Assembly: GCF_902779965.1 (NCBI RefSeq) | Contig: NZ_CACZDK010000042.1 | Location: forward strand, 1 to 37,166 | Origin: Fibrobacter succinogenes | GTDB lineage: Bacteria > Fibrobacterota > Fibrobacteria > Fibrobacterales > Fibrobacteraceae | Length of the DNA stretch: 37,166 nucleotides | Direction of reading: 5' to 3' | Shown here: piece after piece, positions 1 through 37,166 of the stretch | Position numbering within the stretch: position 1 is the first letter of the stretch | How the letters are laid out: each line of letters starts with the position of its first letter | The notes under the pieces: model-generated | Seen by the model: the letters and a program-made list of their open reading frames with translations, nothing else | Told to the model about the DNA's origin: nothing | Databases searched by the model: none | Made by a program: the position numbers and the translations under genes

Positions 1-58
1 TCGAACCAAGGACAACGCGATTAACAGTCGCGGGCTCTACCAACTGAGCTATGAAGCA
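1..58 (-). tRNA. tRNA-Asn(GTT), 3' end cut by window edge
   Basis: Read on the minus strand, the D arm (GCTC, AGTTGGTA, GAGC), the anticodon stem CGCGA/TCGCG with loop CTGTTAA (anticodon GTT), a five-base variable loop and the start of the T arm (CTTGG, TTCGA) are all present. T8 and A9 place the 5' end at 58. The T-arm 3' strand and the acceptor 3' strand lie outside the window. A strong promoter lies upstream at 108-138. Confidence 0.93.
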
Positions 59-107
59 TCATCCATCGATTCAAGAATCTTTTTGACGGATTCCAATCGG
101 ACGCGCT

Positions 108-138
108 CAAATATAGATGTTTTCTATTCCGTTGTCAA
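108..138 (-). promoter_or_regulatory. promoter of tRNA-Asn
   Basis: On the minus strand TTGACA (138-133) is followed by exactly 17 bases and then TATATTTG (115-108). The expected start near 101 gives a leader of about 43 bases before the tRNA. This is the best match in the window to a combined form with a sigma-70-type -35 and a Bacteroidetes-type TAnnTTTG. The assignment is by motif and position only. Confidence 0.8.
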
Positions 139-233
139 GGCTTAAGCATAAAAAATTTGAACTTTTTTCCATGCCCGATGCATTTTCACAGTCTTTTGCC
201 CCACACACCGCAATCACCATGGCCAACACATTC

Positions 234-1061
234 CTACCGTTCCTTGCTCCGCATTAATGCAATTTCAGCAGCGTAGCCCGGCAACTCGTTTGGCGTCTCC
301 AAATAGAACGGCAAGCCCTTGAGCGCCGGATGATTCACCACATTCACGAGCGCCTCCAAGCCAATAAAACCGCCCCCAATGACCTCATGGCGATCTTTGT
401 GGCTACCCATCGGATTCTTGCTGTCGTTCAAGTGAATCGCGCACAAGCGCTTCAGCCCAATCACCTTGTCAAATTCTTCGAGCACATCGTCCAAGCGGTT
501 TACAATATCATAGCCGCCATCGAAAACGTGGCAAGTGTCCAAGCAAACACCGACCTTTTCATCCAGTTCCACGCGGTCTATAATCGCACGCAGTTCCTCG
601 AAAGAGCGCCCCACTTCAGACCCCTTCCCCGCCATCGTTTCCAGGAGCACTTTCGTTTTCAATTCCTTGTGCAGAATATTGTTCAAGCGCTGCGAGATAA
701 GTTCTACACCCACCTCGACACCTTGCTTCACGTGGCTACCGGGGTGAAAGTTATACATCGCATGCGGGAAATGGTCCATGCGGAACAAGTCATCTTTCAT
801 CACGTCTTGCGCGTACTGCCGAAGCGAAGGATCCGCAGCGCAGGCATTCAACGTATAAGGCGCATGGGCTAAAATCGGAGCAAAGCAATGCGCATCCATA
901 AATGCGTTCAAAGCTTCGGCATCCGCTTTATCAAACGGCTTTGCAGCACCGCCACGCGGATTACGCGTAAAGAACTGGAACGTATCGGCCCCGATGGCAA
1001 GAGCGGTCTCTCCCATCGCTAAAAAGCCACCCGTTGAGGACAAATGACATCCGATATGCAT
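234..1061 (-). CDS. nfo: deoxyribonuclease IV (AP endonuclease)
   Basis: A 275-residue TIM-barrel endonuclease IV, the usual length for the family. It cleaves 5' of abasic sites in base excision repair using three zinc ions. The metal-ligand motifs are visible in order: H66 (AHAPY), H106 (NFHPGSH), E141 (LLETMAG), D175 and H178 (CLDTCHVF), H210 (IHLNDSK), a DRH motif near 223-225 and E255 (YLETP). Its ATG overlaps the stop codon of the upstream beta-barrel gene by one base (TAATG), so translation is probably coupled. It is the last gene of a three-gene operon with two envelope genes, with no obvious functional link. No clear terminator hairpin is seen between its end and the tRNA-Asn promoter. 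Confidence 0.95.
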
Positions 1062-3370
1062 TAGAAATCGTAACTCACCGAAATCATACCGTAAATATCT
1101 CTGTAATCATCAGAGGCATTGTCCGGACGATAATTGAAAAACGCACCAAATGTACATTCTGTGCTAAATTGTTCGTTAATCAGCCACTTAAAGCCCGCAG
1201 ACAAATCCAAATCCATTTCCATTTCTTCAACTTTTTCACCGTCTTCTTTGCGACTCATAAAGTCCTGACGAATATTAGCATACAACATCAAGTCAAGAAC
1301 ATTCGGCTTCAGTTGAATCTTAGCGTTGTCCATGAGGTTCCATTCAAATTCTCTTTCGTCATCGCGATTATATATTCTAAATCTCGGAGTCATAGCTACC
1401 GTATTGCGTACACGGTCAAGCGTCGTTGTGAGCGAAATCGGATAACGGGCATCCAGATAATCGCTACCATGGAAGTAATAACCAAGAATACCATAAGTTT
1501 CATCAGAAAAATCAAAGCCATCGAGCAAATCGTCTTGATTGAACCTAGACATATCGGTACGGTAAGTCCATACACCGCCAACTTTCAATACATTCTTCGG
1601 GAACCGAATCGTTGCTTCAAGTTCAAAAGTATGCTTGAGCAAACGTTCTTCAAATTGCGTAGCCAAATACGGTTCATCCTGCAAAGCCGCATACTTCGCC
1701 CAGCGAGCGGAGTCAATTTGAATCGTTCCGTCATCGGTATCCACATCAATCGTCGGCTTACCCTTCTGCTTTTCGAACCAAGAATCCGAATAAATTCCCG
1801 AAGACGCAAAGAAATTACCATAAAGCCTCTGAGAAGTGCTACGTGTACGATAATTCATGGCATAACGCGCCATGATTTCAATAGAATCGCGCACCTTGAA
1901 AGTATTCTTCAAATCAAGATTGTGATCGTATAGTGTTCTATAATCATCCTGTTCATGCTTTTCAAGCCAATCATCATCGGCCCCCGGCAAAAGCCCTAGC
2001 TTGGAGCCTTCGGCAAAACCAAATACGTTGTACGCATCACCGCTACCAGAAGCATTTTCAATATTCAATTCATACCCAAAATTCAACTGCCAAAAATCTT
2101 TAATCTTTTGGTCTAGCTTGGCTCCCAACAAACGAGAATTTTGCAACATGTCCACAGAACCAGCACTGTAGTAGTTGCGGCCCACAAAACGGAAATACGC
2201 ATCAATCATCGTCGATTTATTTTTCCAATTGTAAGATCCCGAAAAAGCAAGGTTCTGTGCGGTCCAATCAGTCGGATCATCATCATTTTTGTCGTTATGC
2301 GCTTTGAGGGCTTCCTGAGCAAGCTCCAATATACGCTTCAATTCATTACGCATATCATTCAGAGTCATGCCTGTATTGTCGCCAAAAATGAGTTCCAACT
2401 CTTCGCGACTCATGCTGCCCACAAGTGAAGCATTATTCATCAAGCGGCGCAACTGCGCAAAGCGAGACACATCAAGCCCCGCTTCTTCAAAGATGGCATT
2501 CACAGCGCGATGAGTCACTACATTGACCGTGTCGGCGCCACCAAAACCAAACTGAAAATTATACTTTCCACGTCCACCAAGAACTTTTCCGTTGACTTCA
2601 CCAAAAAGTGTCTTCGAGGAGAACATCGGATTCGAAAGATTTACGTTACCAGAAGTACCATCGCGAAAGAACGGATCATCCAAGTAATCCTTGCTTCCGA
2701 TAAAGCCAATCGTTGCATCAAGATTTTTCGTAGCGTTCAAAAGAATCTTACCGCCCACAACCATTTTTTGCGCTACGACTTCGTCAAGACCAATATACAT
2801 GTTGTACTGGTCCGGGTCTCTTTCGTAAGGCAATTTTATAGCAACAGTTTCACCGCCAAAAGCACTAAATACAAGCAAAGGACTTTGCAGTGCTCTATTC
2901 ACGTTCAAATAAAAGTCATAGCTAGCACCAAAAACATCTACGCCAGACAAATAGAGGTCACCATTCGAAACATTGAAATCACCCAAAATCAATTTTTGGA
3001 GGCGATCTTCATACGAAGCCTGCAAAAACTTCAAGTCAAAGTGATTCCAACTGTCATGAGAAACATCCATCGTAAATTCGATTTTCCGCCCCGTCTCAGA
3101 TTGCATTTGGACATATGCATTCCAAGCTCCATAAACCCCAGGTACCTGAAAGTAATTCTTGTACTTGTGTCCCGGCTGAATCGTGGAGTAACCGTCATCG
3201 AAATCTTCATCTGTTTCATTCTTTTGAGTTACAACAGAATGAAAACCAAATTCAGCCCCCACGGAACCGTTCACCGTCCACGAAGACTTGACATCGGCAG
3301 AATCAGCAACAGGCTGAGCAAAAACAGGTATTGCAAAAACAGAAGCTAAAACTAGCTTTCTAAAAATCAT
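1061..3370 (-). CDS. putative outer-membrane beta-barrel protein
   Basis: A 769-residue protein with a signal peptide (residues 1-18, cleavage after VFA) and many alternating aromatic/polar strand-like segments. It ends in an aromatic-rich strand with C-terminal Phe (SVSYDF), as expected of proteins assembled by the BAM machinery. No named family is recognised. Residues about 290-365 form a helical, charged region that may be an extracellular loop or an inserted domain. Its start overlaps the stop of the FecR-domain gene by four bases (ATGA), and its stop overlaps the nfo start by one base. Tight coupling with a FecR-type periplasmic protein suggests the two act together at the envelope, but function is unknown. 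It could instead be a porin-like protein or part of a secretion apparatus. Confidence 0.72.
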
Positions 3371-4716
3371 TTACTCACCTCATAAACCTTGGCAGTCTTG
3401 ACAACATAGCCACTCTTATGAATAACTTCAATATCAAAGCGGTTCTTCATACCACGCTTTAATTCAACAGGAATCTGGTAATCCAAATTCTGGATTTGAG
3501 AGAGACGTTCCTGCAAAATAACTTTGCCATTCTGGCGAACGGTAACTTTGTTCAAGAAACTTGCATCATTTTCCGACAAGCGGATCTGGAATTGCAACGT
3601 TTCCGTAATGATATCTTCGATTCCTGAAATCGGAGGTTTGGGCGGAATCGGGAGATGCACTTTTTTATCGCCCAAAACTTTCACCGTGAACGACTTCATC
3701 GGATAGCAGCCCAAAGTCTTTTTTACACTATTGCGTCCAACTTCATTTTCAACAATAAATTCATATTCATGAACACCACTACGTAATGCAACACGCTTGG
3801 GCATATTGCGTTTTACGCCAACTTCCGAAATAAGCGTTCCGTCCATTACCGTAGACAAGCGGACTTCGGCCTGCACATCGGACACAGATACATTGGCCAC
3901 ACAGCGCAAAGAATCGTACGAGGAATACTTAACATGCGGGACCTTCAATTCCGCAACATCTTCGACTTTTTCTTTTGAAACAGCATTAGCCTGACCTGCA
4001 GCAGCGTTCGATGCAAGCTTTTCTTGATAAGTAGAATCAGCCTTGATAACAGCCTTTTCCAAATCTTCCATAGACAACGTAGAATCGGCTAAAAGCTCCA
4101 ACAACGTTTTTGCAAAATTCAAGTCGCCCGAAGACTTCAACTTGAGGACTATAAACTTTCCCCGACCAAGAACGGTTTCGCCATCTGCTATAGGAATCGA
4201 ATCAGAAACTCCCGTGACATCAAAAACAACCAGCTTACCCCTTTTCAAGCCTGCAAAGAAAGACTTTTCATCACCGCCGATAACACCTTCTGTACCGCGA
4301 ATCGAAGCGGCAGCCGTTCCCGTAGAAAAATCAACCTTATTGCCTTTATTTTTTTCGACGTTAAAGCCCATAAATCCTTTTTGGATTTGAGGCTTTATAT
4401 AAAAATTGCCATTGCCATCATCTTCGACAAGGCTATCGACACGAACAAGAGAATTCTCGCCAATGGTAAGTGTGCTGTTATCGCCCTTCAACGTCAATGT
4501 GACAGAACCGCCATCATTGGTCTTAAAGCAATCTAACATATCAAATTTTTGAGGATACTTAGCCGGCTTCCAAACGGCATCTTCAGCACAGCTTTTTGCA
4601 CTCTTAAACGCATCTGGCGCAACGTAACTAACATGTCCCGCTTTGGGTGCAGCCAATGCTGTCGTAGAAGCAATAATCGTAAGTAAAAGACTCGATAAAG
4701 ACAGATGCTTAAACAT
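3367..4716 (-). CDS. FecR-domain periplasmic protein
   Basis: A 449-residue secreted protein with a signal peptide (1-22 or 23, cleavage near LAA). Residues about 65-150 match the FecR domain, with the stretch GGSVTLTLKG, the segment LTIGENSLVRVDS, and the hallmark TGTAAASIRGTE (about 132-143). There is no N-terminal sigma-regulator helix or transmembrane anchor, so it is not a classical anti-sigma FecR. It resembles the stand-alone FecR-domain exported proteins. A middle helical part (about 205-255) is followed by two Ig-like beta segments separated by a proline-rich linker near 355-362. ATG 4716 is preceded by GAGAGG at a suitable distance. A TAAATTTA element at 4744-4751 may be its promoter. 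It is the first gene of the operon ending with nfo. Confidence 0.8.
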   Translation of the reverse strand: MFKHLSLSSLLLTIIASTTALAAPKAGHVSYVAPDAFKSAKSCAEDAVWKPAKYPQKFDMLDCFKTNDGGSVTLTLKGDNSTLTIGENSLVRVDSLVEDDGNGNFYIKPQIQKGFMGFNVEKNKGNKVDFSTGTAAASIRGTEGVIGGDEKSFFAGLKRGKLVVFDVTGVSDSIPIADGETVLGRGKFIVLKLKSSGDLNFAKTLLELLADSTLSMEDLEKAVIKADSTYQEKLASNAAAGQANAVSKEKVEDVAELKVPHVKYSSYDSLRCVANVSVSDVQAEVRLSTVMDGTLISEVGVKRNMPKRVALRSGVHEYEFIVENEVGRNSVKKTLGCYPMKSFTVKVLGDKKVHLPIPPKPPISGIEDIITETLQFQIRLSENDASFLNKVTVRQNGKVILQERLSQIQNLDYQIPVELKRGMKNRFDIEVIHKSGYVVKTAKVYEVSK

Positions 4717-4743
4717 AAGACCTCTCTATTTATTTTCTTACGA

Positions 4744-4751
4744 TAAATTTA
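4744..4751 (-). promoter_or_regulatory. possible -7/-10 element of the FecR operon
   Basis: TAAATTTA on the minus strand lies about 28 bases upstream of the FecR-domain gene start, with a GAGAGG ribosome site between. No convincing -35 hexamer is seen. The same TA-x-ATTTA form occurs upstream of tpiA and of the gene at 24920. Confidence 0.35.
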
Positions 4752-4843
4752 CTTTTTTTTGTCGAATTTTGCGAAAGAAATGTTCAGAACGTGAACCTAA
4801 ACACATCTTCAATGCTAGCAAAAATTTACGGAATCCAGGACCT

Positions 4844-5170
4844 TTAACCACCTGCTAGTTTAACAATGTATCCCTTTTTTTCGAGTTCAGTCTTGAGCAC
4901 ATTGCGCTTGTCGCCCTGGATTTCGATATTAAAATCCTTGACCGAACCGCCAACGCCGCACTTTTGCTTTAAGGCACGAGCCATTTCCTTCAGTTCATCC
5001 TCATCCAGCGGGATTCCCGAAACAACGCTAGCCATTTTTCCGCCACCAAGACGCTTCAGCATAATGCGGACTACACCGTCGCCCTGCGGGCGACTCGCCT
5101 TCGGCTTTTCTTCTTTGATTCGACCAACACCACTTGCAAACACCAACGTAGAACGCTCTTCGATACCCAT
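4844..5170 (-). CDS. SUI1/eIF1-like translation factor (YciH family)
   Basis: A 108-residue protein of the SUI1 fold, found in archaea and eukaryotes as eIF1 and in some bacteria as YciH. Residues about 30-105 show the family pattern: VVRIMLKRLGGGK, then a helix (DEDELKEMARALKQKCGVGG), then a strand with IEIQGD and the C-terminal segment of the form R-x-V-x3-L-x3-G-Y. The lead-in SGVGRI is also typical. ATG 5170 was chosen because CGAGG sits just upstream. A further upstream in-frame start at 5233 would run the gene through the terminator of the giant gene at 5201-5224. In bacteria the family influences start-site fidelity. Its role here is inferred. Confidence 0.87.
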   Translation of the reverse strand: MGIEERSTLVFASGVGRIKEEKPKASRPQGDGVVRIMLKRLGGGKMASVVSGIPLDEDELKEMARALKQKCGVGGSVKDFNIEIQGDKRNVLKTELEKKGYIVKLAGG

Positions 5171-5198
5171 GATAAACCTCGTTTTTTTGCAAAAATAA

Positions 5199-5226
5199 AA
5201 AATCCCGAACGCAAGCTCGGGATTTT
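5199..5226 (-). terminator. terminator of the larger giant cadherin-like gene
   Basis: The stem AATCCCGA (5201-5208) / TCGGGATT (5217-5224) encloses an eight-base loop and is followed on the minus strand by TTTTATTTTT. It lies about 20 bases after the stop codon of the giant gene and upstream of the SUI1-like start. Confidence 0.85.
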
Positions 5227-5244
5227 CGCACATTTAGCTAAGTA

Positions 5245-8200
5245 TTACTTCTTCTTTTTATCGTTCTTCTTGTCTTCTTTCTTTCCTTCCTTCTTAGAAG
5301 ATTCCGAAGACTTTTCGTTTCCGCGCAAAACCGGACGTCTATAACCGAAGCGCTTGAGCATTTCGTCGCTAGACTTCAGCACATCGCCAACCTTGGACTT
5401 TTCTGTTATCGGCGGAACCACACAGCGCTGCGTAGAACGCACATCGACCTTGGTCTTTACGATATACGGACCCGTACCATAGAGACGACCATTCTTATCT
5501 CTCAATTCACCGTTAATATCCGGCTTCATTTCGAAGAAGAACTTCACCTTACCAGCCTTGTCAACAACTTCCGGATCATCGATATCATAACTGTAGTGAT
5601 ACTTATCGACAAACTGACCACTAGTCGTATAGAACCAAAGTGTTACATGGGCCGTCGTTGAGTAGAGCAAAGCCTTGCTGAAATCCTTACCCAAGTTTTC
5701 CTTAAACTCAGAGGAGCAATACTTTTCAACGTATTCTTCCACGGTAGCCTTTTCACTCTTATCGGCGTCAACACCATCCAACGGAATCATATTGCCGTTA
5801 ACGATAATATCATCCAACGTAGCAAGGCCACCAACATCACTGACGAGAGGCACCCTCATATCAACCGTAACCGTCGGACCAATGTGACCATTGTAGCCCG
5901 GATACGGTTCTTTGCCAGAACCATCCTTCGAGTCGTTCTTAAAGCCCTTGATCACTTCCTTTTCAGTCTGTGTTGTCGGGTTCAAGATAGTCACAGCATA
6001 CTTCTGGTTATCCTCAGGCGGATTGTCATCGTAATACTTTCTCACAGAATCAATCGAAACTATAACCATCGGTTCTTCAAGATCGATATTGACATTCTTC
6101 GCCTTCTTCATCAACACCTGAATTTCGGCGACCGTTTCGTTACCAGCCTTGTCACGATAGATACGCTTGATGGTATTCACATCCTTGCTCAAGCTCTGGA
6201 AGTTCAAAGTATCCTGCTTCACGCAGTGTTTTTCGTCACCATCGACTGCAATGCACCAGTCCACATCAACATAGTTCACATAGACCACATCGCCATCCGC
6301 CGGAGACAAAATCTTCACAATCGGAGCAAGCTTGTCAAGCACCATGAACACAGACTTTTCGCCAGAGTTGCCATACGGGTTGGTGTAAGTGTAAGTCACA
6401 AGGTAGCCTCTGTCGCCTTCTTCGTTCGAAGGAATCTTACCCTTTTCGTCAATGACATAAGAAACCGTAGTCTTGTCACCTTCAGTACCCTTGGCATCGT
6501 AAGTCACCGTAAAGGCGCCCACACCAGCTTTCAAGTCAACATCAGACTGTTTTTCCTTAGAATCCTTATCATTGCTCTTCGGAGCGTTGACCAGCAAGTT
6601 ACCTTCGGAGTCACCGTACAAGATCTTGCCCGTTTCGGCATCGGCCTTGTAAGAGACCGTCACAGACTTGCCCTTCACATCGACAACCTTAGAGACTTCA
6701 ATCACTTTAATCTGTTTCTTTTCGCCATTTTCGTCAATAACGGTTGTCTTGATGATTTCACCCTTGTCATCGGTGTAGTAAGAAACCGTAACAGAGTCAC
6801 CATTCACAACCTTGTCATAAGAGATCTTGAACTTGTCGCCAATCGGCTTCGTCTTCACGTCAGACTTCGGATTCTTTTCAAGTGTAATCTCGGACTTGGA
6901 GATTTCCACCATTTCCTTAACAGTCTTATCCGACACGGCAACCGTATCCAAGACCACAGTCACCTTGTATTTTTTCTTCTGCTTAGAAGAGGCATCTGCA
7001 TAAGCGGTATCAATAACGGAGACTTCGACTTCCTTAGTCTTGCTATTCGTGTAAATCGAAGAGTCCTTCTTGTCTACGCTTTCAACAATCGTATAGATGT
7101 TATCGGCAATGACCTTGATTTTGTCAGCATCGATATCGACAATCGGAGCGGCAGTGCTGTAGCAAACTTCGATTGTATCCGCACCTTCGACATCCTTATT
7201 GGCTGCCTTATACTTCTTGATAACCAGCTGGCAGCCTTCCTTCAAAGTATCAAGGCTAGTCTGGGGCTTGCCATCCTGGGTCCATTCCACCGTGATAACT
7301 TCCTGATTTGTGTAAATCGGCTTGTTCTTCGGCGGTTTGATATAGACTGAGTCACCAGCTTCCACGCGAGTGATTTCGACAACAGACTTTTCAACGACGT
7401 TGCCCACCTTGATGGTTACATCAGTCGTATCCTTGAATTCGCCATCCGTCACATAGACCTTGATGACATAGGTCTTCTGCGATTCGTAATCAAGTTCACC
7501 CTTCAAGACAATGTCACCATTCGGTTTGATTTCGAACTTGTCATTTTGATCAACAGGATAGTACTTCAAGTCGCTGAATTCCGGATTCTTTGTATCCGGA
7601 TCCTTAGCTTCAATCGGTCCCTTCTTGGTACCCGGCTTAGAATCTTCAGGGAACGTGAATTCCTGCGGATTGATTGTCGGCTTTTCGTTCACGTCAATAA
7701 CCTTGATAACGATTTCATCAGTCGTCGGAATACCATCGACATCCTTGACCGTCACCTTGATAGTAAACTTCTGCATCTTTTCATAGTCGATCTTAGCGCC
7801 ATCCTTGACTCGAATTTCGCCATTCTGCGCCACAACTACGTACGGGCTTTCTTCGGCAAGTGTAAAGAGGAATTCAGTATCGCCATCCGGGTCAATAGCC
7901 TTAATGACACCAATCAAGGAATCAGCAGGAGAGTTTTCAAGAACGCTAAATTCCTTGGTTGTAATTTGAGGATCTTCAGGACGATTCTTCAAATTGATTG
8001 TAATCGTCATCTTGGTGGTCAGCTTCGGATACTTCGTCTTATTTCTATCAGACAAAGCGACATCCAATTCGTACGTACGAATCGTTTCCTTTTCGTAGTC
8101 AAAGTCACGCTTAGCCTTGATCTTACCGTCTTCAGTAATCGTGAACAAATCAGTATCGCCACCGACAGGACTGAACACGTTATCGGTATAGACCTTAGAC

Positions 8201-11200
8201 GTATCGATATCATCCGGATAAAGTTTACCAATCACAAAACCTTTACCATCATCACCTGTACCACTGTTTTCATAGAGCGTAAAGGTCTTGTTACCCGAAA
8301 TAATCGGCATTTCGTTCACGTCAACAATATTGATTGTCTTTTCCACCTTAGCAGTAAGATTGTCAGCATCCATCACTTCGACGGTAATCTTGTGAACATG
8401 CTTATTTGTTTCGTAATTGAGCTTAGAAGCATCCTTCACAATAAGGCAGAGGCTATCCTTCTTCATCTTGGCATCAAATATGCGGTCAGCATCCGTATTG
8501 CCAATATCCGTCACATAAGCGACGAGGGTAGAAAGCTGTCCCCTGTCTTCATCAGTAACCTTGTAGCAAGCGATTTCTGTGCCATTCGGAGTATTGTTGT
8601 CTGCAGTATTTTCAGCAACATCATAGCTCTTCTTGCCATCATCTTCAATCTTCGGTTCATCAGGATCATCAATCAGGTTGATGGTCACGAGCGTCGTTGC
8701 GGTATAGTTCTGGAATCCCTTAGATTCACCATTATCCGTAGCCTTAGCCCAAACCTGATACTGTTTCTTCGTTTCATAATTCAATGAACTCGACTTCAAG
8801 TAAATCTTACCATCTTCAATTCTAAAGGCGGTAGCATCCTTGGAATCAGTCTCATAATCCGAGAGGGCGTACGTGAGCTTGCTCCATGTATCTTCATCAT
8901 CGGCAACAACTGAGCCAATGAATTCACCCACCGGAGCACTTTCATGAATTTCGAACACATACTCCTTCTTTTCATAAGTCGGAGCATCGTTCACGTCATT
9001 AATCTTAATCGTAACATCGACAAATGTAGAGAGCGTCGGATCGTCACCATCAGTTGCAACTACACGAACAGAATATTCCTTCTGCACTTCATAGTTCAAG
9101 ATGCTGTCCTTAGCCACCTTAACCATACCGGTTGTTTTATCAATCGTAAACGACTTGTAGTCGTCGGCATCGGTATCCGTAGCAGCAAGTGTATAGGTAG
9201 GCTTCTTGCAAGTATTGCCGCCCTTGCAGTCATCATCATCGGCAACGACAGAGCCAACTTTATCCCCTTCCAACGTATTTTCATTCACGGCCAATTCCGG
9301 AACATCAGAGAATACAGGTGTTTCATCGACATCCAAAATATTGACTGTTACAAGAACCTTCTTCGTGAACTTCTTGTCCGTCACAACGGCATGGAATTTA
9401 TAAACCTTCTTGGTTTCATAATCAAGCTTTGCAGACTTGGTAACCGAGATTTCGCCCTCGCTTCCGATATCGAACGGAGCGGCATCATCATCTTCGAGCG
9501 AGAAGTAAAGCGTACCGAATCTGGTATTATAAATATCCGGGTCATGAGCTTCAGCCTTGCCCAAAACAGAATCCTTGGCAATGTTTTCGCGAACCGCAAA
9601 TTCATAAGAAGTCTTGGTAAATGCCGGTTCTTCGTTCACGTCATTCACTCGAATTCTCGTATCCTGCGAAGTCTTATTACCTTCAGTATCCTCAATGGTC
9701 AAAGTAACATTGAATACAGCATCAGATTCCAAAGTCTTGTAAAGCGCTTCGTAATCAATACCAGCCTTAGTCTTGATAACAAACTTGCTCAAGCGATCGC
9801 TATCAGTCTTGCTCACCTGAACAACTTCGAAAAGCTTTGCGGCATCAATAGCAGCCGTAGCATCTTTATCTGTTATTGTAATTTTCAATTTATCCAAATC
9901 GGCGTCATCTTCATCATAGACGACAATCGGCTCACCATCCAGTTCAGTACCCACTTTCACATTTTCGTCAACTTCGTACGGGTTTGTCAGCACCTTGAAT
10001 TCAGAAGGTCTATTTTTATCCAAGACATTAATAACAATCGTTGCGGTTGTGGACTTAGATGGATTTTCAGGATCCAAAGAACGGTCCATGACCTTTACAA
10101 CACATTCATATTTTTTCTGCTTTGTATAGTCAAGTTCTTTACCAGCAACAACAGTAAATGCGCCTGTATTGGGATTAAGTTCAAACGGGAACTCAGTACT
10201 GCCATCAACAGGATTGATTTGTTCAACCTTATAGGTCAGCACATTAAATCCATAAGGATGCGGCAACGAACCATAGGCGTTATCCGGGTCCGTGGCATCA
10301 ACTTTGCCAAAGGCATCATTGACACTAGTCCATGTTTCAGGAACATAAATTTCAAGATCCTTCTTGGTAATACCAGAAGGCAGCTTATTCTGAGTTGTTT
10401 GAGAAGCTCCTGTAATTGTAGGCATTTCGTTAACATCAACAACAATAAGTTTTCTGTCGATATTAACCTTCACATCTGCACCATCAGCATTCTTTCCAGA
10501 TGCAACAACCTTGACAGAATATTCAACATTTGGATAAATCGCTTCAAAATCAATAGTGACTCCCGGCTTAACGGTAATAATACCCAAATCGGACGCTATG
10601 TCAAAAAGTCCCTTAGCATTGGCGCTAGCCGTTTGATCAATGTCGTAAGAAATAGTTCCCTTAATCTTCTCCAATTCTTCACGCACATCTTCATCTTCAA
10701 TTGCTGCGAAATCATCTACTTCTTGACCTGAAGGAGTATTTTCCTTAACAATTGCAGATCCCTTTGTATCAAGATTGATTTCTGGCTCCTTAATGTCATC
10801 AATTATTACAGTAACTTCTGCATCAGCGGAAAATTCACCATCAGAAACAGTTACCAAGAACTTGAATTTTGTCGTACCCGTTTCAACATCAAATTTATCA
10901 GCATTAGAATACAAGCTACCATCACTGGGGTTAACTGTAAACTTTTTAGCAGCTTCAGCCATGTCTCCAGTATTATTTGCAGACATCTTATATGTCAACT
11001 TCTTGAAAGAAGCCGTATAGAGGTCTATATCAGAGCCTTCTACTCGTGCAAAGTCGGGGCAATCAATCGGATTACCCACATCATCCTTATACGGTTCAGC
11101 ACACAGCGGGCTTCCTGCCGGATAGTGTTCATTCAAGTAGAACGTTCCTCCCTTTGCAGAAACCTTTTCATTGACATCTTTAATGGCAATATTCGTCGTC

Positions 11201-14007
11201 CTCGAGACTTCATGATTAGCCTTGTCCTTAATCTTAATGGTCGCCTGATATGTTGCATTACCCTTGCTACTAATGTAAAGTTTTTCGTAATCAAGCAAAG
11301 ACGCATCCTTTACATTAATCGATACCGTTCTTGTGCCATTAGTATTTTTAGTTTCCTTGAGCACAAAGATATCAGACAAATCATTTGACGCAATAGCTGC
11401 ATCGGCAGCACCCGTCAAGGCCCCCGATATCGAATAGGTCAATACATCACCTGCATCAGGATCAAAGACTTCAAATGTGCCAAAAGATTTTCCGGTCGCA
11501 GGTTTTTCATCTGTACTTTCATTGCCGGCATACTCTCTCTTCAAAGTCGGCTCTTCAATCGGTTCATTAACGTCCGTAAGTGTTACGGTAATCGTAGCCT
11601 GAGATGATTCTAAATCGCCATCAGTCACTTTAACTTTAAAAGTCCAAGTCGGCTTGGTTTCAAAATCAAGGACACTACCATCAGTAATAACAAGCTTATT
11701 GGAGCCATTATCAAACTTAAACGGAACGCCAGTGGTCACAATGCTATAAGTCAACGGGTCGTCATCCGGATCACTTGCTGTCGTAACTTCATCTACAAGA
11801 GTTCCACTCGGCCAGTCACTTCCATCAGCCTTCTTTTCGGCAATAGTAAATTTTTGGTCTCCAATAGTCGGAGGATCATTTTCGTTCTTAATCTTGACTG
11901 TAATCTTGAACTGATCAGAGGTCTTAACACCACCTCCAGTAACCGTTTGAGTTTCTGTTTTAGCATCATCCCTAACAGTAGCACAGACTTCGTATTGTTT
12001 CTTTGCTCTGTAATCCAACGACACACCAGCCTTTACCGCGATGGTTGCATTCTGATTATTCAACTTACTGATACTAAACAAACTGTTAAAAGCAGCAGCA
12101 TCAGAACTAGTCATATTAGCATCGCAAGCAGTTCCAGTCACCACAGAATAAGTGTAAGTATCCACATTTCTTTCGTTGGATACATCTGTAACTACAATCG
12201 GGCCACCAGATACCGCATGATCAAGTTCATTCACAGTAAACACGGCATCAGCAGCAGAAGGCTTATCATTAACCGGAATAACATTCACAGTAGCCGTGTA
12301 TTCTACAGATGTATTACCACCAGCAACACCATCACCAACAACTTTGTACTTAAACGTAGCATACGGATTAGGATTACCAAATTCATTGGCTGCAGACTGG
12401 TACGTAAGCTTGCCAAGATCCGCAACAGCAACAGTTATACCATTTCCAACTGAAGTCAGTTTTGTACCATTAAAAACCAAGAAACCATTATTCGGAAGGG
12501 TGGTTATAATAACAGAAGCAAAAGATTGCGTAGCATGCTGGAATTTGAATTCTTCCTTATTGAATTTATGCAATTCATCTTCGTTTACTTCAATAGTAAG
12601 TGCAGTCCTAACCGTTGGCAATTCATCGTTACTTACAATGTAAATTTTGTAACCAAGACCGTTTTCATAATCACTAGATAATTCAGCGCCTTCAATATTA
12701 TTAACCTGGAACCACAAAGCTTCATCATTTTCAACAAGGCCATCAATCAAAGGCTTGAAATAGATTCCTTTAGCCTTTGTTTCGCCTGCTGGAATTTTTC
12801 CTTTTCCAACCTTCTTACCGCATATAGGGAAATCATGATCAGCATCGGCCTCAGCAACATCCTGATATCCAGCGTATTTACCTTCGACACCAGTTGCGGA
12901 TTGGAACTCAAAGCAATAATCAAAGGTTACTTCCTTTTCAGATTCACCATCCAAAACGATGTCAAGAGTGTACCAAGATGTGCTTTCCTTTAGTTTCTTT
13001 GAGTTATTATCGACAACAAGCTTTGGAGTCGGACGAACGGGTGTAAAAGTAAAGTTCTTGGCATCAATTTCATTACCGATAACAATTTTATTTGCAATAA
13101 ATTGACCAGAAATAATCATATTGCATTTCATAGTAAGCGTACCATTACTAACCAGGGTACCCATAATTTGAACGTTATCAATATTTTCGAAAGTAATGTC
13201 ACCATCGACATATATCACCAAGTTGCCTTTATATTCCGAAGGAGCGAGATCCTTGCCAGCGACAGGATCACGGACCACAATTTCCGGATGTGTTTTCAAA
13301 TTCAGGCTCTTAGTAAAGATACGTGCAATTTGCTTTTCAGGGATTGAAATAGCGAGACGACTATCATTTTGGAAATCAATAGAGCTATAATACAAGTCAC
13401 AAGTACCACCAGAGCATGCAGAACTTACATCAAGAAGCGTTCTTTTGTTAGAATTATTACCTACAGAGAGAGATCCACCCCATGTAACGCCACTCAAAGT
13501 CGGAACCTTAATGTTCGAGCGATAGTCCGGAATAATCGAAGGATCACATAGACCAGTCGATGCAGTCATGCTACAAGTCTGGACTCCATTACGGACTATA
13601 GCTCCATTTGAACCGCTCACACGAACAGGGCCTGTCAAAATTTCAAAATTCTGACCACTATTGGTAATGCTGCCACCAACAACAATAGGGCCATCAAGCC
13701 ATCCGCCATCACCCACTGAAGAGAGATTCTTCACTGTACCTACAGCACCAAGCGTCAACAAATCGATGTCTGCAGGATAACTCATTGTAGATTTATCGAA
13801 ATACTTTGGATCGTAAAAACCAGGTCTGTTACCTAGTTCAATACCATTAGTACCCCAAAGCTTATACTGGGTCAGGTAATTCCAGTTGTTAACATCGGTT
13901 TTAGTATCCCCAAACGTCAATGGAGCGACACCAGATTGTGCCATCGATGAAACTGCACCTATCAACACCAGGGCTGCAGCCTTAAGACTTAACTTGCTAA
14001 ACCACAT
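5245..14007 (-). CDS. giant cadherin-repeat surface protein (2920 aa)
   Basis: An exported protein with signal peptide 1-23 (cleavage SMA/Q). Residues about 25-325 are a beta-rich N-terminal domain with GPIVVGGS, LTGPVRVSG and a strand-rich run around 265-320. Residues about 330-460 look like a Calx-beta domain (DGLVENDEALWFQV). From about 463 to 2205 come roughly 14 cadherin-like domains of 90-125 residues, marked by calcium-site linkers such as PVNDKP, DVNEMP, DVNEEP and DVNDAP and by an L-D-Y/F-E motif in each repeat. Residues about 2205-2890 form a C-terminal module shared with the neighbour (starts KSVVEITRVE, ends FGYRRPV), including an Ig-like APIVKILSP segment. A tail of about 26 residues very rich in Lys closes the protein. 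A large calcium-stiffened adhesin or S-layer-like role is inferred. The sorting route is unknown. Confidence 0.85.
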   Translation of the reverse strand: MWFSKLSLKAAALVLIGAVSSMAQSGVAPLTFGDTKTDVNNWNYLTQYKLWGTNGIELGNRPGFYDPKYFDKSTMSYPADIDLLTLGAVGTVKNLSSVGDGGWLDGPIVVGGSITNSGQNFEILTGPVRVSGSNGAIVRNGVQTCSMTASTGLCDPSIIPDYRSNIKVPTLSGVTWGGSLSVGNNSNKRTLLDVSSACSGGTCDLYYSSIDFQNDSRLAISIPEKQIARIFTKSLNLKTHPEIVVRDPVAGKDLAPSEYKGNLVIYVDGDITFENIDNVQIMGTLVSNGTLTMKCNMIISGQFIANKIVIGNEIDAKNFTFTPVRPTPKLVVDNNSKKLKESTSWYTLDIVLDGESEKEVTFDYCFEFQSATGVEGKYAGYQDVAEADADHDFPICGKKVGKGKIPAGETKAKGIYFKPLIDGLVENDEALWFQVNNIEGAELSSDYENGLGYKIYIVSNDELPTVRTALTIEVNEDELHKFNKEEFKFQHATQSFASVIITTLPNNGFLVFNGTKLTSVGNGITVAVADLGKLTYQSAANEFGNPNPYATFKYKVVGDGVAGGNTSVEYTATVNVIPVNDKPSAADAVFTVNELDHAVSGGPIVVTDVSNERNVDTYTYSVVTGTACDANMTSSDAAAFNSLFSISKLNNQNATIAVKAGVSLDYRAKKQYEVCATVRDDAKTETQTVTGGGVKTSDQFKITVKIKNENDPPTIGDQKFTIAEKKADGSDWPSGTLVDEVTTASDPDDDPLTYSIVTTGVPFKFDNGSNKLVITDGSVLDFETKPTWTFKVKVTDGDLESSQATITVTLTDVNEPIEEPTLKREYAGNESTDEKPATGKSFGTFEVFDPDAGDVLTYSISGALTGAADAAIASNDLSDIFVLKETKNTNGTRTVSINVKDASLLDYEKLYISSKGNATYQATIKIKDKANHEVSRTTNIAIKDVNEKVSAKGGTFYLNEHYPAGSPLCAEPYKDDVGNPIDCPDFARVEGSDIDLYTASFKKLTYKMSANNTGDMAEAAKKFTVNPSDGSLYSNADKFDVETGTTKFKFLVTVSDGEFSADAEVTVIIDDIKEPEINLDTKGSAIVKENTPSGQEVDDFAAIEDEDVREELEKIKGTISYDIDQTASANAKGLFDIASDLGIITVKPGVTIDFEAIYPNVEYSVKVVASGKNADGADVKVNIDRKLIVVDVNEMPTITGASQTTQNKLPSGITKKDLEIYVPETWTSVNDAFGKVDATDPDNAYGSLPHPYGFNVLTYKVEQINPVDGSTEFPFELNPNTGAFTVVAGKELDYTKQKKYECVVKVMDRSLDPENPSKSTTATIVINVLDKNRPSEFKVLTNPYEVDENVKVGTELDGEPIVVYDEDDADLDKLKITITDKDATAAIDAAKLFEVVQVSKTDSDRLSKFVIKTKAGIDYEALYKTLESDAVFNVTLTIEDTEGNKTSQDTRIRVNDVNEEPAFTKTSYEFAVRENIAKDSVLGKAEAHDPDIYNTRFGTLYFSLEDDDAAPFDIGSEGEISVTKSAKLDYETKKVYKFHAVVTDKKFTKKVLVTVNILDVDETPVFSDVPELAVNENTLEGDKVGSVVADDDDCKGGNTCKKPTYTLAATDTDADDYKSFTIDKTTGMVKVAKDSILNYEVQKEYSVRVVATDGDDPTLSTFVDVTIKINDVNDAPTYEKKEYVFEIHESAPVGEFIGSVVADDEDTWSKLTYALSDYETDSKDATAFRIEDGKIYLKSSSLNYETKKQYQVWAKATDNGESKGFQNYTATTLVTINLIDDPDEPKIEDDGKKSYDVAENTADNNTPNGTEIACYKVTDEDRGQLSTLVAYVTDIGNTDADRIFDAKMKKDSLCLIVKDASKLNYETNKHVHKITVEVMDADNLTAKVEKTINIVDVNEMPIISGNKTFTLYENSGTGDDGKGFVIGKLYPDDIDTSKVYTDNVFSPVGGDTDLFTITEDGKIKAKRDFDYEKETIRTYELDVALSDRNKTKYPKLTTKMTITINLKNRPEDPQITTKEFSVLENSPADSLIGVIKAIDPDGDTEFLFTLAEESPYVVVAQNGEIRVKDGAKIDYEKMQKFTIKVTVKDVDGIPTTDEIVIKVIDVNEKPTINPQEFTFPEDSKPGTKKGPIEAKDPDTKNPEFSDLKYYPVDQNDKFEIKPNGDIVLKGELDYESQKTYVIKVYVTDGEFKDTTDVTIKVGNVVEKSVVEITRVEAGDSVYIKPPKNKPIYTNQEVITVEWTQDGKPQTSLDTLKEGCQLVIKKYKAANKDVEGADTIEVCYSTAAPIVDIDADKIKVIADNIYTIVESVDKKDSSIYTNSKTKEVEVSVIDTAYADASSKQKKKYKVTVVLDTVAVSDKTVKEMVEISKSEITLEKNPKSDVKTKPIGDKFKISYDKVVNGDSVTVSYYTDDKGEIIKTTVIDENGEKKQIKVIEVSKVVDVKGKSVTVSYKADAETGKILYGDSEGNLLVNAPKSNDKDSKEKQSDVDLKAGVGAFTVTYDAKGTEGDKTTVSYVIDEKGKIPSNEEGDRGYLVTYTYTNPYGNSGEKSVFMVLDKLAPIVKILSPADGDVVYVNYVDVDWCIAVDGDEKHCVKQDTLNFQSLSKDVNTIKRIYRDKAGNETVAEIQVLMKKAKNVNIDLEEPMVIVSIDSVRKYYDDNPPEDNQKYAVTILNPTTQTEKEVIKGFKNDSKDGSGKEPYPGYNGHIGPTVTVDMRVPLVSDVGGLATLDDIIVNGNMIPLDGVDADKSEKATVEEYVEKYCSSEFKENLGKDFSKALLYSTTAHVTLWFYTTSGQFVDKYHYSYDIDDPEVVDKAGKVKFFFEMKPDINGELRDKNGRLYGTGPYIVKTKVDVRSTQRCVVPPITEKSKVGDVLKSSDEMLKRFGYRRPVLRGNEKSSESSKKEGKKEDKKNDKKKK
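7395..12640 (-). repeat. tandem cadherin-like repeats inside the giant gene
   Basis: About 14 protein-level repeats of 90-125 residues. Linkers (DVNExP, DVNDxP, NRPxxP and degenerate forms) recur through the stretch, each followed about 60-80 residues later by the L-D-Y-E or I-D-Y-E motif of cadherin domains. The repeats are diverged at DNA level, so this is not a recent tandem amplification. Boundaries are approximate. Confidence 0.8.
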
Positions 14008-14369
14008 ATTTTATCTACGCTCCTTTTGCTACGGCAAATCGTATGCATCCAATTTGCCACAGTTTTCCCCAAACATTCCAATACTTTCTTTAGAAATATA
14101 GTAATGGATGTGATTTTCGTAACATTATTTTTTTGAAATATTGTAAGAAAAGAGTATTATTTTGGCTGTTTTCTGTATCATTTGTATTGTATAGAAAAAT
14201 TTATAGTTTCTTCGATGTCAATCGCATGCTCAAGACGATTTTTTAGGCGAATTTTAGACAATAAAAAAAGAGTTTTACACATAAAAAGACCCCGGCACGG
14301 AGGCCGGGGCATCAAATGAGTTAAAACTACGACTACAAGAAAAAATCAAGTTATCAACAATCGATACAC
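14008..14369. other. spacer between the two giant genes
   Basis: An AT-rich spacer with no credible gene. It holds the terminator of the upstream paralogue (14282-14311) and, near 14093-14100, a TATATTTC element in minus orientation that may be the promoter of the 2920-residue gene, giving an untranslated leader of about 80 bases. The stretch 14110-14280 shows no recognisable structure. Confidence 0.6.
14282..14311 (-). terminator. terminator of the smaller giant gene
   Basis: A GC-rich stem CCCCGGC (14290-14296) / GCCGGGG (14303-14309) is followed on the minus strand by TCTTTTTATG. It lies about 60 bases after the stop codon at 14370. It is the most GC-rich hairpin in an AT-rich spacer. Confidence 0.88.
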
Positions 14370-17300
14370 CTATTTGTTCACGGGTCTTCTGTAGCCAAAC
14401 GACTTCAAAAGCTGGTCACTAGACTTGATAACGGCATTCTTTTTCTTCTCGGCCTTGTCGAGGCTAACCGGCGGGAGCGTGCAGCGAAGCTTAGACGTCA
14501 TCTTGACTTCGGTCTTGAAGAGGTAAGCTCCAGTACCATAGAGGCGTCCTTTCTTCGTTCTCACGTCACCATTTTCATCCGGCTTCATTTCGAAGAAGAG
14601 CTTCAAGAGACCTGCTTCATTCACATAGTCCGGATCGTCAAGGTCGTAATCAAAGCTATAGAAATCCGAGAACGCGCCCGTATTCGTATAGACCCAGATA
14701 TTCACCTTAATCGTCGTCCAATAGAGGTTCATCTTGCTGTAATCCGACTTCAAGGATTCCTTGAACTCGTCCGTGCAGTACTTGTTAACGTAATCGTTCA
14801 CAGAAACCTTCTTACCATTAGCTGCATCCACGCCTTCCAGTGCGACCATGCCACCAGCGCTCACAATGTCGTCCAGCGTTGCCAGTCCGCCCATAGCGTT
14901 CACGACAGGTACACGAGCGTCAACCGCGAGTGTCGGTCCGAGGTGACCTTCCAATCCCGGATACGGTTCTTCGCCCGAGCCATCCTTAGCCTTACCCTTG
15001 ATACCAATAATCGCTTCTGTTTCGGAGTTTTTCTTGTAGTTGAAGAACGTCACGCTGTAGTTCTGGTCTTTCTTGGGCTTATGTTTCTTATCGTAATACT
15101 TCTCGATAGAGTCGCGATCCACGAGCGTTACCGGTTTTTCAACATCAATATTAATGTCCTTGACATTCTTCACCATGACAGTCACAGTATCACTCGATTC
15201 GTTACCGGCCTTGTCACGGAACACGCGAACAATCGTTTGTGAACCATTTTCAAGTCCCTGTACGCTAAGAGTATCTTGATCAACACCATCGACCGTCCAC
15301 TTGACAACTGTAAAATTAGACGTAAGCACTTCGCCATCATACGGAGATTCAATCTTTACGACAGGTCCCTTCTGATCAAGCACGATAAACACTTCTTTTC
15401 GAGAAGAGTTACCAAATTTGTTCACATAGGTATATGCTACGTTGTAACCAATGTTGCCATCACTATTCTTAGCGATCTTGCCCTTTTCGTCCAGGAAGTA
15501 CGAGACATCGACAGCATTGCCATTCTTATCGGTGTACGTGTATGATATTTTATATGTACCCGTTACATCATCGCCATCTGCAGAAAGCACAGATTCACTA
15601 TCGCTGAGCCCGGTCTTGAGCGTCACACGTTCACCCGTAGAAGCATCAGCATAATACGAAACTGTCACATCCTTGCCGCCAATTTTGACCGTGTAAGAAA
15701 CTTCGATAACCGCAATTTCCTTAGTCTTACCATCAGAAGTAACCACAGAACGCTTGACATCGTTACCCTTCTTATCGGTGTAATAGGTAACTGTAATGCG
15801 TTTGTTATTAACAACTTCTGTATAGGTATTCTTGTTGTAAGAACCGTTTTCAGGAACTGTAGTAATTCCCGAAGCAGGATCCTTTTTACGAGAGACCTTG
15901 GAATCGGCGATGTTCTTGATGTTCTTGAATTCATTAGACGAAACAGAAACCGTATCCAAATCCAAATTTACAACAAACGATTTTGTATAGTGAGAGGCGG
16001 TATCCTTGACCGTCACCTTAATATTGTTCTTCTTTTCGTTCACGTAAATGGCGGTATCGTTTTTTGTAGCCTTTTCAACGACCGTGTAAATGTTGTCTGC
16101 AGTTACATCGTCACCATCCGCAGATACCGTCACAATAGGAGCAGCATCGCTATAGCAGATAACCACTGTATCGGAGCCCGCAGCATTCTTTGCCGGATCC
16201 TTGAACGTCTTGATAATGGTATTGCACCCTGGCTTCAACGTATCAGTACTGTTTTTCAACTTGTTATCGGCAGTCCATTCAACATCTACAATTTTATCGT
16301 TCACGAAAATAGAATCCGGCTTGAGATACACAGAATCCTTGGTTTCGACACGCGTGATTTCGACAACAGACTTTTCATAGACATCCTTCACTTTCACAAC
16401 AACCTTCTTGGTCGAAGTAAGCGTTTTATCATTCTTGTCGGTAACACGAACGTTAATCACGTAAATAGAATCCGATTCATAGTCAACCGACTTGATGAGA
16501 ATAACATCACCGTTAGATTGCACGGAGAAGATTTCATTATTGTCTGCATTTTCGTAAACGTTATTACGGAAATCAGGATTCTTGGTATCAGGATCATCCT
16601 TGTCGGTCTTAACTGTTGCAAACGTTTTTCTAAGTTCCTGATTTTCCGAGACATAAATAGTGTCCACGAGAATAGACGGAGCTTCGTTCACATCAACAAC
16701 ATTAATCGTCACCGTCGTATCAGAATAGCCGTCATGTTCATCCCTAACGCGAACCTTGAAGGAATAGGAGGAAGTCTTTTCGTAATCCAGCTTCGACAGC
16801 ACAGTGAATTTACCCGTTTTAGGATCCAGATGGAATTCATTTGTCTCATGGCCTTCTTTTTCACCATTCATGATGAAATAATTGAAAACGATATCAGGAC
16901 CATCAATATCAATCCCTTCAAGATTCTTTTTGAGAACGCTTCCGACAGGTTCATTTTCGGGAACCGTGAATACAGTTTCCTTCAAGAACGGAGGTTCATT
17001 CACGTTACGGAGATAAACGGTAACCTTACCCGTTGCAGTAAGATCATTCGGTTTACCAGCATCGTGGATAACGATGTTCAATTCGTATACATGTTCTTCT
17101 GTTTCATAGTCAAATGCACGTGTCGTTTTAAGGACACCCGTATCTTCGTCAATATAGAAGCCTTTTTCGTCGCAGTCCGTGCATTCAAATTTGTTATTGC
17201 GGAACTTCGATGCGGTATCAAGGTCATCAAACGTGAGCGTCCCCACGGTAACACCTTTCATATGTTCATTGAACTCAAGTGTCTTGGTCGGTTCAACAAA

Positions 17301-20270
17301 GATGGGGTTTTCGTTCACGTCGTTCAGTTTAATGACAACAGAAGCTGTAGCAGTTTGCACCACCTGGTCCGTAGCACCCGATTCATCCGACGCAACAACC
17401 TTCAAATTGTACGTTCCCTTGGTTTCATGGTCAAGGACTGCGCCATCCGCAACAGTAATAACACCTGTAGTCGGGTCAATTACGAACGAATTAGTCTCAT
17501 CAATCAAGCTGTAAGTAATCGTAGCATTAAGCTGCGTTGTCGTTGCCTTGATTGCATGATCCAGCTTAACCTTTGTGTCCTTGACGGAATTTTCATCAAC
17601 CGTTCCATTATAGACCGCAAACTCAAACTTTGGACCGTCTTCGACATCCGTTACAAGGACCTTAAAGAGCATATCACTGTAAAGGTCTGGGTAAACATAG
17701 TCACCACTAGCATCCACATTCGCATCACGAACTCGCACTTCAATTTCATATTCATTCTTCACTTCGTAATCGAGTACAACGCCAGCCTTCGGATAAATCA
17801 GGCCACCAGATGTAATGCCAAAGAATTCTTTATCGCCACCAATGATTTCATATTTATTATTGAGGAATGTCTGATTTTGTGTAATACTAATATTGTCATA
17901 ATCAGCAGACGTAACCTCATTGGACGAGAACGAAGCATCTTCTGCAATTTCGATAACATTCGTTGCATTTGTAAAGTACGGCTTTTCGTTAACGTCTGTA
18001 ACGCTCACATTGAATTTCTGTCGAGAGCAAAGCAAGAAATTGGATGTCGAAGCTCTTGTATCACAGACTTCTACAACAAGATCATGCTTTGTACCCGAAG
18101 TTTTCCATTCTTCGTAATCAAACGGATCAGTAGTATTTTTCATACTCACGATACCCGACGTAAGCCCGATATCGAACAAATCCATAGCGGTTCCATCAAC
18201 AATTTCAAATACGAATGAATCGCCTTCACCGTCGTCGGCCTTAACTTGCCCAGCTATAGCCTTTGTAGAATTTTCAGGGACCGCAAGTTTTATCTTATCT
18301 AACTCGATAAAGTACGGCGGTTTGTTGTCGTCATCGATCAGCTTCACAAGAAGACCGCCATCAAAACGGCCTCCTGTAATTGTAGCGCCGTTCAAGTTCG
18401 TTATCTTGAACAACATGTATTCATCATTTTCAAATTGACCATCCAACTTGACCTTAATACGCGCCATAGTTGCTTGGGTCGGATTACGAGTGTTCTTGGC
18501 AATAACGACATGTCCGCTTTCGCCTTTCGAGCAAAGCGGCATTGGATATGTCTTATCGTCCAAATCGAGATCTTCAGGTTCTGCAAAGTCGCGTCCGCTC
18601 AAACTTGCCGGAATATCGAGATCTATACCAAAGAACGCCAAGCAGTAATCAAAGGTCACATTGGTTCGAGCGGTATCCGTCAGGTAGAAGTTCATATCGT
18701 ACCAAACGGTTTCGCTTTCCTTAAACTTGTCCGAAGAGAATATATCGGCCTTGATTTCAGCAGAGTTAAACGGTACGTAATGGAATTCACCGTTAAAGTC
18801 AGATTCAAACTTGAGCTTTTGACCTGCAATCAGCTGGCCAGCAATACTGAGATGGTCTGCAATGAGAAAATCACCTGTTGTAATAAAGGTTCCCTGAAAT
18901 TTAGCACCAACACTTTTGTCACCATCTGTTCCTATAAAAGGCTTCCATTCAACATTGGCCGTCGTATAGAACAAAAGATTACCAGCATAATTCGAATCTG
19001 CTACTGGCGTTATGTTAAGCTTATCTAGATTATACCATACGTCATTACCATTTCCATCATTTTCAATCCAATATGGTTTATCTTCAGATTCAATCGTTTT
19101 TCCATTTGAATAATATTCAGGTTCATTCAGATTTTCCCACATTTGTGTCGTATTATTCCAAGTGGCATTGTCATTCACGATGGCAACTTGAATTCTCAAA
19201 TTGTTGGCAGAATTTTCAAAATTAAAGCCATCCCTAGAGAAAATACGGGTCAAACGCCCTGTTTTTTTATTCGCATTATGTTTATTCGAAGGCATCAAAA
19301 TATAAATAATTTCGCCCTTCGATCCACCGGCCTTAACATTTTCTACATACTTGTCATACCAAACTTTTTTGGGACTTTGATTCAAATCTTCTTTTGTTAT
19401 GGGAGGGACATGAACAAAGACAATCTTTCCAGAATTTCCACTAACATTTATAGCAGGCTCCCAATTTGTAATATTTTCCATTAAAGGAACGGAAAGTTGC
19501 TTTTCGGGTTTAGGAACATCTTCAGGGCAATTGTCAAAATGGCCATCAAGACCGGTGCCATCATTATTGAATAAATCAGGCAAACCAGGAACTATTACAT
19601 CTGAACTGCCCGGAACTGGCATATCTTTGTCCCAGTCTGCATAAATTTTTCCACCACCCTTATGAACGTTCGTGATAAAACGTTTTGTCACATCAACAGC
19701 ATCACCTTCACGATGTTCATTTTCATTTCTATTGGGATTTGTAAAGCGATCTGGACCAGGAAAATAAATTTGCCCATCAAAGCAATATATGCCCTCATAC
19801 TTCGCATTTGGAGCATCATACCAATTTGTAAGCGTCAACCATCCAGCACGTACAGGCCCTTTCAACAAAGTATCACCATCAGCACCACCACCATAATAAC
19901 CAAAATCAAGATCATTACCCGAAATGATAGGACCACCTAACGTATGTCCACCATTATAGAACATGACCTTGCCTTTCGCCGTTCCGGTATAGCCGCTCGG
20001 TTCAGCAATTCTAAAGCCACCTTTATTAAAAATAACGGAATCAGTACCCCAGAGCTTATACTTCATAAGCTCGTTCCACAGGCGCTGGTTTTCTGTTTCA
20101 TCCGTAACGGCGGCACCATCCTTTTCGAAATAAAGAGGACTTAGCAAAACGGTGTCACGTTCAACGGCGGGTTCATCTGACGCATCCTGAGCCAAAGTCG
20201 GAGTGGCGAGTCCAAGCGCCGCCGCGACAGTACTCAATACTGTTCTCAAAAACAAATTTCCTTTTTCCAT
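14370..20270 (-). CDS. giant cadherin-repeat surface protein (1966 aa), paralogue
   Basis: A tandem paralogue of the 2920-residue protein. The start chosen is ATG 20270, preceded by a GGGG ribosome site. An upstream in-frame GTG at 20297 has no such site and would add nine residues before the signal peptide (1-27, cleavage TLA/Q). The N-terminal domain (about 30-520) shares YKLWGTD, GGPIISG, KGPVRAG and AGNLLFY-type motifs with the neighbour. A Calx-beta-like stretch (about 530-660, DGQFENDEYMLFKI) follows. About six cadherin-like domains come next, marked by DVNEKP, DVEDGP, DVNENP, NVNEPP and DVNEAP. From about 1298 to the end runs the shared C-terminal module, closing in GYRRPVNK without the Lys-rich tail. 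A surface adhesin role is inferred. Confidence 0.85.
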   Translation of the reverse strand: MEKGNLFLRTVLSTVAAALGLATPTLAQDASDEPAVERDTVLLSPLYFEKDGAAVTDETENQRLWNELMKYKLWGTDSVIFNKGGFRIAEPSGYTGTAKGKVMFYNGGHTLGGPIISGNDLDFGYYGGGADGDTLLKGPVRAGWLTLTNWYDAPNAKYEGIYCFDGQIYFPGPDRFTNPNRNENEHREGDAVDVTKRFITNVHKGGGKIYADWDKDMPVPGSSDVIVPGLPDLFNNDGTGLDGHFDNCPEDVPKPEKQLSVPLMENITNWEPAINVSGNSGKIVFVHVPPITKEDLNQSPKKVWYDKYVENVKAGGSKGEIIYILMPSNKHNANKKTGRLTRIFSRDGFNFENSANNLRIQVAIVNDNATWNNTTQMWENLNEPEYYSNGKTIESEDKPYWIENDGNGNDVWYNLDKLNITPVADSNYAGNLLFYTTANVEWKPFIGTDGDKSVGAKFQGTFITTGDFLIADHLSIAGQLIAGQKLKFESDFNGEFHYVPFNSAEIKADIFSSDKFKESETVWYDMNFYLTDTARTNVTFDYCLAFFGIDLDIPASLSGRDFAEPEDLDLDDKTYPMPLCSKGESGHVVIAKNTRNPTQATMARIKVKLDGQFENDEYMLFKITNLNGATITGGRFDGGLLVKLIDDDNKPPYFIELDKIKLAVPENSTKAIAGQVKADDGEGDSFVFEIVDGTAMDLFDIGLTSGIVSMKNTTDPFDYEEWKTSGTKHDLVVEVCDTRASTSNFLLCSRQKFNVSVTDVNEKPYFTNATNVIEIAEDASFSSNEVTSADYDNISITQNQTFLNNKYEIIGGDKEFFGITSGGLIYPKAGVVLDYEVKNEYEIEVRVRDANVDASGDYVYPDLYSDMLFKVLVTDVEDGPKFEFAVYNGTVDENSVKDTKVKLDHAIKATTTQLNATITYSLIDETNSFVIDPTTGVITVADGAVLDHETKGTYNLKVVASDESGATDQVVQTATASVVIKLNDVNENPIFVEPTKTLEFNEHMKGVTVGTLTFDDLDTASKFRNNKFECTDCDEKGFYIDEDTGVLKTTRAFDYETEEHVYELNIVIHDAGKPNDLTATGKVTVYLRNVNEPPFLKETVFTVPENEPVGSVLKKNLEGIDIDGPDIVFNYFIMNGEKEGHETNEFHLDPKTGKFTVLSKLDYEKTSSYSFKVRVRDEHDGYSDTTVTINVVDVNEAPSILVDTIYVSENQELRKTFATVKTDKDDPDTKNPDFRNNVYENADNNEIFSVQSNGDVILIKSVDYESDSIYVINVRVTDKNDKTLTSTKKVVVKVKDVYEKSVVEITRVETKDSVYLKPDSIFVNDKIVDVEWTADNKLKNSTDTLKPGCNTIIKTFKDPAKNAAGSDTVVICYSDAAPIVTVSADGDDVTADNIYTVVEKATKNDTAIYVNEKKNNIKVTVKDTASHYTKSFVVNLDLDTVSVSSNEFKNIKNIADSKVSRKKDPASGITTVPENGSYNKNTYTEVVNNKRITVTYYTDKKGNDVKRSVVTSDGKTKEIAVIEVSYTVKIGGKDVTVSYYADASTGERVTLKTGLSDSESVLSADGDDVTGTYKISYTYTDKNGNAVDVSYFLDEKGKIAKNSDGNIGYNVAYTYVNKFGNSSRKEVFIVLDQKGPVVKIESPYDGEVLTSNFTVVKWTVDGVDQDTLSVQGLENGSQTIVRVFRDKAGNESSDTVTVMVKNVKDINIDVEKPVTLVDRDSIEKYYDKKHKPKKDQNYSVTFFNYKKNSETEAIIGIKGKAKDGSGEEPYPGLEGHLGPTLAVDARVPVVNAMGGLATLDDIVSAGGMVALEGVDAANGKKVSVNDYVNKYCTDEFKESLKSDYSKMNLYWTTIKVNIWVYTNTGAFSDFYSFDYDLDDPDYVNEAGLLKLFFEMKPDENGDVRTKKGRLYGTGAYLFKTEVKMTSKLRCTLPPVSLDKAEKKKNAVIKSSDQLLKSFGYRRPVNK
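16375..18320 (-). repeat. tandem cadherin-like repeats inside the smaller giant gene
   Basis: About six protein-level cadherin-like repeats, with linkers of the DVNExP form and L-D-Y-E/F-D-Y-E motifs, between the Calx-beta-like stretch and the shared C-terminal module. Boundaries are approximate. The lower repeat count accounts for most of the size difference from the neighbouring paralogue. Confidence 0.75.
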
Positions 20271-20315
20271 AATAGACCCCAACAAAAAAAGATCCACACC
20301 CTAAACACTCATTAT

Positions 20316-20346
20316 TGAATATAGTAACATTTTTTTAACGGTAAAA
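20316..20346 (-). promoter_or_regulatory. possible promoter of the smaller giant gene
   Basis: On the minus strand TTTTAC (20346-20341), a 17-base spacer and TATATTCA (20323-20316) lie about 45 bases upstream of ATG 20270. The preceding ACTATATT is also present upstream of the larger paralogue (minus strand, about 14102-14095), so the two genes may be co-regulated. Confidence 0.45.
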
Positions 20347-20458
20347 CATTCGTTACAAATAAAAAACAAAAAATGGGGTAATTTAGACCACTTTTTAAAG
20401 GCTTTATGACGTAGGCGTATAATATGACGAATTTCGCTAAGTATAAAACTAGCTGCCC

Positions 20459-20489
20459 TTGAAAAAAATTTACTTTGATTCTATATTTG
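20459..20489 (+). promoter_or_regulatory. promoter of the SRP RNA gene
   Basis: TTGAAA (20459-20464), a 17-base spacer and TATATTTG (20482-20489). The predicted start, six or seven bases later, falls on the first bases of the outer helix of the SRP RNA. Confidence 0.8.
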
Positions 20490-20490
20490 C

Positions 20491-20590
20491 GACCACTAGG
20501 CCCTGCGCAATGATTATTTGCGGGCAACTCGCCAGGGCGAAAGCAGCAACGGACTTGCGGATCTTTATGTGCTCAGGTAGCCTAGTACTT
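20491..20590 (+). ncRNA. ffs: signal recognition particle RNA (small bacterial 4.5S type)
   Basis: A 100-base RNA that folds as one long hairpin. Pairings found by eye: ACTAGG (20495-20500) with CCTAGT (20581-20586); CCTG with CAGG; CGCA with TGTG; GCGGG with CTTGC. The domain IV signature CAGG...AGCA (symmetric loop of the Ffh-binding helix) flanks an apical stem GC/GC capped by GAAA. It scaffolds Ffh for co-translational membrane targeting. It has its own promoter and terminator. The apical stem appears to be two base pairs, against three in the E. coli RNA. Length, fold, signature and flanking signals make the call strong. A covariance-model search with the small bacterial SRP model would settle it. 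Confidence 0.87.
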
Positions 20591-20595
20591 TTTAT

Positions 20596-20617
20596 TGCCC
20601 CTCCGGGGCATTTTTTA
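20596..20617 (+). terminator. terminator after the SRP RNA
   Basis: TGCCCC (20596-20601) / GGGGCA (20605-20610) with loop TCC, followed by six T residues. It lies a few bases after the closing strand of the SRP RNA outer helix. Confidence 0.85.
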
Positions 20618-20622
20618 TTAGG

Positions 20623-20655
20623 CGTCCTAGCCTTCGACTACGCTTAGGATGACGC
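20623..20655. repeat. REP-like hairpin element ending in GGATGACGC
   Basis: A short imperfect palindrome (TCCTA / TAGGA around CTTCGACTACG) with the terminal GATGACG shared with other spacer elements at 21484, 22723, 22942, 24755 and 27366. Confidence 0.5.
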
Positions 20656-20695
20656 AATATCCAAGCACCTATAACCTACAACCTATAGCCTAACA

Positions 20696-21322
20696 ATGAT
20701 TCTTTGGACGATTCGACACACCAAGCCTTACAACCCTAACGATGTTTGCTACGGAAGATTGGACTTCGACGTTTCCCCCACATTCGAAGACGAATCCGAC
20801 AAGGCTCTCAAGGCTCTTACCGAAGCAAACGCAAAACCGACGCGGTTGTTTTCGAGTCCGCTTATCCGCTGCACCAAGTTTGCGGGTAAAGCATCCAAGT
20901 TGCTTGGTCTGCCCGTCGAAAAAGAACCGGCAATTATCGAATTGAATTTTGGCACGTGGGAAGGGCAAAAGCTGACCGCAGTGCCCCGTTCGGAAATGCA
21001 CGCCTGGACAAGCGACCTCCGCGGGTTCAGGTTCCCCAATGGCGAAAATTTTTACGACATTGACGAACGCGCCGGAAAGTTCTTGGACACGCTCCCGGAC
21101 GACGGCGAGTTCCTTTGCATTACACATGCAGGCGTGATTGCCGCACTGCAACATTCCCGTTGCGGACTACCGGACGAGGTATTTGTCGAAGGGATGTTCT
21201 CTTACGCCATGGTGTCACGTTTTGAATTTACTCGTAACGAAGACGGACACTACCGCGGGACGTTCACGAAGATTCATGACGGCATTCCGATGCCAAAGCT
21301 TAAGATGGAATCTAAAGTTTAG
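20696..21322 (+). CDS. histidine phosphatase family protein (CobC/PGM-like)
   Basis: A 208-residue protein of the phosphoglycerate-mutase-like histidine phosphatase superfamily, which uses a phosphohistidine intermediate. Catalytic-pocket residues are visible: R7-H8 in IRHTKP (RHT in place of the common RHG), R58 in SSPLIRC, E82 in IIELNFGTWEG and H144 in ITHAGVI. The early CYGRLDFDV and the overall length fit the CobC-like (alpha-ribazole phosphatase) branch, but no cobamide genes are nearby, so the substrate is open. The start ATG has no Shine-Dalgarno. The bases just before it are a low-complexity run of CCTATA/CCTACA units also found at 27211-27243. No partner gene lies alongside, and the spacer after it holds dispersed repeats. 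Confidence 0.85.
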   Translation: MILWTIRHTKPYNPNDVCYGRLDFDVSPTFEDESDKALKALTEANAKPTRLFSSPLIRCTKFAGKASKLLGLPVEKEPAIIELNFGTWEGQKLTAVPRSEMHAWTSDLRGFRFPNGENFYDIDERAGKFLDTLPDDGEFLCITHAGVIAALQHSRCGLPDEVFVEGMFSYAMVSRFEFTRNEDGHYRGTFTKIHDGIPMPKLKMESKV

Positions 21323-21390
21323 TTGGCAAAGCCTAGTTGGCAGAACTTAGAGCTTAGAACTTAGATTGCACAAAACGAGATTTAACTGGA

Positions 21391-21472
21391 TGGGGCTAAA
21401 GCCCCAACTCTTTGGCTCGGTTATAAAAATGAGCAAACTCATTTTTGCAACGCTCGCCTTCTGAGTTGTCTT
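21391..21472 (+). repeat. dispersed structured repeat, copy A
   Basis: Contains GGGGCT/AGCCCC, then CAACTCTTTGGCTCGGTTAT, a central hairpin AAAAATGAG-CAAA-CTCATTTTT (21425-21446), then GCAACGCTCGCCTTCTGAG and GAGTTGTCTT. CAACTC (21405-21410) can pair with GAGTTG (21463-21468) to close the whole element. A second copy lies at 22864-22941 with a different central hairpin. No coding potential is seen. Confidence 0.75.
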
Positions 21473-21483
21473 CGCGGAGTTTA

Positions 21484-21516
21484 TCCCGGACTCCATTCCG
21501 GGACTCAGGATGACGA
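21484..21516. repeat. REP-like hairpin element
   Basis: CCCGG and CCGGG form a hairpin around ACTCCATT and are followed by the shared tail CAGGATGACGAGAG. It directly follows dispersed repeat copy A, just as a GAATGACGAGAG tail follows copy B. Confidence 0.5.
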
Positions 21517-21543
21517 GAGGGCGATTCCCGGTCGGAGCCTGCT

Positions 21544-22641
21544 TTAAAAGTCGAACGAGAAGACGGCTTGGGCGCCGCCTTCGAAATTCGGGAGGAGCGC
21601 CATATGCAAGGGGTTATCGAAATCGCTCAGGAGAGCATCGACAGCGGCATCGGCGATAGAGTACAAGTAAATTAACACACCACCCCAAATGTAAGTGTTA
21701 CGATTTTTGCGGTAGTATGTTACACGTTCCTTGATGCGGTCGTATTCCTCGGACTTCGGATTTTCCTGTTCGACTAAGTGTTTACGGTCAAGGTAATAAT
21801 TGACCATGTTCTGAGACGTAGAAACGCTCACAATAGCTCCCAAGATACCCATGTAGACAAGCCCGGCCTTGCCAAAATCACGGTTGAAAATTTGACCGCC
21901 ACCCGGCAAAATAGCCCAAAGGAGCGCCTTCTTCATTTCGCGATATTCCGTACTTCGGTAGTTGTTATTGTACCAAATGCCAAACGTGTCGAACATGCCA
22001 TAAAGGTGAACGCCGATAAGCCAGGCGACTTCGGCCTTGCGCACGTCTTCTTGTTCCATTTTTTTGTCGCTCTGCGCACGGACGCGTTCGAGGAATTCAA
22101 GGCGTTTTGAATGGTACATGGCGATGCTATCACGAGGGCCATTCATGATTTTTGACGTAAAATAACCGACGGAATCCTGGAAAAGTTGCGCGCGATCCAA
22201 GAGTCGATCTCTTTGGAACGACCTGTTAAAAAAGATGTCGTAAATCAGCAAACCTTCGATACCCGTCAAAAATCCGCCACGCACATAATGTTCCGTATAA
22301 TACTGGCCACCACCGGGAAGCAAGCTAAAAAGCATGGCGTATTTAAGCGAATTGCGCTTTGTAGGGATATCCCATTCGTTCACGGGGAGCGTATCAATAG
22401 CCACGATGCCGGTTTTGCCTCTTAAAAGCGGAGTCGAGGAAACTTGAAAACTTTCTTCGCTAGGCGCTTCGGGAGCGTCATCGTCGTCGTCATCGGATTC
22501 CGTTGCAACATCCACAGCGCTGTGGGTAGAAACCGGTACACTCCCCTGAACCGAGTCTGGGACTGTAACCGGCGCCGCAGTCTCTGCAAAAAGAGACGCA
22601 CAAAGCACCAAAAGCGCCATTATGAAGGTTTTTGCTGTCAT
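21544..22641 (-). CDS. DUF5683-type envelope protein, duplicated motif
   Basis: A 365-residue protein with signal peptide 1-19 (cleavage LFA), an acidic low-complexity stretch of Asp and Glu around 50-62, and two copies of the DUF5683 hallmark: LLPGGGQYYTEHY (about 107-119) and AILPGGGQIFNRDF (about 242-255). Each is followed by hydrophobic segments that could be membrane helices. A charged helical region joins them. The protein ends in Phe (FSFDF), as many outer-membrane proteins do. Function is unknown for the family. No ribosome site precedes ATG 22641. A TATATTCG element ends six bases before the ATG, so the mRNA may be leaderless. Confidence 0.75.
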   Translation of the reverse strand: MTAKTFIMALLVLCASLFAETAAPVTVPDSVQGSVPVSTHSAVDVATESDDDDDDAPEAPSEESFQVSSTPLLRGKTGIVAIDTLPVNEWDIPTKRNSLKYAMLFSLLPGGGQYYTEHYVRGGFLTGIEGLLIYDIFFNRSFQRDRLLDRAQLFQDSVGYFTSKIMNGPRDSIAMYHSKRLEFLERVRAQSDKKMEQEDVRKAEVAWLIGVHLYGMFDTFGIWYNNNYRSTEYREMKKALLWAILPGGGQIFNRDFGKAGLVYMGILGAIVSVSTSQNMVNYYLDRKHLVEQENPKSEEYDRIKERVTYYRKNRNTYIWGGVLIYLYSIADAAVDALLSDFDNPLHMALLPNFEGGAQAVFSFDF

Positions 22642-22647
22642 TGAGGG

Positions 22648-22655
22648 CGAATATA
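22648..22655 (-). promoter_or_regulatory. -7-type element abutting the DUF5683 gene start
   Basis: TATATTCG on the minus strand ends six bases before ATG 22641. If transcription starts at the usual distance, the first base of the mRNA is at or next to the start codon. No purine-rich ribosome site exists. The -35 region is weak. Confidence 0.5.
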
Positions 22656-22722
22656 GAAAAAGATTATTATAAAGTCGTAATAAGATGTTTAAAGTTATTT
22701 AATTTTGCGTCACATGATGGAG

Positions 22723-22771
22723 ATTCCCGGTTCCTCCGACTACGCTCAGGACAGGCTCCGCTGGGAATGAC
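22723..22771. repeat. REP-like palindrome ATTCCC...GGGAATGAC
   Basis: ATTCCC (22723-22728) pairs with GGGAAT (22763-22768), followed by GAC. The interior also carries CTCCGACTACGCTCAGGA, related to the element at 20623. Confidence 0.6.
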
Positions 22772-22863
22772 ATGAGTACGAAAGCGAACTTTCACATTAC
22801 CGAGGCGAACAGGTTATACGTAGACGCAATGACAAATGAATAAGATTCAAGACTTGACTAGAT

Positions 22864-22941
22864 TGGGCTGAAGCCCGCAACTCTTAAGCTCGGTTATGAC
22901 AAGACATGCCTTGTCGCAACTCTCGCCTACTGAGTTGTCTT
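22864..22941 (+). repeat. dispersed structured repeat, copy B
   Basis: Matches copy A (21391-21472) through GGGCT-AAGCCC, AACTCTT-GCTCGGTTAT, GCAAC-CTCGCCT-CTGAGTTGTCTT. The central hairpin differs: GACAAG (22898-22903), loop ACATGC, CTTGTC (22910-22915). CAACTC (22878-22883) can pair with GAGTTG (22932-22937). The flanks are conserved while the stem keeps pairing with different bases. Confidence 0.75.
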
Positions 22942-23058
22942 AGCTTCGCTCAGAATGACGAGAGGGGCCGCAAAGTGACTATGCGGCGAAAAAAATTTCA
23001 AGTTTTTATAAAAATGTCTGTTTTTGACATTTAATGTTTTTAACTTATGGGTGTAATG

Positions 23059-23589
23059 ATGAACGAAACAATCAATATCGAACACGAAATTCACGAACTG
23101 GCCATAAAGATCAAAGAAGAACTGATCAAGCGCGGAGAAATGATGGCAACAGCGGAATCCTGCACAGGCGGGCTTATCGCATCGAGCATTGTCAACGAGC
23201 CGGGTTCTTCTGCGATTTTCAAGGGCGGAATCGTTGCCTACCAGAACGAAATCAAGCATGACATGCTGGGGGTAAGCGATGAAATCCTCGAGAAATACGG
23301 TGCTGTCAGCGAACAGACCGTAAAAGCCATGGCCGAAGGCGCCCGCAAAGCATTCCATTGCGAATGGGCGGTTGCCACTTCGGGAATTGCGGGGCCAACC
23401 GGTGCAGAACCGGGAAAACCCGTCGGTACAGTATGGATGTGTGTCGCCAATAGTTTGCAAAATGAAGCCTTTTGCGAGATTTTTGCAGGAAATCGTGGAC
23501 AAATCCGTGAAAAAAGCGTGTATAAGATAATGAGCAAGCTTCTTTTTTTACTGAATAGCCAAAAAAGCACTTGCACAAAAGTTCACTAA
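23059..23589 (+). CDS. pncC: nicotinamide-nucleotide amidohydrolase (CinA C-terminal family)
   Basis: A protein of about 176 residues made only of the CinA C-terminal domain. It deamidates nicotinamide mononucleotide in NAD recycling. The family motifs are clear: [12 protein letters not shown] (active-site Ser), [46 protein letters not shown]. In-frame ATGs at 23047, 23056 and 23059 are possible. The last is chosen because GGGTG (23049-23053) lies five bases before it, while nothing purine-rich precedes 23047. It lies 41 bases upstream of recA in the same direction, a gene order also common in other bacteria (cinA-recA). Confidence 0.9.
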
Positions 23590-23630
23590 TTAGTATATTA
23601 ACAAAAAAAAAGATAAAAACGGAGTCTACA

Positions 23631-24734
23631 ATGGCTAAGAAAACTACTACACCCACCAGCAACCTTTCTAGCGAAAAAGCAAAAGCAGTCGAAGCAGCAA
23701 TTGCCCAGATTGAAAAGAATTACGGTAAAGGTTCCATCATGGCTCTCGGGCAGCAACCTGTCGAAGACATCCCGGTCATCCCGACGGGCTGCATCCAGTT
23801 GGACATGGCTCTTGGCGTGGGCGGATTCCCCCGCGGACGTATCATCGAAATTTATGGACCAGAATCTTCTGGTAAAACAACTCTTGCCTTGCATGCCATT
23901 GCCGAAGCACAGAAGCTCGGCGGCGTCGCTGCCTTCATCGACGCAGAACACGCATTCGACGCGGTCTACGCCCGCAAGCTCGGTGTGGATATCGAATCGC
24001 TCCTCGTGTCCCAGCCGGACACCGGCGAACAAGCTCTCGATATTGCCGAAACACTTGTGCGTTCTGGCGCCATCGACATCATCGTCGTGGACTCTGTGGC
24101 AGCCCTTGTGCCGCAGGCAGAAATCAACGGCGAAATGGGCGACAACCATGTGGGTCTCCAGGCACGCCTCATGTCCCAGGCACTCCGCAAGCTCACCGGC
24201 ATCCTCTCCAAATCGAACACTTGCATGCTGTTCATCAACCAGCTCCGTATGAAGATTGGCGTGATGTTTGGCAACCCGGAAACGACCACCGGCGGTAACG
24301 CCCTCAAGTTCTACGCCACCCAGCGTATCGACATCCGTCGCATCGCAGCCATCAAGAACGGCGAAGAAGTCATTGGAAACCGCACCCGCGTAAAGATTGT
24401 GAAGAACAAGGTCGCCGCTCCGTTTACCCAGTGCGAATTCGACATTCTGTACGGTGTTGGCATTTCTCGCGAAGCTTCGATCCTCGACCTCGCCTGCGAA
24501 CTCGACATCATTCAGAAGAGCGGTTCTTGGTTCAGCTACAACAACGAACGCATCGGCCAGGGTCGCGAAAACACCCGCCTGTTCCTCAAGGACAACGCCG
24601 AACTCTGCAACGAAATCGAAACCAAGATTCGCGAAAGCATGAAGGATGTGGAACTCTTCAAGCTCGGTGAAAACGATTCCGTGGACATCGGTGACGATGG
24701 AGACGGCGAAGCAAGCATCCAAGAAGAAGCATAG
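23631..24734 (+). CDS. recA: recombinase RecA
   Basis: A 367-residue RecA: ATP-dependent strand exchange in recombinational repair and co-protease for LexA-type repressors. The P-loop GPESSGKTT lies at about 76-84. The Walker B region ([15 protein letters not shown]) and loop L1 ([20 protein letters not shown]) follow, then loop L2 ([22 protein letters not shown]). The C-terminus is acidic, as is usual. ATG 23631 is preceded by ACGGAGTC, a good ribosome site; an in-frame ATG at 23571 would overlap the end of pncC. No SOS-box-like palindrome is obvious just upstream, so co-transcription with pncC or a different LexA site is possible. It is followed by a hairpin at 24755 and a terminator-like structure at 24798. 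Confidence 0.98.
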
Positions 24735-24754
24735 ATCCTCGCCTGACTTAATGG

Positions 24755-24774
24755 ATTCTCCTTCGGAGAATGAC
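24755..24774. repeat. REP-like hairpin ATTCTCC-TTC-GGAGAAT-GACG
   Basis: A perfect seven-base stem with a three-base loop 21 bases after recA, ending in the GAATGACG tail shared with other spacer hairpins. It is followed by ATTTTTCTTCC, so it could also serve as a weak recA terminator. Confidence 0.6.
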
Positions 24775-24797
24775 GATTTTTCTTCCTGAAAAAACAT

Positions 24798-24851
24798 AAA
24801 CCCTGGTTCTTCCTTTTTAGCCATTTGGGATGGACTAGGGTTTTCTTTTAT
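24798..24851 (+). terminator. long-loop terminator downstream of recA
   Basis: AAACCCTGGT (24798-24807) pairs with ACTAGGGTTT (24834-24843, one G-T pair), followed by TTTTCTTTTA. The loop of 26 bases is long for a terminator, so the assignment is tentative. Confidence 0.55.
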
Positions 24852-24907
24852 ACTAAATTTACGTATAATTAACGAAACTTGGCTAACGGGATGTAATAAC
24901 ATTTATT

Positions 24908-24915
24908 TATATTTA
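24908..24915 (+). promoter_or_regulatory. -7-type element abutting the gene at 24920
   Basis: TATATTTA ends four bases before the start codon. There is no Shine-Dalgarno. A second candidate, TAAATTTA, lies at 24854-24861. If the nearer one is used, the mRNA would be leaderless. Confidence 0.35.
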
Positions 24916-24919
24916 TTGT

Positions 24920-25711
24920 ATGATAAAAAGCGCAAAACTGACGATACTCGCGATTTGCTTATCGATTATCCCAACTTTAGCTCAAAGCGAAAAAAAGACG
25001 GTCTGTCCGAGGCTTTTGACAAGCTCCTCGATGATTGTCAACATCGACGGGAAATTCGTTAACGAAGAACGAAACAGGACCAGTGTATCTATCGAATGGC
25101 GCCACCACAACGACGAACTCGACACGTTCTTTGTAAACTTGAACGACAGCCCGTCGTTCAACTACATCACAGCCGGCAAATACCGCTACATGGAATTCGA
25201 CGGAGGGAAGGTAAAAAGGCAACTTGGCCTCCACCACCTTAGAGACAACATCGGCAAGACACCGCTCAAGTTGGACGACCTGGAACTTTTGGCAAACGGC
25301 TACTTCAAGTGTCCGGATTCCACAAAGCCCGATGTAAACAATAAAGTTTTTGCTACAGCGGTTTCAAATACTTGGTGGAGCGTCGTAGTCGATTCACTCC
25401 ACAACCCGGAAAAACTTGTCATGCGTGGCGTCACGAAAAAGCCCCGTTACGTGTCCCTAGCTAACTGGAAAGCCTACGACGGCGAAACCCTCCCGACAAT
25501 CGCAAGCATGTCTAGCGAAGACTACAGCGGGAGCCTCTGGATTCGTTCTGCATACCCAGAAAAGGCTCTTGAGCTAGAACCATCAAAAGAAGAATCGGTT
25601 AAACCTAAAATCTTGTTGCCCGTTCCCAAATTATTTGGGAAAATTGCTGTGGAAGGGGAAAGAAAAGTACCCCTTATACTCAAGCTGAACAAGCAACTGT
25701 TGAGCGAATGA
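24920..25711 (+). CDS. exported protein of unknown function
   Basis: A 263-residue protein with a signal peptide (1-21, cleavage near TLA/Q). The remainder is predicted soluble, with beta-strand-rich segments (SVSIEWRHHNDELDTFFV, AGKYRYMEFDGGKVKRQLG) followed by KTPLKLDDLELLANGYF. This order (strands, then a short helix with DDLELLANG) recalls LolA-like periplasmic lipoprotein carriers, but similarity is too weak for a family call. There is no ribosome site before the ATG. Its 3' end overlaps the end of the convergent gene at 25631 by 81 bases. Apart from this overlap nothing ties it to its neighbours. Function unknown. Confidence 0.75.
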   Translation: MIKSAKLTILAICLSIIPTLAQSEKKTVCPRLLTSSSMIVNIDGKFVNEERNRTSVSIEWRHHNDELDTFFVNLNDSPSFNYITAGKYRYMEFDGGKVKRQLGLHHLRDNIGKTPLKLDDLELLANGYFKCPDSTKPDVNNKVFATAVSNTWWSVVVDSLHNPEKLVMRGVTKKPRYVSLANWKAYDGETLPTIASMSSEDYSGSLWIRSAYPEKALELEPSKEESVKPKILLPVPKLFGKIAVEGERKVPLILKLNKQLLSE

Positions 25712-26617
25712 ACCATTGTAGAAGCGCTCTTTATCGCGTTTCCACATGCCGGCCTTAACGATCAAATTGCGGAACCCGTTTTTCCACGAGAAATGAGATC
25801 CCAAAAGCATCATTCGATAGCTTAGGGATTCCTTTTTGACATTACCACCGCTACGTAAAAGCCCCGTTTTGAGGTAAACGCCTTCGTAAACGATAGCCAT
25901 CAAGTCGTTTACCGGAAACCGGCCAAAACTTTGCAGTTCTACGATATAATCACGGCTGAACACGGGGATATTGCGTTCGTAGTCGTAACTTTTGCCATCA
26001 AAATCCGTGCTGATATCGGTGAGTACATAATGCGCACCAACGCCGATAACGCTACCATGCGGTAACGTGTAACTAAAGTCTATACCCATATCAAAAAATT
26101 GTGCATAGTCAAATTCGGCATGATCAGAATGCCACACGTTTTTAAAGATATAATCGGAATTCCAGGTTTCTGCAATGGCGCCCTTGCCCTTCACATCGGC
26201 GTTGACCATTTCCAAATTAGACTTGAAATAAAAGAAACTTTCATAAAGGAAATTAAATTCAATCTGCGGATTCACCCTGAATGGACGAAGTCCAAGCCCG
26301 GCACGGAATCCACCATAAAAAGGAGCGACTTCAACAGAGGCGTCCATCTTGAGGTAAGCCGAAGCAAAGCCAATCGGTTCACCATAATTCAAGGGCGCTA
26401 GCGGTTCAAGCCAAGTATAGCGCATACTAGCAATCGCTTGAGGAACCCACTGCCCCCAAACAATCGGCGTATTCACCATCCCTCCCCAAGAAAGGTTCGG
26501 TCCGTAACGGAGTCCGACCAAACTAGAGTGATCAACACCAACAGCACCAAAGCTCAGGGAGAGCAAAAATGCCACATTAAGTAAAATAATTTTAAACAAA
26601 GCGTTAATCTTATTCAT
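25631..26617 (-). CDS. putative outer-membrane protein of unknown function
   Basis: A 328-residue protein with a signal peptide (1-24, cleavage near SFGA). The rest alternates short aromatic strands and glycine-rich turns (GGFRAGLGLRPF, GVGAHYVLTDI, FPVNDLMAIVYEGVYLKTG), as in small outer-membrane barrels of 12 or so strands. No named family is recognised. The ATG has no Shine-Dalgarno. TAGATTTT (26626-26633, minus) ends eight bases upstream, suggesting a very short leader. Its last 81 bases overlap, on the opposite strand, the end of the exported-protein gene at 24920-25711. Unlike many such barrels it does not end in Phe. Function unknown. Confidence 0.75.
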   Translation of the reverse strand: MNKINALFKIILLNVAFLLSLSFGAVGVDHSSLVGLRYGPNLSWGGMVNTPIVWGQWVPQAIASMRYTWLEPLAPLNYGEPIGFASAYLKMDASVEVAPFYGGFRAGLGLRPFRVNPQIEFNFLYESFFYFKSNLEMVNADVKGKGAIAETWNSDYIFKNVWHSDHAEFDYAQFFDMGIDFSYTLPHGSVIGVGAHYVLTDISTDFDGKSYDYERNIPVFSRDYIVELQSFGRFPVNDLMAIVYEGVYLKTGLLRSGGNVKKESLSYRMMLLGSHFSWKNGFRNLIVKAGMWKRDKERFYNGSFAQQLLVQLEYKGYFSFPFHSNFPK

Positions 26618-26697
26618 TTCAGTGTAAAATCTAAAAATTATTTAGCTACTTGCGCAATAAATTCTTATTTTGTGGTCATCAAATACAAGGAGATCCA

Positions 26698-27141
26698 ATG
26701 AAATTTTCACATCTGTGCGCTATTTCCTTCGGTGCACTCATGCTCTTTGGATGTACGAACAACAAATATTCCTCCCCTGTGCTGATTGAACGCGGCGTGG
26801 GCCAACAGGAATACGAACGCGAGTACTTCATTTCCAAGGAAAGTATGGGCATCGACAAGCACTTGCAGAACACCTTCAAGCAAGGCTACATCGAAGAAGG
26901 CATGACAACCGACATGGTGAACCTCCTGTGGGGACCTCCCGATCACGAAACTGCCGATGGCATGATTTGGGAATACTTCACCCGCGAAGGCAAGCTCATC
27001 ACCCGCCTCTTCTGGAAATATCCGGAACAAGCTCGCTTGAAGGGCTACGAAGCGGAAAAGGTTCTCGACAAGATCGAAGGCGACCGCTATGGTGGATCTC
27101 CTCCGCCGTCTTCTAGCCGTTCCAGCACGTACGACCACTAG
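26698..27141 (+). CDS. BamE/SmpA-like lipoprotein
   Basis: A 147-residue lipoprotein: signal peptide with lipobox LFGC (Cys19). Residues about 65-105 match the BamE/SmpA (OmlA) pattern: a helix start YIEEGMTTDMVNLLWGPPD, then a strand with MIWEYF. In the family this corresponds to GMTxxxVxxLLGxP followed by a W-x-Y strand. BamE binds BamD and phosphatidylglycerol in outer-membrane protein assembly; whether this protein does so is unproven. The C-terminus is rich in Ser, Pro and Gly. ATG 26698 is preceded by a perfect AAGGAG site (spacing 6-7). An in-frame upstream ATG at 26650 would place 16 residues before the signal peptide. It is followed by a terminator at 27254. Confidence 0.8.
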   Translation: MKFSHLCAISFGALMLFGCTNNKYSSPVLIERGVGQQEYEREYFISKESMGIDKHLQNTFKQGYIEEGMTTDMVNLLWGPPDHETADGMIWEYFTREGKLITRLFWKYPEQARLKGYEAEKVLDKIEGDRYGGSPPPSSSRSSTYDH

Positions 27142-27146
27142 TTTAT

Positions 27147-27243
27147 TAGGTGTTAGGGATTAGGTAAAAGGTATTAGGTCTATATAATTGCGCCGCAAAT
27201 GTCAAACAAACCTATAACCTACAGCCTACAACCTGTAACCTAA
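27147..27243. repeat. imperfect inverted repeat of TTAGGT units
   Basis: The left arm (27147-27180) has repeated TTAGGT, TTAGGG and TATTAGGT. The right arm (27211-27243) has CCTATA, CCTACA, CCTGTA and CCTAA units. The arms are imperfectly complementary and could form a long hairpin. A related run, CCTATAACCTACAACCTATA and on, is found at 20668-20693 directly before the histidine phosphatase start codon. Confidence 0.6.
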
Positions 27244-27253
27244 CAAGCACTGC

Positions 27254-27285
27254 TCCCCTTGGTTTAACCGCCGAGGGGAATTTTG
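27254..27285 (+). terminator. terminator of the BamE-like lipoprotein gene
   Basis: TCCCCTTGG (27254-27262) pairs with CCGAGGGGA (27271-27279, one T-G pair), followed by ATTTTGTTT. Confidence 0.8.
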
Positions 27286-27365
27286 TTTAGGGTTTAGGTA
27301 TTAGGTTTTAGGGGGTGCGATTTACATTGCCGTATGATGCAGTTGGCTATAGCTGAATAAATTAT

Positions 27366-27401
27366 GGATTCCCTCACGACTTTCAGTCGATCGAGAATGA
27401 C
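27366..27401. repeat. REP-like element GGATTC...GAATGAC
   Basis: GGATTC at 27366-27371 and GAATGAC at 27395-27401 frame an inner hairpin CGACT/AGTCG. It shares its ends with the spacer elements at 22723 and 24755. Confidence 0.55.
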
Positions 27402-27461
27402 TATGGTCTAAGTTCCATGCGCTAATAACTAATGACTAGTGACTATTCGCAAAAAAATTTC

Positions 27462-27505
27462 TACATTTACGCGCGTTAAATTTTAAACCTCTCAAGGAGT
27501 TAATT
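27462..27505 (+). promoter_or_regulatory. -7-type element and ribosome site of tpiA
   Basis: TACATTTA at 27462-27469 would start transcription near 27476. CAAGGAG at 27493-27499 is a strong ribosome site six bases before ATG 27506. No clear -35 is seen. Intact start signals argue that the gene behind them was recently functional. Confidence 0.5.
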
Positions 27506-28181
27506 ATGCGTCAGTATATCATTGCTGGTAACTGGAAGATGAACAAGACCGTTAGCGAATCCGTTCAGCTCGGACGTTATCAAGGGCACGAACGTGAAGC
27601 TCGCTATCCAGGACATCCACTGGAAGGACCAGGGCGCATACACCGGTAAGGTTTCCATCGACATGGTGAAGGAAATCGGTGCAGAATACGTGATCATCGG
27701 TCACTCTGAACAGCGCCAGTACTTCCACGAAACGGAAGAAACTGTGAACCTCAAGGTCAAGAAGACTCTCGAAGCTGGCCTCAAGCCGATTATCTGCATT
27801 GGCGAAACTCTCGACCAGCGCCAGGGCGGCATCCTCAAGGAAGTTCTCGGCCTCCAGGTCAAGGGTGCATTCAAGGACGTTTCTGCTGAAGACGCAGCAA
27901 AGTGCGTTCTCGCATACGAACCGGTTTGGGCAATCGGTACTGGCGTTACCGCTACCGACGAACAGGCTGAAGACACTCAGGCTTATGTCCGCTCTGTTGT
28001 TAAGGAAATCTACGGCGAAGCTGTTGCAGAAGGCATGCGCATTCAGTACGGTGGCTCCATGAAGGGTGCCAACGCTGCCGGCCTCCTCGCTCAGAAGGAC
28101 ATCGACGGCGGTCTCATTGGTGGTGCAGGCCTCAAGGCTAACACCTTCAAGGAAATCATCGACGCTGCTGAAGCCAAGTAA
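27506..28181 (+). pseudogene. tpiA: triosephosphate isomerase, internal deletion and frame change
   Basis: Triosephosphate isomerase interconverts dihydroxyacetone phosphate and glyceraldehyde 3-phosphate. The start frame from ATG 27506 reads MRQYIIAGNWKMNKTVSESVQL (here with the catalytic Lys11), then loses homology at about 27570 and stops at 27647. The rest of the enzyme continues from about 27573 in another frame: DVIKGTNVKLAIQD, then GHSEQR (catalytic His), CIGET, AYEPVWAIGTG (catalytic Glu and loop 6), YGGSMKGAN and LIGGAGLKA. Compared with E. coli, about 30-35 residues (near 23-55) are missing, and the missing length must be 2 modulo 3. No single frame encodes a whole enzyme. Codon use and all active-site residues look intact, so either the deletion is recent or the sequence has an assembly error. 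It precedes secG by 24 bases, a common order. Confidence 0.88.
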
Positions 28182-28205
28182 CTTTTAACGAAAGGATCGT
28201 CACAA

Positions 28206-28703
28206 ATGACAACTCTCTTTTGGGTATTGATCGTCCTCCACGTGTTTCTCTGCTTTTTCCTCGCTCTCCTTGTTCTCGTTCAGAACGACAAGATGGGCGG
28301 TTTGGCAGGTCTCGGTGGCATGACTTCGCAATCTGCATTTTCTACCGCCGGCGCAGCGACCTTCATCCAGAAGTTGACCCGTGTCGTTGCTGTGTTTTTC
28401 TTCATCGTTGTTATGGCTCTTAGCCTTATCACAGCCAAGCAGGATCAGGTTGTCGAAGAATCTACTATGCAGAAGGCAACTCGTGAAAACGCTGCAGAAC
28501 AAGCTGTTCCGGAAATTCCGGCTCTCCCGGCAACGTTCAACGCTCCAGCTGAAGCAGCTCCTGCTGCACCGGCTGCCGCTGAAGTGAAGGCTGAAGCTGC
28601 TCCGGCTGCTGTTGAAGCCGCTCCGGCACCTGCCGCTGAAGTTGCACCGGCAGCTCCGGCTGAAGCTCCGAAGGCAAAGAAAGGCAAGAAGAAAGCCAAG
28701 TAA
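28206..28703 (+). CDS. secG: protein translocase subunit SecG
   Basis: A 165-residue SecG, the small SecYEG translocon subunit. Two membrane helices are seen (about 2-24 and 56-76), joined by the family's loop NDKMGGLAGLGGMTSQSAF. The first helix holds LLVLVQ, typical of SecG. Residues about 95-165 form a long Ala-Pro-Glu-rich tail ending in a Lys-rich cluster (KKGKKKAK), which is longer than the roughly 75-110 residues of most SecG proteins. The tail is low complexity and probably cytoplasmic or unstructured. AAAGGA lies nine bases before the ATG. It is probably co-transcribed with tpiA, 24 bases upstream. Confidence 0.93.
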   Translation: MTTLFWVLIVLHVFLCFFLALLVLVQNDKMGGLAGLGGMTSQSAFSTAGAATFIQKLTRVVAVFFFIVVMALSLITAKQDQVVEESTMQKATRENAAEQAVPEIPALPATFNAPAEAAPAAPAAAEVKAEAAPAAVEAAPAPAAEVAPAAPAEAPKAKKGKKKAK

Positions 28704-28711
28704 GGGTTTGT

Positions 28712-28743
28712 AGTTTGCCGCATCGGAAACGCTGCGGCAAACT
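28712..28743. other. perfect 11-base hairpin between secG and tRNA-Leu
   Basis: AGTTTGCCGCA (28712-28722) pairs fully with TGCGGCAAACT (28733-28743) around a ten-base loop. No T-run follows on either strand, so it is not a standard intrinsic terminator. The tRNA starts eight bases later, without a visible promoter of its own. It may be an RNA processing site or an attenuated terminator. Confidence 0.6.
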
Positions 28744-28750
28744 AAGCTCT

Positions 28751-28834
28751 GCGGTCGTGGTGGAATTGGTAGACACGCTAGCTTGAGGTGCTAGTGGGAG
28801 CAATCTCATGACAGTTCAAGTCTGTCCGACCGCA
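28751..28834 (+). tRNA. tRNA-Leu(GAG), copy 1
   Basis: An 84-base type II tRNA: acceptor GCGGTCG/CGACCGC, D arm with AATTGGTAGAC, anticodon stem CTAGC/GCTAG with loop TTGAGGT (anticodon GAG), long variable arm, and T arm with GTTCAAGTC. Discriminator A; CCA is not encoded. It is identical to the copies at 30513 and 32958. No TAnnTTTG promoter precedes this copy, so it may depend on transcription from the tpiA-secG unit. A terminator follows. Confidence 0.96.
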
Positions 28835-28842
28835 TGAAGAAG

Positions 28843-28869
28843 TCCGTTCTCGAAAGAGAGCGGATTTTT
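28843..28869 (+). terminator. terminator of tRNA-Leu copy 1
   Basis: TCCGTTCTC (28843-28851) and GAGAGCGGA (28856-28864) with loop GAAA, followed by TTTTTG. Confidence 0.9.
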
Positions 28870-29049
28870 GTTTTGGTTGTTGATCATTGGTCAATGGTCT
28901 TTGGTTGTTGGTTAAGACGTTAAATATACCCGCGGATTAATTTTATACAAATTAAATAAATAGTTTTTAAAACCAAATCATGACAAGTATAGACGATCAT
29001 TTGCGGTAAGGGTTGCTAAATTTTAATTGGAATTACATCAAGGATTTTT

Positions 29050-30411
29050 ATGCAGAACACACTCGTTTCTCCTGTTGGTATTTTAGGCTTTGGCGTCGAA
29101 GGCCAGAGCACGTTGCGTTACCTTTTCCGCGAAGGCGTCAAGGATATCGTCGTGATGGACAAGAACCCGGTGAACTTGCCGGAAGTCCCTGCTGGTGTGA
29201 ATGTCAAGGTCAGCAGCGGCGAGAACTATCTGGACGGACTGAAGGACTGCGTGACGGTCGTGCGTTCGGCAGGCGTTTACCCGATGAGCAAGGAGCTGTT
29301 CCACTTCCAGATGAACGGCGGCCTCATGACAAGCCAGATTCAGTTATTTTTAGAACAAACTCGTTCTGCAAAAGTGGTCGGCGTAACGGGCACACTCGGG
29401 AAGGGTTCCACAGTGAGCATGATAAGCCACATTTTGGACAAGTGCGGTAAGACAAACGCTATTGGCGGAAACTTTGGCGTGCCGGCATTGGACTTGCTCG
29501 AAGACGAGACTCCCGAGCGCATAAGCATCTTGGAACTTTCGAGTTTCCAACTCATGACGTTGTCTGTATCGCCGGATGTGGGCGTAGTATTGCGCGTTTC
29601 GACAGAGCACTTGGATTGGCATAAGAGCGTTGAAGAATACCGTGACGCAAAGGCAAATTTGGTTCGTTGGCAAAAGCGCGATGGTGCTTGCGTTTATCTG
29701 AAAGACGCGAAACCGACCGCAAAAATTGCTGCAGAAAGCCCGGCCAAGACAAAGTATGCCGTAAGCCTCGCAGACGGTCCTAGTGCTGGTGATGGTGATG
29801 CCGTGATTGACGGAGCAACACTTACAATTGACGGTGTAACTTTGTACCTCTCGGACTGCAAAGTACGCGGCATTTACCAGCTCGAAAACATGGCCGCAGC
29901 AACACTCGCCTGCAAAGCTTTGGGAATTGGCGTTGCCGAAGCATTCGAAGCACTCAAGAGCTACGAAACGCTCCCCTTCCGCATGGAATTCAAGGGCGAA
30001 AAGAACGGCATTGAATTTTACAACGACAGCTACGCCACACGCCCAGATGCAACGATTGCGGCAACCGGCAGCATGAAGCGTCCGTTTGCCTTGATTCTCG
30101 GCGGTTCTGAAAAGAACGCGGACTTCACGGAGCTTTCAGAGATTCTCGTAAAGCATCGCCCGAACTTGAAGCGCGTGGCACTGATCGGAGCAACCGCTGA
30201 ACGCATGCTCGCTGACTTGAAAAAGGCAGGCGTGGACGAAGCAGGAATCAAGACTGCCATCTTCCCCACACTCGAAGAAGCTTTTGCAGACAGTTTGAAC
30301 ATCGGCGAAGGCGGAACGGTCATCATGAGCCCCGCATGCGCGAGCTTTGGACTGTTCAAGAACTACAAAGTCCGCGGACAGGTGTTTGACAAGCTAGTTG
30401 AAGGGGTATAA
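29050..30411 (+). CDS. murD: UDP-N-acetylmuramoylalanine--D-glutamate ligase
   Basis: A 453-residue Mur ligase that adds D-Glu to UDP-MurNAc-L-Ala in the cytoplasm. The N-terminal Rossmann domain starts VGILGFGVEGQS. The central ATPase domain has the P-loop VTGTLGKGST, the MurD-specific ILELSSFQL, EHLDWH, and DAKANLVRWQ with the lysine expected to be carbamylated. The C-terminal domain has NDSYATRPDAT and SPACASFGLFKNYKVRG. The P-loop carries GKGS as in folylpolyglutamate synthases, where MurD usually has GK[ST]T, and the usual DSKAT motif is DSYAT. AAGGA precedes the ATG. The gene stands alone, outside any cell-wall cluster. MurD is the best fit, but a MurD-like ligase with altered specificity is possible. 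Confidence 0.9.
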   Translation: MQNTLVSPVGILGFGVEGQSTLRYLFREGVKDIVVMDKNPVNLPEVPAGVNVKVSSGENYLDGLKDCVTVVRSAGVYPMSKELFHFQMNGGLMTSQIQLFLEQTRSAKVVGVTGTLGKGSTVSMISHILDKCGKTNAIGGNFGVPALDLLEDETPERISILELSSFQLMTLSVSPDVGVVLRVSTEHLDWHKSVEEYRDAKANLVRWQKRDGACVYLKDAKPTAKIAAESPAKTKYAVSLADGPSAGDGDAVIDGATLTIDGVTLYLSDCKVRGIYQLENMAAATLACKALGIGVAEAFEALKSYETLPFRMEFKGEKNGIEFYNDSYATRPDATIAATGSMKRPFALILGGSEKNADFTELSEILVKHRPNLKRVALIGATAERMLADLKKAGVDEAGIKTAIFPTLEEAFADSLNIGEGGTVIMSPACASFGLFKNYKVRGQVFDKLVEGV

Positions 30412-30459
30412 GGCAAAGCCCTCGCGCAAAAAAAATTGATAAAAATGCGCGATGTCCCC

Positions 30460-30490
30460 TTTACAAGCGGAAGGTTTTATACTAAATTTG
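30460..30490 (+). promoter_or_regulatory. promoter of tRNA-Leu copy 2
   Basis: TTTACA (30460-30465), 17 bases, TAAATTTG (30483-30490). The tRNA starts 23 bases downstream, the same distance as in copy 3. Confidence 0.75.
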
Positions 30491-30493
30491 TTG

Positions 30494-30600
30494 CCGTTCC
30501 GCTAAGGACCACGCGGTCGTGGTGGAATTGGTAGACACGCTAGCTTGAGGTGCTAGTGGGAGCAATCTCATGACAGTTCAAGTCTGTCCGACCGCAGAAA
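30494..30600 (+). repeat. 107-base direct repeat including tRNA-Leu copy 2
   Basis: CCGTTCCGCTAAGGAC plus ACG leader, the tRNA and the first bases after it are repeated at 32939-33045, with a single C/T difference in the leader. The two copies flank the GH5 gene. Confidence 0.85.
30513..30596 (+). tRNA. tRNA-Leu(GAG), copy 2
   Basis: Identical over 84 bases to the copy at 28751-28834 (anticodon GAG, long variable arm, CCA not encoded). It has its own promoter and terminator, so it is a single-gene unit between murD and the GH5 gene. Confidence 0.97.
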
Positions 30601-30629
30601 AAGACTCAGTGAAAACTGAGTCTTTTTTG
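30601..30629 (+). terminator. terminator of tRNA-Leu copy 2
   Basis: AAGACTCAGT (30601-30610) and ACTGAGTCTT (30615-30624) with loop GAAA, followed by TTTT. Confidence 0.92.
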
Positions 30630-30663
30630 TTTCTCGCATGGAATCAAGCATAAAATCCACTCT

Positions 30664-30700
30664 ATAAAAAAGGAACCCCGATAATTTCCCGAGGTTCCTT
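30664..30700 (-). terminator. terminator of the GH5 gene
   Basis: On the minus strand GGAACCTCG (30698-30690) pairs with CGGGGTTCC (30680-30672), one T-G pair, followed by a run of T residues. It lies just after the GH5 stop codon. Confidence 0.85.
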
Positions 30701-30722
30701 GGTATGATTTACGAAATGCCGA

Positions 30723-32681
30723 TTACTTTACGACAACAAAACCCTTCTCGAAAGCGCCTTCGCCTAAGCGAATTCTATTTTCGCCTTTAGACAAACGCAC
30801 CGTCTTTGAAGTAAGAACCTTGCCAAGCGCGTCAGTCACGACAAACTTGCGCACGCAATTCCGATCGGAGACCACCGTGAAATTGCCGAAACCTTCATCC
30901 CGGATGACGAATCCACGGGAGAAATTAGCCCTGCGAGCAGGAATCAAGCCCGAAGGCGTTTCACTATAAGGCAAGAGTTCCAGCTTGGTCACCGCCCCAT
31001 CTTTATTGGCAAGGCCGGAATTAAAGGAATAAAGGGTATCCGCAGTACCGTCTGCCTTGTTGAACGCAATATAGTCTATGGCGACAGAGCCCTTGAAATA
31101 CTGAAGGTAAGACTGAATACCAATGAAGACAATCTTCTTGGGATTGTAACTGATAAGCGCCGTTGCCGAATCCGCGATGTTTTGGGATAGCGGAACTTTA
31201 TATTCATGCCATTTGCCCCAAACTGGGTCCTTGCCCCCCAGGATAGAGAATTCTCGCCACTGCCATTCCGCCTTTTCATCGGAGGACATCGTAACGACAT
31301 TGAATCCGGTGTAGCCGTACTTGCCATCGCTAGACGTTGTCCCCGAAATGTTCGCCTTAATGGTAATGGATGTGTATGGAGTAATATCGGACTTGACGAC
31401 ATCAAAACTGATTTGTCCGTACGTAGAAGAGTCCCCCTTGGCAGCCTCGGTCGCAAAGTAGTCGTAAGTAGCCACAAGCATTTTATTGGTCTCGGCGCCC
31501 TTGGTAAGCTCCGGAAGGCCATAAGCGGTGCGGATGGCGTTCATCACTGGGTAATCAAAGACCGTATAGTCCGCCGTAGAAATCGTCGTCATGGTACCCG
31601 GTCCCGTTCCACCGGTTTCCCAGGTGATGGGAATCATTCCGCGATCTTTGGCGGCCTTCGCTACATATCCGTAGAACTGGGCGCGCCCCTTGATGTGCAG
31701 TTCCAAATCGGCCCCGGAGAGAATATTAGAACGGCTCATCGCCCCAAATTCACCGATAACCACAGGGATACCCTTGGAGGTGAACTTTTCCTTCATCTTG
31801 TCGAAGTTTTCATCTACGAATTCCTTGCCGCACCACGTAGCATTGCGTTCCGGATCTGTCGTGGAAAGGTAGTCACCCCAATAGTAGCTCGCCTTGCCCC
31901 AATCAGCATCCCCATCCATCAAAGTAAAAGTGTAAGGATAGAAATGGACTTCAGCCATCAAACGGTCCGAAATTTTATCGGTCGGCATCACCATCTTGCT
32001 GTACGCGAGATCAAAGGATGTACTCGCCGCCTGGATAATCAAGGAACGACTAGCGTTGTTTCCGCCCGTCTCGCGAACGGCATCCACAAATGTCTGATGG
32101 TAAAGAAGAAGAGTCTGATGGGCTTCGTCGCCCGCCTGATCGTTTACGTCAGGTTCGTTCGCGCTTGCAAAAAGGAGATGCTCGTCGTATTCCTTAAAGG
32201 CTGTCGCGATTTGCGTCCAAAAGGCTTTCTGACGGGCGTTCACACGATCCTTGGTGGCGGCATCCACTTTATCGATATGCTTTTCGAGCCAGCCAAAATC
32301 CCAGTGAATGTTGATGATGGTATAGAGTCCAGCATTGACGCAAAGATCCACAACCGTTTTCACGGAATCCATCCAACTTTGGTGAATAACGTTGTTCACA
32401 GTGTCGGCATGGGCATACCAAGAAACTGGAATGCGGACTGTGGAATAGCCAGCATTTTTGATGGCCGTGATAAATTCCTTGTTCGGGTACTTGCCACCCC
32501 ACGCTTCAGGACCGGCCGATGTGATAACACCTGTATCCGTGTTGCCGGAGATGGCCTCCATGGTGTTTCCGATATTGATGCCAAAGCCCATTTTGGCGGC
32601 AAGGTCCTTGGCGGTGGGAAGTTCCGCAAAAGCGGATTCGCCTAGAAAAAAAAGGGGAAGAAGAAAACTTCTTATATTCAT
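30723..32681 (-). CDS. secreted GH5 endoglucanase with C-terminal CBM-like and sorting domains
   Basis: A 652-residue exported glycoside hydrolase. The signal peptide is 1-19 (SAFA/E). The GH5 domain (about 25-395) opens with GFGINIGNTME, as in the GH5_4-like group, and shows NIHWD (H126), the acid/base Glu176 in FASANEPD, H246 in EVHFYPY, the nucleophile Glu311 in VVIGEFGA, and W354 in ITWETGG. Residues about 400-560 form a beta-sandwich typical of a carbohydrate-binding module, perhaps CBM11-like. The last 75 or so residues (KFVVTDALGKVLTS, GENRIRL, KGFVVVK) resemble type IX secretion sorting domains. Cellulose or beta-glucan attack is inferred. ATG 32681 is preceded by GGAG at six bases; upstream in-frame ATGs lack a signal peptide start. 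Nothing shows regulation beyond a TATATTTG element. Confidence 0.9.
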   Translation of the reverse strand: MNIRSFLLPLFFLGESAFAELPTAKDLAAKMGFGINIGNTMEAISGNTDTGVITSAGPEAWGGKYPNKEFITAIKNAGYSTVRIPVSWYAHADTVNNVIHQSWMDSVKTVVDLCVNAGLYTIINIHWDFGWLEKHIDKVDAATKDRVNARQKAFWTQIATAFKEYDEHLLFASANEPDVNDQAGDEAHQTLLLYHQTFVDAVRETGGNNASRSLIIQAASTSFDLAYSKMVMPTDKISDRLMAEVHFYPYTFTLMDGDADWGKASYYWGDYLSTTDPERNATWCGKEFVDENFDKMKEKFTSKGIPVVIGEFGAMSRSNILSGADLELHIKGRAQFYGYVAKAAKDRGMIPITWETGGTGPGTMTTISTADYTVFDYPVMNAIRTAYGLPELTKGAETNKMLVATYDYFATEAAKGDSSTYGQISFDVVKSDITPYTSITIKANISGTTSSDGKYGYTGFNVVTMSSDEKAEWQWREFSILGGKDPVWGKWHEYKVPLSQNIADSATALISYNPKKIVFIGIQSYLQYFKGSVAIDYIAFNKADGTADTLYSFNSGLANKDGAVTKLELLPYSETPSGLIPARRANFSRGFVIRDEGFGNFTVVSDRNCVRKFVVTDALGKVLTSKTVRLSKGENRIRLGEGAFEKGFVVVK

Positions 32682-32732
32682 CCGATACTCCATTTTGATA
32701 CAATCAATACGCTTATTCGCGTATATCGAAAA

Positions 32733-32740
32733 CAAATATA
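32733..32740 (-). promoter_or_regulatory. -7-type element of the GH5 gene
   Basis: TATATTTG on the minus strand, 52 bases upstream of ATG 32681. The -35 region is AT-rich without a clear hexamer. Confidence 0.5.
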
Positions 32741-32904
32741 CTTTTTTGAAAAATTTTAGCTATAATTATTTAATTTGACATATTGACAATTTATCCATCA
32801 AGATTTAAGACACTTTTAATTTTTTTCAAAGACAGGGCAAAACGAAAATAAAAGACCGAGGTGACACCCTCGGAAAAAAAATTTCAATTATTTTTGAATT
32901 TGAG

Positions 32905-32935
32905 TTTCCAAAATCAAAAAAAATTACTATCTTTG
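32905..32935 (+). promoter_or_regulatory. promoter of tRNA-Leu copy 3
   Basis: TTTCCA (32905-32910), 17 bases, TATCTTTG (32928-32935), 23 bases before the tRNA. The spacing equals that in front of copy 2. Confidence 0.7.
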
Positions 32936-32938
32936 CAA

Positions 32939-33045
32939 CCGTTCCGCTAAGGACTACGCGGTCGTGGTGGAATTGGTAGACACGCTAGCTTGAGGTGCTA
33001 GTGGGAGCAATCTCATGACAGTTCAAGTCTGTCCGACCGCAGAAA
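32939..33045 (+). repeat. 107-base direct repeat including tRNA-Leu copy 3
   Basis: Second copy of the leader-tRNA repeat at 30494-30600, with one base difference. The promoters upstream and the terminators downstream differ between copies. Confidence 0.85.
32958..33041 (+). tRNA. tRNA-Leu(GAG), copy 3
   Basis: Identical over 84 bases to the copies at 28751 and 30513. It has its own promoter and a bidirectional terminator shared with the convergent GH43 gene. Confidence 0.97.
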
Positions 33046-33078
33046 AGAATCCAACCTTAAAGGCTGGATTCTTTTTTT
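33046..33078. terminator. bidirectional terminator, tRNA-Leu copy 3 and GH43
   Basis: AGAATCCAACC (33046-33056) and GGCTGGATTCT (33062-33072) with one mismatch. Seven T residues follow on the plus strand and TTTTCT on the minus strand. Confidence 0.88.
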
Positions 33079-33091
33079 GTTTCGTCCACAA

Positions 33092-35332
33092 TTACTTTGC
33101 TGCGTTTACCATCATTTTCTTGGAACCATCGACCTGCTTGAGCATATAGACGCCTTTGCCGAAGCGCGCAGCCTTGAGAGCCTGGACAGCGTTCATGCCG
33201 GAAAGATTCACAGAGCCCACCCGATTTCCACGAAGATTGAAAACATTGTAAACTTTACTTTCAACATTCAAATGAAAACCAATTCCAGCATTGACAATGC
33301 GATTGGTTTCTCCACCAATAGGCATATCGTCCTTGGCATCTCTCCCTTCAACGAAATTGATGTAATCGATATCCATCCAGTCTGCTGTAGCGGTAAAGCG
33401 AAGAATATGTTCACCAGCCTTGAGGCTTACGTTTGCAGCAACCTTGCTGTAATCGTCAAAATTCTGTTCTTCATTTTCATCCTTTCTTGCAGCGGGAACG
33501 GCAACATCTTCAGTGATGTCCTCGCCGTCCACAGAGAGATTGAAGCTAGAGCCACCATCAGAAGCAACAGCCGCAAACATAGTGTAGTCGCCATCCTTAG
33601 CCACGTTTACCGTATATTCCAACCAATCGTCCTTCTGAATGTAACCTACAACAATACGGCCATCGGATTTCAGGTAAAGATCAACGGACGGAGCATCCTC
33701 CTTGCGATAATCGGATTCACCATTGTTTAAGGAGTCGTTATCATAGAAGGAATCGTTACCTTCGCCATAACCAGGAACATCGAAATTTTCCATCTGAATG
33801 ACACCCGGAATAGTCCAGGCTTTGCCGCCAAAAGGCTTCTGAGGTTCAGGTTCACGCTTGGTGCCCTGGAATTCCCATTCTAGAAGACCCATGGTGGAAT
33901 CTTTCGAGCCCTTGAACACAAAAAAAACCTGACCTACAACACCGGAGAGTCCGGTCATGACGCAATCATTGTCCTTGTAATCGTTCCATCCACTAGTCTT
34001 TGCGAGTTCGCAGGAACCCGCCAGAGTCCCCGAGGCACTGTCCGTATGGATTTCCACCTTGTTGTCTTCGCCCACGTTCGATGCCTTGATGCGAAGATTC
34101 TCGGCACCCTTACCAAAATCCACGCCGCTCACACGAATCCAGGATTCCTTGGAAGCCAGTGGAGTCAGCACGTGTACAACGGGCTTGCCCTTTGTCCAGT
34201 CGGTACGGCTGCGAATGTTCAGCTGTTTGGAACTCGTTGTAGCTTTGTATGTCCTGTACGGGTCGAAGTTCTTGATTTGCTTAGGCCCCTCATTCGTGAA
34301 CACAAGTTCATTCATCTTGTCGCCATTCCAGGTGAGTTCATCGATTGCCACGCTTCTGTGGTTTTCGTAGTTCGGATTCACGGAACAGACGCCCTGTCGC
34401 GTACAAGAAGTCGGATGATTATCAGAAGTCACTAGGCGGCGGTCATGATAAACGGCATACCACTTGCCTTTGAACAAAGCGAAGCCTTGGTGATTGTTGC
34501 CACCCACGCCATGAGCGCCTGGCACAGCAGCGACGCCCGGAATCACGGTACCCACATAATCATAGGGTCCCATGATATCTTTTGACATACCATAATCAAT
34601 CACATAGCCATTGTTGTTGAAACTTAAGTAATAGTAGTCGCCCTTCTTGTGCAGATAAGGAGCCTCAAGAGAATTGGGTAGAGAAATTCTTTTCAAGGAG
34701 TTTTTATCTATGATAATCTTGTCATCAACTTCATTAAACTTGATGATATCGAAGTTGTTGCCAGTTGGTCGCTGCCCAGTTCCACCACCGCCGAAAATCA
34801 CATAGCCCGTACCGTCGTCATCAAAGAAAATCCCCGGGTCAAAGCAATTCCCGATGCCGTCGCAACCACCAATCACGCTCTCCCCCCAGTTAGCAGCGAT
34901 ATAGTGAACTCCGTGAGATTCCTGAATCGGGTCCGTATAGGGTCCATCGATAGCAGAAGCCGTAATCATGCCCACGCCACTCGCGCCATCGGGATATACT
35001 ATATAAATCTTGCCATTCTTGACAGCAATGCCCGAAGCCCACGTATTGCTAGGATAATCGCCGAATTCGCGCTTACTTTTGAAAATCATGCCATGGTCAG
35101 TCCAATTTTTCATGTCCTCGGAAGTGAACGCCGAAAGACCGGTGATGTCGTAAGTCAAAGTTGTCTGGGTATTATTGTCATCGACATCGGTCAAAATGTA
35201 GAAGGTATCACCATCAGCGGCACATGAAGGATCAGCCAGATAATGGTAAGTGGAAATCGGATTGTCCGCCAAGCCGAAAGAACAAAAACCCGCAACAACA
35301 CAGGTCATGCTTACTTTTTCAATGGTATTCAT
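33092..35332 (-). CDS. secreted GH43 hydrolase with two CBM6-like domains
   Basis: A 746-residue exported enzyme. The signal peptide is 1-22 (FGLA). The GH43 five-blade propeller (about 25-345) shows the general base Asp34 in HYLADPS, Asp165 in NCFDPGIFFDDDG and the general acid Glu223 in SLEAPYLHKKGDYYYL. Family members remove arabinose or xylose from arabinoxylan, xylan or arabinan. Two CBM6-like jelly-rolls follow: about 360-490 and about 510-665 (starting IPGVIQMENFD, with DDWLEYTV and DWMDIDYINF). The C-terminus (VYNVFNLRGNRVG, then GVYMLKQ) resembles sorting domains of type IX secretion, as in the nearby GH5. ATG 35332 is chosen because the signal peptide starts there; a TTG at 35344 is an alternative. 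The ribosome site is weak. TATAAT lies at 35351-35356 (minus). Confidence 0.9.
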   Translation of the reverse strand: MNTIEKVSMTCVVAGFCSFGLADNPISTYHYLADPSCAADGDTFYILTDVDDNNTQTTLTYDITGLSAFTSEDMKNWTDHGMIFKSKREFGDYPSNTWASGIAVKNGKIYIVYPDGASGVGMITASAIDGPYTDPIQESHGVHYIAANWGESVIGGCDGIGNCFDPGIFFDDDGTGYVIFGGGGTGQRPTGNNFDIIKFNEVDDKIIIDKNSLKRISLPNSLEAPYLHKKGDYYYLSFNNNGYVIDYGMSKDIMGPYDYVGTVIPGVAAVPGAHGVGGNNHQGFALFKGKWYAVYHDRRLVTSDNHPTSCTRQGVCSVNPNYENHRSVAIDELTWNGDKMNELVFTNEGPKQIKNFDPYRTYKATTSSKQLNIRSRTDWTKGKPVVHVLTPLASKESWIRVSGVDFGKGAENLRIKASNVGEDNKVEIHTDSASGTLAGSCELAKTSGWNDYKDNDCVMTGLSGVVGQVFFVFKGSKDSTMGLLEWEFQGTKREPEPQKPFGGKAWTIPGVIQMENFDVPGYGEGNDSFYDNDSLNNGESDYRKEDAPSVDLYLKSDGRIVVGYIQKDDWLEYTVNVAKDGDYTMFAAVASDGGSSFNLSVDGEDITEDVAVPAARKDENEEQNFDDYSKVAANVSLKAGEHILRFTATADWMDIDYINFVEGRDAKDDMPIGGETNRIVNAGIGFHLNVESKVYNVFNLRGNRVGSVNLSGMNAVQALKAARFGKGVYMLKQVDGSKKMMVNAAK

Positions 35333-35542
35333 ATCATAAACCAATTTATTATATCCCCTATTCCAAATTATGTTTTTTCCGTAATCGATTATTACACGTG
35401 GAAATAAAAAACCTTTGACGTTTTATCAAAAAATGCTCCGATTTTTTCGAGACACCTTAAAATTTCCATGAGGACAGAGCCGAATCATCGAAGCCGGAGA
35501 TGATGTAGAAAAATTCATCTTCTTTCGAAGCTTTAAAAAAAC

Positions 35543-35550
35543 TATCTTTG
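35543..35550 (+). promoter_or_regulatory. -7-type element of tgt
   Basis: TATCTTTG, preceded by AAAC, is the same octamer as in front of tRNA-Leu copy 3. It lies 73 bases before the tgt ATG, with a predicted leader of about 65 bases. The -35 region is weak. Confidence 0.5.
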
Positions 35551-35553
35551 TAA

Positions 35554-36762
<1,209 letters not shown>

Positions 36763-36772
36763 AAGATGTGCG

Positions 36773-36804
36773 AAAGCCCAAATTTTGATTTTTGGGCTTT
36801 TTTT
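36773..36804 (+). terminator. terminator of tgt
   Basis: AAAGCCCAAA (36773-36782) and TTTGGGCTTT (36791-36800), followed by TTTT. Confidence 0.92.
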
Positions 36805-37045
36805 ACGTAAAAAAAAATCAAATCATACGACTTTTTTACGTAAAATTTCATACAAAATAACAAACTTTACACATAAAGTATTTATTTTTCGTGCATTTTC
36901 TCTCGTTTTTCGCACATAAACAGTTCGATTTTCCATAAATCAGCACTCCCCAAAGACGAAATATTTGAAAATATGACGAAAAATCACTAACAACATATAA
37001 ATTTTACGTAAAAATCGGCTATTTTCTAACATTTTTTACGTAAAA
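36801..37045. repeat. four copies of the palindrome TTTTACGTAAAA
   Basis: Exact 12-base palindromes at 36801-36812, 36834-36845, 37002-37013 and 37034-37045. Centre spacings are 33, 168 and 32 bases, close to 3, 16 and 3 helical turns, so all four would lie on about the same DNA face. They may be operator sites for a dimeric regulator. Confidence 0.7.
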
Positions 37046-37063
37046 TCAGGCATTTTTTCAAAA

Positions 37064-37136
37064 TTTCAGGTCTATATGACAAAAAGGTACCTGAAAACAG
37101 GTACTTTTTGATTATATGACATTTGGGTACCTGAAA
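37064..37136. repeat. direct repeats TATATGACA-N4-GGTACCTGAAA with TTTCAGGT half-sites
   Basis: TATATGACA followed four bases later by GGTACCTGAAA occurs at 37073-37096 and at 37113-37136, exactly 40 bases apart. Extra half-sites TTTCAGGT (37064-37071) and CAGGTAC (37098-37104) lie beside them. GTACCTG and CAGGTAC flanked by A and T runs (37081-37109) also form a terminator-like hairpin. Confidence 0.6.
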
Positions 37137-37166
37137 TCGTCCGCAAGCCTTTATCTGCTTGGCTTG

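Follow-up and report, generated by a model that had tools for sequence, protein, structure and literature searches.

What kind of element occupies the spacers on both sides of a DUF5683 gene in the window, that is, the whole stretch of 37,166 nucleotides of Fibrobacter succinogenes DNA analysed here? The initial annotation reported two copies of a dispersed element and offered three readings: a mobile hairpin element, a small RNA family or a protein-binding site. Both copies are present, at 21391-21472 and 22864-22941, and their central stems (AAAAATGAG/CTCATTTTT in the first, GACAAG/CTTGTC in the second) differ in sequence while pairing in each, with CAACTC/GAGTTG as the closing stem of both. 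The GGGCT-AGCCC match reported as shared is common to both copies, but it forms a separate hairpin beside the closing stem, so that the unit consists of two adjacent hairpins. Likewise, the segments described as conserved flanks, GCTCGGTTAT and GCAAC-CTCGCC, are conserved, but they are themselves paired (G-Y-Y/R-R-C and GSC/GSC) and covarying.

Folded as RNA, the minus strands of elements 1 and 2 gave z-scores of -5.2 and -4.4 against shuffles. For element 2 the minus strand folded better than the other strand (-31.0 versus -25.3 kcal/mol), and for element 1 the two were nearly equal (-31.3 on the minus strand, -30.6 on the other). Overall, the element is better supported on the window's minus strand than on the plus strand. 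Read on this strand, the unit consists of an outer arm (T), a core hairpin (A), the inverse-complement arm (T') and a second hairpin (B), and in many copies T is repeated once more after B (T-A-T'-B-T).

Element 1 (21392-21468, minus strand) is a unit of about 77 nt, CAACTC-core-GAGTTG-GGGGCTTTAGCCCC, delimited by the empty site of sister species with an uncertainty of about one base. Its hairpin A (21414-21460), AAGGCGAGCGTTGC-AAAAATGAG-TTTG-CTCATTTTT-ATAACCGAGCC, was matched by covariance model R1 with 71.5 bits (E=4.8e-17). The sequence and the family-wide test of the outer stem place T (CAACTC) at 21463-21468 and T' (GAGTTG) at 21405-21410, and sequence and folding place hairpin B, GGGGCTTTAGCCCC, at 21392-21405, all on the minus strand. 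Element 2 (22864-22937, minus strand), CAACTC-core-GAGTTG-GGGCTTCAGCCC, is supported by its sequence, by folding and by an orthologous gap without it in four close relatives; its core, with the stem GACAAG/CTTGTC, lies at 22887-22929 on the same strand (43.9 bits, E=8.2e-9).

The neighbouring genes encode a histidine phosphatase superfamily protein (20696-21322, plus strand; Pfam PF00300), the DUF5683 protein itself (21544-22641, minus strand; PF18935) and a CinA C-terminal domain protein (23047-23589, plus strand; PF02464), the last with a recA-like gene, named from its sequence, downstream at 23571. Elsewhere the window carries the bacterial small SRP RNA (20494-20590; Rfam RF00169) and three tRNA-Leu(GAG) genes that all point the same way (28718-33046, with spacings of 1762 and 2445 bases), each inside a 122-nt repeat, the repeats being 75-95% alike. 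An open frame of 742 amino acids (15990-18218, plus strand), which overlaps a large cadherin-like gene (14370-20297, minus strand) in antisense, is probably no gene.

Pairing in the core and the outer stem

A blast search with the first copy gave 30 matches in its own genome (E <= 6.5e-4), which, read side by side, share a common core and vary in the centre with pairing kept; the covariance model of the core raised the count to 145. The core alignment contained 21 minus-strand cores, padded with N, and defined a hairpin of 17 pairs with the RNA consensus AAGSCGAGNGYYGC-[variable stem]CUUG-AURRCCGAGSC. From the base upward its order is GSC, tandem G.A, G-C, a bulged N, G-Y-Y, G.U, a C.A mismatch, the variable stem and a CUUG-type loop. 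Among the 21 cores, 13 of the 17 pairs changed on both sides and 96.8% of the cells were paired (76.3% after shuffling). The covariation check proposed in the initial annotation was then extended to 79 distinct sequences from other genomes, outside the model: 14 of the 17 pairs changed on both sides, 96.8% of the cells were again paired against 74.2% in shuffles, and double-change cells numbered 310 against 94.5. Shifting the partners by 1-3 columns left 18-44% paired. The effect size leans upward because this alignment was fitted to the model, though the shuffled and shifted controls are still far off. Unpaired centres or a lack of further copies had been named as evidence against the element, and neither was found.

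The irregular parts of the core are the tandem G.A mismatches, a bulge and the G.U and C.A. All of these except the bulge are nearly fixed while the neighbouring pairs vary, which suggests that the irregular core is read by something. A protein-binding site, one of the options first considered, could look like such a combination of conserved mismatches and a bulge. Part of the covariation can stem from template switching during replication rather than from selection (PMC8794818); switching of this kind may help to preserve the pairing of the stems, and its role could be larger than that.

The outer stem varies between copies while its pairing persists. Among 243 distinct copies, for most of which the unit boundaries are not fixed, the outer helix reached at least 7 bp in 61, against about 3.4 expected when partners were permuted, and the 101 copies with at least 6 bp contained 61 different helices; besides CAACTC/GAGTTG the arms include CAAATGC/GCATTTG, ATTTAGT/ACTAAAT, TTGCCC/GGGCAA and others. 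The loop GCTTGC occurred in 121 of these copies. In 183 of the 243, a perfect hairpin with a stem of 5 bp or more lay no more than 75 nt 3' of the core, for example GGGGCTTTAGCCCC or GACGCCGAAGGCGTC, most commonly with the loop C-GAA-G. A direct repeat of T of at least 8 nt, a possible target-site duplication, followed downstream in 33 of the 243 copies (about 2 expected); element 1 has no direct repeat beyond 1 base. A miniature transposon with conserved terminal inverted repeats was rejected, the outer stem differing between copies, and so was an intrinsic terminator: in the copies read by eye hairpin B is followed by ATCCAGT, AAA and the like, with no U-run.

Distribution and insertion sites

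The 145 model matches lie in a draft assembly of 4.09 Mb in 76 contigs. All 37 Fibrobacter genomes searched carried at least 10 matches, and across every Fibrobacter genome examined the number of copies runs from 10 to 145. Outside the genus, 23 genomes from the same order, class or phylum yielded no match. With an exact pattern, all but one of the matches listed among GTDB genome contigs had Fibrobacter or Fibrobacterales-type titles; the one apparent exception, from Aurantimonadaceae (L194), reached a score of only 23.8 bits, and we attribute it to chance. The core pattern was absent from viral contigs. The element is thus peculiar to Fibrobacter among the genomes searched. No relevant match was found in Rfam at the gathering and E-value thresholds, and the literature on Fibrobacter repeats contained no description of the hairpin family; these DNA insertions of about 75 bases are apparently undescribed in Rfam and the literature searched. 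One gene-poor region of the same genome (contig C19, about 31.8-39.8 kb; L112) holds five copies together with at least two parS-like TTTCACGTGAAAC sites, and possibly lies near the replication origin.

On the minus strand, element 1 is flanked by GAAGA on the left and ATCCAGT on the right. In two sister species (G004 and G014) the orthologous gap reads GAAGAATCCAGT and GAAGGATCCAGT, in which GAAGA/ATCCAGT and GAAGG/ATCCAGT, respectively, are joined without interruption. The interrupted sequence is itself a repeat that starts with CGTCAT and ends with ATCCAGT. Its left part lies at 21382-21391 (TTAACTGGAT) and its right part at 21469-21515 (TCTTC...TCAGGATGACG; CGTCATCCTGA... on the minus strand), neither with an assigned strand, and the uninterrupted form, ACTGGAT-CTTC...TCAGGATGACG, stands in L290 and L291. 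The CGTC tag, the AT/AT and the CCA tail are as described for CGTC-tagged REPs (PMC3733652). The uninterrupted host repeat at the orthologous place in both sister species shows that element 1, a segment of about 77 bp, was cleanly inserted into a different dispersed repeat, one that is CGTC-REP-like. Such CGTCAT...ATCCAGT repeats, fitting the published description, occur at 21382-21515 in the window and at many other loci of this genome; Fibrobacterota is absent from the five phyla listed for CGTC repeats (PMC3733652).

Element 2 has no counterpart at the orthologous place in its four close relatives G027, G014, G006 and G019, and G004 carries a different copy there in the opposite orientation. 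All of these comparisons are between species, not within one, so that loss by deletion could account for some of the empty sites.

The positions relative to genes were determined with a simple gene caller of our own, and the gene names at stop-codon sites were read from sequence. About 129 of the 145 copies lie outside predicted genes. Within 150 nt, 94 gene-3' and 37 gene-5' neighbourhoods were counted (p=7e-7), not all of them independent on account of tandem arrays. Relative to the gene on the 3' count, 55 copies were sense and 39 antisense, with no significant preference (p=0.12). This strand distribution, together with the Rfam result, does not support the small RNA option in the sense of a trans-acting gene. 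The option of a mobile hairpin element is supported: copies are scattered through the genome and confined to one genus, orthologous sites can be filled or empty, the element occurs inside another repeat, and its arrays contain repeated target sequence.

The family is, in our judgement, probably a REP-like, non-autonomous mobile DNA element that prefers the 3' sides of genes and whose mobiliser is supplied in trans, because the copies are dispersed, nested, variably present and without a gene of their own, and a Y1 transposase is absent from this genome. The unit would spread as a folded single strand, for instance on the lagging-strand template; its conserved mismatched core would be recognised by a protein supplied in trans; and it would insert beside a target able to pair with T', often with duplication of that target.

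Gene ends and alternative origins

Ten sense copies in the own genome adjoin a stop codon. The genes concerned include those for enolase, ribosomal protein L9, rubrerythrin and pyrophosphatase, core genes whose 3' ends are altered by the element, as well as guaA, gatA and yicC. Behind a stop codon the element would become a 3' untranslated hairpin of the mRNA, with possible effects on translation or on the stability of the transcript, like those of enterobacterial REPs close to stop codons. E. coli REPs within 15 nt of a stop codon are reported to stall ribosomes, according to the work cited in PMC12306157, and by analogy stop-codon copies in Fibrobacter may exert a cis effect of this type.

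These positions raise the possibility that the hairpin is a cis-acting RNA structure of mRNA 3' ends, such as a stability element, a processing site or a protein-bound structure, selected site by site. The CUUG loop, the tandem G.A and the nearly invariant G.U are RNA-like features, the copies are commoner 3' than 5' of genes, and the guaA copy is kept in G014. The element behind the pyrophosphatase stop codon is old and retained in a six-species clade; such retained positions also fit a cis function. However, the strand preference at gene 3' ends is not significant, the full element is missing at many orthologous stop codons of the genus, and some copies stand 5' of a gene, as element 2 does, or within a reading frame (C24:1169). 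We regard this explanation as possible, but not as the probable one. The intragenic copy (L122) and its counterparts (L215, L201 and L168) are contained in the open reading frame of an SNF2-helicase-like gene; the linker in which they lie is variable and has other repeats in related species.

Species of the genus differ on the 3' side of the rubrerythrin gene: the element may be absent, single or multiple, and where present it runs from the gene end (T) through core A, the inverse complement (T') and hairpin B to a second T. Filled and empty states were likewise found behind the pyrophosphatase and yicC genes, with relic heads (TAAGGCGAG...) in further species. In another Fibrobacter clade a different hairpin repeat, TAAGACCGC(T/G)CG..., starts exactly at the rubrerythrin stop codon (L330, L340, L342, L344, L345 and L347). 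Similarity to the local gene end is seen in T, T' and the second T at several loci, as in G000 (TTACT..AGTAA..ATTACTAA) and G006 (TTTCT..AGAAA..ATTTCTAA); in G034 ACATCGCATAA is repeated exactly, and in G027 a perfect inverse copy covers 11 nt of that species' own yicC end, against at most 8 nt for the ends of other species. That T' and the second T were copied from the local gene end at some loci is a lead, not a result. Across all species the match of T' to the local gene end averaged, with versus without an element, 5.5 versus 5.3, 4.9 versus 5.2 and 5.4 versus 5.3 nt at the three loci, and with so weak an average signal gene-end copying is kept as a rival only.

In one form of this rival, hairpin-primed (snap-back) synthesis or template switching makes the unit without a transposase: A primes the copying of T into T' and B primes that of T' into T, giving T-A-T'-B-T. 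The resemblances at the G000, G006, G034 and G027 loci agree with it, as does the reported creation and upkeep of hairpins by template switching (PMC8794818). We nevertheless consider it unlikely, since the locus-by-locus signal is weak on average, the first arrival of A and B at a new site is left unexplained, element 1 was inserted with its own T and without copied target, and the conserved mismatches persist although template switching would be expected to remove them. A second form, a self-adapting insertion in which A and B serve as foldback primers, the outer stem being copied from the target and the target copied again after B, appears improbable; if true, it would mean that a short element spreads, and builds arrays behind stop codons, without a transposase or with the assistance of template switching.

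For the preferred reading, a mobile element mobilised in trans, a difficulty is that no mobiliser gene was found in the own genome by searches for Y1 transposases, reverse transcriptases and tyrosine recombinases. No IS200/RAYT-type Y1 transposase (PF01797) was detected in this genome with its 145 copies, and the mobiliser is not a transposase of this type encoded in the assembly. Y1 transposases are present in 11 of 38 Fibrobacter genomes and absent from 26 of the 37 others, several of them near-complete; past mobilisation by such an enzyme may therefore have occurred. An origin as a miniature IS200/IS605-type derivative, or as a REP mobilised by a RAYT, would account for hairpin units that are intergenic, high in copy number and possibly paired with their target, but with the Y1 gene so often absent and no GTAG tag in the element we give this origin little credence. 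The single reverse transcriptase found (L412; C28:7958-8653) adjoins a repeated variable-protein C-terminus and reads as part of a diversity-generating retroelement, which makes it an unlikely mobiliser. Integron attC-like recombination sites share a folded imperfect hairpin, GTT/AAC boxes and a variable tip with the element, but are a most improbable origin, as no cassette arrays were seen, the closest integrases in a Phage_integrase search of the genome were two Xer-like proteins (305 and 309 amino acids) and two others, and GTT/AAC is merely the paired G-Y-Y/R-R-C step, which varies to GCC/GGC and GAT/ATC.

Comparison with known palindromic repeats

The analysis defines a structured repeat family for an entire genus of gut bacteria that are major degraders of fibre, with a two-part anatomy, an outer stem whose sequence differs between sites while it still pairs, a repeated gene end and insertion right behind stop codons. 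This anatomy makes the spread of palindromic repeats without a known transposase directly testable.

One described system, for which no dedicated transposase is known, is that of the CGTC-tagged REPs, which have a CGTC tag, a stem of 8-9 bp, a loop of 4-5 and a CCA tail (PMC3733652). As in these, the Fibrobacter element is short, palindromic, high in copy number and mostly intergenic, with some copies in genes. In contrast to their single 8-9 bp hairpin, it is about 75 nt long with two hairpins, a core with tandem G.A and a bulge, and a variable outer stem, and it lacks both the CGTC tag and the CCA tail; it is the interrupted host repeat that has CGTCAT...ATCCAGT. With the GTAG REPs and REPINs the element shares dispersed hairpins, clusters and a location of some copies near stop codons. 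It differs from them in the absence of GTAG, the units beginning with CAACTC or TAAGGCGAG and ending with hairpin B, in the absence of a RAYT (PF01797) from its own genome, and in the arrangement of its arrays, which are head-to-tail T-A-T'-B units and not the inverted pairs of REPINs.

The Rickettsia palindromic elements are likewise repeats able to sit in reading frames, as the Fibrobacter copy does in the SNF2-helicase-like gene, but no sequence relation was seen and the Fibrobacter element is mostly intergenic. The BOX elements of pneumococcus are built of modular units with a repeatable part that forms hairpins; judged by description, the Fibrobacter unit resembles them in this modular hairpin design, while the modules themselves differ.
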